A program made the position numbers and the translations under genes. A stretch of 64,000 bases of DNA from Psococerastis gibbosa (Eukaryota > Arthropoda > Insecta > Psocodea > Psocidae), in assembly GCA_963971405.1 (NCBI GenBank), contig OZ020491.1, positions 23,058,855 through 23,122,854 of the forward strand, given 5' to 3'. This document shows positions 1-64,000 of this stretch, one piece after another (positions within the stretch are counted from its first letter, which is position 1; the number at the start of each line of letters is the position of its first letter). The notes beneath the pieces are model-generated. The model did not search any database and had not been told where the DNA came from. It saw only the letters and a list, made by a program, of their open reading frames with translations.

Positions 1-51
1 TACCAGGGGATTAAATAAATACCGGTATTATAATCGCCTCGATCAGGCTGC
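1..51. mobile_element. Partial end of a palindromic element, family C
   Basis: The window opens inside the right arm of an inverted-repeat element whose fuller copies lie at 23768-24427, about 30296-30690 and 30805-31460. The arm keeps the order of a CCGGTATTATAATCG-type block followed by GATCAGGCTGCAG. It is cut off by the window edge on one side and abuts a family-F repeat at about 52. Confidence 0.5.
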
Positions 52-304
52 AGGGGGAAAGGGGAATTGACTGACAGAGTGGACCTCCTGATTATAGTGG
101 ATCCCGAACCACTTGGAGAACATGGTAAAGTCACACGATTAAATCGGGATGTGACCAGGACTCAAAACGCACGTAGACTGGTATAGTCTCAGCGCGTTAT
201 CATGTCCCACCATGTTCCCCTGCCAACGCTGTGCACACTACCAAGTTTGCCGCAGTTTGAAACATGCTCAGCTCTCATGGAATCAACACGGTAAGCCGCT
301 GGCT
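52..304 (-). repeat. Interspersed repeat, family F, copy 1
   Basis: A ~250-370-bp dispersed repeat without a recognisable protein. Copies at 1850-2182, 19066-19437, 26570-26695, 39285-39560, 43752-43930 and 52795-53078 share the blocks CAGGGGAACATG, ATAACGCGCTGAG, AAGTGGTTCGGAAT and CAGGAGGTCCACCCTGTCAG (written in the plus orientation of copy 2). I cannot assign a class. Confidence 0.6.
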
Positions 305-339
305 AAGTAAATTACTACTAATGTACTTGAATCGCTCTT

Positions 340-410
340 CTGTCGATACATGTCTTGTCTTGTCTTGTCATGTCATATCTCGTCTTGTATGTCTTGTCTG
401 TCTTCAATGT
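340..410. repeat. Degenerate TGTCT simple repeat
   Basis: Short run of TGTCTTGTCT-type units with interruptions, between the family-F copy and the tandem repeat that follows. Confidence 0.6.
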
Positions 411-504
411 CGATACATGACATGTGGCCTTCACTAACACAAACTGGCCACTGTCAACTTGAACTCCTTCCTCAGCAATATAGGGTCAGCACGATTCCTC
501 CATG

Positions 505-1380
505 GTATCCGCAGGATATATAACAAAGTATGGGTCAAATATATTAGTAGTTCAGAAGAAATTGAATTTCCTAAACTTCCCGACATACTCAGCTGTATCG
601 TCCCGTACAAAACCTCTTTAGACCCACTCAACGCTAATTTGCGCTTTTCCCCTATCCTCAATGTGCGCCTGAGAGTGGCTCGTTCCCGCCATGATTTTTT
701 TAATTAAAATAGTTAGTGACGTTTGTTAACCGTCAGCAGCAACTCGGCTTCTTTATGCATTTGTCTTAGAATTAGAGATATTACGATATACAACAAAGTA
801 TGGGTCAAATAATTTAGTAAATCTGAAAATAATGAAGTATCTAAACTTTCTCAAACCCCTTTGAACATACTCAGCTGTATCTGTATCAGGACATGTAGCG
901 TAGTGGTACGGACTCTGACTTTCACCCGAAAGATTGTTGGTTCGAGTCCCACACTGGCTACATTTTCTGGCCATGCTTCGGAGGGCAAGTAAAGCAGGCG
1001 GTCCCGGGTCATCCTAGTTGAGTGTAAGAGAGGGCTTTATAGCCCTAACTCCGCTAGGTTGGCTTAGTAATAGAAACAATAAAAAGCCCTTATTTATTTA
1101 TTTATCTTACCCTTCAAAACCAATTTAATCGATATTACAATATTTTGTTCTATTTTGACCCACAACTACCCTCTCCCCTGGGTTAAACTTATTAGTAGAT
1201 CAGAAAAAAATGAATTATCTAAACTTCCCGACACCCCTTCGTACATACTCAGCTGTATCTTCCCCTTCAAAACCTCTTTAGATCCACTCAACGCTCGTTT
1301 GCGCTTTTTCTCTCTCCTCGGTGTGCACCCGAGAGTGGCTCATTCCCGCCAAGACTTTCTTTTTAATTAAAATACAATTG
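505..1380 (+). repeat. Three diverged copies of a ~200-bp repeat, middle one split by a SINE
   Basis: Units at about 511-711, 780-887 (continuing at about 1105) and 1179-1380 share an AAAGTATGGGTCAAAT-like start, TACTCAGCTGTATC in the middle, CAAAACCTCTTTAGA and a GAGAGTGGCTC end. The open frames in these units (459-707, 1155-1370) look like frame shadows of the repeat. The middle unit is interrupted by the SINE at about 888-1104. Confidence 0.65.
888..1104 (+). mobile_element. tRNA-derived SINE, family 1, copy 1
   Basis: The 5' part is tRNA-like: an A-box-like TAGCGTAGTGG near 897 and a B-box GGTTCGAGTCC near 940. A central domain CATGCTTCGGAGGGCA follows, then a tail with GTGTAAGAGAGGGC, a short hairpin, CCGCTAGGTTGGC, and a TTATTTATTTATT end. 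Pol III transcription from the internal promoter and mobilisation by a partner LINE are expected for this class. A TATCT target duplication is possible but short. The tRNA-like head lacks a full cloverleaf, so this is not a tRNA gene. Confidence 0.85.
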
Positions 1381-1849
1381 AAAACCGGGTACACTGTAAT
1401 TGCAAGTTCCCACTATATAGTTTCCTCCTTTTTGACTTTTAAAGGGGCTGCTTTAGCTAGAGGGCTGTTGCTGCTGTATAACGTTGAAATAGAGAAAGAT
1501 ATAACTTGAGAGATAACACAATATTTTGTTTCATATCAACTCCCGTTTTAACAGCGTCTATTATTGTTAGGGGAAGTCTTCAGCATCTCAAGTTTAGCTC
1601 CAAGTTTGACAATAAAATTGTGTAGGGTTAGGAGGAACGCTTTAAAGCTAAGTATGATAATTGTTTTTTTTTAGAAAATAATGTAATAATACCGTACCAA
1701 TTATAACATTTTGTAGTTACATAATTAAATGGGAAAGATATAAAGGAAATATGTTGAAAAGGAGCTTTGCATGCCAAAGGGTATGCCCATAGTATAAGCC
1801 ACACATTGTAGTATTAGGTGATATACATAACACTGACATTTAACTATCG

Positions 1850-2182
1850 CCAACGGGCTTACCATGTTGAATCCATGAGAGAGGGCATGTTTCACGGCAA
1901 ACTTGGTAGTGTGAACAGAGTTGGCAGGGGAACATGATGACGCGCTGAGACTATACCAGTCGGTCTACGTGCGTGTCGAGTCCTGGTCACCTTCGATTTA
2001 ATCCTGTGACTTTACCATATTCCCCAAGTGGTTCGGAATCAGGAGGTCCACCCTGTCAGTCAACTCCTCTTTCCCCCGAGGTGAAAGAGTCTGCCCTTAG
2101 GGTGTCTCAAGTTAACAAACAGACTCACTCTCCCCGCCAGGCTGACAGGGTTGCTTGAAGCAGAAATGCTGAAAAAATACGT
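1850..2182 (+). repeat. Interspersed repeat, family F, copy 2
   Basis: A nearly full copy: it opens with GCCAACGGGCTTACCATG, carries AACATGATGACGCGCTGAG and AAGTGGTTCGGAATCAGG, and ends with CAGGCTGACAGGGTTGCTTG and an A-rich stretch. Open frames on either strand here are not conserved between copies. Confidence 0.65.
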
Positions 2183-2204
2183 TGGAAACAACAACACACA
2201 TAAC

Positions 2205-2402
2205 TAACTTTGGTTGAAGAGGTAACCTCCTCATTATAACCTAAATTAGAGGATATAGTAAAAACTGGAATTGGCGGGATTCGAAACCACGATCTACGCC
2301 TACTCGTGCGTTGTCTATTGGTTAAGATTACTCCCCGGTTAGGCGTAGTTCGTGGGTACAAATCCCGCCAAGTTCAGCTTTTTCTAAATCCTCTAATTTC
2401 GG
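2205..2402. mobile_element. Palindromic element with tRNA-like arms, copy 1
   Basis: A ~195-bp inverted repeat. The left arm reads GAGGATATAGTAAAAACTGG then TTGGCGGGATTCGAAACCA; the right arm is the reverse complement, CAAATCCCGCCAAGTTCAG then AAATCCTCTAATTTCGG. Each arm carries a B-box/T-arm-like motif. A second, better copy is at 26133-26487. It resembles a foldback or MITE built on tRNA-like sequence. Confidence 0.6.
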
Positions 2403-2449
2403 CAATAGTAAAAATTCTAAAAGTCTGGGTGAGCGGTAAGCGGTTTCTT

Positions 2450-2760
2450 TAGTAGAATTTAGGGCTCTATATTAGACAGGTATTGTCATCATTTTGTATC
2501 CATTATAAGTCTGGTGTGTAAGCCAAGCATTGGGTGTTCACCTATTTATTTTTAGAAATTTATCGTTGCTTATTTATTGTTATTTAAAAATCGTTCTATC
2601 AATTAGGGATGTGTTTAATAAAAAAATGCTAAAACGTCTTTTAGTTTTTTTTCAATCTTTTACTTTTCTTACAATACTTACCATATAGGAAATATAGGAT
2701 ACAAAATGGCGGATGACAATACCCAGGTATATAGTGCCTTAGAAGAATTCATCGAATATC
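2450..2760. mobile_element. Long-TIR MITE-like element
   Basis: An inverted repeat of about 60 bp per arm. The left arm has GAATTTAGGGCTCTATATT, GGTATTGTCATC and TTTTGTATCC (2456-2500). The right arm has the reverse complements GGATACAAAATGG, GATGACAATACC and TATATAGTGCCTTAGAAGAATTC (2697-2752, with mismatches). No coding frame lies between the arms. Confidence 0.6.
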
Positions 2761-3235
2761 GGGCTTCTGCCAGCTACAAGAAGTAGACAACTCCCCCCTC
2801 CAAATATTATATACAGTATAAGCCACGGCTGTACATATCTCAGTGCAATTGCAACACGTTTATGCGGTAATCATGAAGGAAGATATTACAGTACACGCAA
2901 TGGTCTCTAGTCATTTATTCTAACCAGAAACAAAGCACAAAATGGAACTGTAGAGAGAAAGAGAAAAGCTCTCTATACGTTAACATTTAACTCGGTTAAT
3001 TTCAGTGAGTTGCTTTTACGGGAATATATATGAACGCTGACATTCGGAATATTAATTTTCTTGATTTTAACGACGTGCTTTCATATAATTGTGTTATGTT
3101 TTAAGACGAAGTTGAGGGGGGGGGGGGGAGAATCAGCGTGGCTTCCATAGGACAGGGTTATACGCTGAGTGCAGCCGCGGAAACCATTTTGTTGAAAAGC
3201 ACTCTGGAAAGCTCAGCCACCGTTACCGCAGTTTG
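2761..3235. other. No gene or clear repeat seen
   Basis: AT-rich sequence with a poly-G tract near 3115-3128. I see no protein-coding signal here. Confidence 0.5.
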
Positions 3236-3239
3236 ATTC

Positions 3240-4367
3240 AGAAGTTGCACCCTGGGATATTGAAGTGGAAGGTTAAAAAGGTTATGTGCCTCATTTCGGA
3301 ATGCGTTATTGATGTCTGACATTCTCGTTGGTGTTAAATTGGACGTGGAAACGGAAAAAGGCTGGATTGGACAATGGATTTTTCAATATTTTACTTATAA
3401 ATAAATAAGGACTTTTTATTGTTTCTATTATTAAGCCAACCTAGCGAAGTTAGGGCTATAAAGCCCTCTCTTACACTCAACTAGGAAGGCCCGAGACCGC
3501 CTGCTTTACATGCCCTCCGAAGTATGGCCAGAAAATGTAGCCAGTGTGGGACTCAAACCAACAACCTTTCGGGTGAAAGTCAGAGTCCGTACCACTGCGC
3601 TACATGTCCATCCACTTATAGAAGCTGGTGAATGTTTTTTGACGTGAGAACGTCTAATAAATCAATAAACGCTGGCTTGAACACTGGGTGCATGCACGAA
3701 AAAGTGTTTCGCACTCGCTTACGCTCATTGTCCGTTACGCCGCATCTTAGTGTGGTTTTAATTGCTTATGACAATAACAATTTTTTTTTTCCATTTTTTT
3801 GAATTTATTTATTTATTTTTGTTTTGACGTTGTCACGTTAAACTATCGTCCGTAAATCGACTTTACAGACAACCAATTTTTTTTTTAATTTCATGCATTG
3901 CGAGGAAGGTTATGTGCCTAATTTTGGAATGAGTTACTGATGTCCGACAGTCTCGTTGGTGTTTAATGGGACTAGGAAACGGAAAGAGACTGGATTGAAC
4001 TATTGATTTTACAATATTTAAATTGTAGAAGCAGGTGATGGTTTAATTTTTACTTTCATGCATTGCAAGGAAGGTTATGTGCCTCATTTTGGAATGAGTT
4101 ATTGATGTCCGACAGTTTCGTTGGTGTTAAATTGGACTTGGAAACGGAAAGAGACTGGATTGAACTATAGATTTTACAATATTTCACTTATAGAAGTTGG
4201 TGAATGTTTTTTTTTTTAATTTCATACATTGCGAGAAAGGTTACGTGCCTCATTTCGGAATGAGTTATTGATGTCCGACAGTTTCGTTGGTGTTAAATTG
4301 GACTTGGCAACGGAAAGAGACTGGATTGAACAATAGGTTTTACGATATTTTATAGAAGCTGGTGAAT

Positions 4368-4402
<35 letters not shown>

Positions 4403-4440
4403 CATGCATTGCGAGGAAGGTTATGTGCCTCATTAAGTAA
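3240..4440 (+). repeat. ~165-bp tandem repeat, about 4-5 units
   Basis: Units begin near 3905, 4070 and 4236, with a diverged one near 3278 and a partial one near 4415. Each holds GGTTATGTGCCTCATTT, GGAATGAGTTATTGATGTCC, GACAGTTTCGTTGG, CGGAAAGAGACTGGATTG and a T-rich stretch that varies in length between units. A SINE at 3400-3613 splits the first unit, and about 250 bp of other sequence separates that unit from the rest. Confidence 0.75.
3400..3613 (-). mobile_element. tRNA-derived SINE, family 1, copy 2
   Basis: Minus-strand copy of the same SINE as at 888-1104. The tail is at the left (AATAAATAAGG, then GCCAACCTAGCG), the central domain (CCTCCGAAGTATGG) in the middle, and the B-box complement (GGACTCAAACC) near 3548. 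The flanks carry ACTTATA at 3393-3399 and 3614-3620, a 7-bp target-site duplication that fits insertion into the tandem repeat. Confidence 0.87.
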
Positions 4441-6480
4441 GTAAGCAGTCTCGTTGTTATAGGCAGTATCTTACACATATTGAGTAACGATAGTACTAAT
4501 AAGGCAGAAGCGGAAATCTCGCAGCCAGCCCCTTAATTAGTTGGAACGTGGTTAGAGTTTAATTGGTGTAAAGCAGTAATTTGCCTTACAAAGGAACAAA
4601 TCTACAGTATATCTCTTTCACCATGAGAATAGTGTATGCCACAGTAGTCATTCTGCTGCTGATACATCCCCTGAGATTTTACTGTAAGTACCTTAGGTTG
4701 CACCTACAGTGCAACAACATCACGATACTGATGCCTACCAAGTTACAAGTTACATTACAAGTTACGTTGCTTTGAATTCAGTGGCACGTTGTAATTCGTA
4801 GATTCGAATTCGACACACTGTATAGCGGAAAGGTATATAATAGTGGATTAAAAATACCCACTGTTATGTGCCGTAAGGGTGTACGTCCCGTAGGAAATAG
4901 ATTTCCCGAAATCCGTTGTTTTTACAGACTTCTTATTTTTTATTTAATTAACACAGCAAGATATTAAAGATTCGGCTCATTTATTCTAGGTGGAATACAC
5001 CTGTATTTTAATTAAAGACGAATGATTACACACTCTAATATGCAATAAATATATTCGATCGAAAAAATATTTGGAATGTTTATGTTGAGGTATCCGATTT
5101 GAATGTTCTAATATGCGAGTGTGCAATAGGGAAAACAGCATTGAAGCATTAAACATTGGTAATATACATTAAATTATAATGAGTATACACATATTTAACA
5201 ATGGGTTAGTTGGACTTACATTGCCCGTATGTTAATATTCATTGAAGGCATGGACGGAGCCCATTGTCAGGGGGGATGGGGTGATGTTTCGGGAGTGGTT
5301 GCGACTCCTATCATCAGGCTAAGTCCTGATAAGGATAAGGATAAGGATAATGGACTCATTGCTCATCTCTTTTACTCTGAATTTTTGAGTCCTAACTCCT
5401 TTGTGAAATAGTATTACACCATTGCCGTTAACCTTTACCAACAGATCATCTACCAATGGTTTCTTGTCTACCATAGCATCTTTCTCTAGCGCAGTAAGTG
5501 CACATAAGCTGAATTCAATGGACCTCGCCAACTTGTCTCAGCATTCTACACCAATAACTGCAATCAGCACTTAAACGTTTAAACGTGGCGTTGGTTATCC
5601 ATCATCAGTTGCGAAAAAAGAAAGGCCGCGCGCGAAATGGAACCCCAAGTGAAAATAACCTAAAAGAGAAGCAATTTAAGGTTCAGCGTTTTTTAATACA
5701 AATGAGTTTTAAGAAACGCTTTTCGGGAAATGGGGAGAAAATAAGGTTTTTGAGATGGTGGAATTTTGCCAAACCCAAAAAGTCTCATCCGTCAGGACAC
5801 ATTTTTTCTTTTACCCCCCCCCCCCCCTGCAATCCCAACCCACACTCCAGCAGCAACCACCCTTTTGCTAGCGCAACAAAAATCCCCAACGTGGATTCAC
5901 AATCCATTTGTTGTTTACTGTAGGAATCAAGATCCAAAGTCAAAGAGTAATTGGGTTTGTATTTCTAGTTTACTTCTATCTTGATTTAGTAGCTTGGAAC
6001 TTCTGGATAGGATTAGGAATAAAGAACGAAAGAAAGCAGTGGTATTTTCTTTTCTAAATTTTATTTGTACCGTATTAGAGAAGTAAATTGAAACTATTGT
6101 GCCAGGAGATATTGCAGTAGCTATGTCAGATCAGTGGTCGCTATCCATGAGGTGCTTTGTGTCCGCGGATATTTCTTTCTTGCATTGGTCATACCATTGG
6201 TGTACCTAAGGGTTTTCCCTATCACGGTGTGATTATGGTTTGTGACATCACGTCAGAAACCCGACATTTGAATCAAAAGCTCGTAAGCTACATATAATAA
6301 TAAGTATAGCAGTATAATTATACATGTTCTCGATTCATAGAAGAATTTTAATTAATCTAAATAAGGTGTAGTGTTTCTCTTACCAGGTTTTTTTTTTAAT
6401 GAAAACATTATTGCACCTTCCGTGTCAAAGAGTCACATGCGGCTCTGGAGCCGCACTTTGCCAACCACTGCTTTAGCCGA
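4441..6480. other. Unassigned sequence with a poly-C tract
   Basis: No gene is supported. Short repeats include AAGGATAAGGATAAGGATAA near 5330 and a poly-C tract at about 5814-5827. The block near 4868-4985 (GTGTACGTCCCGTAGGAAAT, then ATCCGTTGTTTTTA) recurs at 17323-17385 and weakly near 40970, so it is a dispersed repeat of unknown type. The open frames of up to 112 codons near 5585-5984 overlap the poly-C tract and look fortuitous. Confidence 0.45.
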
Positions 6481-6483
6481 ATT

Positions 6484-6560
6484 AGGGCAATTCTATTGAA
6501 ATTTTGACAATCACAAAGCTTTCTTCATACTAACGTACAGAATAAATGGGAAAGCAACAA
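6484..6560 (+). repeat. Terminal fragment of interspersed repeat family R
   Basis: Only the 3' end is kept: AATTTTGACAATCACAAAGC, then TTTCTTCATACTAACG and a GGGAAAGCAA end. It matches the ends of the full copies at 15361 and 41347. Confidence 0.5.
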
Positions 6561-6929
6561 ACCAATTTGTGACAAACCTTATTTCATCATGAAATGTAAT
6601 CAATGCAAAGATGAGAACTTCTACATGACAACAAGGCGGCCTCACCTTTTGAGGGAAAAGAGTTTGTTGGACTGTGAAATTGTCAAAAGTTTCGCGAAAG
6701 ACAATTACCTTAGACGGCTCGCAAGCTGCGTACAACATTGTAAGCACTGTCAGCATGTTTGTTGACTGCTCAAGACTAGATTCAATTTAACGGTTCATGG
6801 CTTTTGCTCATTTCTGAATTCACATAGCCTTTGTCAGATATTTTACCCTTGATTGGACAACCACAGTCTCCCAAAACCTCCACATTTCATTCTGTTCTAT
6901 TTAATCTATGCTTCATATAAACCTTTCTT

Positions 6930-7290
6930 CATCTTGAAGTTACAGACGGTTGGCTGGTTGGTAGCAACATATGGCATCGATCCCTCGATCCTTGCACGCC
7001 CTCTTCAGCTCCACGTATGTATTGGCCCCTACATCCTCCAGCACTTGCTGCAGATACTCTTTTTTCGAACCCCCAGGTCGGTATGATGCAGCTTACGAAG
7101 TGTCGAAGGAAATGTCCAATCTAGTGACCTCTTCGTGTATTTATCGATGCAACCAAAGGTTTTCTTTCACTTCTTCTGGTTAGAACCTCCTCATTTATAA
7201 CATGGGCTTGCCAAGGTGTTCGTAGCATTCGACAATAGCACCACATCTCAAATGCTTCGAATTTTTTTGTAAACCTTTTGTTCAGTATTT
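6930..7290 (-). pseudogene. LINE reverse transcriptase C-terminal fragment
   Basis: Read on the minus strand, the segment encodes pieces typical of the region after the reverse transcriptase domain of RTE/Jockey-like LINEs: a diverged block around the conserved phrase 'EAFEMWCYRR' (7190-7270) and a GRP-containing tail followed by a V-K-D-V-G type stretch (7000-7080). The same LINE end occurs on the plus strand at 62540-62785, where the tail is in frame. No continuous frame links the pieces, so it is a dead, 5'-truncated copy. Confidence 0.6.
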
Positions 7291-8190
7291 TGACCATAAA
7301 TTACGCAGAAGGGCGTCGACCATTTTAAGACCAGAGGATGGTTTTGTGCACACTGCTAGATTTAGACTATGACTATTTAGTAGTAGCGTACGCACAGAAG
7401 GTTAAAAGCTTTGAAGCGATAACAACAATCGAATCGTTGCAAAATTCAAGCCCTTTCGTATGAAAAACCTTCACGAGGAACATATTAGTAGTAATAGTCA
7501 GCAGCGCATACAATAGGTCAAAAGGATTAAGTTCATACTAAAAAACGCACCCCTAAATAAGGAAAAACATCCCTTATAGCAGCTATTCTAAGAATGTTTC
7601 ATAAATTATCCAATAATACGGACAGAAACATTAAAAAATATTCCCCATAGTAAAATGGATCTCATAAAGCAGTTGTTATTTCATAAGAAAAATTAGTAAC
7701 AAGACTTCATTAGCGTTTGCAATTACTCTTCCATACTGTTTCCTCTTTTTGTGGCCTTTTCATTACTTCTAATTTGTTTTCTTCAGAACGAATTATAAAG
7801 AACTTCAGAAAAAGGTTTGGTATTATGCTGGTATCATTCTCTGGTGTATACTGTGTAGCAGAAAATAATTACTGGAGAGTATCTCTTTTTAGAGCTTTCA
7901 ATTTAATAAAAATACTTGACGGAAAAATTTAATATTCGACATTGTGTCTCTTAGTAATATAATTAATGTTCTGCACAGTAACTTATAACACATAATATAT
8001 ATTGTATGAAGTATGTAAAAAATGCCATTATATCGGCAAAACTGTCGTTTGGAACAATGAAGAACCGTTACGAATGAACCCGTATATGCTTTAAACTGGT
8101 ACAGGTACCGTAACAGGTAACATGGACCAAACTTTCAAAGGGGATGCGACCTAGTGGGTTTTGTTTTCAATACAATATGACATAATTAAG
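7291..8190. other. No gene or clear repeat seen
   Basis: AT-rich sequence. The 71-codon frame at 7717-7932 shows no recognisable domain. Confidence 0.45.
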
Positions 8191-8191
8191 C

Positions 8192-8386
8192 CGTAGAATC
8201 CGGGATGATAGGTGGTAGTCGATCTGAGAGCGTACTCCCAAACGTTTCGTCAATGTCTGCGGTCGACATCTTCAGTGGCACTACATAAACTTCTAAGATT
8301 GTATCTCGGAGATTCAGCAACTGCTTCTGTTGACAAAACGTTTGAGAGGACCCTTTCGGATCGAAACCTATCATGCCGGATGCTAC
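8192..8386. mobile_element. Imperfect palindrome, MITE-like
   Basis: About 195 bp. The left arm has GTAGAATCCGGGATGATAGG and CCAAACGTTTCG; the right arm has AAACGTTTGAGAGG and CCTATCATGCCGGATGCTAC. Overlapping open frames on both strands follow from the inverted repeat. The arm start resembles the strong hairpin at 55995-56098. Confidence 0.55.
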
Positions 8387-8399
8387 TGCTCCAGCCCAT

Positions 8400-8535
8400 T
8401 GTTTGGGGAGAAGGGGGGGGGGGGTAGTTATGGGTCAAAATGGGAAAAACATATGTACCTAGTATCGATTAAATCAGAGCATAATAAATTAACTTACAAT
8501 ATATTTGCCATATTTTTTAGGGGGGGGGGGCAGCT
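8400..8535. repeat. Two poly-G tracts
   Basis: Runs of G longer than nine bases lie near 8411-8424 and 8520-8530. They may form quadruplexes and are hard to sequence to an exact length. Confidence 0.6.
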
Positions 8536-8599
8536 ATCAGTCCATGGGGAAGCCTTTGTAATTATAAAATATGGTGTACGAATGGGTAAGTATTAGTCA

Positions 8600-9240
8600 T
8601 AAGCGTATAATACCGAGGATATGTAAATAAGAAAACAGAAGCTAAGTAAGCACTGTGTACTTCATTCTGTTGTATTCTATTTCACTATTAGTAAAAGAAG
8701 ACAAGGGAAATTTCTACAGCGGCAGATAGTAAATTAATTTGGAATTGAGAAAGGCGAAACCTCGAGAAAGCAGTAAATTCATTCGAAAATCCAAAGAATG
8801 TCAACCAAAGAAGAATATTATGGGAGTTAAAAAAAAAGACGGAACGTCGGAGGAATATTAGAGTCAGCAATACGTCAACATCTATCAACCAGTCTTAGCA
8901 TCTTTCAAGACTGCGCGCCAAAAATTTCAAAATTGGAAATTGGGCTTTAGTAAGATGGCGGGGGGTTTTCTCAGAGAATGAGAGGTCCCCCTTTTCTGAT
9001 TGGCGCTTCCATCAATCTTTGATTTCTCAGGATTGGCTTCGTGATAGTCGTGCTCTTTGTCCTTTGGAGAGAATAATGAGGTTTTGTGGGGTGGGAGGGG
9101 AGAGGATAGAAGCCTGGAGAGGGGGCGCAGAGTTTGAATGATTGAAAGACATTAATGTGATGAGAGTCTTCGACAATGATTGGTGATTGGTGGGGGAAGG
9201 AGGCGGGGGACAGTGTGGGCGCTAAGACGAAACGCTTCAG
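8600..9240. other. Unassigned sequence, G-rich second half
   Basis: From about 8945 the plus strand becomes G-rich, with several GATTGG motifs (inverted CCAAT) near 8998, 9032, 9178 and 9186. That could reflect an old promoter or a repeat. No coding frame supports a gene. Confidence 0.35.
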
Positions 9241-9419
9241 GTATTAGCAAACGTTGCACAAGCACACAGTGAAAAAGTGATCCAGGGGTTAAGGGGTTGC
9301 TTCATGCTGCATGCAGGTCGTCAATCGCGCTGGGAGTGGGACCAAATGACAGTAGTGGACAGATCAGCAGGTGGGGCTGTGGGCAGTATCCTCAACGGGC
9401 CCACAGTCACACCGGACAT

Positions 9420-9545
9420 TAAGGACGTATTATCTGATCAGATGGGACCCAGGCCACAATTTGAGCCCATAGGTACCCCAGTTGCACTAGTCGAGTTCCA
9501 TTGCATCTGCGGATCTCGCTATGACAGCAGCTTAGACTACTAGAG
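9420..9545 (+). repeat. Short dispersed repeat
   Basis: The block around ACAATTTGAGCCCATAGGT, ACTAGTCGAGTTCCATTGC and TCTCGCTA recurs inverted at 24980-25070. It lies directly beside the LINE RNase H fragment and may be part of its 3' region. Confidence 0.45.
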
Positions 9546-10075
9546 CTCAACCGTCATTAGGAACAGCGCACCCTAGATGCTCATGCGCCAGATCATAAGG
9601 CATTCAGTAAGAATGTGCCATCCACTTTCGACCACCATCCATATCGGCACAGATTGTCCACTTGCACACCAATCCGAGCGAGGTGATATCTGAAATTCCC
9701 GTGACAAGTGAGCAGGGATATCAGCCGAAGCACGCGTGTTCTATCAAATTCCAGTAAACTCTTAGCCCTTTTGGTGTCTGGAAGAGGCACTTCGTATGAG
9801 GCCATTCAGTTTCCTCCTACCATTAAGTATGAAATTTCCTTTTTATATAATCTGATATGGGCACTCGAGTAGTTGCCCATGAATTAGGGAGTATAGCTTC
9901 TGGTCCAACGGGTTGTAGCTCCGATCCTAGACGAGTCATTTCGTCAGCTTGCTCATTTCCTTGAACTCCACTTTGACCAGGAACCCAAATTAATTTGACA
10001 GTGTTGCATCTCGCAATGGTTTGGTGCGAATGCTTGCAGTCACTGACAAGCAGGCGTAGCACGAGCATACAGTGA
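9545..10075 (-). pseudogene. LINE RNase H domain and C-terminus, broken
   Basis: Minus-strand frames encode the end of a retrotransposon RNase H. From 10068 downward there is a stretch ending in LIWVPGQSGVQGNEQADE, the hallmark of the last RNase H block: the family has H in the position read here as Q of 'GQSG', while the N-E-x-A-D aspartate is kept. The next segment (about 9800-9600) carries the conserved linker RVLRLISLLTCHGNFRYHL, then an eroded zinc-knuckle region. Frame changes separate the two halves. LINEs with an RNase H domain after the reverse transcriptase (I/R1/LOA-like groups) have this order. The catalytic His to Gln change and the frameshifts indicate a dead copy. Confidence 0.75.
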
Positions 10076-10079
10076 AAAA

Positions 10080-11035
10080 ATAAGCCTGGGGTTAAGCTAA
10101 CCCGGAGTTAAAACGTGCTTACAAACAAAAAGCGGTAGACTGTCGTTTCGAACCTTGTCCTCACGGTCAATTGCCCAGCTCCTTGCCATAAACTGGGCTA
10201 CAGCGGATCCTATACGGGCTCTTCCACGCGAATACAGCGCCTGCCCATATATATACACTGATAATCGGAATTTCAGAACTATTCTGGAGCTGTGACGCAG
10301 TGCGACGATGACATAGTCAGAAGCCGAGAGGTTAAGCTATGACATGGTTACAGCTGAATCAGCAGTTCTGCACCTGACAGAATGACAACCTAGCTGACGT
10401 CTCTCCGGTCAGTCCGCTCTCTGAAATTCCCAAATGTTTGGTGCTGAGAGTGCGGACAACTTCCTACCACAGGCACTGCTGAAATGCGATTTACCGAAGG
10501 GTCAGTCAGCATCGCTGAGAGTAAAGCATGTAATTCTTAGGGTGGTTCCCACCAACTCTTTGTAATTGTTTCCCTCTTTAAATGCTACCCACAAATTAAT
10601 TTTTTCAATTTCTTATATTTCAAAATTCTACCTGTAGATTTTAATATAGTGCTGCATATAAGTATTTCCTTCATTTTTTTTTATATTTTATTATATACCT
10701 ACCATGGAAAAAAATACATTTAGAAAAGTTCAAAACCGAAAGGTTTGTCTGAATACATGTTCATAGTTCATGAAAATTACGATTAATTAATACTAATTAA
10801 ATATTCTAAACATAACTAATAATATAACTATAAAAGGAAACAACATGATTTTTTCTTATTATTATAAAACAATGCAACCATTATCTTGTATTGCAATAAT
10901 TTATTAATTTGAATTTCCACCTACATATAAACCCAGGTGTTACGTTAGTCCCAAATCACCGTAAAAGGGCTGCTGGAGTGACCAGTATCCTACGTTCCAT
11001 ACCTATTAATTTAATACTATTGCATGTAATAATGT
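10080..11035. other. No gene seen
   Basis: GC-neutral until about 10550, then strongly AT-rich to 11035. I recognise no element here, apart from the repeated phrase CAGTGAAAAA near 9269 and 10069 that flanks the LINE fragment on both sides. Confidence 0.4.
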
Positions 11036-11037
11036 AA

Positions 11038-11661
11038 TTAAAACATGTACAGTCTTCTTCTGTAGTTGCAATCTAGCGATTGAATTGCAGCAAATCTTTC
11101 CACCTCCTTCTCCACTCCTCCCTGTCTTGGGCCGTTCTCTTGAGTTCTAAGTAGGTTCCGCATCTCATATCTTTCTTGAGGTCTTCTGCGTACGCCTTCT
11201 TTGGTCGCCCTCCTGCATTGGTGCCCTCGATTGACGATTGTGCCTTCTATAATGGTGCTTAAGAGTCCTTCCTGTCTGATAAGGTGACCCATCTATTTTG
11301 CTCTTCTCACCGAAATGGAGGCAATTGGGGATCTTTTAACATTTATCCTTTGAAGTACCTCTTCATTCGTTATGTGGTCTCTCCAAGATATTTTCATCAT
11401 TCTCCTATAGCACCACATTTCGAAAGCCTCCAGCTTCTTTTTGCTTCTTTCGTGTATGCACCATGTCTCACAGCCATAAAGCAGTATGCTCCATACTAGC
11501 GATTTAAGCAGTCTTTTTCTAACATTTATGTCGATGTTGTTAGCCTCGAATATCTTCGACTTTTTGTTAAACGCTAGCCGGGCCATTTGAAGTCTGCTGG
11601 AGATTTCGGCGCATGATCTTCCATCGCGCGTTATTTTACTGCCAAGGTATGGAAAACTCAT
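11038..11661 (-). pseudogene. RTE/craTA-like LINE reverse transcriptase C-terminus
   Basis: The minus strand encodes about 205 codons typical of the end of RTE-like LINE ORF2: FPYLGSKITRDG at the start, then a basic helix, SILLYGCETW, FEMWCYRRMMKISWRDH, VTNEEVLQR-like residues, and the tail GHLIRQEGLLSTIIEGTI. The reading frame is continuous except for one stop at about 11293-11295, just before MGHLIRQ, where the family has an aromatic residue. Residues upstream of 11661 in the same frame do not fit the family. The remnant has lost the polymerase core, including the YADD-type catalytic box. The 3' tail beyond 11038 is not clear. Confidence 0.85.
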
Positions 11662-11934
11662 AACATTTTGTATGGAAACATGTACAGTAGCCTGCATGAA
11701 ATAAAATGCTGTCAATTTGGAAGCGGAAATTTCCCAACACCAGAAACAGATATGCAGAGACAGACACTCAATTGTGATCAAAGCAATTTCTCCCATTTTC
11801 CCCAACTTTTTTGCTTCCATCTAGAAATTCGTGCCATCACTGAATCGACCTGGAACGATTGAACGAATTGGCAAAATAATTAATTACGCGTGTGCTACGC
11901 ATCTTTTCTACGCATGAACGAACATATATAATAA

Positions 11935-12245
11935 TTTTTTTTTTTTCTTTTCCTTGTCCAGTATTCCCTGGACAAGGAGCATATATTACAAAAATACAAT
12001 ACATAATAATAACATCCCGCATCCCCAAGCTAGCGCTTATTTGGGACAAAAGACTCATACTGTGCTGCTAAACAAGGCTTAATCATTTATTTTTGTTATT
12101 TATTTATAATGTTTATTTTATTTTTATTTTTATTTTAACTTGTTATTTTAATGTCAGTTTTATTATTATTATTAACTCCATTGACCAGCCATCTTTTTAT
12201 ACCCGCTTTTAACTCACCCATCTGTTTAAATTTTTTCATTATAAT
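11935..12245 (-). mobile_element. 3' untranslated end of a Jockey/CR1-like LINE
   Basis: Nearly identical to the 3' end of the larger LINE at 47885-48838. It holds the terminal hairpin CCTTGTCC/GGACAAGG (11953-11978), CATCCCGCATCCCCAAGC, and the last few codons of the reading frame near 12180-12235. The copy is 5'-truncated after about 310 bp. Confidence 0.75.
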
Positions 12246-12377
12246 AATAATAATGCGTGTATTTCTCAAAAAAACATAACAAATTTTACTGAACCGGTGC
12301 CAAAAAGGCGCGTTGGGATCACCACACAATTTACTGTCGTAGGTTATTTACTAGTTCGTCACACTAACAATATTTTT

Positions 12378-12730
12378 TTAATCTGTACCTGTGAGCAGAC
12401 TTATAATATGGTTCTTAATGATAGACAAGGTAATATTTTCATTGTATCCGGCCCTGATCATTTCATTGTAGTAACTCAAACCTCGATAGTTGACAGAATT
12501 TCTGCTGTGTGTTAATTTGTAATTAGGAGCCGTGAGGAATCCACGTCCTGTTTGCCTAGTGCTTATGTTATTAGCAGAAATTCTGTCAACTTGGAAGTTA
12601 CTCAAGTTGGATACAACCATTGTCAGTAAAATTTTCTTGTATAATAGCTCAAATGACAAAATTCCTAACTCCTTAAATATTATCCTCGTACTAACATTGT
12701 AACCTGTTTTATTGAGCATTCTCATGGCAA
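12378..12730 (-). pseudogene. LINE reverse transcriptase C-terminal remnant
   Basis: A 115-codon minus-strand frame begins RMLNKTGYNVSTRIIFKELG and continues with LSFELLYKK, a basic stretch with GRGFLTAPNYKLTHSRNSVN and a YNEMI-like block. This is the usual C-terminal signature of Jockey/CR1-type LINEs (a 'P-T-R' helix, then 'G..YYN.LP'). The P and LP residues of the last block are degraded. Only the region after the polymerase core remains. Confidence 0.65.
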
Positions 12731-12930
12731 ATTTTTGGCATTTTTTGCTTTTATCTTACTTGTTAAAAATGGTATAGGAAGCGATGTTTTTACACACGTC
12801 AAAGAATCCAGAGACGAGCAGAACTGAAATAAATAAAGCATTCTCGAGAAGAAAAAGAAAGTAACATCGAAAAAGGGACTTTTACTGCAATCAAAAACCA
12901 GTAACAAGTCCCAATTTTGATCAACACCCA

Positions 12931-13535
12931 ATTTCGTCTTTCTTTTTCAACTCTTTTTGCCCCCCATAGGAATTCGAATCATCTCTCTGAATAGACTTGA
13001 AATGAGCCTTTCCAGTTCCATCACGAGTTCATCTTCTTTGTAACTATATTCGCCAATTAAAAGTAAATTCGTGACAGGTGGAAGAAAAGGCTAACAACAC
13101 CTTTAAATTATTTTGTGTCGACGATATTTGGGAGAGAGGAAGCGGCGTGGAAACGTGATGTCTGGTTTTTGTACCGGGAAAAGGAAGAAAAGTAGGGGAG
13201 GGTGCGGGGGCAAGGGGTGGAAAGAGGAAAAGGTTCTCAAATTATTGGTAAATTGATCAGGTTCGGGGAGGGGGGGGGGGAGGTCTTCGATGGATTCTGT
13301 GAAAGTTTTTTTAGAGGAAAATCTATTTGCTGCTTCACAGACACACGAGACATTGTAATAATATATTGTGTAGTTCTGTATCGCGATTCGCGATTCAAAA
13401 ATACAAGTATAAGTTCTGTCATGTTGATTTTTTGTATATTATTTGTTGCGCTGACAATTTATTGACGTGTTAATTGCATAATAATGATTCACTCTTGACT
13501 GCTAGACCTATAAATACTAACTTTTACTTTTTAAT
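12931..13535. other. Unassigned sequence with poly-G tract
   Basis: No gene seen. A poly-G tract lies near 13267-13280, and G-rich sequence spans 13130-13290. Confidence 0.4.
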
Positions 13536-13536
13536 T

Positions 13537-13915
13537 TTACATATCCTCGTGGAGGGTTTCCAGACGTTTCCAGACGGTTCTGTCTTGCGCGCCCTCCCTT
13601 GTGAGCCCGGTTTCTTGCAGGTCGCTTACAATTTTCCTCTCCAGGGTGAGCTTTGGGCGCCCGCGTCCAGGTACCATCGCCTCTCCCGCTCTGCGTATCA
13701 GCGCTGATGCCTCTCTCCTCTGCATGTGTCCCCACCAGCTGAGCCTCTTCCCTCGTAGTTTCTGCACCACGTCCGTTGTTCGCATTTCTTCCCGAATGTC
13801 CTCGTTTCTGCGCCTGTCGTTCAATGTTACGCCACATGCCCTCCACAGCATCCTCATCTCCGCTACGTGGATCGCTTGTTCTTCGCGTTTACGCACGGCC
13901 CAACACGCAGATCCA
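13537..13915 (-). pseudogene. RTE-like LINE reverse transcriptase C-terminus, open frame
   Basis: A minus-strand frame of about 125 codons is open throughout and carries the terminal RTE signature in order: YGSACWAVRKREEQ near 13915, VAEMRMLWRACGVTLNDRRR, NEDIRE, KLRGKRLSWWGHMQRRE, then GRGRPKLTLERKI and a W-K-R-L close. These are the residues after the polymerase and thumb of RTE ORF2. It is 5'-truncated, without the catalytic core. The frame is uninterrupted and unusually GC-rich for the window, so the insertion is fairly recent. Confidence 0.85.
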
Positions 13916-13984
13916 TAGGTAATTACCGCGTGTGTCCGTAAACCTGCGTCACACTTGTGCGTCGTTATTAGACTTTTAAGACTA

Positions 13985-14035
13985 CTTATGGGGGGGGGTG
14001 GACCCCCCTCGGACCACCCCCCTGAGCACGGCCAT
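13985..14035. repeat. Poly-G tract with complementary C-rich arm
   Basis: GGGGGGGGG at 13990-13998 is followed by GGACCCCCCTC and ACCACCCCCCTGAG, so the segment can fold back. It ends in GAGCACGGCCATG, as seen in other G-tract repeats in the window. Confidence 0.5.
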
Positions 14036-14671
14036 GCTAGAACGTCGGGTTCATAGTTGAATTCTCAACCACCTGCGATACGCGGGTTCCCACATACAGC
14101 ATATACCACAAAGCCGAAATTATACTCGCATTATCACATTGAAATTCACAGAGACAACGACACACGATACGCCCTCGTCAAACGTAAACTTAATCCACGA
14201 ACGTCACATTCCAAAATTTCGGAATATGTGAACCCCGCACTTCATTGTTACGTCCCAATGAAGCTCCAAATGAACATAATATCAAAAACCCTTTATCCCA
14301 AAATGAACAGATTGCTTTGAAGATCAAAGGAAATTTAAATAAACCGACTTAGACTCGGAAGAGGCCTTAGAAAGGAGACGAGGAGCTTAGAAGGAGCACA
14401 GGAAAGGTGAACCCATTCAGAAAGGTTGATTAACTACAGCAATCTAGTGCTTAAGTCCTGATTCCGGGGCCCCGCCTTGCTGACCCCGTATCTCCAGATT
14501 TTATCTTCAGCCATTTCTGAATTGGTTCTTCAGCCAATTTCGCGGTCGGAACGTCTATTGCTTATTAAATTAGGGCCAGTCAAGGCCGGCGGTTTTTGAA
14601 AGTGAAATTTATGGGTTTTGTGTAAGGAACGGTGAACGGTTGGAGAAATTGAGGTGAACGTGGGTATAAAA

Positions 14672-15345
14672 GCAGTGATTCTACATTACAGCACGCCTCT
14701 AGTTTAATTTTGTATCCTAAAATGTTTTTATTATAAAACGAGTCGGAAAATTCTTTACAATGAACTGAATAACTAAGGCGGCTATTCCGCCGACGTGGAT
14801 TGTGAATGTGAATGTGTCATCAGACATCATTAATAAGTCTCTACCATATTATAACTTAATTTTTTTTTTTTAACATAGATTTTAATATAGATTTACTATA
14901 GATAAGTTAAGTATCTACATAATAGTCTCCTTAAAATATGGCAGAGACTTATTAATGATATCTGCTACCACGTCATGACACATTCACATTCAAAATCCAC
15001 GTCGGTGTCTAGCCGCCTTAAGGCAATCACTTCCTGGTTTCATGGGAGTTGCCAATCATGTAAATAATTCTCAGAAGCTAAGCCTGTTTTGGCAAAGCAA
15101 ATAAAAAGAGGTTTTGTCAAAAAATGGCTACCAGGCGATATACCTGTATAATTAAACAGTGATTCTACATAACAGGCACAGCATGCCTCTAGTTTAGTTT
15201 TGTATAGTAAGAGGTTTTTGTCAAAAAACGAGTCGGAAAATACTATACAATGAACTGAACAACTTAACGCAATCAGTTCCTGGTATCATGGAAGTTGTCA
15301 ATTGTGTAAATAATTCTCAGAAGTGGAACGTGTTTTGGCAAATTA
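14672..15345 (+). repeat. Direct duplication; one copy holds a MITE
   Basis: Unit A (14672-14776 continued at 15019-15108) and unit B (about 15161-15345) share AGTGATTCTACAT, CACGCCTCTAGTTTA, CGAGTCGGAAAAT, CAATGAACTGAA and AATAATTCTCAGAAG. Unit A is split by the MITE at 14777-15018, while unit B has an unbroken AACTTAACGCAATC at the same point. Confidence 0.75.
14777..15018. mobile_element. GGCG-type palindromic MITE, copy M1
   Basis: 242 bp. The termini are GGCGGCTATTCCGCCGACG and its reverse complement CGTCGG...AGCCGCC. Subterminal ATCTGCTACCACGTCA lies on the right arm near 14961-14976. The arms pair along most of their length, with an AT-rich loop at 14855-14930. The neighbouring duplicated block supplies an empty site. 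Confidence 0.8.
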
Positions 15346-15360
15346 ACAAAGATATTGACA

Positions 15361-16193
15361 AAGAACCAGTCCGAGTTTACTCGAACATGCTTTCCAATTT
15401 ATCAAAATTAGTTAAATTTCCGATATCTCGGGGGGGGGGGGGGGGGGTGGGTGTGGTGTTGTCCACATGATGTCACTAGAGGTGAGGTAAATTCTAGATG
15501 GGTCAGACCAACACATTACCACTCAGCAATACTGGCAGGGCGCGCAGTGCATTTCAACGTGAATTTTCTATCATTTTTTCAAAAAAAACATTTTTTCTAC
15601 AAAACCAAATACTTTTCTGGGAAAGCAACCTGTCCGGTTTCGTTACTCAATTTAACACCTAATACATGCCTGAAGGTAGAAATCATAGATGGAAAGGTTT
15701 CACAGAAAAATTATTTTTTAGTCATTTTTCATTAAAAAATTTTTTATTTTATTTTTTTACCCCCAGAAGCAAACTATCAAGGGACAAGTGACCCCACGCA
15801 TTTTATCAACATTAATAACGACTACAATATATGTGAATTTAAAAGAAATCGTTAGAGCCATTTTAGATAAATAATTTTTTTAGACGTTTTTTTGGAGTTT
15901 TTTGAATATAAAACCCCCCCAAATTGAGATAGCCCAAAATAAAAAAAATGATCTCGTGGTATGATTTTTGTGAACCTACATGCAGAATTTCATCAAAATC
16001 GACTGAGTAGTTTGCCCGGAAATCGACGAACAGACAGACAGACAGACAGACAGAGCGACAGACAGACATCTCGTAAAAACCACTTTTTTGGGTTCCTGGG
16101 ACCTCAAAACGTGTAAATCCGTTGAAATCTCGGAATCGAAAATTTCGACCGTCACAAAGCTTTCCTTATACTACGTATAAATTGGAAAGCAAA
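15361..16193 (+). repeat. Interspersed repeat family R, copy 1 (full)
   Basis: About 830 bp. In order: GAACCAGTCCGAGTTTACTC, TGCTTTCCAATTTAT, a poly-G tract (15430-15446), a ...GTCCACATGATGTCACT block, AT-rich middle, TAGTTTGCCCGGAAATCGAC, a CAGA microsatellite (16031-16053), CCTGGGACCTCAAAACGTG, and the end ATAAATTGGAAAGCAA. The two ends form a short inverted repeat (TGCTTTCCAATTTAT / ATAAATTGGAAAGCA). The minus-strand frame with VCLSVCL is the microsatellite read in one frame, not a gene. Class unknown. Confidence 0.75.
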
Positions 16194-16479
16194 AATTGCT
16201 ACCAGGCGACAAAGAAACGATAATTATCATCTTTAATTACATCTTCATACAGCTATCACGAAGCGAAGCCATGTGTGAATGAGTAGGTTCATATCAGTCT
16301 GAATCATTCTCGGCAGCGTCATCTTTGGCCTTCCTCTTCATCCTGGGACCACACTCTCCTCAACCTATTTCTGTAGATTGGTCTCGCCTCGCCTTTGGAC
16401 ATACCCATGGCATAACTGTTATACCAGGCGTTTTTCACTGAGCTTGAGAGTGATTAGAGAGGCTAGGCCAATCTTCTCT

Positions 16480-16737
16480 TCTGCTTCTGGCTCTACAGCC
16501 CTTGATGAGCTTTGGCCTGCTCGACAACACTCTTCAAGTCATCTTCGAGGACGTCCCGCCAGTTTTCCTGTCATGCTTGCTTTGTACATCATTTTCGGCA
16601 TGCGGTCCTTTGACATTCTTACAACGTATCCCAGCCATCTTATGCGTAGTGCTTTTATGAACCGGACTATGTCTTCTCCGTTCAGTATTGCGTCTATTTC
16701 GGCGTTATGTCTTATACGCCATCCGCTAGGCCAATAG
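16480..16737 (-). pseudogene. RTE-like LINE 3' end (AAG-tail family)
   Basis: The minus strand encodes NAEIDAILNGEDIVRFIKAL and IRWLGYVVRMS, then an M-P-K-M block and ASMTGKLAGRPRR, and finishes at the GGCTCTACAGCCC...GAAGAAG end that other copies share (29235, 38995, 44060, 47050, 35283, 50570). It is the C-terminus of an RTE-like ORF2 with the catalytic core missing. Confidence 0.75.
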
Positions 16738-16759
16738 TTTCAGTAGAATCTTAATAAGG

Positions 16760-18275
16760 CTGCGCTTCACAAGGGGCCTTAAATTTGGCCTTAAAATTTT
16801 GAAATTTTACAGTACGTTATTGTAATAGCAGAATATTAGGCTACTATTGGGATAATTTAAGACATTTTAGCTACAAAGTAATTTTTTTCCCTTTTCCCAA
16901 ATTCACGTTCATATCAAACATTTCCCTCACGTTTTTAGCTGAATATCAGCTAAACTATGAGAAACAATAGCCTGAAGGGGTTGGAGTGATGGAAAAAGAA
17001 GCAGGGTCAGCACACGTGCCAGGCGCTGCCTCTCCAGGCTGGAGCCTCAATTTTTTTTATTTTGGGTTTCCCTTTGGAAATTTGAGTGCCAATTGACTAC
17101 ATATGATGAACACGTTTTGAAATGAAATGAAATGAAATTATAATAGGCCATTTTAACCACATTCAGTACAGTGTTACAATAAAAGTTACTGCATGTGCTC
17201 GGCACCGTCAAAACTATAAATAGCTATATACATATATAGATTTTTTTTAAAAAACCTACATATAATCATCAGTAATACTATACATCAATACAATCCTTAT
17301 CCATTAAAATTAAAATTTTATGAGTGTACGTCCCGCAGGAAATAGGTACCCCAAAATCCGTTGTTTTTATTAAAGATTTGGCTCATTGAAGTTGTTAAAG
17401 ACTACTTCATGCATCACATAATAGGGTATTTTTTTTTGGTACCGTAGCATTTACATAAAAATGATTGAGGGCTAAATTTTCACGTAAACTAGATACCATG
17501 AAGAAGTACCAACAATGCAATTTATTAAATGTAACAGGTTTCGTTAATATATTGTACTATCATCAGACTCAGGTATTTTTAATTTTATATTTAGAAGTAT
17601 AAATAATCTACTAATAGTTCCAATTTCGACAGAACATGAAACGAATAGCAACCCTTTGTAATGTCAATATACGTGTCTGCCCTTATGATATACATCCTAT
17701 TATACCAGTTTCATCCCATTTGAGGGGGGGGGGGATTACGAAAACCAGGAATAGCGTAGGCTTCATTATGGGTTTGAAACCAGGAACTGATGAGATCACC
17801 TTCATTGCGGACTGGCAGAGCTTTGGGCTTAATAATATATACATATGCATCCACTTGTAAAATGCAATTTGTACGAAGCCGCTGCAATACTCATCTGGCT
17901 TCGCAGGCCTCAATTTCTCGAGCTTTCCATCAGAAGTGCATTATTAGCTGGTGAAGCAATAACTTTTCTCTTTTATTAGTTTTTCGTATTTTCTCTCCAT
18001 ATTTTCCAGTTCAGAGGTACGGAATTACTTTTTACTCGCTTTTCGTGGAAATTATTCATACATTTCTCGATTTTAAATTAACAACTGAGCCGGTTCAGGC
18101 TAATTTGATGAATGAAAAAATTCTGTTTTGAGTTCATATTTCACATAAGTTTCTTTTTTTTACTTGTACACGAACTGTCGGGTTCACGCCAGCTACAATT
18201 GGTCTGTGGTAAGCTATAAGTCTATTTGTGCTTACAACCAGTTTAGTTTGACACCTATGACATGTATCAGTCTGC
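16760..18275. other. Unassigned AT-rich sequence
   Basis: No gene. GAAATGAAATGAAATGAAAT near 17119 resembles a LINE tail. The 17323-17430 block is a dispersed repeat related to 4868-4985 and to the left arm of the palindrome near 40980. A poly-G tract lies at about 17725-17735. Confidence 0.4.
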
Positions 18276-18279
18276 CTAA

Positions 18280-18663
18280 GGTGCCCATTCCATTGACCGG
18301 CTAGGGCTATTTCCAAAAACGGTGACGTGGTAGCAGACATTCAAGACTTAGGTGGCGTTTCCACCGACCTCGCATTGCAGAATTGACGGAAATTTTTATT
18401 TTCCTCTATGTCATAGTTAAAATTGATCAATGATCATACAGTAAAATCACAAACAAACAAACTAAAATTAAAAAATGGCGTCATGGGATATGTTAAATAC
18501 AAACATTTTAATAGATTTCTATAAAAAGAAACATTCTAATTTCCGCCAATGTCATTTGCATTATGCAATGCGAGGTCGGTGGAAACGCCACCTAAGTCTT
18601 GAATGTCTGCTACCACGTCACCGTTTTTGTAAATAGCCCTAGCCGGTCGATGGAATGGGCGCC
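18280..18663. mobile_element. Composite GGCG-type palindromic MITE, copy M2
   Basis: 384 bp. The outer arms start GGTGCCCATTCCATTGACCG and end in the complement at GGGCGCC. Inside them a second pair of arms begins GGTGGCGTTTCCACCGACCT and closes with AGGTCGGTGGAAACGCCACC. The outer arms carry TGACGTGGTAGCAGACAT. TA flanks both sides (TA before AGGTG, TA after CGCCT). Core loop: ATTGATCAATGATCAT then AAAAATGGCGTCATGGG. No transposase. Confidence 0.8.
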
Positions 18664-19065
18664 TTATTCATGCGGAGAAACATTCCCAATAATAATAGAA
18701 AGATCAGCAGGGCCGTAGGCAGAGTGTTGTGCTGACTATTGTCCTCAATTGCATAGTAATGATTCACTCTGGACAACTAAGTCTAAAGGTAATACACGTA
18801 TTACCACCAGTGTACCTATAGCTTGCTCCCATCAATAGTGCGTCACTATTAGCCAATTAGAGCGCTAGTTACATGTCATTGAGACTAGTGATAGTAGGGT
18901 GGGCGATTCTGATGCAACTCACAACCAGAAGATTGAGAAGTAGAAGATGCAAGATGCTATTAGGGTATTACATTGCATATATTATTCAAGTTCTTTTATT
19001 GAGTTTCATCGAGTACTTCTCTATATGGTCAAATAGACCGTAACACATATGTATCAGTTTGCCTA

Positions 19066-19437
19066 ATTCGCCAACGGCCTTACCAAGTTGAATCCACGAG
19101 AGCAGAGAGTGTATCAAACAGCGGTAAACTTGGTGGTGTACACAGCGTTGGCAGGGGAACATGGTGGGACATGATAACGCGCTGAGTGTATACCAGTCTG
19201 TCTACGTGCGTGGCGAGTCCTGGTTACCTCCGAATTAATCGTGTTACTTTACTATGTTCCCACAAGTGGTTCGGAATGCACTATAATCAGGAGGTCCACC
19301 CTGTCAGTCAACTCCCCTTCTCCCCGAGGTGAAATAGTCTGCCCTTAGGGTGCCTCAAGTTAATAAACAGACTCACTCCCCCCACCAGGTTGACAGGGTA
19401 GCTGAAAGCAGAAATGCTGAAAGCAGGCGTTAGAAAA
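19066..19437 (+). repeat. Interspersed repeat, family F, copy 3 (fullest)
   Basis: The longest copy, from GCCAACGGCCTTACCAAG to GCAGAAATGCTGAAAGCAGG. It includes CAGGGGAACATGGTGGGACA and the CCCCGAGGTGAAATAG segment. No stable coding frame is shared with the other copies. Confidence 0.65.
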
Positions 19438-19635
19438 AACGTTTGTCTAATTCATGCGGAGAAACATTCCCAATAATTTCAGAAAGATCAAGGGTCGTAG
19501 GCAGAGTATGGTTCAATATATGCCACTGCAGTACGTCCAGAACAGACCTTGGTGTCTTTGGCCCTAGGGTTAAATATCTGGAGTCTCTTGGGGAGACAAC
19601 TACAGTATACCTCTCTGGGTTTTGCAACTAGAATG

Positions 19636-19880
19636 GACATCTGCATATATAGGTGTCAGAGAGTCTAGAGCATGCAGATTCTGCAAAGAAGGAACGGAGG
19701 ACCCCGAGCACATCCTCCTTCACTGCGATGTAATCGCACGAAGAAGAGTGCTTGAGAAGACCTATCGTTTCTAAACACCCTCAAGATCCTGGTTCTCCTG
19801 AAGGAGATAGGCCTCGAGTAAGTGAAGCGTTGTAGATACTTTGTTGTAGGGGGCATAATAGGCCCAATAGGCTTAAGTGC
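19636..19880 (+). pseudogene. LINE C-terminal zinc knuckle fragment
   Basis: The plus strand reads GVRESRACRFCKEGTEDPEH and then ILLHCDVIARRRVLE before a stop near 19772. The C-x2-C...H-x4-C spacing is the terminal zinc knuckle of R1/Jockey-type LINEs. Residues after it are frame-broken, and the sequence runs into GGGGGCATAATAGGCCC. Confidence 0.7.
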
Positions 19881-20290
19881 ACATAGGTGCTCCATATAGA
19901 AAAAAAAGAAAAAAGAAAAAACTGTACTTCGAAAAACTTCAAAATAATAATAGTCTACAGTACGACAGCATGCTGCTGGAAACAAACGTATTTGCCTCGT
20001 ACTTCAAGAAGAAAATTAGGTCAGGAGCTCGGGGAAGGCTAAGGTCTTATGAGTAGCAGGTTTCCGTTGATATAAATCTGCAGGGCTAAATTAATTAGGT
20101 TGATTTTCGCAGGCAATAAAAAGGGAAAGAGGGCGGGGGACGGGGAGGAGGCAGCTCCCTTTAATTCAAAGCAACATTATCACCACCCATTTTACAGTCA
20201 ATTTTCATTTTTGCTACAACCTGATGGGGAGCTTTCTGGTTAAATTTATTTTCTTGCTGACTGTTACACTACAGTAGCGTATATATAATT

Positions 20291-20776
20291 TGGGGTATTC
20301 ACTGCGTTTGGTTTTCCCTAAGGGAAAGTACTAATGTAACTCCAGTTTTTCTACGTAGAAAAATAATGCCATGGAAACGTGCGTATCTCTACGTTTCCGA
20401 CTTTACCCGACCTAACCTAACTTACCTCCAAAGCTTCTTTGCCTTCGGCTATTAACTTATGAACATCTGCTGTAGTCCATCACTTGCCATGTGTTTCCTT
20501 TTGTTGTTTTTTTTTTATATTAATTTCTGTCGCAGCGCTCATTTTTTTTTTCAATTAAATAAAAATAAAAACCAAAATTCAAATGCAAAACAACAACAAA
20601 TATGGCCATTTGGCGTTTTCGATTCCCCAAGCTTAGTTTGCCCAACCAACAAGTAGTTGGGTAAAGTGTGGGAATGTTTTGAAATAAGTTTCTTTATGGC
20701 ATTATTTTCTGCGTAGAAAACCTGGACTTCTATTCCTAGTTTCCCTTAGGGTAAACCAAACACAGTGAATACCCAG
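20291..20776. mobile_element. Long-TIR MITE
   Basis: 486 bp with inverted repeats of roughly 95 bp. Left: GGGGTATTCACTGCGTTTGG, TTCCCTAAGGGAAA, then CTACGTAGAAAAATAATGCC. Right: GGCATTATTTTCTGCGTAG, TTTCCCTTAGGGTAAACC, AAACACAGTGAATACCC. The TTCCCTAAGGGAA motif is itself a palindrome within each arm. The 65-codon frame in the middle is low-complexity and not supported as a gene. Confidence 0.75.
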
Positions 20777-20779
20777 GCT

Positions 20780-22015
20780 ATTAATTACTTAGTATAGTGT
20801 TTGAATTGTGCTTACGCCCAAATTACATAATTTTAATTTTGTTTTCTTAATAGCTGTTCCTATAGGTAGTTTAATCGGTGTTTCTTTGAAGGCGATAAAA
20901 CTGATGTTTTGTGGTAATATCATGATACCGTGATCGTGTGTTTGAGCCCCACTCTGTCCCTATTTATATTTATTTCCTTTTTCAGATGCAATGTTCTATA
21001 ATGCATATTGCCTCCACAAGCTAAGTCATTATAATGTATTATATTTGTTTGTACATAGTATAGTATATTTTCTACCATTTGATCCAATAATATTCCTAAA
21101 TGTATAAAAGTAGGTTTAACAAAAACAGTTAATAAATGTTTCCAATTAACCACTTCAGTAAACCTACTGTAGGTCCTGAAGGACTTTTCAAGACTCTGGG
21201 TCTACTTATAGTGGCCCATAGGTGCCCAATGCCAAAGACCCCATGGATTTTGGATATTATTTGTATTGTTTCCGAATGAAATTTTCGCCATGGGCAAACT
21301 GGTATATGTCCTCGATGTCAACCTACACCGGCTACAAGCGATAATGGACAAGCTATTGCCGTTGTACAGTGATACGAAGCTAAGCAGAAAAGCCTATCAT
21401 TGCCACGATTTGAACCCACAACCTTATTTGAAGTTCAAAGAGCCAACTTTGAAATTTAGTCAACCATGCAGACCCGGAGATGCCACTTAAAGAAACAGAA
21501 TTCGCTTTTAAGCAGAAAAGGGGTGAGAAATGAAACAACTCTGTCAAAAGTTACAGGAACTTGTCTTTTATATGGAGGAAAATGCGCGGGAAAGTACAAC
21601 TTTTCCCCGGAAAATTTCCATCCGCAAGCAACATGAGAATACTGACGTTGTTTAAATATTTAATATTTGAGCGAAACATTAGCATTTAAGCCAGTTCAAA
21701 ATGAAACTGAAACGTTAGAAATTATTCCTTCTATCGTATGATCTTTAACAAGGCGGAATGAAGCTTTGGTTTTCCTATTAAAAATTAAAAAGTTTTAACT
21801 TTAAAGAATTCTCAAGTAGACTTTAAAGGCGGGCTCTAGTGTTTACCCGTTATCATTGCCATCTTTATAATTACCGTTTGTCTTGTCTCCGTGGATTCTT
21901 TAATTGAATTCTGTACTCGCAACTTCTTCTTCGCGCACTTTAACTTTTTAAGCTCGCGATTGTGTTCTTTGAACGGAAAGAGGCTTTTTTTATTCTAGCA
22001 ACACCCGGGATCTTG
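20780..22015. other. No gene or clear repeat seen
   Basis: AT-rich. Frames at 20920-21153 and 21266-21490 lack recognisable motifs. Confidence 0.4.
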
Positions 22016-22016
22016 G

Positions 22017-22930
22017 AAAGTACTATATAGTCTTCGTGTAGGTGAGGACTGGCGGAGGGCCTGACTTGCGAATGCGAACAACAACAAGACGCCGGCCTCT
22101 TTCTGGTTTGCCCGAGACTAGAAGAAGATGTGTCCCAGACAGATCATTCAGATGGCAATGACAAAGCCATCCAGACCGCAATGGACCCGGACACGTTAAG
22201 TAAGTCTTCTTTTACTGCCACCGCACCAGTGCCACAGGCTACAGATCGCCGTGAGCTTCAACTTTTGGTGCTATGTAATTCCAGACGCTCATCAATGGGA
22301 GCACTGTAGTCTTCTTGCAAAGTACTGTACAGTCTTCGTGAAGGTGGGGAATAGCGGAGGACCCGAATTGCGAATGCGAACAACAACAAGACGCCGGCCT
22401 CTTTCTGGTTTGCCCGAGACTAGAAGAAGATGTGTCCCAGACAGATCATTCAGATGCCAATGACAAAGCCATCCAGACCGCAATAGACCCGGACACGTTA
22501 AGTAAGTGTTCGTTTACTGCCACCGCACCGGTGCCACAGGCTACAGATCGCTGTGAGCTTCAACTTTTGGTGCTATGTAATTCCAGACACTCATCAATGG
22601 GAGCACTGTAGTCTTCTTGCAAAGTACTGTACAGTCTTCGTGAAGGTGCGGAATAGCGGAGGACCCGAATTGCGAATGCAAACAACAAGACAACGGCCAC
22701 TTTCTGGTTTGCCCGAGACAAGACGAAGCTGTGTCCCAGACAGATCTTGCCAATGACAAGACCATCCAGGCCGCAATGCTTTGGATCAACGTGTCCTAGG
22801 CCCGAACACGTTAAGTAAGTAAGTAATTCTTCTTTTACTGCCACCGCACCGGTGCCACAGGCCACAGCTCGCTGTGAGCTTCAAATTTTGGCGCTAAGTA
22901 ATTCCAATCACACATCAATGGGAGTAGGTA
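22017..22930 (+). repeat. 302-bp tandem triplication of a LINE 3' end
   Basis: Three units with GCGAATGC at about 22068, 22370 and 22672, so the period is 302 bp. Each unit codes in the plus strand for ECEQQQDAGLFLVCPRLEED-like residues, the terminal zinc-knuckle region of a Jockey/R1-like LINE, then ACACGTTAAGTAAGT, which looks like a TAAG tail, and a non-coding spacer (GCCACCGCACC, CAATGGGAGCACTGTAGTC). Unit 3 has small deletions that break the frame. Confidence 0.8.
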
Positions 22931-23254
22931 CCCCTGTTTCGCGTCTTTATACAAATATTGGCTCCTTTAACGTCCCATCTCATCTTGGGCCATTTAATGC
23001 CACGTTTCCTATGACAAGCCATTGAAAAAATGTACCAGGTGGTGCCAGAACTAACAAAATAATTTTGGCGCGTTCCTATACATAGAACTCTAAATCTAAT
23101 AATTTCTTCTAATTGCCTTCTAACTGCCTGATCCCACTAGAGATAATAAGAGTTTGGAGAGTTTCAGGGTGGCTTGTCATAGTTCTCATGCAATGGTATG
23201 AATTATTTTCACCATTGTGTATTTATTTATTTATTTTTATAATAATATTGTAAT

Positions 23255-23350
23255 ATTTTTGTAACAATATTGTGGTTTAGTTGTAAGAGTGGGCCGAAAG
23301 GCCAAAAATTCGCCCACATAGAAAATAAAGAAAATTTTCTTTCTTTCTTT
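23255..23350 (+). mobile_element. LINE 3' tail with hairpin
   Basis: GTAAGAGTGGGCCGAAAGGCC, which folds into a hairpin, is followed by AAATTCGCCCACATAG and a TTTCTTTCTTTCTTTC tail. The same tail lies on the minus strand at 63440-63545. It resembles the 3' end of the L2/CR1-like LINE at 49735. Confidence 0.65.
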
Positions 23351-23767
23351 CTAATTTTTGGTATTTCATCAAATTAGGCAGTTTCGAGCAGTTGGCAATT
23401 TTCTAATGTGAAAATTGCTACAGCCATTACCACTCAGATGTTAATGAACCATTTATATTCAGACATGGCGGCCAGGGGACTGTTAGTTTACAATGAATAA
23501 TCCAATACAATGGTTCCCAATAGGTGGACCCGTCCGCCAGACCTATTATTTAGAGAAAGAAAAACTGTAGAGGAACCGGTTTCGAATCCATGCCGCCACC
23601 TTGTCAGGTTGATATGCTGACCACTGCAACAAATCCGTCACCGTCCAAGTCGTAACATCTTCCCGTACTTAAAGAAATGCTCTAGCGAAGATAGACAAAA
23701 TGAAATGAAATTCGAACTCAAGTGTGCTCATCTTGCTCTCCGACTTACATTGCTTGACATTGGTTGC

Positions 23768-24427
23768 TGCAGCCTGATCATAGCGATTATAATACCGGGG
23801 TTAATTAAATACCATGTCACGTGATGGGATTAATTTAATTTTTTATGTTGGTAATCGACTAATCGTCGCTGTGCTCCGCGCGGAAAATTCAAATTAAAAC
23901 AATTGAATGATCTTCAGTTATATCTTTGGTGGGTTTCTTCATTTTTTCTGCCTTAAATTTATACAAATTTTTTATAATCCTTAATATATTATTTAAAAAT
24001 ATTAAAACTGGTCTATTTCTAGGGCGACGTGTGTTTATATTTGCTGATATTTGCTATTTATATTTGCTACGGCAGCGTCGCGTCAGTTTAGTTGTTTAGT
24101 ATTGCCAACATCACAATTTAAAAATTCTGAAATTTGCTTTTCATTAATTTTAAACAATTGAATTAATCCCATCACGTGACATAGTATTTAATTAACCTCA
24201 ACCGCATTGGAGTCCGCGATTCCTGCGCATGCGACCTATGTGGACACCCCCGGATGGACGCTGAACACCTCGCGTCATGCCCGGCGATCGACCACACGCC
24301 GACAAATGAAGACGAGTTCGAAAAGATCGCACGTCGCTACTGGTCAGCGCATCACCATGCCAAGGGTGGGCGTTGGATAGTAAGTAAGTAAGTATATAAT
24401 TAACCCCGGTATTATGATCAGGCTGCA
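23768..24427. mobile_element. Palindromic element, family C, split by a LINE
   Basis: Left arm: GCAGCCTGATCATAGCGATT, AATACCGGGGTTAATTAAAT, ACCATGTCACGTGATGGGAT. Right arm: ATCCCATCACGTGACATAGT, TTTAATTAACC, then after the LINE insertion CCGGTATTATGATCAGGCTG. Each arm contains CACGTG. The interior (TTGCTACGGCAGCGTCGCG, TCTAGGGCGACG) recurs inverted at 31200-31280. No protein is encoded. Confidence 0.75.
24198..24396 (+). mobile_element. 5'-truncated LINE with open zinc-knuckle frame
   Basis: 199 bp between copies of TAATTAACC at 24189-24197 and 24397-24405, a 9-bp target duplication. The frame is open for about 65 codons: NRIGVRDSCACDLCGHPRMD, then AEHLASCPAI, a charged stretch, KGGRWIVSK and stop. 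C-x2-C...H-x4-C is the LINE terminal zinc knuckle. The 3' end is TAAGTAAGTAAG. The intact duplication and frame mark a recent insertion. Confidence 0.87.
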
Positions 24428-24563
24428 GGTATCGTAGGTATCCTTATATATACCGTACTTTAATGTCTGTTAAGTTAAGTTGCCGAAATTGGATAGCACA
24501 TTCACGCTGAGTGCCATGTGATCTGGCCCCCCAGAATTGAGCATTGTTGCTAATCGCTTTCAA

Positions 24564-25253
24564 TGGCAAGGTGGTAGCGTGCTTCTACTCGTGTGAGTCT
24601 TTAAACGCCATGTGATCGGAGACGTGTCGTAACTCAACACAGGTGCTAAGTACTAACCTACAGAGGCGGCTGAAGAGGTATAGCGGAAACATTCATTAAA
24701 TTGTTTGTAAATGGTGACTTTTTGTTGTTCTGTTACTAAGCCAACCTAGCGGAGTTAGGGCTATAAAGCCCTCTCTTACACTCGACTAGGATGACCCGGG
24801 ACCGCCTGCTTTACATGCCCTCCGAAGCATGGCCAGAAAATGTAGCCAGTGTGGGACTCGAACCAACAACCTTTCGGGTGAAAGTCGGAGTCTGTACCAC
24901 TATTCTACAGGTCCCGTAGTATGCGATTAACCTTTTATATGAAAAAGAGTAGTAATCCAGTAGTCCAACCTGCTACCGTAGCGAGATTCGCAGAAGCAAT
25001 AGAACTCGACTAGTACAACTGGGGGACCTATGGGCCCAAATTGTAGCCTAGGTCCCGACTCCGAGATCATACATATATATATATATATTTAAGGGTTAAA
25101 TCCCGTACAAACAATTTAATGAATGTATCCGATTAACCTCTTCAATCGCCTCACTAAGTCACCTAATGGGTACTTGTGTCGAGTTGCGACACGTCTCCGA
25201 CCGCAAGGTGTCTAGATACTCGCCACAAGCACAAGCACGCTACCACCTTGCCA
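24564..25253. mobile_element. Long inverted-repeat element T, split by a SINE
   Basis: Arms of about 170 bp. The left starts TGGCAAGGTGGTAGCGTGC and contains GGAGACGTGTCGTAACTC, GAAGAGGTATAGCGG and ATTCATTAAATTGTTTGTA. The right is the reverse complement, ending GCACGCTACCACCTTGCCA. Partial left arms are at 36033 and 54479. The SINE at 24719-24916 sits after the left arm. The centre includes the block 24980-25070 that recurs at 9420-9545. Confidence 0.7.
24719..24916 (-). mobile_element. tRNA-derived SINE, family 1, copy 3
   Basis: Minus-strand SINE with GCCAACCTAGCGGAGTTAGG, CTCTTACACTCGACTAGG, CCTCCGAAGCATGG and the B-box complement GGACTCGAACC (24858). Flanking host sequence (TTGTTTGTA before, TATGCGATTAACC after) matches the uninterrupted copy of element T at 54617-54640, so the insertion point is well defined. 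Confidence 0.87.
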
Positions 25254-25259
25254 CATCCT

Positions 25260-25880
25260 TCCTTAATGTCTATTCATCAACTTTATCCCCTCAAGATCTA
25301 TCTTTATCCGTAAAATATTTTAAGTAGGTGCCGTACCTTGCTTATTTTTATTCCTTTTTAATGGAGTTCGACTGAAATCCTTCTTCAGAAATATGGGTAG
25401 AAATAAAAGGGGGATTTAATATGAAACATGGAGCGATTTCAATTCATGGGGAAACACTTCCTTGTAATTCCGATCCCAGCTTACCCCTTTCCGCCATACC
25501 CCTCTACCTCCCCCCCCCCAATCTCTTCTTCAATCCCCCGTATATCTCCTATATCTGTGACATCGCTCCAAAGTGAAAGACACTTTGACATACACCCGTA
25601 GTATGGCAAATTAATATCCGAATTCAAAATCTGCTCGTTCGAAATAATATATCCGAGGCAACCTCTTTTTAGATTTAACTCGGTTTTGAGAAGTTTCTAA
25701 AATCTTGATTGACTGACAGTGTCACTCTACTCTGGCAAGTGTAACACGAAGAAGAATTTTCTAGAGGGTTTGCTAAGTCATGATGCTGTTCAAAGTCAAA
25801 GGACGAAATTTGAGTTTCTTTTTCAAAATGAGATTTTCACGTCGATGGATTTCTCATACCGAGGGCAACACTCGAAGAAA
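25260..25880. other. Unassigned sequence with poly-C tract
   Basis: No gene seen. A poly-C tract lies at about 25510-25519. Confidence 0.4.
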
Positions 25881-25884
25881 TAAC

Positions 25885-25985
25885 AGAACAACCGGTCGAC
25901 AAAAAGGGGAAAACGATGGCTGAGCTCAAGGCGTTTGACAACCAACTGGGTGGAGTTTAAGAAGTGGACCCGTGGCGACAAGAAT
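25885..25985 (+). pseudogene. Short LINE C-terminal remnant
   Basis: GGGGAAAACGATGGCTGAGC, CTCAAGGCGTT and GAGTTTAAGAAGTGG match, by sequence and order, the minus-strand LINE end at 43430-43640 (translated there as GKTMGELKALTSDRGEFRKW). Too short and degraded to be functional. Confidence 0.55.
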
Positions 25986-26132
25986 TTCCGTCTATTTATG
26001 AATTATTTTCAAACGTATAGCTTTTTATTATTTATTACTCTACAAAGTTTGATTGGTGATGATTCACTTGTATCGTGCAGTCACAAGTATATACATTGTA
26101 GTATTATATGGTATATATAACACAGACATCAA

Positions 26133-26487
26133 ATTAACTTTGGTTGAAGAGGTAACTTCCTCGTTATAACCAAAATTAGAGGATATGGAAAAAACTGGGC
26201 TTGGCGGGATTCGAACCTACGATCTACGCCTAACCGGGACGTCGTCTTAACCGCTGTATTGAATAAAGCATTGCCTTTATGCAATTAAGTATGCTCACAG
26301 ATCAGATAGTTGAGTAGTTGTGCTAACCTGTCTAGCAACACGAATCATGTCAATTAGAGCTTAAGTAGAGGATTTGGAGAATATTGGTCAAGTCGGGGCT
26401 TGTGGTTAAGACGACGCCCCGGTTAGACGTAGATCGTGGGTTCGAATCCCGCCAAGTCCAGTTTTTTCCATATCCTCTAATTTCGGT
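26133..26487. mobile_element. Palindromic element with tRNA-like arms, copy 2
   Basis: The left arm has AAAATTAGAGGATATGG, CTTGGCGGGATTCGAACC and TACGATCTACGCCTAACCGG; the right arm has the complements CCGGTTAGACGTAGATCGTG, GGTTCGAATCCCGCCAAG and CCATATCCTCTAATTT. On the plus strand the right arm looks like a tRNA: TGTGGTTAAGACG as A-box/D-arm and GGTTCGAATCC as B-box. The T-stem pairs (GTGGG/CCCGC). The acceptor and anticodon arms are not convincing, so I call it a tRNA-like foldback element. Confidence 0.7.
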
Positions 26488-26569
26488 CACAAGTACCCAC
26501 CGACGTTTTACTTTAACTTGAACTATAACTTGTACGAGTGAACCCGACCATATATTAATATATACCAGC

Positions 26570-26695
26570 CAATAGCTTTACCAAGTTGAATCCGCGAGAG
26601 CAAAGCGTGTTTCAAACAGCGGCAAACTTGGTACTGTACTGTGTACAGCGTTGGCATGGGAACATGGTGGGACATGATAACGCGCTGAGACTGCT
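26570..26695 (+). repeat. Interspersed repeat, family F, truncated copy 4
   Basis: Begins with the family start and stops at GATAACGCGCTGAGACTG, where it passes directly into a family-R fragment. Confidence 0.6.
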
Positions 26696-26699
26696 ATCA

Positions 26700-26850
26700 G
26701 ATATGATTTTTGTGAAGCTACATCGCACATTTCATGGAAATCCACGGAGTAGTTTGCCAACAAATCGACGTTAGACTGTCAGACCAGCCGACGGGCAGAC
26801 ATTTCGGTAGTACCACTTTTTGAGGTTTCTGGTACCTCAAAACGTGTAGA
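26700..26850 (+). repeat. Interspersed repeat family R, 3' fragment
   Basis: ATGATTTTTGTGAAGCTACAT, GAGTAGTTTGCC, a degraded CAGA stretch and TGGTACCTCAAAACGTG match the 3' half of the full R copies. The terminal ATTGGAAAGC block is lost. Confidence 0.6.
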
Positions 26851-27099
26851 TCTTGCAAATTTTGAATCTCCAGTAGAAACGGAAATCCAAAAAGCGACAT
26901 GAAAAGAAATAAAATAAATATCGGATGGTCTATTGTATGAAAGAATGTCCTGTTGATTCAAGAAGAAAATTTTTATCCTTTCTCCTGGAACTGGGTCTGG
27001 AGCAGGCTTTATTGTGTTTGACCATTCGTAAAAAAGGCGGTTACTTCCAATAAAAGCGTAGCGATGGAGCAGTTGTTAGAATGCTGTAGCACATGCTAA

Positions 27100-27477
27100 G
27101 GCGCCCATTCCACCGACCGGCTAGGGCTATTTACAAAAACGGTGACGTGGTAGCAGACATTCAAGACTTAGGTGGCGATTCCACCGACCTCGCATTGCAG
27201 AATGCAAATGACATTGACGGAAATTAGAATTTTTCTTTATATAGAAATCTTTTAAAATGTTTGTACTTAGCATATCCCATGACGCCATTTTTTAATTTTA
27301 GTTTGTTTGTGATTTTACTGCATGATCATTGATCAATTTTAACTATGGCATAGAGGAAAATAAACTTTTCCGTCAATTCTGCAATGCGAGATCGGTGGAA
27401 ACCCCACCTAAGTCTTGAATGTATGCTACCACGTCACTGTTTTTGTAAATAGCCCTTGCCGGTCGGCGGAATGGGCA
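27100..27477. mobile_element. Composite GGCG-type palindromic MITE, copy M3
   Basis: 378 bp with the same double-arm layout as the 18280 copy: outer GGCGCCCATTCCACCGACCG, inner GGTGGCGATTCCACCGACC, loop with ATTGATCAATTTTAACTATGG. The loop is in the opposite orientation to copy M2. The right terminus is eroded after GGAATGGGC. Confidence 0.78.
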
Positions 27478-27505
27478 TTTCCCGATGGGCGACGCCAGGG
27501 AGGGG

Positions 27506-27705
27506 AATGACTTTTGTTCTATTACTAAGCCAACCTAGCGGAGTTAGGGCTATAAAGTCCTCTCTTACACTCAACCAGGAAAGCCCGAGACCGCATGCTT
27601 AACACGCTCTCCGAAGCATTGCCAGAAAATGTTGCAAGTGTCGGACTAGCACCAACTACCTTTCGGGTGAAAATCGGAGTCAGTACCACTACTCTACTGT
27701 ACTAA
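27506..27705 (-). mobile_element. tRNA-derived SINE, family 1, copy 4
   Basis: Same order on the minus strand: GCCAACCTAGCGGAGTTAGG, CTCTCTTACACTCAACC, TCTCCGAAGCATTGCC, CTTTCGGGTGAAAATCGGAG. The B-box is damaged (GGACTAGCACC), so this copy is older. Confidence 0.8.
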
Positions 27706-27899
27706 CAAGATCTATTGATTGTCAGAAAAAGTAAATAAGTAAGTTAGATTACCAAACCATTCGACTGTAGAAACGACGAGAATTTTATCGGAACCGTATT
27801 ACTCAAAATACAAAGATTTGACTGCTGAAAAGTAAGAGCTGAAGAGACAGACCTTAATTGGGATCGGTTAAAGCAACTGTGCGAAAAAGCTGGAGAAAA

Positions 27900-27960
27900 T
27901 GGTTGGCAGATAAGCTTAGGGGCCTCTTGGGGTGCAGAGGGGGGGGGGGGGGGGGCTTGA
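27900..27960. repeat. Poly-G tract
   Basis: A run of G of about 17 bases at 27940-27956. It generates the proline-rich minus-strand frame at 27744-28091, which I do not regard as a gene. Confidence 0.6.
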
Positions 27961-28364
27961 AGTATTTTGGAGGATGGCCAACGACACCGGTCCCCTAATC
28001 TCAGTGATTCCATCAGCCTCCATTGTTTAATTCCAACAAATTTACTGGACCCATGGCTACCCACAAGATTGCTCTTTCCAAGTTCGAACAAGAGGTAACG
28101 TCAAGTCTTCAGAAATCAACTACAATGGAGAGAGTCTAAAAATATTGTAAGATAGTATATTCAATATTAACATAAATAATTAGATTACTCGTGACTTTGT
28201 GGTATTTCATTTTAATAAACAAAAAAAAAAAGTGGGTTTCTTAGACAAATATTTGGGTTTTACTAATTCGGGTTGTTATAACATGTTTTTCTAAAACTCT
28301 AAGTTTTTGTTATTTTTTGTTTATTCAATATTAACCTTACCCATGCATCGCAATGTTTTCTTAA

Positions 28365-28525
28365 GGTGGGTATTCCACATACGTCAATCGTCAATGAGCA
28401 ATTGAAAAATACGTTTTAGCAGACATTAAAGACATACTAAAAATTCTGCTACCACGTCAATTTACGTCATTGTTACGTCATTTTTCAATTTTTCATTGAC
28501 GATTGACGTATGTGGAATACCCGCC
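28365..28525. mobile_element. Simple GGCG-type palindromic MITE, copy M7
   Basis: 161 bp. GGTGGGTATTCCACATACG and the complement CGTATGTGGAATACCCGCC. The centre reads AGCAGACATTAAAGACATAC then TTCTGCTACCACGTCA. This is the non-composite form; arms pair along almost the whole length. Confidence 0.8.
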
Positions 28526-28559
28526 TATGGAGAATTCGGATTTCACCGGCACCGCAGGT

Positions 28560-28945
28560 AGTGTTATAGTCATAGGTTTTTACGGCTCGATGGGCTGACC
28601 ATGGCCCATACGACCAAAATTGGTAATGTAGGTCCTACCGTCTGCCACACGGCAAAGAGTCCAAGGAAACCGCGCAACACGTGGTAGGCCACGGTCTAGC
28701 CCAGTGACGGGCGCGGTTGGACTGTTTTGAGGCTGCCTATATCGACCAGGTCGATCTGATTGACTTGCTTTTGAGTTTTGACGGATTGACTGTCATTCCT
28801 GACCAGGTTAACCTGCTGTTTTTCAACAGTTGACTTATTGGCAATAGCCGTAGTATGAAAGATGTACACTGGTGCGGTCCCAATACCTATGCTGTTCAAA
28901 TGGTTCCAAGATCAGCTCAACTCTCAATAATAATAATAATAATAA
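28560..28945 (-). repeat. Unclassified sequence ending in (TAA)n
   Basis: A GC-richer segment followed by AATAATAATAATAATAAT at 28927-28946. The composition and simple-repeat end suggest a LINE 3' region. The 67-codon frame at 28696-28899 has no motif I recognise. Confidence 0.35.
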
Positions 28946-29234
28946 TAGAGTATATTGTACAACAAATTTTATATCGCTACTTCGAAAGAAAAAAGACATA
29001 AATCAAAAATTGTCGATTTCGGCTTAATAACGCTAAAATATATATGCTAAAAAATCTGGAATTTGCTAGAAAAACGTCGTTAATGTAGTGTGTATGTATG
29101 TTCAGCGCGAGGGCAGTTGTATCGTATTTGGCGGAACTGTCAGGTCATTCATTATAAAAAAAATTCAATTTCTGTAAAATATTTAATTGATAGATTTAGA
29201 GTTGTGTCCTTTTTCTTCCGAAGTAGCGATATGT

Positions 29235-29590
29235 TCTTCTTCTTCTTCTGGCTTTACAGCCCTTGATGGACTTTGGCCTGCTCGACAACATTCCTCCATT
29301 CATCTCGGTTTTGAAAAGTGCTCCACCACCTACGAACTCCCAACTCGCGAAGGTCAGTTTCCAACTCATCCTTTCAGCGTTTTCCGGCCAGCGTTTTCCG
29401 GCCAGTCGTCTTCCTGTCATGCTTGCTTTGTTCATCTTTTTCGGCGTGCGGTTGTTTGACATTCTTACGACGTGTCCCAGCCATCTTAGGCGTTGCGCTT
29501 TTAAGAACCGAACTATTTCTTCTCCGTGGTGTATTGCGTCTATTTCGGCGTTGTTTCTTATAGGCCAGGGGTCCATAGATCTTCCTTATT
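29235..29590 (-). pseudogene. RTE-like LINE 3' end (AAG-tail family), best copy
   Basis: The minus-strand frame reads NAEIDAIHHGEEIVRFLKAQ, RLRWLGHVVRMSNNRTPKK, ASMTGRRLAGKRWPENAE, a W-K-L block, FKTEMNGGMLSSRPKSIKG and a basic end, then an AAGAAGAAG tail at 29237-29249. This is the C-terminus of an RTE-like ORF2, open for about 115 codons with the polymerase core absent. A short tandem duplication (CGTTTTCCGGCCAG, 29379-29406) is visible inside. Confidence 0.82.
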
Positions 29591-29599
29591 ATCTTTCCA

Positions 29600-30295
29600 C
29601 TACTCTAAGTTTGTTTGCGTCATTGACAGTTAGACCCTTTTTTCACACTATGCATATTAAAAATTACAGCTTTCAACCTTACACAGGTCAAAGTTCAAAA
29701 ATAAAATGAGAAATGACTGCGATAATGGAGGGATGGGAGGCACATTAAAAATGCCAAGTTACCCCCAGTGAGCCCTAAAAACGCCCTGCTTTGCATAATA
29801 GGCCGGGTCAATTTCATTTACCATCCTATGATCGATTGTTATTATCAAAAGGTCATTGGGGAGAGTATGAAATGCGATATTGACTCATTTCATGGCAATG
29901 GAAATATAGTAGGGGAAGCCGGGGCTAACACGGCCAAGTATCCCATTTCACTGAATTGCTGCATGTCACCCAATGCTGAATTGATATGACGGCTCCCCGC
30001 TTTCCCTTACTGAGACTGTCCGAACACTTTTCCCATTTCCCAACAATGCCCATAACACTTTGAAAACTGTGTTTTTTAGTTCTTCAATTTGCCGAGTTTT
30101 ATATGGCATGCTTTTCCATTGTGTGAAATGTGTTAATTGTTATTGCTCCGCGCGTGTTTGTTTGTAATTAGTTTTTTTATGCGTTTTGTAACTTTTGATT
30201 GGATTTTATTGAGACGCTCTCATGAGTGTACCTGGCTACGTACTTTATGTACCTATTAATAACATAAGAAAAGAAAGAAAGAAATATATCAACAC
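29600..30295. other. No gene seen
   Basis: Unassigned sequence. AAGAAAGAAAGAAAG near 30267 may be a LINE tail. Confidence 0.35.
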
Positions 30296-30690
30296 CATCA
30301 GCAGCCAGATCATGGCGATTTTGGGATTTTTGTAATACCGCTACCGGGGTTTATTTATTAATACCCCAGTAGTAAGATGTCACGTGATGGTGTTCAAATA
30401 TGCCCGGGAAATTCAAATTAATAAATTATTGGAACACAAGAGAATTGTTGCATTGTTTAATAATTGAAGGAATCAAGGAAATGCTAATAAAAATTAAAAT
30501 TTACAGGTAAAATTAGAAATGTAATAATAATTTTAATTAATGTGTCTACATCTAAGGCAAAAAAATTTAAAACTCTCCAAAAATGTTAATTGGTCAATTT
30601 AGATTTCCCGCGTATTTTACACTCGTTTGTTTAAAACAATGGAATAATCCCCGGTATTATAATAATCCCAAATCGCCATGATCGGGCTGC
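30296..30690. mobile_element. Palindromic element, family C, diverged copy
   Basis: Left arm GCAGCCAGATCATGGCGATT, TACCGGGGTTTATTTATT, GATGTCACGTGATGG; right arm AATCCCCGGTATTATAATAA and AATCGCCATGATCGGGCTGC. Interior AT-rich and unlike the 23768 copy. Confidence 0.65.
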
Positions 30691-30804
30691 TGTGGGCCAA
30701 TTCCGGCGATTATTTTTAATCTTAACCTGGGAATAAAAATGTAAACATCAAGGTAATTTTACAATGGAAAGTGCTATTCAAATGGTTTTGTTTACATTTT
30801 TAGC

Positions 30805-31460
30805 CCCTGTAGCCTTATCATGTCGATTTTAATACCGTGGTTAATATAATACCATGTCACGTGTTAGAATTAATTCAATTGTTTAAAATAAATTAACAGC
30901 AAATTTCAAAAAAAAACATTTAAATAAAAAAAAGTAAATTCGTGTCGGGGTGGTACTACCCGTGGTACAGGAGTTTTCAGGTTGCATCAACAGCCTCCTG
31001 TTTAACGTATCGACAGTCAGGGAAGACTGCCGGGACCGCCGGCTTTACATGCCCTCCGAAGCATGGTAGTCAGAAGATAAATAATTGTACCACTAGAAAA
31101 TTTTGGCATTCGGGTGGGACTCGAACCAGTCACCTTCTGGATGATAGTCCGAGTCGTTACCTCTACGCCATTCTGACTACTAACATTTAAATAAAATTGT
31201 GATGTTGGCAATACTGAAGAACTGAACTGACGCGACGCTGCCATAGCAAATATAAACACATATCGCCCTAGAAATAAACACGTTTTAATTTTGAATTAAT
31301 ATGTTAAGAATTATAAATAGTTTGTCTAAATCTAAGGCAGAAAAAAGGAAGAAACTCACCAAAAATATAGACGACGATAATTCAATTGTTTAAATAGATG
31401 CAATTTGAATTTTCCGCGCTTAGCACTCTTTCGGACTGCAGGAGTAAGTTAATACTAATC
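30805..31460. mobile_element. Palindromic element, family C, split by a SINE
   Basis: Left end TGTAGCCTTATCATGTCG, AATACCGTGGTTAATATAAT and CATGTCACGTG. The interior after the SINE (GACGCGACGCTGCCATAGC, TATCGCCCTAGAAAT) is the reverse complement of the interior of 23768-24427. The right arm is degraded. Confidence 0.65.
30930..31181 (-). mobile_element. tRNA-derived SINE, family 2
   Basis: 252 bp, flanked by AACATTTAAATAAAA at 30915-30929 and 31182-31196, a 15-bp target duplication. Read on the minus strand it starts with a tRNA-like head (GGCGTAGAGGTAACGACTCG, then CTGGTTCGAGTCCCACC), followed by the central domain CATGCTTCGGAGGGCATG and AAAGCCGGCGGTCCCGG, then a tail unlike family 1 (CAGTCTTCCCTGACTGTCG). 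The long duplication indicates a young insertion through target-primed reverse transcription. Its LINE partner is not evident here. Confidence 0.87.
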
Positions 31461-32160
31461 GCAGTACCACATTGCATATGATGCATACCACAGCAGTATC
31501 ATAATACGGAAAAATTCACAAAACATAAAAATATTAAAGTGGTCCGTCAAGAGCACGACTTCACTCTTCAGGGTGGCAGACTCCAAGGTGATCCATGATG
31601 ATCCTTTAATATGGTCCTATACTATTTCTTCCATTTTCTATGCACAAATCTAAAATACTTTTCCCCTGAAGGATTTACTCCAAATTTGAAAGGTAAAATT
31701 CATATTTTAATAAATCCCTCTCTACCCCCCCCCCACCGTCGCATAAACAAAATCAGGTCCAAACTCACAACGACGTGCCAGACCTTGGAAAATGTTAAAA
31801 CTACAAATCAAATCTCGGAAGCGTTAACACTTAGCGGGCTTGGGTGGGTTAAAAGTTAGGCGAAGCGGAGCGTGGGGTAGAGCGTTGTTGTGAAATTCAG
31901 TAAAACCACAAAAGAAAGTTGTACGATGTGAAAACGAGAAGAGAATTTACAAGTTTAACATCTTTTCTCCCGCGTTAAGTTTAATCCGTAAACTAGAAGA
32001 AAGTAGGGGTTGGAACACGGCAGCCGAAACAATGTTTCATCCATTCCCTTTGTAAAATCTACGCCGTTCAAGTTTCGGCAAATTCGAAACAAGTAAGCTT
32101 ATGTACATTACTACTGTCTATAATCGGCGCCAGTTGCTACGGAGATCAGAATCAGTGCAT
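31461..32160. other. No gene seen
   Basis: Unassigned sequence; poly-C tract near 31725-31734. Confidence 0.4.
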
Positions 32161-32165
32161 TTGAG

Positions 32166-32575
32166 ATGTGAATATCGTCCTAAAGGTCCTAAATCGAATG
32201 GATACAAAAGCCGAGTTGCTGCTGACAGTTAACAAACGGAAACTAACATATTTTGGCCATGAGATGAGGAACGAAAAGTATCGCCTTCTGCATGTAATAA
32301 TCCAAGGGAAGATAGAAGGACAGAGGGCCCTTGGCAGAAGAAGAGGATCCAGGTTGAAAAACCTCAGGCAATGGTTTGTCTTGCACCTGCACCGAATTGG
32401 CAGGCTCACCAGTGGGCCCCCTGTGCTTCAATGCTAAAGGAACTGCAGAACAACTCGCGACCTGCGACGGCCTTACGGGCGTCGCCTGTGAAGCAACTTT
32501 GGAGGAACCAGCATCTTTGTCCTACTAGGCGGCACGGTGTCGGATGGCCGAAATGCCACACGCATGACTGAAGTA
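32166..32575 (+). pseudogene. RTE/craTA-like LINE C-terminus
   Basis: From 32172 the plus strand reads VLKVLNRMDTKAELLLTVNK, RKLTYFGHEMRNEKYRLL, HVIIQGKIEGQRALGRRRGS and LKNLRQWF. The order R-K-L-x-Y-F-G-H-x-M-R, then G-K-I-x-G and L-R-x-W-F is the terminal signature of craTA/RTE-like LINE proteins. The frame is open for about 75 codons to about 32390; after that it fits other frames with stops. The catalytic domain is missing. Confidence 0.83.
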
Positions 32576-32589
32576 TGTAAGTATCTAAG

Positions 32590-33070
32590 CTATGATTATA
32601 TTATTAAATCCTTTTATCACGCTATAGCGGAATCCCATCTAACATATGCAATATCAGCCTGGGGAGGTGCCTACCAAAATGTAACGGACAAAGTCAATAC
32701 CGTACAAAGAACAATCCTAAAAATTATACATAAAAAGGGGACATTATATCCAACAAAAGACCTATACATTTTAGCGGATGTCCTAGACATTAAACAATTA
32801 TATATAAAAAACTCAATAATATTAGTACGCAATCAAAAACAAAACTTAAAATCTGTACAACATTCACACAACACAAGATGGCTCCACACACATCCTTTCA
32901 CACAACAAACTGTTCGAACCACAAGATCTCAACACCAATCTGAATATATAGGCATATCCTATTACAATAAACTACCAATCCAAATAAAGTCATTAAAAAA
33001 CTTCAATTGTTTCAAAAGAGCAGTTACACAATGGATAAAGACCGAACTACCATCAACATAAAAGTATACC
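32590..33070 (+). pseudogene. Jockey-like LINE reverse transcriptase C-terminus, open frame
   Basis: The frame runs without a stop for about 160 codons to TAA at 33059. It encodes YAISAWGGAYQNVTDKVNTV, QRTILKIIHKK and LYPTKDLYILADVLDIKQLY, a histidine-rich loop, a T-R-S basic block, GISYYNKLPIQIKSLKNFNC and FKRAVTQWI. These are the typical terminal landmarks of Jockey/CR1-group LINEs. It directly follows the RTE fragment, so two unrelated truncated LINEs lie in tandem. A poly-C tract follows at about 33089-33101. Confidence 0.83.
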
Positions 33071-33310
33071 ACCCCGTAAACACTCCACCCCCCCCCCCCC
33101 TCCATAGCCAGATAGTATAAGTCGCACACGGGCCCTTGCCTTGCGATATGGACTTAAGAAAATGCTGTAACATGGCATTATTGTACTGAATTATTATATT
33201 ATTATTATTATTATATGAACAGAAAGAGAACAAGCGTGAGGAAGTGACAGTGACGCATGATAGAAGATGTCATAGCAACCCACAGCAATTAAAAGTCGAA
33301 ACATGCCGAA

Positions 33311-33630
33311 GGCGCGGTTTCCACCGACCTGCTAGTGCTAAATACAAATACGGCGACGTGGCAACCGACATTCAAGACTTAAGCGGGGTTACCACCGACC
33401 TCGCATTGCAGAATGCAATTGACATTGACGGAAATGTTTGTTTTACTCTATGCCATAGTTAAAATCGATGACCATAGAGTAAAATCACAAACAAACAAAC
33501 TAAAATTAAAAAATGGGTTCATGGGATATGTTAAGTACAAACATTTTAATAGATTTCTATAAAAAGAAAAATTCTAATTTCCGTCAATATCATTTGCATT
33601 CTGCAATGCGAGGTCGGTGGCAACCGCGCC
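33311..33630. mobile_element. GGCG-type palindromic MITE, recombinant copy M4
   Basis: Left: outer arm GGCGCGGTTTCCACCGACCT and an inner arm GCGGGGTTACCACCGACC. Right: only one arm, AGGTCGGTGGCAACCGCGCC, joining inner-arm sequence to the outer terminus. The outer right arm is missing, so the element is a rearranged product of the composite form. The left outer arm keeps GACGTGGCAACCGACATTC, a mutated subterminal motif. Confidence 0.72.
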
Positions 33631-33639
33631 TTAGGAACA

Positions 33640-34235
33640 TGTACCTAAAATAAATAGAAATTACCAGGCAGCCACGATTTACTAGAAGTCTCGTATTTAA
33701 TGTCCATGCACTTCAAGTAAATTCAAACAGAACAGCCAAGATCATAAAAAAGCGAATAGACGTCACGAAAGAGGAGAAGAGAAGATTAACTCTAAAACCA
33801 GTCAACTCTTAAGCGATCGCTAAGCCAATAACCCGACAAGAGCGGGAAAGGGGAGTAGGGGTTGTTTTTCAAAAGAGCAAAAACTTTTGACGATATAAAA
33901 ATAATAAATTTCAGCTTTCAGAAGTAACGCAGAAACAGCGGATTTCTATGACCGTGCTATTCTCCCCCAGCCCAATTCTGATAAATTTCCGCGATTACGT
34001 GGAATTTGTAAACAAGATTACTAAACACGGAGCATTCTATTTCATCCCTTCGTTACTCTAAGGGTTGGGACCATTCGCAAATCTGTGTGTTGAGATTTGA
34101 AGTTATCTGTTGTTCTAACCTTTTGATTCCGTGTAAAGGGATTTGAGAGTTATCCAATTATTGCCGATACTCGTCATTGCATTTGGGGATTTATGATTTC
34201 CTTGTCTCTGGTTTGTTTGCGTTTATGAATTAATA
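33640..34235. other. No gene seen
   Basis: Unassigned unique-looking sequence. Confidence 0.4.
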
Positions 34236-34240
34236 CGTAA

Positions 34241-34571
34241 GGCGCAGATTCCACCAACGTCAATAGTGATATTAAATGTTTTTTGACATTGGCGTAAATA
34301 GGAGGCTCCTAGGGGGGGGGGGGGGCTTAGCCCGGTCCACCCGTAGCCCCGTTTCTGGTGACAAAGACGCTATGAAGGCTAAAGGCATAGTATCCACAAT
34401 AATGAAAGGGAAATTAATTCTTAGTATGCTTATTTTACATGAAAAAAATCACCATATTGACCAAGTACTTTCACAAAAAATGTATTACTCAAAATGCTTA
34501 AAACCTCAATACTTGAGAGCTATTTTTTAAAAACATTTAATATCGCTGTTGACGTTGGTGGAATCAGCGCC
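34241..34571. mobile_element. GGCG-type element with different interior, copy M5
   Basis: 331 bp. Termini GGCGCAGATTCCACCAACGTC and GACGTTGGTGGAATCAGCGCC, flanked by TAA on each side. The interior lacks the other copies' loop and contains a poly-G tract (34311-34325). The 84-codon frame inside shows no transposase motif. Confidence 0.7.
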
Positions 34572-34652
34572 TAAGCAATGTCTGCGGGCCCGTGATTTGA
34601 CGGTTCATTGAGTGTCAGGTTGGGAAAGGTGAATGGGCAACAGATTAAATAA

Positions 34653-34787
34653 AGCGGGGTTTCCACATACGTCAATGGTCAATGGTAAATGTGGTATTGA
34701 CGTTTTAGCAGACATCAAAGACATACTAAAAATGTCTGCTACCACGTCAAAACCATATTTACCATTGACGTATGTGGAAACCCCGCC
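34653..34787. mobile_element. Simple GGCG-type palindromic MITE, copy M6
   Basis: 135 bp, nearly a perfect hairpin: GCGGGGTTTCCACATACGTC at the left, GACGTATGTGGAAACCCCGC at the right, centre AGCAGACATCAAAGACATAC then AATGTCTGCTACCACGTCA. Confidence 0.85.
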
Positions 34788-35007
34788 TTAAATGAATGAA
34801 TGAATGAATGAATAACAATCCTATTGCAATGCAATTGGCAAACAATAAGACTATAAAGTATTTTTTTCATGTTAACCATAACTTAAAAGCAGTATACATA
34901 GTAATATTTAACTTAAATTATATGGTATATACAATAAAAGAGGGGGGGAGGAAGAAGGTAATAAAGGTAGGTAGTGTTTGTACGAGGCTAGGTAAATAAA
35001 TATTGAC

Positions 35008-35202
35008 TTTTTTTGTTCTATAACTAAGTCAACCTAGCGGAGTTAAGGCTAAAAAACACCCTCTCTTACGCTCAACTAGGAAGGCCAGGGACCGCCTGCT
35101 TTACATGCCCTCCGAAGCATGGTCAGAAAAAGTAGAAAGTGTGGGACTCGAACCAACAAGACGAAAGTCAGAGTCCTTACCACTAATCTACATGTACTGA
35201 CA
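35008..35202 (-). mobile_element. tRNA-derived SINE, family 1, copy 5
   Basis: Minus-strand copy with GTCAACCTAGCGGAGTTAAG, CCTCCGAAGCATGG and the B-box complement GGACTCGAACC near 35146. The segment between B-box and A-box is shortened (CAACAAGACGAAAGTCAGAG), so this copy has an internal deletion in the tRNA-like head. Confidence 0.83.
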
Positions 35203-35282
35203 GTAGAAAGTAGGCCCGCACAGATTTACCTTAAAAAGCTATCTCTTATACTCTACTTTAGGAAGACTTGGTAACCCTCGAG

Positions 35283-35530
35283 AGAAGACATAGTCTGTTT
35301 AATGTACGCGCACCGTCTTAAATGGCTGGGACGCGCTGTATGAATGCCCAGAAGACCACGAAACGAAAAGTAAGCATGACAGGAAGACAGGAAACTGCAT
35401 GATCGACCACGAAACAATGAAGGGACGGATTAGAAACCGACCTCCGCGAGTTGAGGGACACGACAGGAGGATGAGATGACAGGAGAAGTGTTCTTGAGTA
35501 GGCCAAAGCCCTTGGCTGTAGGACAAGAAT
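35283..35530 (+). pseudogene. RTE-like LINE 3' end (AAG-tail family), degraded
   Basis: The plus strand has RLKWLGRAV-like residues (35309-35335), AAGTAAGCATGACAGGAAGAC, ACCGACCTCCGCGAGTTGAG and AGTAGGCCAAAGCCCTTGG, matching the 29235 copy inverted. Frames on the other strand here are shadows. Confidence 0.65.
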
Positions 35531-35639
35531 ATATAGCAAAACCGCCATGCCAAAGTCTCATTGTAAATCCCTTCTGACGGTATAATATAAAAGAAATAAC
35601 TTGTTGGTAAGAAATTTCCAATGCAAAACTAATCTACAA

Positions 35640-36030
35640 GTACATGTCTGACGGGTAAAGAGAACAAAGTATAAATAACTCAAAAAAGTTTTCATTGCTG
35701 ACGTGCATAAAATGCATAAAAAACTTTACTGCAACTTCACAGACACATAGTTTTCCATGATAAAAGTGTTTAGAGCTTATGCGCGAGTAATAACGCTTGA
35801 AAGACTTCATTATTAGAGCTAACTGTGAGCTGATGCAACGGAGATGAAGTGAGGTTAATGAGAAGAACCGGAAGGAATGACGAAGAAATGAAGAAGTTAG
35901 TGTCGCAGTGAAGAAAGAAGTAACTAATTGAATTTTTACTGGATGAAAATGCAAAGTGGAAGAAGGTGGGCTCAATAGGCTAGTGCAGTGATTTTTAACC
36001 TTTTTGAAGTGAGATTTCTACAGCGACTTC
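35640..36030. other. No gene seen
   Basis: Unassigned. The 113-codon minus-strand frame 35634-35975 has no recognisable domain and is low-complexity. Confidence 0.4.
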
Positions 36031-36032
36031 GG

Positions 36033-36160
36033 TGGCAAGGTGGTAGCGTGCATGTACTTGTGCGAGTCTCTACACACCTTGCGTTCGGAGACGTGTTGTA
36101 ACTCGACACAAGTACCTATTAGGTCACTGAGTGAGGCGATTGAAGAGGATAATCGGATAC
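36033..36160 (+). mobile_element. Partial arm of inverted-repeat element T
   Basis: TGGCAAGGTGGTAGCGTGC, GGAGACGTGTTGTAACTCG and GGCGATTGAAGAGGATAATC match the arm of 24564-25253; the other arm is absent. Confidence 0.65.
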
Positions 36161-37355
36161 AATTTTTATTTTTTAATTTATATTCATATATTTATATTTA
36201 ATTTATATTTTCTTAATATTTTTTAAATAATTATTTTCTTTATTTAAAATTTTATTTTTATCATATATTTTTAACATTTTTATTTCAAAACTATTTGTTT
36301 TTAAATATTCATTTGAAGAATTTCTAAATATTATTTTCAAAGTTTTCCTCTCTTACACCTAACTGTACACATCAACGATAGTTTAATTGAAATATTTGTA
36401 CACTACTGCAATCGTTCATTCATCAGTTACACCTTCTATTCGAGATAACAGTCACAATAATTCAAATTCGCTACCCTCCAAGTTCATTTTCTCACACAAT
36501 CAAACACTGCCTAAAAAAATATAGGAGCAGTAGGCCTAAACGTAAAGGAATAAAACTAAATTCAATAAAATTATAGCCAAATGAGGGTGTTAAAGGTACT
36601 CATAATACAATACCGTAAAAAAACGTACTTACGATATATCTTTTTTTCAATTAGGTTCCGGTGAAACACATCGTTGCTCCCCCCCCCCCCACTCTGCTTC
36701 AAGTTGAGGCATTCCTATTTGCGAAGATTATTCCAGATAGCAGGTAAAAAACCTCAATAAGAGCAATTGAGTGCAATTGAGAAGATTGGAGATTGCAACC
36801 CCCAACCCTTAGAAAACCTCAAAAGAATCAACCCTTCCAATGCATTTCACCAGCAATTTCTTCTTTTCTCTTCAAAAGTCAATAAAATCTCAACAGCAGC
36901 AATTTAAAGAATATTGAAGTCCCATAAAATAATTATTTTATCGTACTCAATCCAAAAAAACGTATATATCACTTCTTGACCTCCTCTTAAATTAAATACG
37001 ATACTCGAATATAATTAATCAAAACTTTGACGTATTACCTTTCAATAGGATAATCTGTTATTTAGTAAATCTGACAGCTTTCTTAATTCTTTTATTAGAA
37101 ATAAGTTCGAGACAGTAAACGAAGGGAACTGATAATAAAACGCTGGAATGCTCCCGTTCAGCTACAATTTTCTTCGCGGAGAAGGAGGAAAATATATATT
37201 CGGTAGGATTTCTCTCTTAGCCATAAAAAAGAAGAGAAACTCCCGATTTTTTCCCCAATTGATGTCTACAGACGCTAAATCAACAGTTGTAGGCTATACA
37301 ATTGGAATTGGCAATATCTATAGGCAACAATTAAAGAATCAGAGAGTAAGGTAAT
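36161..37355. other. AT-rich sequence, no gene seen
   Basis: A very AT-rich run at 36161-36350 suggests low-complexity DNA. A poly-C tract lies near 36680-36690. Confidence 0.45.
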
Positions 37356-37361
37356 TTATTG

Positions 37362-37566
37362 TCAGGACATCTAGAGTAGTGGTACAGACTCCGACTTTCA
37401 CCCGAAAGGTCGTTGGTTCGAGTCTCACACTTGCTACATCTTCTGGCCATGCTTCGGAGGGCATGTAAATGAGGCGTTAAGTGTAGGAGAGGACTTTATA
37501 GCCCTAACTCCGCTGGGTTGGCTTAGTAATAGAACAAAAAGTCAATGTTTATTTATTTATTTATTA
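37362..37566 (+). mobile_element. tRNA-derived SINE, family 1, copy 6
   Basis: Plus-strand copy: TAGAGTAGTGGTACAGACTC (A-box region), GGTTCGAGTCTC (B-box), CATGCTTCGGAGGGCATG, a central deletion that removes GGTCCCGGG, then GTAGGAGAGGACTTTATAGC, CCGCTGGGTTGGC and TTTATTTATTTATT. Confidence 0.85.
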
Positions 37567-37672
37567 TTGTGGGGAAATTGGGATTATAGCTCTCCCATTT
37601 ATAAGTTAGTATTGTATAAGCTTTGTGATGTTCTAATTTTCTATTTCTAAACTTCAACAGAATTACACGTTT

Positions 37673-37800
37673 TGCAAGAGGAACCCCAAAAAAGTGTTTT
37701 TTTTTTTACAAAATGTCTGTCTGAAGGCCGGTGGAGAATGGATTTCGATAAAATTTGGCATGTAGGTGTAAAAAAATCTTGTCTAGAGATAGTTGTTCTT
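37673..37800 (-). repeat. Interspersed repeat family R, fragment
   Basis: TTACAAAATGTCTGTCTG and GATTTCGATAAAATTTGGCA then TGTAGGTGTAAAAAAATC are the inverted central-3' part of family R. Confidence 0.55.
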
Positions 37801-37984
37801 CGACCATAACATAAGGTTACCAAATGTCCGGATTTAATATGGACAGTTCCACTTTCCAGGTGCCCTGTCTGGAGTCCCCAGAAATGTTCGAAAATCTCGA
37901 AACTGTCCGGCTTTTTGGAAAATTTGAGAAAAGTGTTTCATTTGAGGGCCTTAGGAGATGTCAAAAACTTTTTTTTTATAATTG

Positions 37985-38205
37985 AGCTATAACTATACCT
38001 TACTTTACTTTACCCAAAGCCAGATCTTGGCATCTCTGCCATACGCCGACGAGCCCCCCAGTAAAGATTCAAGGAGTTTTTGTCCTGGTAGTTCAAGAGG
38101 GCTGCGCAATCCTGAAGGTGTAGACCGTTTATTCTCCCAGAGTTGCAAAGAGGACAGGTGTCCGAGTCTACAAACCCAATCCGGTGGAAATAGATAGGTA
38201 GATCA
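37985..38205 (-). pseudogene. LINE C-terminal zinc knuckle, minus strand
   Basis: The frame reads YFHRIGFVDSDTCPLCNSGR, then LHLQDCAALLNYQ and LYWGARRRMAEM. The C-x2-C...H-x4-C knuckle and the SLYW-ARRRMA ending belong to Jockey/R1-like LINEs. TTACTTTACTTTAC at 37999-38012 is the inverted tail, TAAAG repeats. The copy is 5'-truncated and open for about 60 codons. Confidence 0.8.
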
Positions 38206-38537
38206 TAATGAGCCAAGAGCGAATGTCAATTGTGGACTCTGCCTCTTGCGATCAGTGTGGCCAACCGGAAACGGTGGAACACATTTTACGGGACTGCCCA
38301 CGCATGGCTCTAGCCGCGAGGGATAGACTCACAGTTGCCATTCGTCAAGGTTTGGGATACTCGGTTACGGAAGTAAGGGACATTATGGCGATGGCTCTTG
38401 AATTAGGGGTATCATCGGTCCTGCAATGCCTTACAAGGGAGTTGGACGATGTAGTCACAATTTAGGAGGAACTAAGTTTGTGCTGTACCTCGGCCTGATA
38501 TTGGCTTAGCCAAAAGTGGCCGTAAAAAAAAAAAGTA
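38205..38537 (+). pseudogene. LINE C-terminal zinc knuckle, plus strand, intact end
   Basis: The frame from about 38208 is open for 85 codons and ends at TAG 38463. SIVDSASCDQCGQPETVEHI and LRDCPRMALAARDRL show a regular C-x2-C...H-x4-C knuckle, followed by a helical tail ending LDDVVTI. The 3' UTR has GGCTTAGCCAAAAGTGGCC and a poly-A at 38525-38536. It lies head-to-head with the LINE end at 37985-38205, from a different family. Confidence 0.82.
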
Positions 38538-38539
38538 AA

Positions 38540-38990
38540 TAACTCTAAAAAATGAATAACAGGTATATTTGCATATCTAAGCATTATTAGTACGTACCTA
38601 CTTACTTACGGCCCATTAAACGTTGAGAAATGGGAACGTATAATATTTATATTTTATATGATGCAGGTATAGTGTTCTGCAGAAATCTTAGTCCAATATA
38701 ATATTTTGACTCATGTCCGGCTTTGAAGTTTCAAGAATCTGGTAGGCTTACCAAAACATTTCGAAAATAACATTTTAACTTACCTGAAACATAAAATAAA
38801 GTAAATTAAATTTAGCCAATATTGCAGGCCCACTATCGTGTTTAAAGAATAACTTACCCCGAGAATTATTTAGCTATGTTAAAATTGCCCCTCTCCCAGC
38901 AGACGGGACATTATTTTAGTTTTTGTCATATTGATACCACAATTTATGCATAAATTAAACATATGCACCAATTATCGCTGTTGCTAATTA
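38540..38990. other. No gene seen
   Basis: Unassigned AT-rich sequence. Confidence 0.4.
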
Positions 38991-38994
38991 TACT

Positions 38995-39190
38995 TCTTCC
39001 TCTTCTTCTTCTTCTTCTGGCTGTACAGCCGTTGATGGGCTTTGAACTGTTCGACAACACTCCTCCAGTCATCTCGGTTTTGTACGACGCTCCACCATCT
39101 ATGGACTCCCAAGTCCCAACTCGCGAAGGTCAGTTTCTAACTCATCCTTCCAGTGTTTGCGAGGACGTCTCGCCAGTCATCGTCTTGTTA
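38995..39190 (-). pseudogene. RTE-like LINE 3' end (AAG-tail family), short
   Basis: CTTCTTCTTCTTCTTCTGGC (inverted AAG tail) precedes TACAGCCGTTGATGGGCTTT, TCGACAACACTCC and AACTCGCGAAGGTCAGTTTC, matching the last 190 bp of the 29235 copy. Confidence 0.75.
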
Positions 39191-39284
39191 TAAATAAATA
39201 AATAATTAAATATTATAATAAACGGAAACACTCCAATTTGATACAACTTACAAGTGGATTAATAACGGTAGTAGTAGTAGTAGT

Positions 39285-39560
39285 AGTATGGTTCGTCGGG
39301 TTAATAACGACTTAGGCCTCATATTTGGGCCCATAGAGCGACCCCGACTTGACTGTCCTATGCCAGCCCATAGGACAGTGGACTTCCTGATTATAGTGGA
39401 TTCCGAACCACTTGGGAAACACAGTGAAGTCACACAATTAGTTCGGAGGTGACCAGGACAAGTCCTACCATGTTTTCCTACCGGCACTGTGCACAAGACC
39501 AAGTTGTCTGCAGCTTTGAACCTGCTCTGGTCCGCTGGATTCAACTTGGTATGGCGGCCC
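39285..39560 (-). repeat. Interspersed repeat, family F, copy 5 with extension
   Basis: The standard family-F body plus an extra block (TTCGTCGGGTTAATAACGAC, TTGGGCCCATAGAGCGACC) next to AGTAGTAGTAGTAGTAGTA. Copy 6 at 43752 has the same extra block and AGT-rich edge, so the extension is part of a longer element. Confidence 0.6.
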
Positions 39561-39564
39561 GCTT

Positions 39565-40245
39565 CTATTAATAACGGTACATATGGTATTATAACGCATG
39601 CTAATGCTATTTAATGATTCATGGAATATAGTATGTATCTGTTTTACACTTTTGGTTAAAAATATTACACCTGGTTAGCATTAATTCTGTTGAGCCCAAG
39701 TTCTTGCAAGTAGTTGTTTCTGTACAACTTCAAATAAAACAGACTTTTGTATGCTTGCTTTTTGACGAATATTATTATATATTATTTTTATTATTAAACT
39801 TAATCTTATTTCCGTGGTAATTATCCTTTAACGCCTGGATCACTTGAAGCAATATTTAATAGAACTTATTTGATTTAGACCAGAAGTAAACTTTTAGCAA
39901 GAAAAAACACAATGCTAATATTGTTTTTTCATTTAAGTAAATTTACTTCTAGTCCTTGCTACAAGACATCTTATTTTTTTACTACCAAAAGCAGATTCAG
40001 AAATGTTTTGTAAATATTCATCTGGACCGTTTTTTTATCGTTTTATTTTGTAAACGGAATGCTTGACATTAGAGCCAGAGGCTCTCCGCAAAATATCAGA
40101 CATTCCTCGTTTTGTTTATTTTAAATAAATGAGACAAAATGGTTTCTTGGATTTTCTTTGAAAATTTATGTACGGGTTGAAAGAGAAAGGATAAGAAAAT
40201 TGCATTTTCAAAGTAGTGCTAAGAGGGACGTAAGAGGGTTGTCTT
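39565..40245. other. No gene seen
   Basis: Unassigned AT-rich sequence with several TA-rich and T-rich runs. Confidence 0.4.
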
Positions 40246-40254
40246 ACTTAGTTG

Positions 40255-40874
40255 CAGTGGCGTAACAGAAGGGTAGCAAGTTATGCAAGTTTTTATATAT
40301 AGTATATTATATAAAAATTTAAAAAAAAATTAAGAAAAGAAAATGAAAGTTTAATATAATAATAATAATAATAATAATAATAGTTTATATTTGCGCCAAC
40401 AACAGATCAGGTCCACAACGATGGCACTTACATGGTACAGTACTTGCAACCAAAAAATACACACAAAGGTTTTTTTTTAAAAAACAAAATAAGTAATAAA
40501 TGACTAAGAACTAAAACTACCTACATACCTATAAATCAACAATTCACCCTACGGCACAGGCCTGCTTATAATGCCCGAGATAGCTGTCCTGAAGGATGAA
40601 CTAATTTCGCGCCAGAAAGTTAAGAGATGTACGTGATCAAGGCCGCAGCCAGGATTTTTTTCCGGGGGGGGGGGGGGTTTCCGAAATTTCATTGGATAGT
40701 ACATAGTGGTTTTTATTTTTCCTCTCAAAATCCGATTTTATCAAGTATCAAACCATTTCATTTCGGGGGGGGGGGGGGGGGTTTGAACCCCTCCTTGGCT
40801 ACGGCCATGTACGTGATTGAAAAAAAATTTAGGGGGCCCCACTGCTCCGTCCCCCAAAATTTGTTACGCCGCTG
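40255..40874. mobile_element. hAT-like non-autonomous element with 8-bp duplication
   Basis: 620 bp bounded by CAGTGGCGTAAC and GTTACGCCGCTG (11 of 12 positions pair as TIRs). The flanks are CTTAGTTG (40247-40254) and CTTAGTTT (40875-40882): 7 of 8 match, as in hAT 8-bp target duplications. CAG at the terminus and GGCG follow the hAT pattern. The interior has TAATAATAATAATAATAATA, and two poly-G tracts near 40665-40678 and 40765-40781 next to similar GGCCGCAGCCAGG / CTTGGCTACGGCC ends. No transposase frame. Confidence 0.8.
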
Positions 40875-40979
40875 CTTAGTTTAACATAACCGTTTTTGGA
40901 AATCAGTCCCTTATAGCTTAAGAGGATAAGCTACGTAGAAAATTAACACCCCAAAGCTAAATATTTTTCATTATTTATT

Positions 40980-41255
40980 TCATTAATACAGAAAGTTATT
41001 AAAAATTTGGCTCATTTAAGTTATAGAAAAATACTTCGTGCATTATACAATAATAATCGGGTAATTTTTACTTTTCGGTTTTATAGTTTTTCCAAAAATC
41101 CCTGATTTCGCGAAATTTTAGTCCCCTCTGGTTTTTATGAAAGAACTGAGGCAACAAAAATGTAATATTTCCTATTTTACGATGCATGAAGAAGTCTTCT
41201 ACAACTTACATAAGCCAAATCCTTGATAACTTGCTTTGTTCATTAATTAACGACA
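40980..41255. mobile_element. Inverted-repeat element, MITE-like
   Basis: The left arm has AAAAATTTGGCTCATTTAAG, TTATAGAAAAATACTTCGTG and CATTATACAATA; the right arm has the complements TATTTTACGATGCATGAAG, AAGTCTTCTACAACTTAC and ATAAGCCAAATCCTTG. The left-arm block also occurs alone at 17367-17430. Confidence 0.6.
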
Positions 41256-41346
41256 AGTATGAAAAGTCATTAAAACAAATTATTATTTGTATGATTAATT
41301 TATTATTAATTTTTTACATTGCATGGTCTCTTAAATTTAAATTTAA

Positions 41347-42191
41347 TGAACCAGTCCGAGTTTACTCGAACATGCTTTCCAATTTATCGATTAGTAGAGA
41401 GAGAAAATGATTAATTTCATGGTAAATAATTTTCCTATTGTTAAATTTCGGATATCAAGGGGGGGGGGGGGGTTCGTCCACCTAACGTCACTGAAAGTCC
41501 CGAAAATTCTGGATAGGTCAGACCTACACATTACCACACAGCAATAATGGCAGGGCACGCAATGCATTTGAGCGTGAATTAGCTTTCATTTTTTTCAAAA
41601 AAAATGTTTTTTGCACCAAACCCAATAGTTTCTTGGAAAACTAAACTATCCGGTTTCATTACTCAATTTAACACTTAAAACATGCCTGAAGTTAGAAATC
41701 ATAGATAGAAAGGTTTCGCAGAAAAATGATTTTTTAGTCATTTTTCACTAAAATTTAGTTATTTTTATTTTTTTACCCCCAGAACCAAACTATCAAGGGG
41801 CAGGCGACCCCCGCATTTTATGAACATTAATAATGACAACAATATATGTGAATTTAAAAGAAATCGTTGCAGCCGTTTTTGAGAAAAAAAAAGTTTAGAC
41901 GTTTTTTGGAGTTTTTTGAGAATAAAATCCCCCAAATTGAGTTAGCCCAAATTAAAAAAAATAATCTCGAGGTATAATTTTGATAAACCTACATGCCAAA
42001 TTTCATCGAAATCGACCGAGTAGTTTGCCCGGAAATCGATGAACAGACAGACAGACAGAGCGACAGACTGACAGACATTTCGTAAAAACCACTTTTTGGG
42101 GTTCCTGGGACCTCAAAACGTGTAAATCTCGGAATCGAAAATTTCGACCGTCACAAAGCTTTCCTCATACTACGCATAAATTGGAAAGCAA
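41347..42191 (+). repeat. Interspersed repeat family R, copy 2 (full)
   Basis: All landmarks present: GAACCAGTCCGAGTTTACTC, poly-G (41459-41472), GGTTCGTCCACCTAACGTCA, TAGTTTGCCCGGAAATCGAT, CAGA repeat (42043-42056), CCTCAAAACGTG, ATAAATTGGAAAGCA. Confidence 0.75.
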
Positions 42192-42194
42192 AAA

Positions 42195-43425
42195 TAAATG
42201 AATAAGTTTGTTGATTGATTGTTTTAATTATTAATTTCGACTTTTACTGAGTTTTGCATACATTAAGAGACAAACGGGGGGAGGGGGGAATGCCTCATAA
42301 GTGCAAATATTTAATGCAATATCAATCGCAGAATTGCCACAAATATCAGCCCAAGCCGAAAAAATTCTACTGAGCATTTAAATATATGATATGTACCTCT
42401 TTCAAACACAAATTGGCCTCAATTACAGTATTGAATTTGATTTAAAACGAAACAAAACAAAAAAATACAAAAAACAAAAAAAAACGATTGGTGTGGTGAT
42501 CTTGAGGAGTTCAAGAACTGTGGCCAATTGTTGTGATGTAGAGAAGCATTTATGCTGAATTTCGTGGATAGATTTGACGGCTGTACTAACGTTATTTTCT
42601 GTGAAAATTAACTTTTTATCGCAGGGTCCCCCCCCCCACCGGTCTCCGATTTGCTCATAACAAACTAAACAAAATGTTATACGGTCGATTCCACAAGAGC
42701 GAATCATCAATGATTTCGGTTATTACAGAAAAGGGGTTGTTTCTGCAGAGTCAACATCCGAAGATGTTTGACGCTGACACGTGTTCTGGACGTGTCCGGC
42801 ATGCGGCCGGTGTCTCGCCAGACTCAAAAAATTCTTCTGATGTTGACTAAGTGGTTTTCCAACTACCCATTTGCAACATTGACATAAATCGTCCGTAACT
42901 CGCGCGTGAGGAATCGTCCGAGTGTACCGAGCCTTATTATATTCGTTCTGTCTGCACTCCCTGTAGGCCACTAGTTGACTCGTCAAAAGCCTCCCAACTT
43001 TTTATGTTCTCGGCTCGTCCCGTCGAGACACTCCTTCCCTTGGGCTTTCCATGTAGAGAAGTGTATAAAAGGGGGGTGGGGGGTTGTTGGTTTATATCGA
43101 GTGGGGACGAGTGGCGTGCTAGGGGGAATCGTGGGAGGGGGGGGGGGGGTAGTATGCAAAGAGTCAAACACCGTTTCCGAATCACGTCCCACTCTGTCTA
43201 CGTGCACATCCAAACCAGAAATATCTTTCCTATTTTGCTCCTCAATTCATCCGCTCCTTCCATCCAGGATAGTGCAGTTCTCGTTATGACAAGACTATTT
43301 CTTTGCTAGACACGGCTGCACGGGAGAATGGGTTAGATTTTACCTCAGTCCCCTTTGAACTAATATATACGAGTAGTTGTAGTCATGCAGCCTCATTGCT
43401 CACGGGAGAAGTCTTCTTCTTCTTC
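42195..43425. other. No gene seen; poly-G/poly-C tracts
   Basis: Poly-C near 42628-42636 and poly-G near 43137-43149. The long overlapping frames at 42937-43309 arise around the G tract and lack recognisable domains. The region is more GC-rich than average (42740-43300), a possible old promoter or CpG-rich repeat; no clear evidence either way. Confidence 0.35.
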
Positions 43426-43429
43426 CCCC

Positions 43430-43640
43430 TTAGTGCTGCGTGCACAGCGTGGGGGGGGGGGGGGTCGCCCTTAACCCATTTCCTGAACTCGCCCCGGTCG
43501 GACGTTAACGCCTTGAGCTCGCCCATTGTTTTCCCTCTTGCTCCGGCGAGTTGTACAATCCTTTCCTCAAGAGTTGTCCTCCTCGGTCGGCCGATGGGTC
43601 TCTTCCTTGCGGCCTTGCTTCCGCCAACCTCCAGGTAGTG
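43430..43640 (-). pseudogene. LINE C-terminus with GRP motif
   Basis: The minus strand reads GSKAARKRPIGRPRRTTLEE, RIVQLAGARGKTMGELKALT and SDRGEFRKWVKGD, a pattern (G-R-P-R-R, then D-R-x-x-x-R-x-W) found at the ends of RTE/L1-type LINE ORF2 proteins. It runs directly into a C tract (inverted 43452-43463). A related short remnant is at 25885. Confidence 0.72.
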
Positions 43641-43751
43641 GTCCTTTACATAAAAGTGGAACGTCTACGGCCCTTTATGACATGTGGGTGCGGTAGTAGG
43701 TGCGAGAGCAGGTGCGAAAGCGGCTGTGAGAGGGGGTAAACATAGTAGTGG

Positions 43752-43930
43752 TAGTAGTGTTCGTCGGGTTAATAACGACTCAGGCCTCAAATTTGGGCCC
43801 ATAGAGCGACCCCGACATGACTGTCTTACGCCAGTGGACCTCCTGATTATTGTGGATTACGAACCACTTGGGAAATACAGTGAAATCACACGATTAGTTC
43901 AGAGGTGATCAGGACAAGTCCTACCATGTT
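43752..43930 (-). repeat. Interspersed repeat, family F, copy 6 with extension
   Basis: Carries the same extra block as the 39285 copy and stops at CCTACCATGTTTCC. Confidence 0.6.
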
Positions 43931-44059
43931 TCCACTGTGGGGGTAAACATAGGAAACTTATCTTAAAAAGAGACTATCTCAATAAACAAATTGCAAGATT
44001 TTCTTACGTTTATTTTATGCTCTACCCGCTCCCGCAGCCGCAAACTACAAAAGAGCTCT

Positions 44060-44205
44060 ATGATAGCTGAGATACGTTGGAAAAACGTCAGAAGTCCGGG
44101 TACCCAACGAAATGCACAATGCCAGAATGACGGGAGGACGACAGTAAGGACTGCATCCGAAAAACCGCTGGAAGGACGAATTTGAAACCGACCACCGCGA
44201 GTAGG
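44060..44205 (+). pseudogene. RTE-like LINE 3' fragment (AAG-tail family)
   Basis: GAGATACGTTGGAAAAACGTC through ACCGACCACCGCGAGTAGG matches the middle of the 29235 copy, inverted; no open frame. Confidence 0.6.
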
Positions 44206-44309
44206 AATTTCGCAAGTGTTGATGTTGAGATGAGGGGGAAAAAGTCAGTTGGCAGGTCAGTGAAGTTCAAAAAATGAAATATTTGGTTCAAGAAGATTAC
44301 TTGTACAGT

Positions 44310-44400
44310 AATAATGAAATGAAATGAATACGACTTTATTGCAAATGAACAAAAGGCGAACAACAAGACTATTAAGTCTTGTTTTCATGCTAACCTTAAC
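44310..44400 (-). mobile_element. LINE 3' tail
   Basis: Read inverted: TAGTCTTGTTGTTCGCC, TTTGTTCATTTGCAATAAAG then ATTTCATTTCATT. A similar block is at 34800-34880 next to ATGAATGAATGAATGAATGA. Confidence 0.45.
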
Positions 44401-44417
44401 AACTACCACATATTATT

Positions 44418-44898
44418 AAGAACCGGTCCGAGTTTACTCGAACATGCTTTTCCAATTTATCAAGTAGTAGCTAGAAAAAATGAGTAATTTCATGGTAAAT
44501 AATTTTCCTATGGTTAAATTTCCGAGGGGGGGGGGGGGGTTGTCCACCTGACGTCACTGGGGGTGAGGTAAATTCTAGATAGGTCAGACCAACAAATTAC
44601 CACACAAAAATAATGGAAGGGCGCGCAATGCATTTGAGGGCGAATTTTCTATCATTTTTTCAAAAAATAATTTTTTGTGCAAAACTAAATAGTTTTTTGG
44701 GAAAGCAACATGTCCAGTTTCGTTACTCCATTCGACACACAGACAGACAGACAGACAGAGCGACAGAGCGACAGACAGACATTTCGTAAAAACCACTTTT
44801 CCTGGGACCTCAAAACGTGTAAATCCCTTGAAATCTCGGAATCGAAAATTTCGACCATCACAAAGCTTTCCTTATACTACGCATAAATTGGAAAGCAA
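44418..44898 (+). repeat. Interspersed repeat family R, copy 3 with internal deletion
   Basis: Starts AAGAACCGGTCCGAGTTTAC, has a poly-G tract (44525-44539), then jumps from CAGTTTCGTTACTCCATTC straight to the CAGA repeat, missing about 350 bp. Ends ATAAATTGGAAAGCAATA. Confidence 0.72.
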
Positions 44899-45034
44899 TA
44901 AATGGTTAAAATTAAATCGAGAAGAAAAGAAAAAGAGGGGAAGAGTCAAAGAAAGATAAAATACCTACGGGAGGGGGCAAGGAATCCATTGTCATCACCA
45001 TTACAGGACCGGAGAGAGTCTCAAGCGTTATAAT

Positions 45035-45850
45035 AAGAACATGCTTTCCAATTTATCAACATTAGTAGATAGAGAAAATGAGTAATTTCATGGTGAATAA
45101 TTTTCCTATGGTTAGATTTCCGATGACTGAGGGGGGGGGAGGGATTGTCCACCTGACGTCACTGGAGGTGAGATAAATTCTAGATAGGTCAGACCAAGAC
45201 ATTATCACACAGCAATAATGGCAGGACACACAATGCATTTCAGCGCGAATTTTCAATAATTTTTTCAAAAAATAATTTTTTGCACAAAACCAAATAGTTT
45301 TTGGGAAAGCAACCTGTCCGGTTTCGTTACTCAATTTAATACCTAAAACATACCTGAAGGTAGAAATCATCGATAGAAAGGTTTCGCAGAAAAATTAATT
45401 TATAGTCATTTTTCATTAAAATTTAGTTATTTTTTTTTTTTACCCCCAGAAGCAAACTATGAAGGGGCAAGCGCAATATTAATAACGACTACAACAGATG
45501 AGAATTTAAGAGAAATAGTTGGAGCCGTTTTGATGAAATACAATTTTTAGACGTTTTTTTTTAGTTTTTTGAGAATAAAACCCACCCAAATTGAATTGGA
45601 CCAAAATTAAAAAAACGGTCCCGAGGTATGATTTTTGTAATCCTACATGCCGAATTTCATCAAAATCGACCGAGTAGTTTGCCCGGAAATCGACGCACAG
45701 ACAGAGCGACAGACAGACATGCAGACAGACGTAAAAACCACTCTTTAGGGTTCCTGGGACCTCAAAACGTGTAAATCCATTGAAATCTCGGAATCGAAAA
45801 TTTCGACCATCACAAAGCTTTCTTTATACTACGTATAATTTGGAAAGCAA
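45035..45850 (+). repeat. Interspersed repeat family R, copy 4
   Basis: Lacks the first ~20 bp seen in other copies (starts AAGAACATGCTTTCCAATTT), then all other landmarks through ATAATTTGGAAAGCAATAAT. The G tract is shorter and interrupted (45131-45144). Confidence 0.73.
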
Positions 45851-45854
45851 TAAT

Positions 45855-46985
45855 AATGAAGAAGAATATATAGCTCACGCAAAAAACCAGGACAAGATAT
45901 ATTTTATAGTAATTGGCTAACTCCTTCTGTCCCCCCAGTAATCAGGTCACTTAAGTCCCTAGGAACGCGCTGCTGACTGCTGAGACAACCAACCAAGGGC
46001 TCGACTGACCGATTGGTTATGTGGTAGTCTGGTCACTTACCACCCGGGTGAAAAGGGTAGTCCCAGTCGGGGTATTTTTTAGCGTCTGTGTAGCGCTTAT
46101 TATATCGAACTTGCGAGTTGGTTTTATTATTTATATATTACTGCAGCATGAGCGACATTGAAAGTAAAATTGGATAATCTTACTTCTGAGGGGATCTCGT
46201 GAAAGAAACATGCAGCCTTAATAACTTGTCGTGACAGACACTGTGACCGAAAAATCACGACACCTCAAAATGTTGACTGATTGCATGATATAAAGTTCGG
46301 TATTGCAAATGCACGCCAAATCCTAAAAATTATAGCCTAAATTTGCAAGTAATTAGAACAAAATTATCGCACGAACTAACAAAACTGCAGGTAAAGTATG
46401 TTAAAACATTTTCCTATCGGTATTTTTGATTCGAAAGAGAATAAAATAGAATTAATCGCGCCTAACCAAGTAACAAGAAAACAAGTATTGCCAATAGTGG
46501 GCAAAGGTAGCGAGAAATGTCAAAGAAAATGGCAAAGGTGGTCAAAGGAAATTAGACCAAGTTGTAGGGTTGCATACATAAAAGAAAGATAATATTGGAA
46601 AATGAAAAACAAATGAACAATTCAACAGCCAAGGTTGACAACAGAATCCCTAAAGTAGACGGTTTGCGCAGTTGACCTTGGGTCCCTGACCATCTTAATA
46701 ACTTTATTTTGACTGTATTTAGCTTATGGCGAGAACCAGAGACGCAACTGTGGAATCGCTGATTGAACTCTCTGTGGAAGGCCACCATGCTGCTCTCAAT
46801 TATACATATCTTTCGAAGAAGTTAAAGAAAATGTAAAAAAAGCCGATTCCACGATTTGCTGACTGAAGTGAGAACTTCAATTTCAGCAAGATCAACAGTG
46901 TCATGACTGACAGGTTCGGCTTTAGATTCGGCAGAGATTGAATCCCCATTCTCCCCAAGATGTGTTTGAAAACCTCTAACAAATT
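45855..46985. other. No gene recognised
   Basis: Unassigned. The lysine-rich frame 46398-46592 shows no domain or codon pattern I can support. Confidence 0.4.
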
Positions 46986-47049
46986 ACAGTGCTAAATTAA
47001 TTCAATGGAAAAAGTGCAGTGATGAAATGAAATCAGAAAAGGGTGGAAG

Positions 47050-47310
47050 AACTATTCGCGAAGAAGATAGCGTGAAGGAGACAGCAATGGAGACGCAAAA
47101 ATAATGGATAACAGAAGGTGCGCTTGGAAATGGCTGGAGAATGACATAGAGACACAAAGAATGGATGAAACCAGATTGCGGACGTTCTTAGAAGAGTGGC
47201 ACAGGTACCAGGAGAATGGTTTAATGATCAGATGGTGGAGCATTGTACAAAACCGAGATGACTGAATGAGTGCCGTCGAGCAGGCCATAGCTCATCAAGA
47301 ACTGTAGAGC
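47050..47310 (+). pseudogene. RTE-like LINE 3' end (AAG-tail family)
   Basis: AATAATGGATAACAGAAGG-type, TGGCTGGAGAATGACATAG, GTGCCGTCGAGCAGGCCATA and CATCAAGAACTGTAGAGCCG match the inverted 29235 copy, ending in the AAGAAGAAGAAG tail. No long open frame. Confidence 0.72.
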
Positions 47311-47443
47311 CGGAAGAAGAAGAAGACAAACAAGAAGAAGAAGAAGAACAAGAAGAACAAGGAGAAAAACAAGAAGAAGAAAAAGTAGAAGAAGTAGGGG
47401 AAGTAGAAGAAGAAAAAGAAAGAGGAGAAGAAGAAGAAGATTA
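47305..47443. repeat. Expanded GAA/AAG-rich tract
   Basis: About 140 bp of almost pure purine (GAAGAAG, GAACAAGAAG, AAGTAGAAG units), starting exactly where the LINE tail begins. It looks like an expanded and diverged LINE tail. Confidence 0.75.
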
Positions 47444-47444
47444 G

Positions 47445-47880
47445 GTTCATTTATATATTTGAAAACTGAAAAGAAATATTTAAAAAAAATGTACTGAAAA
47501 ATAGCAACAAACTTTGAAAAATCATTGTTGAAAACTTTTCTATGAGTGCAAAGAGAAAAGACTAAGGCGTTCAGGGAGAACGCCTCCCGCCTCCCTTCCC
47601 CTCACGTGCGGCTTGCCGTTCGCACTTCCATTCAAAATCAATCAGGACGTGTCTTGAACATCTTATCGCGGTTGCCAACCCTCGGGAGCTCACTTTCCCT
47701 TCTTCAACGTTGCGGGAAAATTAATTAACCTATTAATTACCGATGGTAAAAAAAAGAAGGGGCTGTCATACTCAAATTATTTGCAAGAGATTTCCCATTT
47801 ATTTATTATGCTAATTTAAACGTGCTGTTCTCATGGTGTAATCACGAACATTTAAGGGCGGATCAGTGAAATATTCTAAT
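47445..47880. other. No gene seen
   Basis: Unassigned sequence. Confidence 0.4.
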
Positions 47881-47884
47881 AATC

Positions 47885-48838
47885 TTCTTCTTCCTTCCTT
47901 CTCCTTGTCCAGTATTCCCTGGACAAGGAGCATATATTATAAAAATACAATACATAAACCATCCCGCATCCCCAAGCTAGCGCTTTTTTGGGACAAAAGA
48001 CTCCTACAGTGCTGCTAAACAAGGCTTAATCATTTATTTTTGTTATTTATTTATAATGTGTATTCTATTTTTATTTTTATTTTGTTTTTACTTGTTTTTT
48101 TTAATGTCAGTTTTTATTATTATTAACTCCCATTGACCAGCCATCTTTTTATACCCGCTTTTAACACACCCATCTGTTTAAATTTTTTCATTTGTGGAGG
48201 AAGTTCATTAAATATCTTTGGTATAAGTACTTTGTTTAATCTCTCTCCGTATTTGTTATATGTTATCTCAAACTTAAGCTTTTTTGGGTTTCTTATATTG
48301 TACTTCCCTTTATCATCTATTTGGTATTCTTTTTTAAAATAGTTATCTCTTATTAATTTATACTTGAATAGTTTCGTTATTGGCAGAATGTTAGCATGTT
48401 TGAATTGTTCTTCGTATTGTTTGTATTTCTTGTTGAATTTATTTGATAACATGTTTTTTATTATACGCTATTGTATCATATCTAGTTTGTAGGTGTATGT
48501 GTTTCTATCTTTGAAGTATACCGTTATACCGTAGCTTACTATGGATTCAACCAGGGCGTGGTACGCTAATTTAATTGTTTTAATAGGTACTCCATATTTT
48601 AATCGTGCCAAAGCCGCACTCCCTGAGCGTAGTCGTTTGCATAGTCTTTCTATGTGGTTTTCCCACGTCATTCTACTGCCAATTTGCAGACCAAGGTACT
48701 TATGCTCTTCTACTACTTCAATTTTGTCTTCGCATTTACAGTTTTCTGTTTTTATTCCGTGCAGGCAATCGTGTGTATGGAATAAATATTTGTTTTTTAT
48801 TTGTGAAGGTCCCCTGTTTCGTATGTGCATGATAATAA
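47885..48838 (-). pseudogene. Jockey/CR1-like LINE: reverse transcriptase C-terminus and 3' end
   Basis: The longest LINE remnant here. On the minus strand from about 48832 the frame gives NKYLFHTHDCLHGIKTENCK, KIEVVEEHKYLGLQIGSRMT, WENHIERLCKRLRSGSAALA, a V-E-S-I-V-S-Y-G-I block and YKLDMIQ. One stop follows at about 48469-48471, after which the same frame continues with RIIKNML, a long lysine-rich part, IFNELPPQMKKFKQMG and GIKRWLVNGS to a stop at about 48123. The polymerase active site lies upstream and is cut off by a family-R insertion at 48840. The 3' end is AT-rich and finishes in a CCTTGTCC/GGACAAGG hairpin (47904-47929), as in the copy at 11935. Confidence 0.85.
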
Positions 48839-48839
48839 T

Positions 48840-49714
48840 AAGAACCGGTCCGAGTTCACTCGAACATGCTTTCCAATTTATCAAAATTAGTAGATAGAGA
48901 AAATTAGTAATTTTATGGTAAATATTTTTCCTATGGTTAAATTTCAGATATCTCGAGGGGGGGGGGGGGGTTGTCCACCTGACGTCACTGGAAGTGAGGT
49001 AAATTCCCGATAGGTCAAACAAACACATTAATTACCACACAGCAATAATGGCAGGGCATGCAATGCATATGAGCGCGAATTCTCATCATTTTTTTCAAAA
49101 AATAATTTTTTGGGCAAAACCAAATATTTTTTTGGGAAAGCAACCTATCCGGTTTCGTTACTCATTTTAACACCTAAAACATGCTTGAAGGTAGAAATCA
49201 TCGATAGAAAGGTTTCGCATTTTTTAGTCATTTTTTCATTAAAATTTAGTTATTTTTATTTTTTTACCCCCAGAAGCAAACTATCAAGGGGCAAGCGACC
49301 CCCCACATTTTTTCAACATTAAGAACGACTACAATCTCCGAGAATTTAAAAGAATCGTTGGAGCCGTTTTTGAGAAATAATTTTTTTAGACGTTTTTTTG
49401 GAGTTTCTTGAAAATAAAACCCCCCCAAATTGAGTTAGCCCAAAAAAAAAAAAATTGTTCCGAGGTATGATTTTTGTGAATCTACATGCCAAATTTCACT
49501 CAAATCCACTGAGTAGTTTGCCCGGAAATCGACGAACAGACAGACCGACCGACAGACCGACAGACCGACAGACCGACCGACAGACAGACATTTTGTAAAT
49601 ACCACTTTTTTGGGTTCCTGGGACCTCAAAACGTGTAAATCCGTTGAAATCTCGGAATCGAAAATTTCGACCATCACAAAGCTTTCCTTATACAACGTAT
49701 AAATTGGAAAGCAA
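48840..49714 (+). repeat. Interspersed repeat family R, copy 5 (full)
   Basis: Begins AGAACCGGTCCGAGTTCACT next to AATAATAATA, carries poly-G (48957-48970), GTCCACCTGACGTCACTGG, a rearranged CAGAC/CGAC repeat (49539-49590) and ends AAATTGGAAAGCAATAATAA. It abuts the LINE at 48838. Confidence 0.77.
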
Positions 49715-49734
49715 TAATAATTGTTTCTTTATTG

Positions 49735-50285
49735 CACTAGGCTCCCCTAGCGAAGTAAGGGCCTTCGGGCCCTTTCTTACACTCAACTAGAGGGCTAGTT
49801 AATTAGTGTTACAAAGCTATAAATACAAAAACCGTTGGAAATACACAAAAAATTATAACACTCGTTCACACATTCATTCACACATGGAGAGCGAAACCAC
49901 ATCAGATCTTGGCGAATCTAGTGTATTAGCCTAATTAGATGCTCCCGATAGCGAACTTTGAAAATTGGCAGAGAGGGAGATTCTTTTATGTGGGTGGGGA
50001 GGGAGTTCCATAGGAGAACTGACGAGACGAGGAAGGAGGCATGAAAGGTTTGGGTTAAATGAGTAGGTATAACGAGAAGATCGTCCCTTTGAGTATTGTA
50101 GTGACGGTTTGACAGAGGCTGAAAAAAGGACCGAAAGTATGAAGGAGCAAAGCCATTGAGGATTTTATACATTAAAGTACCTTGTTGCAGCTTCCTTCTA
50201 CCTTCGAGTTTAAGCCAAGGAATACTAACATAAAATGGGGTGACCCTGTCTCTGTAGGGGTATTGCAACAAAAGCGAATTCTATT
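49735..50285 (-). pseudogene. L2/CR1-like LINE C-terminus with full 3' tail
   Basis: The minus-strand frame from about 50271 reads IPWLKLEGRRKLQQGTLMYK, ILNGFAPSYFRSFFQPLSNR, a P-T-H basic stretch, LLWNSLPTHIKESPSLPIFK and REHLIRLIH, then stop at 49918. This is the classic C-terminus of L2/CR1/Rex-type LINEs. A frameshift near 50270 separates it from upstream NRIRF residues. The 3' UTR has GTGTAAGAAAGGGCCCGAAG, CTTCGCTAGGGGAGCC and AATAAAGAAAC, which matches the tail of the family 1 SINEs in order and in sequence. Confidence 0.85.
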
Positions 50286-50289
50286 CAAT

Positions 50290-50765
50290 AGATCTTCTTC
50301 TCCTTCAGGCTCTAAAGCTCTTTGGGGTACGGATAAGGAGCCTTCCCGAAGATCGCTTTTTATACAGGTGGATAAAAAACCGATCGGGCGAATCCCGGGC
50401 AACGCCAAGTTTAAACATTTAACTAATCCTTTCACCACCGAGAAAATACCACAGACTTCATGTCGTCAACGACCTTTCGGTTTGAACCGACCAAGGCGTC
50501 AGGTTGGCAGCATACTAGGCCTAGAAACCAAGAGTCCTCGGACACGAAACATGTGCATGTACAGCCCTTCATGGGGTTTGGCCTGCTCAGCAACACTCTA
50601 ATCATCTCGGTTTTGTACGGACTACGGACTCCCAACTCGCAGAGGTCGGTTTCTAGTTCGTCATTCCAGCGGTTTTGTCTTCTTCCCGTCATGCTTGCTG
50701 TGTACATTTGCTGCTCCTCTGACATTCTTCCTTACTTACTGCGTGACCCAGCCGTCTTAGACATA
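50290..50765 (-). pseudogene. RTE-like LINE 3' ends (AAG-tail family), two pieces
   Basis: CTTCTTCTCCTTCAGGCTCTAA at 50297 looks like one inverted tail; a second piece at about 50570-50765 has CAGCCCTTCATGGGGTTTGG, GACTCCCAACTCGC and TTCTAGTTCGTCATTCCAGC and encodes ASMTGRRQNRWNDELETDLC on the minus strand. The stretch between (50320-50560) is not assigned. Confidence 0.65.
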
Positions 50766-50769
50766 ATTT

Positions 50770-51120
50770 AAGGGTGGATTAGTGAAGTACCGTATTCTGT
50801 AGATCTGTTTACAAGAGTCGCCGTCACAAAACTTGTCAAACTTCCTTATCACCGGCTGCACGCATTACTGGACAAGCTGAGACTAGCTTACCATTGACAC
50901 AATGAAACAGGCGTAAGCGTGAATTACTGACTAAGCCAAGTTTGGTATGAAGACTCTAACTTTGAACATAGCCTATGCATTTAGTGACTTCCTATTAATT
51001 AGTTAGTTTAAGGAAAGCCTTATGGTCGAAATTGGAAAATGGAAAATGGATTTACACATTTAGAGGTTCCTTTAAGATACCTTTCTATTGATGTTTTGTA
51101 ACTTCATGTATAGGCTTAGG
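50770..51120. other. No gene seen
   Basis: Unassigned sequence. Confidence 0.4.
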
Positions 51121-51125
51121 TCTCA

Positions 51126-51612
51126 GGCGGGTATTCCACATACGTACATCGTCAATGAAAATTATGAAATTGAAGGACATTTCAATTTTACTCTATGCCA
51201 TTGTTAAAATTGATCAATGATCAATTGATCATAGAGTAAAATCACAAACAAACAAACTAAAATTAAAAAATGGCGTCATGGGATATGTCAAGTGTGTCAA
51301 GTACAATTATTTTAATTGATTTTTTTAAAAAACAGTTTTCATCCATCAAACAGATCGGTGAAGGTCGATCTTACTTCGGATCTCTTACTATTATTAGGTT
51401 TTATTAAAAATAATAAGTGTACGAAGAAAACAAATAGAAACAAAATTTCAAAAAACAAATGCAAACTAATTTCAAAAATTTGGCGCATACGTTACAATAG
51501 AAAATTGTCAATTTTTGAAATAACATGTGGAATGGCCGCCATCAATGAAAAATTGAAATGTCCTTCAATTTCATAATTTTCATTGACGATGTACGCATGT
51601 GGAATACCCGCC
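51126..51612. mobile_element. GGCG-type palindromic MITE, long-loop copy M8
   Basis: 487 bp. Termini GGCGGGTATTCCACATACGT and TACGCATGTGGAATACCCGCC. The loop includes ATTGATCAATGATCAATTG and AAAAAATGGCGTCATGGG, as in the composite copies, and ~230 bp not seen elsewhere (51310-51535). The 86-codon frame in that part is lysine/asparagine-rich and unrecognised. Confidence 0.78.
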
Positions 51613-51614
51613 TT

Positions 51615-52790
51615 AGTAGTTTAAAATCTGCGCTACAATTCATATAAACAGCATAACCACTACTATTTTGCCATAGTATGAATGAAATTAAATAATAAAT
51701 GACTGGATGTGTGTATTTTTATTATTAAATTAAACATAGGCCTATCATACAATTTAAAATTGACCCCCAATCACAACGAGACGAATGTCCGCCATCTTGG
51801 GATATATGCTATATGTTATTTATGTTCAGTCGGGCGAACAGCTTTTCTATAAATTTTTATATCTTTCATATCTTAGTGGCTACAGAACGAGAAATAAAAT
51901 AATGTTGTCAAAAACATTGACCGTCATTTGTAAAACTGTTGACAAACTCTTTTGAAGTCACTCCCTCTAAATGCTTGATTTTAAAATCGACAATGTCTAG
52001 GAAAATAATAAGATAAACATTTCCACTATCGCAATTTTCCGGAGTAAACTGCTCAACAATAAATATAATGCTAATTTAAAATAGCAATTTTCCAGAGAAA
52101 TTGGGACCGAGGATCTTACGTTAATACTGATTAGAAGTGAAAGCTTAATTTAAGGAATTCCCTTTTCCTTCCCGTGAGCACAACTGCTACAAACTTAAAA
52201 CTACTTCTCTAATTGCAAATCCCTGACAATACATTTGCCCCAACGCTCTCTTGAGAATTCTTTAATTGTCTTTTATGTCATTGTACAGTCATAATAATGT
52301 CAGTAAAGGTACGTTTAAATGTCACGTTTCATAAAAACTTCCATAATAATAATAGTTTTGGTTTCAAATTGTAGTTATACAGCAAATGAGAGCAGCTTTT
52401 TCCTCTTCTAGGTAGAAACAGGGCAGGTTTGGTAACCCCTTCTGCAGTCTACGGCTTATTTTGACTTTGTGTCCGTTGGGTTTCAACTTTCTTTAGCTCA
52501 GGTAGCTGTATCAGCACCTGGGATAAGTCCTGATCTCGCGGGTATCATTTGTTACCGCAATGTAGCCACTTAGTAACCGTCCAACAGGCAAACCAATTAA
52601 TTTGGCCATCCAACATAGCAGTACCAGATAGATAGATAGATAGATAGAAAAACCGTGTATTTATAAAACAAATAACTCATGGACGGATACGGGGCGGGCA
52701 GGGGGGGAGGGGTAGCTGCCCCCCAATTAGTAAATCTACTTTTAGTTAATTTATTACGCTCTAATTTAATCGAGACTACAATTTGTTTTT
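51615..52790. other. No gene seen; short GATA repeat
   Basis: Unassigned, except for TAGATAGATAGATAGATAGA at 52630-52649 and a G-rich stretch near 52690-52720 reminiscent of other G-tract repeats. Confidence 0.4.
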
Positions 52791-52794
52791 CTAC

Positions 52795-53078
52795 TTTGAC
52801 CTACAACTGGTACATGATAACATGCTGAGACTATACAATTGAGTCTGAGTTCGTACCGAGTGAATCTCGTAACTTTACATAGTTCCCCAAGTGGTTCGGA
52901 ATCCACGTAAATCAGGATGGCCGCCATGTCAGTCAACTCCCCTTCACCCCGAGGTGAAGGAGTCTGCCTATAGGGGGCCTCAAGTTAATAAACAGATTCA
53001 ATCCCCCCGCCAGGCTGACACTGCTGACAGGGTTGCTTAAAGGAGAAATGCTGAAAGCAGGCGTTGGAAAACAAACAA
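52795..53078 (+). repeat. Interspersed repeat, family F, copy 7
   Basis: CATGATAACATGCTGAGACT through GGAGAAATGCTGAAAGCAGG; lacks the first ~80 bp of the family. Confidence 0.62.
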
Positions 53079-53079
53079 A

Positions 53080-53545
53080 CACAAGTCGTCCTACGGTATC
53101 AATTAAATAAAATTTTCAACCATGGCCGTACAAGAAAGATACAGAAATGGTTCACTCATGGTCCTAAACATATGAAATCTCCATAATCAAGTTAATAAAA
53201 ATAAGCTCTTTAAAGGAAGAAGCATACATATTAAATTTCCAATAATCTTCATTGAAATCTGTAACAAATGAAGTGAAAGAAATGTTTGTATTCAACCACT
53301 TAGGTTTCAATAGCACGGGCGGCCAAGATTTATTTATCAGAGGATCTATTTTTCAAATTGGACATATGTATAATGCATCAAGCAAAGGGGTTAGCTTTCT
53401 TTTCTGTATCCCCTACATATAAGAAATATCCGACATTTTTCTTGTTTTCTATTCAAACGAATTTATATGTTTCGATTTCCTCTTACGATTCTCTTTCAGC
53501 GTAAAACTTGGGATTTATACAGCCACCTAAGTCCTTGGGTTTTTT
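53080..53545. other. No gene seen
   Basis: Unassigned sequence. Confidence 0.4.
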
Positions 53546-53559
53546 TTTACTTTGCCCTT

Positions 53560-53760
53560 TGCAGAGCTGCAGGCCTAAACTGGCCATTGCTCACAAACTG
53601 TTATTAAAGGGTGGCACGGCCCTCAGTGGAGAAGTAGGCTTTTTAAGTAATTCGGTTTTTTTATTCAGCCCATTGCAGAGCTGCAGTGGCAGGCTTATAT
53701 ACTGGCCATTGCTCACAAACTGTTATTAAAGGATGGCAGAAGTGCAGAAGTAGGTTTCCA
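53560..53760 (+). repeat. Short tandem duplication (~120 bp)
   Basis: Two units share CAGAGCTGCAG, ACTGGCCATTGCTCACAAAC and TGTTATTAAAGG (first at 53563-53611, second at 53677-53732). The 73-codon frame across them is the repeat read through. Confidence 0.7.
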
Positions 53761-53781
53761 TGTGTAGGATAAGTTAGCTAC

Positions 53782-54168
53782 GGCGGGGTTTCCACCGACC
53801 TCTCATTGCAGAATGCACATACGTTGACGTGGTAGCAGATATCATTAATAAAGGCGGGGATTCCACCGACCTCTTACTGCAGAATGCAAATGACATTGAC
53901 GGAAATTTTTGTTTTACTCTATGCCATAGTTAAAATTGATCAATGATCATAGAGTAAAATCACAAACTAAAATTAAAAAATGACGTCATGGGATATGTTA
54001 AGTACAAACATTTTAATAGATTTCTATATAAAGAAAAATTCTAATTTCCGTCAATATCATTTGCATTCTGCAATGAGACATCAGTGGAAACCCCGCCTAA
54101 GTCTTGAATGTCTGCTACCACGTCAACGTATGTGCATTCTGCAATGAGAGGTCGGTGGAAACCCCGCC
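53782..54168. mobile_element. Composite GGCG-type palindromic MITE, copy M9
   Basis: 387 bp. Outer arms GGCGGGGTTTCCACCGACC with ACATACGTTGACGTGG and GGTAGCAGATATCATTAATA; inner arms GGCGGGGATTCCACCGACC and a close at CCCCGCC before TAAGTCTTGAATGTCTGC. The two halves of the outer element differ in their central sequence, so this copy is a recombinant of two subtypes. TAC flanks both ends. Confidence 0.8.
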
Positions 54169-54478
54169 TACACGATGCATAAATAATTAGATTCCCTTCT
54201 ACGTCATTTATTTGTTACATATCTTAACATAACTAGCATTGTATATATAGTAGACATCAGCAGAGATAGCTGGGCTATAAAAATTCCTAGAGTAGAAATT
54301 GTGGATGGAGAGATAATAATAATAGTCAGAACGTTTTTATCTGTTTTCCACTGGCAATGCCTGCTGTCGATGACTCTTTTTACTGCTTTGACATTGTTTG
54401 TCAAGTTTTATAACAACTTCCGTCGTCGGCTTTTATCATAAATAAATCATTATAATAGAACATAAAATAACTCTTCGA

Positions 54479-54640
54479 TGGCAAGGTGGTAGCGTGCTTG
54501 TACTTGTGCGAGTCTCTGCGCGCCATGCGATCGGAGACGTGTCGTAACTCAGCACAAGTATTAATTTACTCATTGAGGCGACTGAAGAGGTCAATCGGAT
54601 ACATTCATTAAATTGTTTGTATGCGATTAACCTTTTTATA
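54479..54640 (+). mobile_element. Partial arm of inverted-repeat element T
   Basis: TGGCAAGGTGGTAGCGTGC through ATTGTTTGTATGCGATTAAC; then a poly-A (54640-54664). It supplies the uninterrupted version of the SINE-containing region in element T at 24564. Confidence 0.68.
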
Positions 54641-54664
54641 AAAAAAAAAAAAAAAAAAAAAAAA

Positions 54665-55038
54665 CAAGGCCAGGAATAGCCAGTGCTGAGTTTGGCTATG
54701 GGGTCAGGAGGTCCCACAAAAAAGGGACTCCCCATAAACACCCACAAAATACAAAATTGCAGTAGATTAAAAAAACTAAAGCAAATAATAGCAAAATAGC
54801 AAATTTTTCAGATATTTATGCAAAAAAGTTCCTCGGTCCCCCTGTTTCCAGTTTTGTTAATAATGTTATCATCTGCAAAACCAATTTTTTTTTTGCCGCC
54901 AAACCATTTCAGGCATATCTTTTAAGAAACAGTCCCCGCGGAAGCCCCCTTGTTAGCTGTGATATTCTTCAGATGTAAAATATGAACATAACTGCTTTAA
55001 AAGAGCGTAAATACCACTATTTTGGGCCTATTCCTTCT
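54665..55038. other. No gene seen
   Basis: Unassigned sequence. Confidence 0.4.
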
Positions 55039-55040
55039 CA

Positions 55041-55866
55041 AAAGAACCGATCCGAGTTTACTCAAACATGCTTTCCAATATATCAATTACTAGATAGAGA
55101 AAATGAGTAATTTCATGGCTCATAATTTTCCTGTGGTTAAAGTTCGGATATCTCAAGGGGGGGGGGGGGTTGGCCACCTGACGTCACTGGAGGTGAGGTA
55201 ACTTCTAGATCGGTTAGACCAACACATTAACACACAGTAATAACGGCAGAGCACGCAATGCATTTGAGTGTGAATTTTCTATAATTTTTCAAAAAAAAAA
55301 TAATTTTTTGCACAAAACCAAATAGTTTTTTGGGAAAGCAACCTGTCCGGTTTCGTTATTCAATTTAACACATAAAATATGCCTGAATCATCATCGATAG
55401 AAAGATTCCGCAGAAAAATTATTTTTAAGTCATTTTTCATTAAAATGTAGTTATTTTTATTTTTTTTGCCCCAGAAGCAAACTATCAAGGGACGAGCGAC
55501 CCCCCGCATTTTATTAAAATTAACAACGACTATAATATATGTGAATTTAAAAGAAATCGTTGTAGCTGTTTTTGATAAATAATTTTTTTTTGTGTTTTTT
55601 GAAAATAAAACCACCCAAATTGAGTTAGCCAAAGTAAAAGTACATTTCACGAGGTATAATTTTTGTAAACCTAAATGTCAGATTTCATCAAAATCGACTG
55701 AGTAGTTTGCCCGGAAATCGATGAGCAGACAGACAGATAGACATTTCGTAAAAACTACTTTTTTGTGTTTCTGGAACCTCAAAACGTGTAAATCCGTTGA
55801 AATCTTGGAATCAAAAATTTCGACCATCACAAAGCTTTCCTTATGCTACGTATAAATTGGAAAGCG
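55041..55866 (+). repeat. Interspersed repeat family R, copy 6 (full)
   Basis: AAAGAACCGATCCGAGTTTAC, poly-G (55157-55170), GGCCACCTGACGTCACTGG, GTTTGCCCGGAAATCGATG, CAGACAGACAGATAGAC and the end ATAAATTGGAAAGCGATAA. Confidence 0.75.
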
Positions 55867-55994
55867 ATAATTCCCCCAAGAAGGGGCCTGGGGGTCTCCT
55901 CTTTTTTTGCGGTAGGTCTACTATTCTTCGGCTGTAAAACCTAAACATTATTAGAATAATGTAACTGCAAAGGCTTTCACGGCTGGAGTCAAAT

Positions 55995-56098
55995 GAAGAA
56001 CCAGTAGAATCCGGGCTGATGGGCCGTGGTCGAAATGAAACACATTCAATTCGACCACAGCCCATCAGCCCGGATTCTACTAATTCTTCATTATTAGA
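55995..56098. repeat. Strong hairpin, ~39-bp arms
   Basis: GAAGAACCAGTAGAATCCGG through GGGCCGTGGTCGAA, a loop of about 17 bases, then the reverse complement TTCGACCACAGCCCATCAGC through CTACTAATTCTTC, with few mismatches. The arm start recalls the palindrome at 8192-8386. Confidence 0.8.
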
Positions 56099-56349
56099 AT
56101 AGGTTACAAGACGTGTATGCATCAAAATTTGTACAACTCCACAATTTAAGGCCTATTTTTTTTTCAAAAACCTTCCCCGGAGGAGACCCCCGGGCCCTCC
56201 GAAATTAAGGTCATGCCCCTAATTATGTCCATGTCCATGGGAACGGCTTTCCTCTTCTTTTACTATTTTACGGCAAATGAAACACCACCTTATTTGAAAA
56301 TCTGTCGTATCGTGTTGCATGAAAACTGGACTCCTCAAAAAACAATTTC

Positions 56350-56483
56350 TGGACTGACAGACATTTCGTAAAATCATTTTTTGGGTTGTAAATCCACGAA
56401 ATCCATGTAAATCCCGAAATCGAAAATTTTGACCAGCACAATGCTTTCCTTACTTACTACGTATAAATAGGAAAGCAATAGTC
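56350..56483 (+). repeat. Interspersed repeat family R, 3' fragment
   Basis: ACAGACATTTCGTAAAATC, CCCGAAATCGAAAATTTTG, GCTTTCCTTACTTACTACG and ATAAATAGGAAAGCAAT match the end of family R. Confidence 0.6.
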
Positions 56484-56980
56484 GTGTGTTATGTAACATT
56501 TGTTTCTGCTGCATTGCTCTGTGGATGAATGATATGATCCATGTTATTGCTGTACTTACTGCAGTTGTTATGTGCGACAGTGTAGAGGCGGATTGCCGTT
56601 ATGGGCTTCATTGTTCAATGCCTCTCTGTTTTATATTATTGTTTTGCGCCTCTGTAACGCAATTGTGATATTATTATTTGTTTTCTCTGTATGCTGTAGT
56701 GTGAGGCTGTTTTAATTAAAAAAGTTTCAAATTATTTCTCTTGGCACTCGTATTTTTCGCAAATTTTGAAAAACTGAAAATTACTAATTAATTAATAAAT
56801 AAGTTTGGGTTTTGATGTCAATTTTTAAACATTGTCTATCCCATATACTGCTGTGTACACTGGTCCTAATAGTAAATAATAATTAATCAAATTAGAAATA
56901 ATCAAAAGATACAAAATGTCAGAGTAAGATGCATGACGCCATTATTTTTCTTTTCATTGTATTCCCGGGCACCTTGCCTT
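56484..56980. other. No gene seen
   Basis: Unassigned. The cysteine-rich 60-codon frame at 56486-56668 has a hydrophobic pattern but no homology I recognise. Confidence 0.35.
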
Positions 56981-56981
56981 T

Positions 56982-57747
56982 GGCGGGGTTTCCACCGACC
57001 TCTCATAGCAGAATGCACATACGTTGATGTGGTAGCAGATAACATTAATAAAGACGGGGTTTCCACCGACCTCTCATTGCAGAATGCAACTCTGTGCCGT
57101 AGTTAAAATTGATCAATGATCATAGAGTAAAATCACAAACAAACTAAAATTAAAAAATGGCGTCATGGGATATGTAAAGGCGCAGATTCCACCGACCGGC
57201 TGGGGCTAAATACAAAAACGGTGACGTGGTAGCAGACATTTATGACTTAGGCAGTGTCTCCACCGACCTCGCATTGCAGAATGCAAATGACATTGACGGA
57301 AATGTTTGTTTTACTCTATGCCATAGTTAAAATTGATCAATGATAATAGAGTAAAATCACAAGCAAACAAACTAAAATTAAAAAATGGCGTCGTGGGATA
57401 TGTTAATTACAAACATTTTAATAGATTTCCATAAAAAGAAAAACAAACATTTCCGTCAATGTCATTTGCATTCTGCAATGCTAGGTCGGTGGAAACCCCG
57501 TCTAAGTCTTGAATGTCTGTTACCTACCACGTCACCGTATTTGTATTTAGCCCTAGCCGGTCGGTGGAATATGCGCCAAAGTACAAACATTTTAATAGAT
57601 TTCTATAAAAAGAAAAATTCAAATTTCCGTCAATGTCATTTGCATTCTGCAATGAGAAGTCCGTCGAAACCCCGCCTAAGTCTTGAATGTCTGCTACCAC
57701 GTCAATGTATGAGCATTCTGCAATGAGAGGTCAGTGGAAACCCCGCC
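56982..57747. mobile_element. GGCG-type palindromic MITE, copy M10 (host of a nested copy)
   Basis: Outer element of the 53782 subtype: GGCGGGGTTTCCACCGACC with CACATACGTTGATGTGG at left, GGTCAGTGGAAACCCCGCC at right. It is split at its AATGGCGTCATGGGATATGT site by a complete second element (57179-57577); the sequence resumes as AAGTACAAACATTTTAATAG. Confidence 0.8.
57179..57577. mobile_element. Composite GGCG-type palindromic MITE nested in M10
   Basis: 399 bp: outer GGCGCAGATTCCACCGACCG, inner GGCAGTGTCTCCACCGACC, loop GATCAATGATAATAGAGTA, then complementary arms ending CGGTGGAATATGCGCC. The 113-codon frame at 57385-57726 spans both elements and is not a gene. Confidence 0.82.
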
Positions 57748-58255
57748 TCAATTTCACTACAACCACGGAGTCTCCCAGTGGCGGCAAATTTAAACAAACT
57801 AATCATCATTGACCGTGTACATGATAAATTTTGCCAGTAACATATCAGACTTGACACGCTAGCTGGTCTGATGGGATATGGCAATTGTTTGAAGCGGGTG
57901 TTGTGTTGCTCAGCTGTGGTAGAAAATACAGATACCCGAGCCATGTTTAAATACATGTTTAAATAAACAAATTTAGGCTTAAGTATAAGTTAAAATGAAA
58001 AGTTTTCATTTTACAGACGAAGACTCATTGATATTACTGCAAAATTGTTTGAAAAATAGGAGCGAAATAGTGGGTTTTTCGCCTGCAACCATACCATGAG
58101 ATTCCCTCTAAAAATAATCTCCTTTTATCAAAGATTGGCGATCATCATGGCAATTCCGACGCTTGAGACGGCTGCTCTGAAAAGGGACGTCGTGCTCTTG
58201 CCAAACTACTGCCCCAGGTATTTCATTCGGGCTCCTGCCGTGAGTCCTCTGTCCT
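57748..58255. other. No gene seen
   Basis: Unassigned sequence. Confidence 0.4.
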
Positions 58256-58501
58256 TTAGGCGGGGATTCCACCGACCGGCTAGGGCTAAATACAAAAACG
58301 GTGACATGGTAGCAGACATTCAAGACTTAGGCGGGGTTTCCACCGACCTCGCACTGCAGAATGCAAATGACATTGACGGAAATTTTTGTTTTACTCTATG
58401 CCATAGTTAACATTGATCAATGATCATACAGTAAAATCACAAACAAACAAACTATAATTAAAAAATAGCGTCATGGGGTATGTTAAGTACAAACATTTTA
58501 A

Positions 58502-60596
58502 TCTATCTTTATAAAAATCAAACCACTTTCCCGCGTGAGTATGTATGTATGTATGTATGTATGTATGTATGTATGTGGACACTTTTTTGACTCGCCATAA
58601 CTCGGGACCCACTGGTACCAGAAACTTGCGGCTACACTCAAAATTTAGAGAAAAATCGGGACATGGTTTTCGTGTAGGGCCGAACCTTAAAAATTGAACC
58701 TGATCAGGTACAGGAGCGATAATCGGTTCGAAAAATCCCATAAGAAAGCATTGGAGGGTTCAACGCAATGTTTTAGCCTGAGATTTGGGCCTACCTTAAC
58801 TTAAATTACATCACTGTCTTCGTCCATTCTTCCTCTTTCAGGCCATGCTATACATGATGTGATTGGGCAAGTGGTTCGACTTTGGGGGGTGGAAACGTGA
58901 GGGGGTGCGCCCAAATTTTCCGATTTTCAGCGAAAATAGGCCTTTTTCGACCGCGTTTTTGGGGGTGTTAATATCAATTCGAAAACTTGAAACTTCTTTA
59001 GTCCTTTTCCACCTTTCTTAGTCTTTTCAGACATGTATTCAGGTTTACTATACGCCTCTTCGTTTGGGCTCAGGTGAGTTGGTAAGCAGTCCCTGTTTTG
59101 ACGAAATACCGGTTTAAAGGGTACATTTCCAAATACATCCATAGAGTAAAAAAATTCCACAGCCAGCTGTTTTCAACCGAAATTATTTTTTAATGTCTCA
59201 TTAGAAGCAGTATGAAATAAGCTTTAAAACGAGTACACATACATAATTTCAATACCACCCCTTCACCCCTTAAACACGAGTGGAACACAAAATTGTTAGA
59301 AAATCAGGCGAAAAAATTCATTTCCAGCATTTCTATTTATAATTGCATGGGCGGGTGTTAAGCAATTTTTTGGGCAGATCTATCTACCTATCTACCTATC
59401 TTAATTTAATTTATAACTATGTCTTCGTCTATTCTTCCTCTTTTAACCCATGTTCAATTTATTGTTGAGCGATGAGAGGTTAGGCTTCGGCAGGCGAAGA
59501 AGTTGGGGTGTGCGCTTATTGATAAAGGAGTCATGGCGTCGCGTCGCGGGGGCGTGGCCTAATCAATTCGCGAACCATAATTACTACGCAATAATGAGAC
59601 ATGAACCTGCAGAGACTTTGAATTAAATTATTAACTTTTATTTTTACCTTTTTACGCCTCTTCGTTTGGGCTTAGGTGAGTTGGTAAGCAGTCCCTGTTT
59701 TGACGAAATACCGGTTTAAAGGGTACATTTCCAAATACATCCATAGAGTAAAAAAATTTCAACCGAAATTAATTTTTAATGTCTCATTAGAAGCAGTATG
59801 AATTAAGCTTTAAAACGAGTATAAATACATAATTTCAAAATCACCCCTTCACCCCTTAAACACGAGTGGAACACAAAATTGTTAAAAAATCAGGCGAAAA
59901 AATTAATTTCCAGCAATCCCATTTCAATTGCATGGGCGGGTTTAAAGCAATATTTTGGGCAGATGTAGATGGTCTATGTTAATTTAAATTATATCAGTGT
60001 CTTTGTCCGCTCTTCTTCTTTTAGGTCATGCCAAATTTGTCGTGATCAAGCAAGAGGTTCGGCTTTGGGGGTGGAAACGTGACGGGGTGCGCCCAAATTT
60101 TTCGATTTTCAGCGAAAATAGGCTTTTTCGGCCGCGTTTTCGGAGGTCTTGATATCATTTTGAAAACTTTAAACTACTTTAGTTCTCTTCCACCTGTCCT
60201 ACTCTTTCCAGAGATATATTCAGTTTAACTATCCGCCTCTTCGTTCGGGCTCAAGTGATTTGGTAAGCCATAGCCATCAGCGTTTTGGCGGAAAACAGGT
60301 CTAAAGTGTACCTTTGAAATTACAAGCATAGAGTAACAGGATTCCACAGCCTGACCTCTTCCACCAAAATGATTTGTTAATGTCTCATTAGAAGCAGTAT
60401 AAATTAACCAATTTTCAAAGTTGTTAACTGCTTCGTTTGGGTTTGGGGTCATTCACATAAGTCATGCGAGCCCCGAAGGGGCGAGCTGCGTAATGCCAAA
60501 TGGAACCACGTTAATGCGAGGCCCCGCAGGGGCGAGCTGCCGCCCGCGGCAGGCGCAAGGGGGGCGGGGCCGCGAAGCGGTCCCAAGCTCCGCTTG
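58502..60596 (+). mobile_element. Non-autonomous Helitron, unit 1 (2,095 bp)
   Basis: Starts TCTATCTTTATAAAAATCAA after A and ends CCAAGCTCCGCTTG. Near the 3' end are CCGCGAAGCGG (a hairpin at 60570-60580) and a terminal CAAGC/GCTTG mini-hairpin. A run of ATGT repeats follows the 5' end (58540-58575). The interior is built of modules that begin near TACGCCTCTTCG (59043, 59653, and diverged at 60232), so this unit has one module more than unit 2. Helitrons have a 5' TC, a 3' hairpin and CTRR end, and insert between A and T. Here the end is CTTG rather than CTRR. No Rep/helicase gene; frames with YIHTYIHT are the ATGT repeat. Confidence 0.8.
60463..60596 (+). repeat. GC-rich, multi-hairpin 3' terminus of Helitron unit 1
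   Basis: Three similar short palindromes in a row (GCCCCGAAGGGGCGAGCTGC, GCCCCGCAGGGGCGAGCTGC, GCCGCGAAGCGG) plus GCCGCCCGCGGCAGG. Base composition contrasts sharply with the AT-rich surroundings. Unit 2 has the same block at 61971-62103. Confidence 0.8.
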
Positions 60597-62103
60597 TCTA
60601 TCTTTATAAAAATCAAACCACTTTCCCGCGTGAGTATGTATGTATGTATGTATGTATGTATGTATGTGGACACTTTTTTGACTCGCCATAACTCGGGACC
60701 CACTGGCACCAGAAACTTGCGGATACACTCAAAATTTAGAGAAAAATCGGGACATGGTTTTCGTGTAGGGCCGAACCTTAAAAATTGAACCTGATCAGGT
60801 ACAGGAGCGATAATCGGTTCGAAAAATCCCATAAGAAAGCAATGGAGGGTTCAACGCAATGTTTCAGCCTGACATTTGGGCCTACCTTAACTTAAATTAC
60901 ATCACTGTCTTCGTCCATTCTTCCTCTTTCAGGCCATGCTATACATGATGTGATTGGGCAAGTGGTTCGACTTTGGGGGGTGGAAACGTGAGGGGGTGCG
61001 CCCAAATTTTCCGATTTTCAGCGAAAATAGGCCTTTTTCGACCGCGTTTTTGGGGGTGTTAATATCAATTCGAAAACTTCAAACTACTTTTGTTCTTTTC
61101 CACTGTTATTATTCTTTTCAGTCATATATTCAGTTTTGCTATGCGCCTTTTCGTTCGGGTTCAGGTGAGTTGGTAAGCAGTCCCTGTTTTGCCGAAAAAC
61201 CGGTTTAAAGGGTATATTTCCAAATACATGCATAGAGTAAAAAAATTCCACAGCCTGCAATTTTCCATCGAAATTAATTTTTAATCTCTCATTAGAAGCA
61301 GTATGAAATAAGCTTTAAAACGAGTATAACTACATAATTTCAAATTCACCCCTTCCCCCCTTAATCACGAGTGGAACACAAAGTTTTTAAAAATGACGCG
61401 AAAAAAACTGCATTTCTAGCTATCCCATTTAAATTGCATGGGTGGGTTTAAAGCAATATTTTGGGCAGATGTGGAAGGCCTATGTTAATTTAAATTATAT
61501 CAGTGTCTTTGTCCGCTCTTCTTCTTTTAGGTCATGCCAAATTTGTCGTGATCAAGCAAGAGGTTCGGCTTTGGGGGGTGGAAACGTGACGGGGTGCGCC
61601 CAAATTTTTCGATTTTCAGCGAAAATAGGCTTTTTCGGCCGCGTTTTCGGAGGTCTTGATATCATTTTGAAAACTTTAAACTACTTTAGTTCTCTTCCTC
61701 CTGTCTTACTCTTTCCAGAGATATATTCAGTTTAACTATCCGCCTCTTCGTTCGGGCTCAAGTGATTTGGTAAGCCATAGCCATCAGCGTTTTGACGGAA
61801 TACAGGTCTAAAGTGTACCTTTGAAATTACATGCATAGAGTAACAGGATTCCACAGCCTGACCTCTTCCACCAAAATGATTTGTTAATGTCTCATTAGAA
61901 GCAGTATAAATTAACCAATTTTCATAGTTGTTAACTGCTTCGTTTGGGTTTGGGGGCATTCACATAAGTCATGCGAGCCCCGAAGGGGCGAGCTGCGTAA
62001 TGCCAAATGGAACCACGTTAATGCGAGGCCCCGCAGGGGCGAGCTGCCGCCCGCGGCAGGCGCAAGGGGGGCGGGGCCGCGAAGCGGTCCCAAGCTCCGC
62101 TTG
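60597..62103 (+). mobile_element. Non-autonomous Helitron, unit 2 (1,507 bp), head-to-tail
   Basis: Begins at the base after unit 1 with the identical TCTATCTTTATAAAAATCAA and ends with the identical CCAAGCTCCGCTTG before T of the host (TAGATTTCT). The interior holds two modules (about 61138 and 61737). Sequence identity with unit 1 is high in the 5' ~500 bp and in the 3' ~640 bp. No coding capacity. Confidence 0.8.
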
Positions 62104-62255
62104 TAGATTTCTATAAAAAGAAAAATTATAATTTCCGTCAATGTCATTTGCATTCTGCAATGTGAGGTCGTTGGAAACCCCGCCTAAGTCTTGAATGTCT
62201 GCTACCACGTCACCGTTTTTGTATTTAGCCCTAGCCGGTCGGTGGAATCGGCGCC

Positions 62256-62530
62256 TAAATAATGTCCAATTGGACAAGGGACCAATGGGCCAACACAAGT
62301 AGGTCTAGGAACATAAAATGTTCTGCCCCAAGGTTTTCAACCAGGCTATTCTTCTTCTGCCCCTAGTCTTTTTATCTCCCCAGAAATATTACATGCAGAA
62401 GACGATACTAATCGGTCCTAATCACATGTCTGAAGAATGTTGGTTTCCGTTTCTTAACCATCACCCGCAACTTGACTTTAATCTGTGTCCTCTTGATGAG
62501 AAATAAATAAAACATAAAAAAAACTATTTC
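62256..62530. other. No gene seen
   Basis: Unassigned short stretch between the MITE and a LINE fragment. Confidence 0.4.
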
Positions 62531-62539
62531 TCAGGGTTT

Positions 62540-62785
62540 CGTCCAAGATGAAAGACACATGATACAAGACAAGACACACATATGAGAACTTCGTAAGCTG
62601 CATCATAGAGGGAACTATAGAAGGTGTCAACAGACCTGGGCGCCCAAGGAAAGTGTATATGCAGCAAGTTATGAAGGATGTAGGAGCCACGACATACGTT
62701 GAGCTGAAGAGGATCGAGGGGAGTGGAGGCATCGATGCCACGTGTTGCTGCCAAACAGCCAGCCGGCTGTAACTTGAAGAGGGAG
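62540..62785 (+). pseudogene. LINE C-terminal fragment
   Basis: Plus-strand codons 62635-62770 read GRPRKVYMQQVMKDVGATTY, VELKRIEGSG and end in a cysteine-rich stretch, TASRL and stop. The upstream CGTAAGCTGCATCATAGAGG segment is in another frame (R-x-I-I-E-G-T-I-E-G-V-N-R-P). This is the terminal G-R-P tail of an RTE/Jockey-like LINE also seen inverted at 6930-7290. Confidence 0.7.
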
Positions 62786-62789
62786 AGAG

Positions 62790-63240
62790 AAAGGCACATA
62801 AATTTCGCAAGAAATTCTCACATGTGCAAAATGATCAGCACGGAAGTGACGTAGCATAACAAGATGCCTACAGTAGGGAAATTAGTGGTGATATAAGGGG
62901 TGGGGATAGGAGAGAAGGAAGGGGTGGCGGAGGGGGTAGATCAATTGTGATGATAATTGGGTGATTGGTAACCAGATGGCGTCTTCAACAGAGATCTGCC
63001 ATTGACGGCAGCAGCAGGAGAGAGCCCGGCAGCAGCCCTAACACAATAGACTTCCCCTACTACACTGACACCGTTCGCTAATAAGCACAATAGGCGACTC
63101 CCTTTGTTGGCTTCTGACACATCGTAAAATTAGGAAATGGTAATTGCAAAGCTATTGCAATGAATAGTTTTATATTATTTAACTTATTTATTAATTATTA
63201 CTGAATAGACAGTCATAGAACTGCAATATAATAGCGATGG
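62790..63240. other. No gene seen; purine-rich patch
   Basis: G/A-rich sequence at 62895-62942 and GCAGCAGCAGG near 63010; otherwise unassigned. Confidence 0.35.
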
Positions 63241-63244
63241 CCGG

Positions 63245-63440
63245 AAAGATTTTGTGAACCTACATGCCAAATTTCGTGCAAATCCTCCGAAAAATTTGTC
63301 CAAAAATCGACGAACAGACAGACATTACGTACAAGCCACTTTTTTGGGTCCTGGGACCTCAAAACGTGTAAATCCACGCAAGTCAACTCAAAAATCTCAA
63401 ACCAATCATTTTCGCCATGACAAAGCTTTCCTTATACAAA
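63245..63440 (+). repeat. Interspersed repeat family R, 3' fragment
   Basis: TTTTGTGAACCTACATGCC, AATCGACGAACAGACAGAC, GGTCCTGGGACCTCAAAACG and AAAGCTTTCCTTATACAAA match the 3' third of family R. Confidence 0.65.
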
Positions 63441-63545
63441 CGTACTTAAAGAAAGAAAGAAAAAAAAGAAAATTTACTTTATTTTCAATATGAGCGAATT
63501 TCGGGCCTTTCGGCCCACTCTTACAACTAACCCATTTAAATAGGA
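63440..63545 (-). mobile_element. LINE 3' tail with hairpin
   Basis: Inverted counterpart of 23255-23350: GAAAGAAAGAAAAAAAAG, TTTACTTTATTTTCAATATG, then GGGCCTTTCGGCCC, a hairpin, and CTCTTACAACTAA. The body of the LINE is absent. Confidence 0.65.
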
Positions 63546-64000
63546 GGGCAATAAATTATAATAAATACAAGCGCAGCCACAAATTGTAAAGGGTTGATTG
63601 GTTGTGCCTGTGATGCGGAATTCTTAAAAATGTACAAACGGTATTATAATGGTAACATATTTTTGAAAATTTCCTTTTATTTTCAAAACACGCTTGCCGG
63701 AGGTTCATGCAAAAACACAAACGCCTGCCGCGGGACAGTGATGTATCATAATGTTATTTCAAAAGCTTCGCCTTTACAAATATATTTCAATTTGGTAAAT
63801 ATTATCATTTTAATCAATACACAAATTAATTTTGTAATAGCCTACACTGTGCAAACAAAGGTTTTCTCGAAAATACATGATAATTACTATTTGCAATATC
63901 ATTAAACAATTGCGAATCACCTGTGTGTAGAGACTATAAACACACGAAAAATTATACCGTGCATCCTACATAAATATACAATACATTTAGGGTGGACGAA
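63546..64000. other. No gene seen
   Basis: AT-rich end of the window; the 103-codon frame 63594-63905 has no recognisable motif. Confidence 0.4.

Follow-up and report, generated by a model that had tools for sequence, protein, structure and literature searches.

The feature at 58502..62103 of the window (the whole 64,000-nucleotide stretch of Psococerastis gibbosa DNA that was analysed) consists of two non-autonomous Helitrons that lie head to tail in a single A|T site of a MITE. The same junction recurs across the genome, and the arrays that contain it are best explained, with a probability of about 0.47, as having been built mainly by the repeated exact joining of elements to resident Helitron ends by the transposase. 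The origin of tandem Helitrons, by missed termination or by consecutive insertion, is left open in PMC2267711 and PMC5148889. The present family makes this origin countable, as it offers 39 exact junctions spread over 28 clusters, unit types that can be told apart, and a clean empty site.

Structure of the tandem pair and its host site

The pair comprises an upstream unit A and a downstream unit B, and parts of the host MITE flank it on both sides:

58258..58501, + strand: host MITE, left part, up to the A of the A|T target (outer border approximate)
58502..60596, + strand: unit A, upstream, non-autonomous Helitron of 2,095 bp, matching 1-1145 and 12111-13072 of the autonomous element
58502..58524, + strand: 5' terminus (LTS) of A, with a TC start and TATAAAA from base 9
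60555..60596, + strand: 3' terminus (RTS) of A, a 42-base hairpin including the CTTG end (from folding)
60583..60616, + strand: spacer-free head-to-tail junction, the 34-base search pattern (39 genome matches)
60597..62103, + strand: unit B, downstream, non-autonomous Helitron of 1,507 bp, matching 1-1011 and 11721-13072 of the autonomous element
60597..60619, + strand: 5' terminus (LTS) of B, with the same sequence as that of A
62062..62103, + strand: 3' terminus (RTS) of B, with the same sequence as the RTS of A (terminal 60 bases identical)
62104..62260, + strand: host MITE, right part, from the T of the A|T target, with TATA at +9 (outer border approximate)

The coordinates of both units and their abutment at 60596/60597 proved exact as originally predicted, with terminal 60 bases identical at both the 5' and 3' ends and 0 bases between the units. 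In their shared parts A and B are 6-10% divergent, and they carry different deletions. The two matches of B to the autonomous element overlap in a repeat, and B is a mosaic that is A-type at its first 19 diagnostic sites. Six open reading frames of the window had no Pfam match at E 0.01.

The flanks of the pair read ...ACATTTTAA | TAGATTTCT..., and the joined flanks were compared with six other aligned copies of the MITE, which were chosen from BLAST rows spanning the junction. The loop is uninterrupted in 6/6 of these copies, which bears out the claim of an A|T insertion without target duplication and with an empty-site control. The empty site is AA|TA in five of the copies and AA|AA in one (27099-27472, minus strand). 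The claim of at least six unbroken loops holds for related copies but not for exact ones, the exact empty-site 18-mer ACATTTTAATAGATTTCT having 4 occurrences in the window. Just upstream of the tandem, at 56977-57760, copies and fragments of the host MITE lie side by side. The window also contains tandem repeats at 22011-22746 (period 302, 2.4 copies, 93%) and 3877-4380 (period 165, 3.1 copies, 88%).

Ends, class and autonomous partner

The units share with canonical Helitrons the TC 5' end, insertion at A|T without target duplication, a hairpin near the 3' end, and an autonomous partner with a Rep (HUH, two Tyr) and a PIF1-type helicase. The hairpin occupies the last 42 bases, with the terminal CTTG in its stem, and folds at -14.6 kcal/mol (z = -3.37), a value equalled by 0 of 200 shuffles; a 95-base stretch folds no better than shuffles (z = -1.00). 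The window end is CTTG and not the usual CTRR, of which variants are recorded. Array stretches likewise end in CTTG, except for CCTG in L038 and TTTG in L039. This end is not taken to exclude a Helitron, because CTTG ends are recorded among Helraiser products and, as cited there, in maize (PMC4778049), and CTRY 3' ends are described for insect Hel1. The CTTG end and the terminal hairpin noted at the outset are real, and CTTG ends are already on record. The TT target of Helentrons and HINEs does not describe this family, as its target is A|T. With regard to the subterminal inverted repeats of that group, a BLAST comparison of A and of B, each with itself, gave direct repeats only. The assignment of the pair to a canonical-type (Helitron1-type) Helitron family is thus supported.

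The original identification of the units as Helitrons is supported by a 13,072-bp autonomous Helitron on contig C2, which is the kind of Rep/helicase copy that the note proposed to look for. Its ends are the same as those of A and B, and it has a Rep-helicase frame of 1,441 codons. A profile search of this copy identified Helitron_like_N (5.1e-56) and PIF1 (6.6e-66) domains, and also Pif1_2B. An HxH and a Tyr pair in YICKY, read by eye in the frame, presumably represent the HUH motif and the two Tyr of the Rep. The Rep-helicase aligns to the Helraiser chain of PDB 7lcc over 1,355 query residues, with an E value of 3.5e-259. The autonomous copy is itself the first unit of an array (autonomous-B-A), B and A directly following. 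A and B keep both ends of the autonomous element without its middle and, as judged from their sequences, are deletion derivatives of it. A second candidate autonomous copy, at C3:9072124, was rejected; it has a Rep stretch and the family 3' end downstream, and no family 5' end in the stretch taken.

Number and geometry of the junctions

The 409-Mb assembly (68 contigs) was searched with the two ends and the junction. The 22-base 3' end has 374 genome matches (up to 2 mismatches), the 31-base 5' end 158 (up to 3 mismatches), and the 34-base junction 39 (up to 3 mismatches), against 0 for the reversed control in each case. The junction is therefore not a chance sequence. The excess of family 3' ends over 5' ends, 374 vs 158, is a separate observation and suggests that the 5' end of many copies is of another kind or decayed. 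The 39 junctions fall into 28 clusters on 10 contigs, which amounts to 0.25 junctions per 5' end. By this count the tandem in the window is real and is no rarity in this genome. TTAGG arrays, a repeat that points to an arthropod, were seen near the end of contig C1.

The geometry of the junctions is strict. Among exact pairs of a right end and a left end in which at most 30 bases separate CCGCTTG from the TATA of the left end, which covers spacers up to 22, 33/33 are spacer-free, yet further A|T dinucleotides occur only a few bases away from the junctions. Head-to-head pairs (exact matches, spacers up to 14) and tail-to-tail pairs (exact matches, spacers up to 30) both numbered 0.

Insertion site and target motif

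Copies elsewhere in the genome end at the borders proposed for the window pair and follow the same insertion rule. A precedes 39/40 solo 5' ends (those fetched of the 60 solo ends among 100 listed of 158), and T follows 60/60 solo 3' ends (the solo ones among 100 listed of 374). The outer flanks of array stretches have A at the 5' side in 20/20 and T at the 3' side in 19/20; 3' flanks came from 20 of the 28 clusters, and the 20 5' flanks from 18 stretches, two of which gave two. The single array of these 20 with a 3' flank starting with C is L004 (C2:9985629-9990699).

A further preference is found on the 3' side of the site. Of 80 3' flanks, 5 were dropped (4 repeats of a site and 1 without the initial T), leaving 75 unique host sites. 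ATA starts at +5..+10 in 73/75 (AT-matched expectation 26.7), TATA in 57/75 (expectation 10.2), and TATAA in 34/75 (expectation 4.5). The expectations are based on 10,132 oriented A|T sites in the window, and the range +5..+10 was picked after the flanks had been viewed. Within the first 20 bases, 61 sites contain a TATA; the first one starts at +6..+8 in 40 of them and at +3 in 11. Insertions thus prefer an A|T with TATA about 6-8 bases on, and the element's own 5' end resembles such a target, with TATA at +9 as in the window MITE. Motif counting with AT-matched controls replaced a position matrix of the 3' flank, which blurred the motif owing to its variable distance; with that matrix, for which background scores are poorly calibrated, the score of the own 5' end is equalled or exceeded by 5.7% of background A|T sites.

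Single sites have also been used more than once. The arrays L003 (AB) and L039 (BA) occupy an identical position in a host repeat, to the nucleotide, although the copies concerned are only 78% alike over ~800 bp, and a solo element at C1:23877586 lies in a copy of the site in the window's MITE, which points to independent insertions at one site. In the dispersed host repeat with the site CTTTCCTTA|TACT, the same nucleotide is used by L003, L039, C1:27416297, C12:9590323, and L048, the last having only the last 18 upstream bases in common with the repeat.

Resemblance to a target was considered as the sole cause of the junctions and rejected. If the motif is weighted 27-fold and the 158 own ends are set against about 69 million oriented A|T sites, 6e-5 of events should be self-insertions, compared with the observed junction ratio of 0.25. 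The estimate is rough, each junction being counted as one event and the background being taken from the window, and on this rough basis self-insertion through the motif alone would be thousands of times rarer than observed. Together with the 33/33 spacer-free pairs and the lack of head-to-head and tail-to-tail pairs in the searches above, this shows that the junctions are not due to chance, AT-richness, or the motif alone.

Composition and age of the arrays

Two main unit types occur, A (about 2.1 kb) and B (about 1.5 kb), and the orders AB, BA, ABA, BAB, AAB, AA, and BB were seen, plus one array that contains 7 junctions. Of the 27 neighbour pairs that could be typed, 19 combine unlike types, a mild excess (P = 0.024); the tally leaves aside the damaged B-A junction of L040 and any junction next to a unit that was partial, untyped, or not fetched. 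The excess may stem from mobile dimers, or from a faster loss of like pairs by recombination. In 9/19 unlike pairs both units are clean types (at most 3 discordant of up to 135 diagnostic sites), and the other 10, the window pair with its mosaic B among them, include a mosaic unit.

Units of the same type within an array show a wide range of divergence. With the 8-unit array excluded, A units are 0.53 and 0.73% apart (mean of all A pairs 0.79%), and B units are 5.78, 4.90, 0.61, and 0.67% apart (B mean 3.1%). In the tree, the B units on either side of the A in array L035 (B-A-B) group as mutual nearest relatives, with support of 0.993. The array at C19:7548300-7563100 (L049+L050) has about 8 head-to-tail units with 7 junctions, the last unit being only 186 bp. 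Two of its B units are identical and two of its A units are 0.05% apart, unlike in the other arrays examined, and this near-identity may reflect either recent local amplification or an assembly effect.

Unit age was taken as the number of changes from the type majority (small counts, 2-12 per unit), the 8-unit array and older B lineages being left out. Among 26 units in 11 arrays, ages are unequal within arrays (deviance 27.7, df 15, P = 0.024), and the ages of array mates are uncorrelated (permutation P = 0.90). A common age of array mates was thus not found in this set. The upstream unit is older in 11 of 15 adjacent pairs of this age set (P = 0.12; order permutation P = 0.087), and all 23 pairs give a draw (older downstream 11, upstream 10, ties 2), so neither set shows a significant direction.

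In the B-A array L033 (C1:30044000-30050500), the two units are seemingly reciprocal A/B hybrids near the 5' end, as after a crossover between a circle and a resident element, with breakpoints near diagnostic sites 19 and 37. A near-identical mosaic pattern is present in L034, L035, L038, and L041, and the break after site 19 also in L001 and the 8-unit array. Because these patterns recur from locus to locus, a good part of the mosaicism probably arose before the arrays.

Origin of the arrays

In the favoured mechanism, the family would be moved in trans by the Helraiser-like Rep-helicase of the autonomous copy. The transposase would have to recognise its own ends and nick them, at A|TC on the left and at CTTG|T on the right, and may also use the end of a resident element to accept an incoming circle. 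Where a resident left end follows an A, it would offer an A|T site with a downstream TATA, like host targets. Joining at the resident left end or right end would give an identical spacer-free junction. Arrays would then grow mostly by single units, and the window pair would represent two such joining steps within one MITE. That neighbours are often unlike in type and age is modest evidence for separate joining events over one rolling-circle run. The identical or near-identical units in L035 and the 8-unit array fit multimers or local amplification instead.

A stronger form of this mechanism, which is held with rather less confidence and is at present doubtful, is that the transposase prefers resident ends as landing sites and so builds mixed arrays, including that of the autonomous copy, unit by unit, while host A|T-TATA targets are weak imitations of the left end. 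If this were true, donor recognition and target choice would be one act. If ends are targets, the family would have a built-in route to composite elements and arrays, and the target motif would be a direct test of left-end reading by the Rep domain. Counting against left-end targeting are the position of the element's own TATA, at +9 vs the host peak at +6..+8, and the 5.7% of background A|T sites with a score no lower than that of the own end. Moreover, insertion at a resident 5' end should leave the downstream unit older, and the lean to older upstream units in 11/15 pairs runs against this; such a lean would be expected if units joined at the G|T site of the resident 3' end.

The arrays could also have formed before insertion, as heteromeric multimers that entered an A|T site in one step, either because an A-B tandem was copied whole with its inner 3' end bypassed or because circles fused at their identical junctions. 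An A-B circle could be opened at either junction to give AB or BA, and both orders occur, as do the trimers ABA and BAB. The excess of unlike neighbours (19/27) could equally come from a mobile A-B dimer, L035 holds two B units that are nearest relatives, and both end bypass and circles are shown for Helraiser (PMC4778049). Such multimers are nevertheless unlikely as the main source, as ages within arrays are unequal and uncorrelated and sister B units in the tree have different neighbours (L040_u1 with L042_u3; L045_u1 with L047_u1). A further conceivable source is unequal crossing-over, or homologous recombination between an excised circle and a resident element. It would account for the apparent reciprocal hybrids of L033 and for the mosaic unit in 10/19 unlike pairs, including the A-type first 19 sites of the window's B. 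Crossovers in the body should leave hybrids, yet 9/19 unlike pairs are clean, and much of the mosaicism is common to several loci and so probably predates the arrays, which makes recombination a distinctly improbable origin, above all for the clean pairs.

Rolling-circle over-replication of one element by missed termination, which would produce homomeric concatemers, has been put forward for the bat and Bombyx arrays, as cited in PMC4067079, and the two near-identical unit pairs of the 8-unit array are in keeping with it. It predicts near-identical neighbours, whereas 19/27 typed neighbours are unlike and two B-B pairs are 4.9-5.8% apart; it also leaves the autonomous-B-A array unexplained. 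For the window pair it is disfavoured by the divergence of 6-10% between the shared parts of A and B and by their different deletions, and as a general account its probability is judged marginally lower still than that of recombination. An assembly artefact, in which separate copies or alleles were joined by the assembler, is very improbable given the spread of the 39 junctions over 28 clusters and 10 contigs, the mutations specific to single units, the A and T at the outer flanks, and the uninterrupted MITE family around the window pair. Repeated joining at resident ends thus remains the preferred reading of the arrays.

Comparison with known systems

Tandem or abutting Helitrons are on record from bat, maize, Bombyx, and fungi (PMC4778049, PMC2267711, PMC4067079, PMC5148889). 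In the openly licensed literature searched, no family was found with this share of exact mixed arrays together with a left-end-like TATA target. Tandem Helitrons are thus known, and the frequency, mixing, and target motif seen here make this family a strong and unusually testable variant.

Helraiser/Helibat of the bat (PMC4778049, PMC5876387; PDB 7lcc) resembles the present family in its TC start, A|T sites, and 3' hairpin. Helraiser also has a preference for AT-rich sites that is strongest on the 3' flank, and PMC4778049 describes insertions with the 5' end of one Helitron against the 3' end of another and a circle junction of the same head-to-tail form as the junctions described here. In contrast, the present family ends in CTTG and not CTAG, has TATA at about +6..+8 beyond AT-richness, and shows 39 exact tandem junctions against 158 5' ends. 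New Helraiser insertions are described as not clustered around donor sites, so that system lends no support to local self-targeting.

In the maize r1 region, two different Helitrons lie head to tail without a spacer, as in the present window, and are taken as consecutive insertions (PMC2267711). The same report names both possible acceptors, namely G|T at the 3' end of the first element or A|T formed by the host A and the T of the second element. The maize r1 pair is one case, whereas dozens from one family are available here, with orientation and spacer controls.

Self-insertion and tandem copies are likewise discussed for Fusarium FoHeli and for Metarhizium (PMC5148889), and for the three tandem copies of Metarhizium acridum both insertion at the 5' end and a rolling circle are considered. 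These are Helitron2 types with other termini and targets, and single tandem cases, unlike the family here. Helentrons and HINEs (PMC4067079) share with it the rolling-circle class, a 3' hairpin, and an internal microsatellite; they insert at TT and have subterminal inverted repeats, whereas the present family inserts at A|T.
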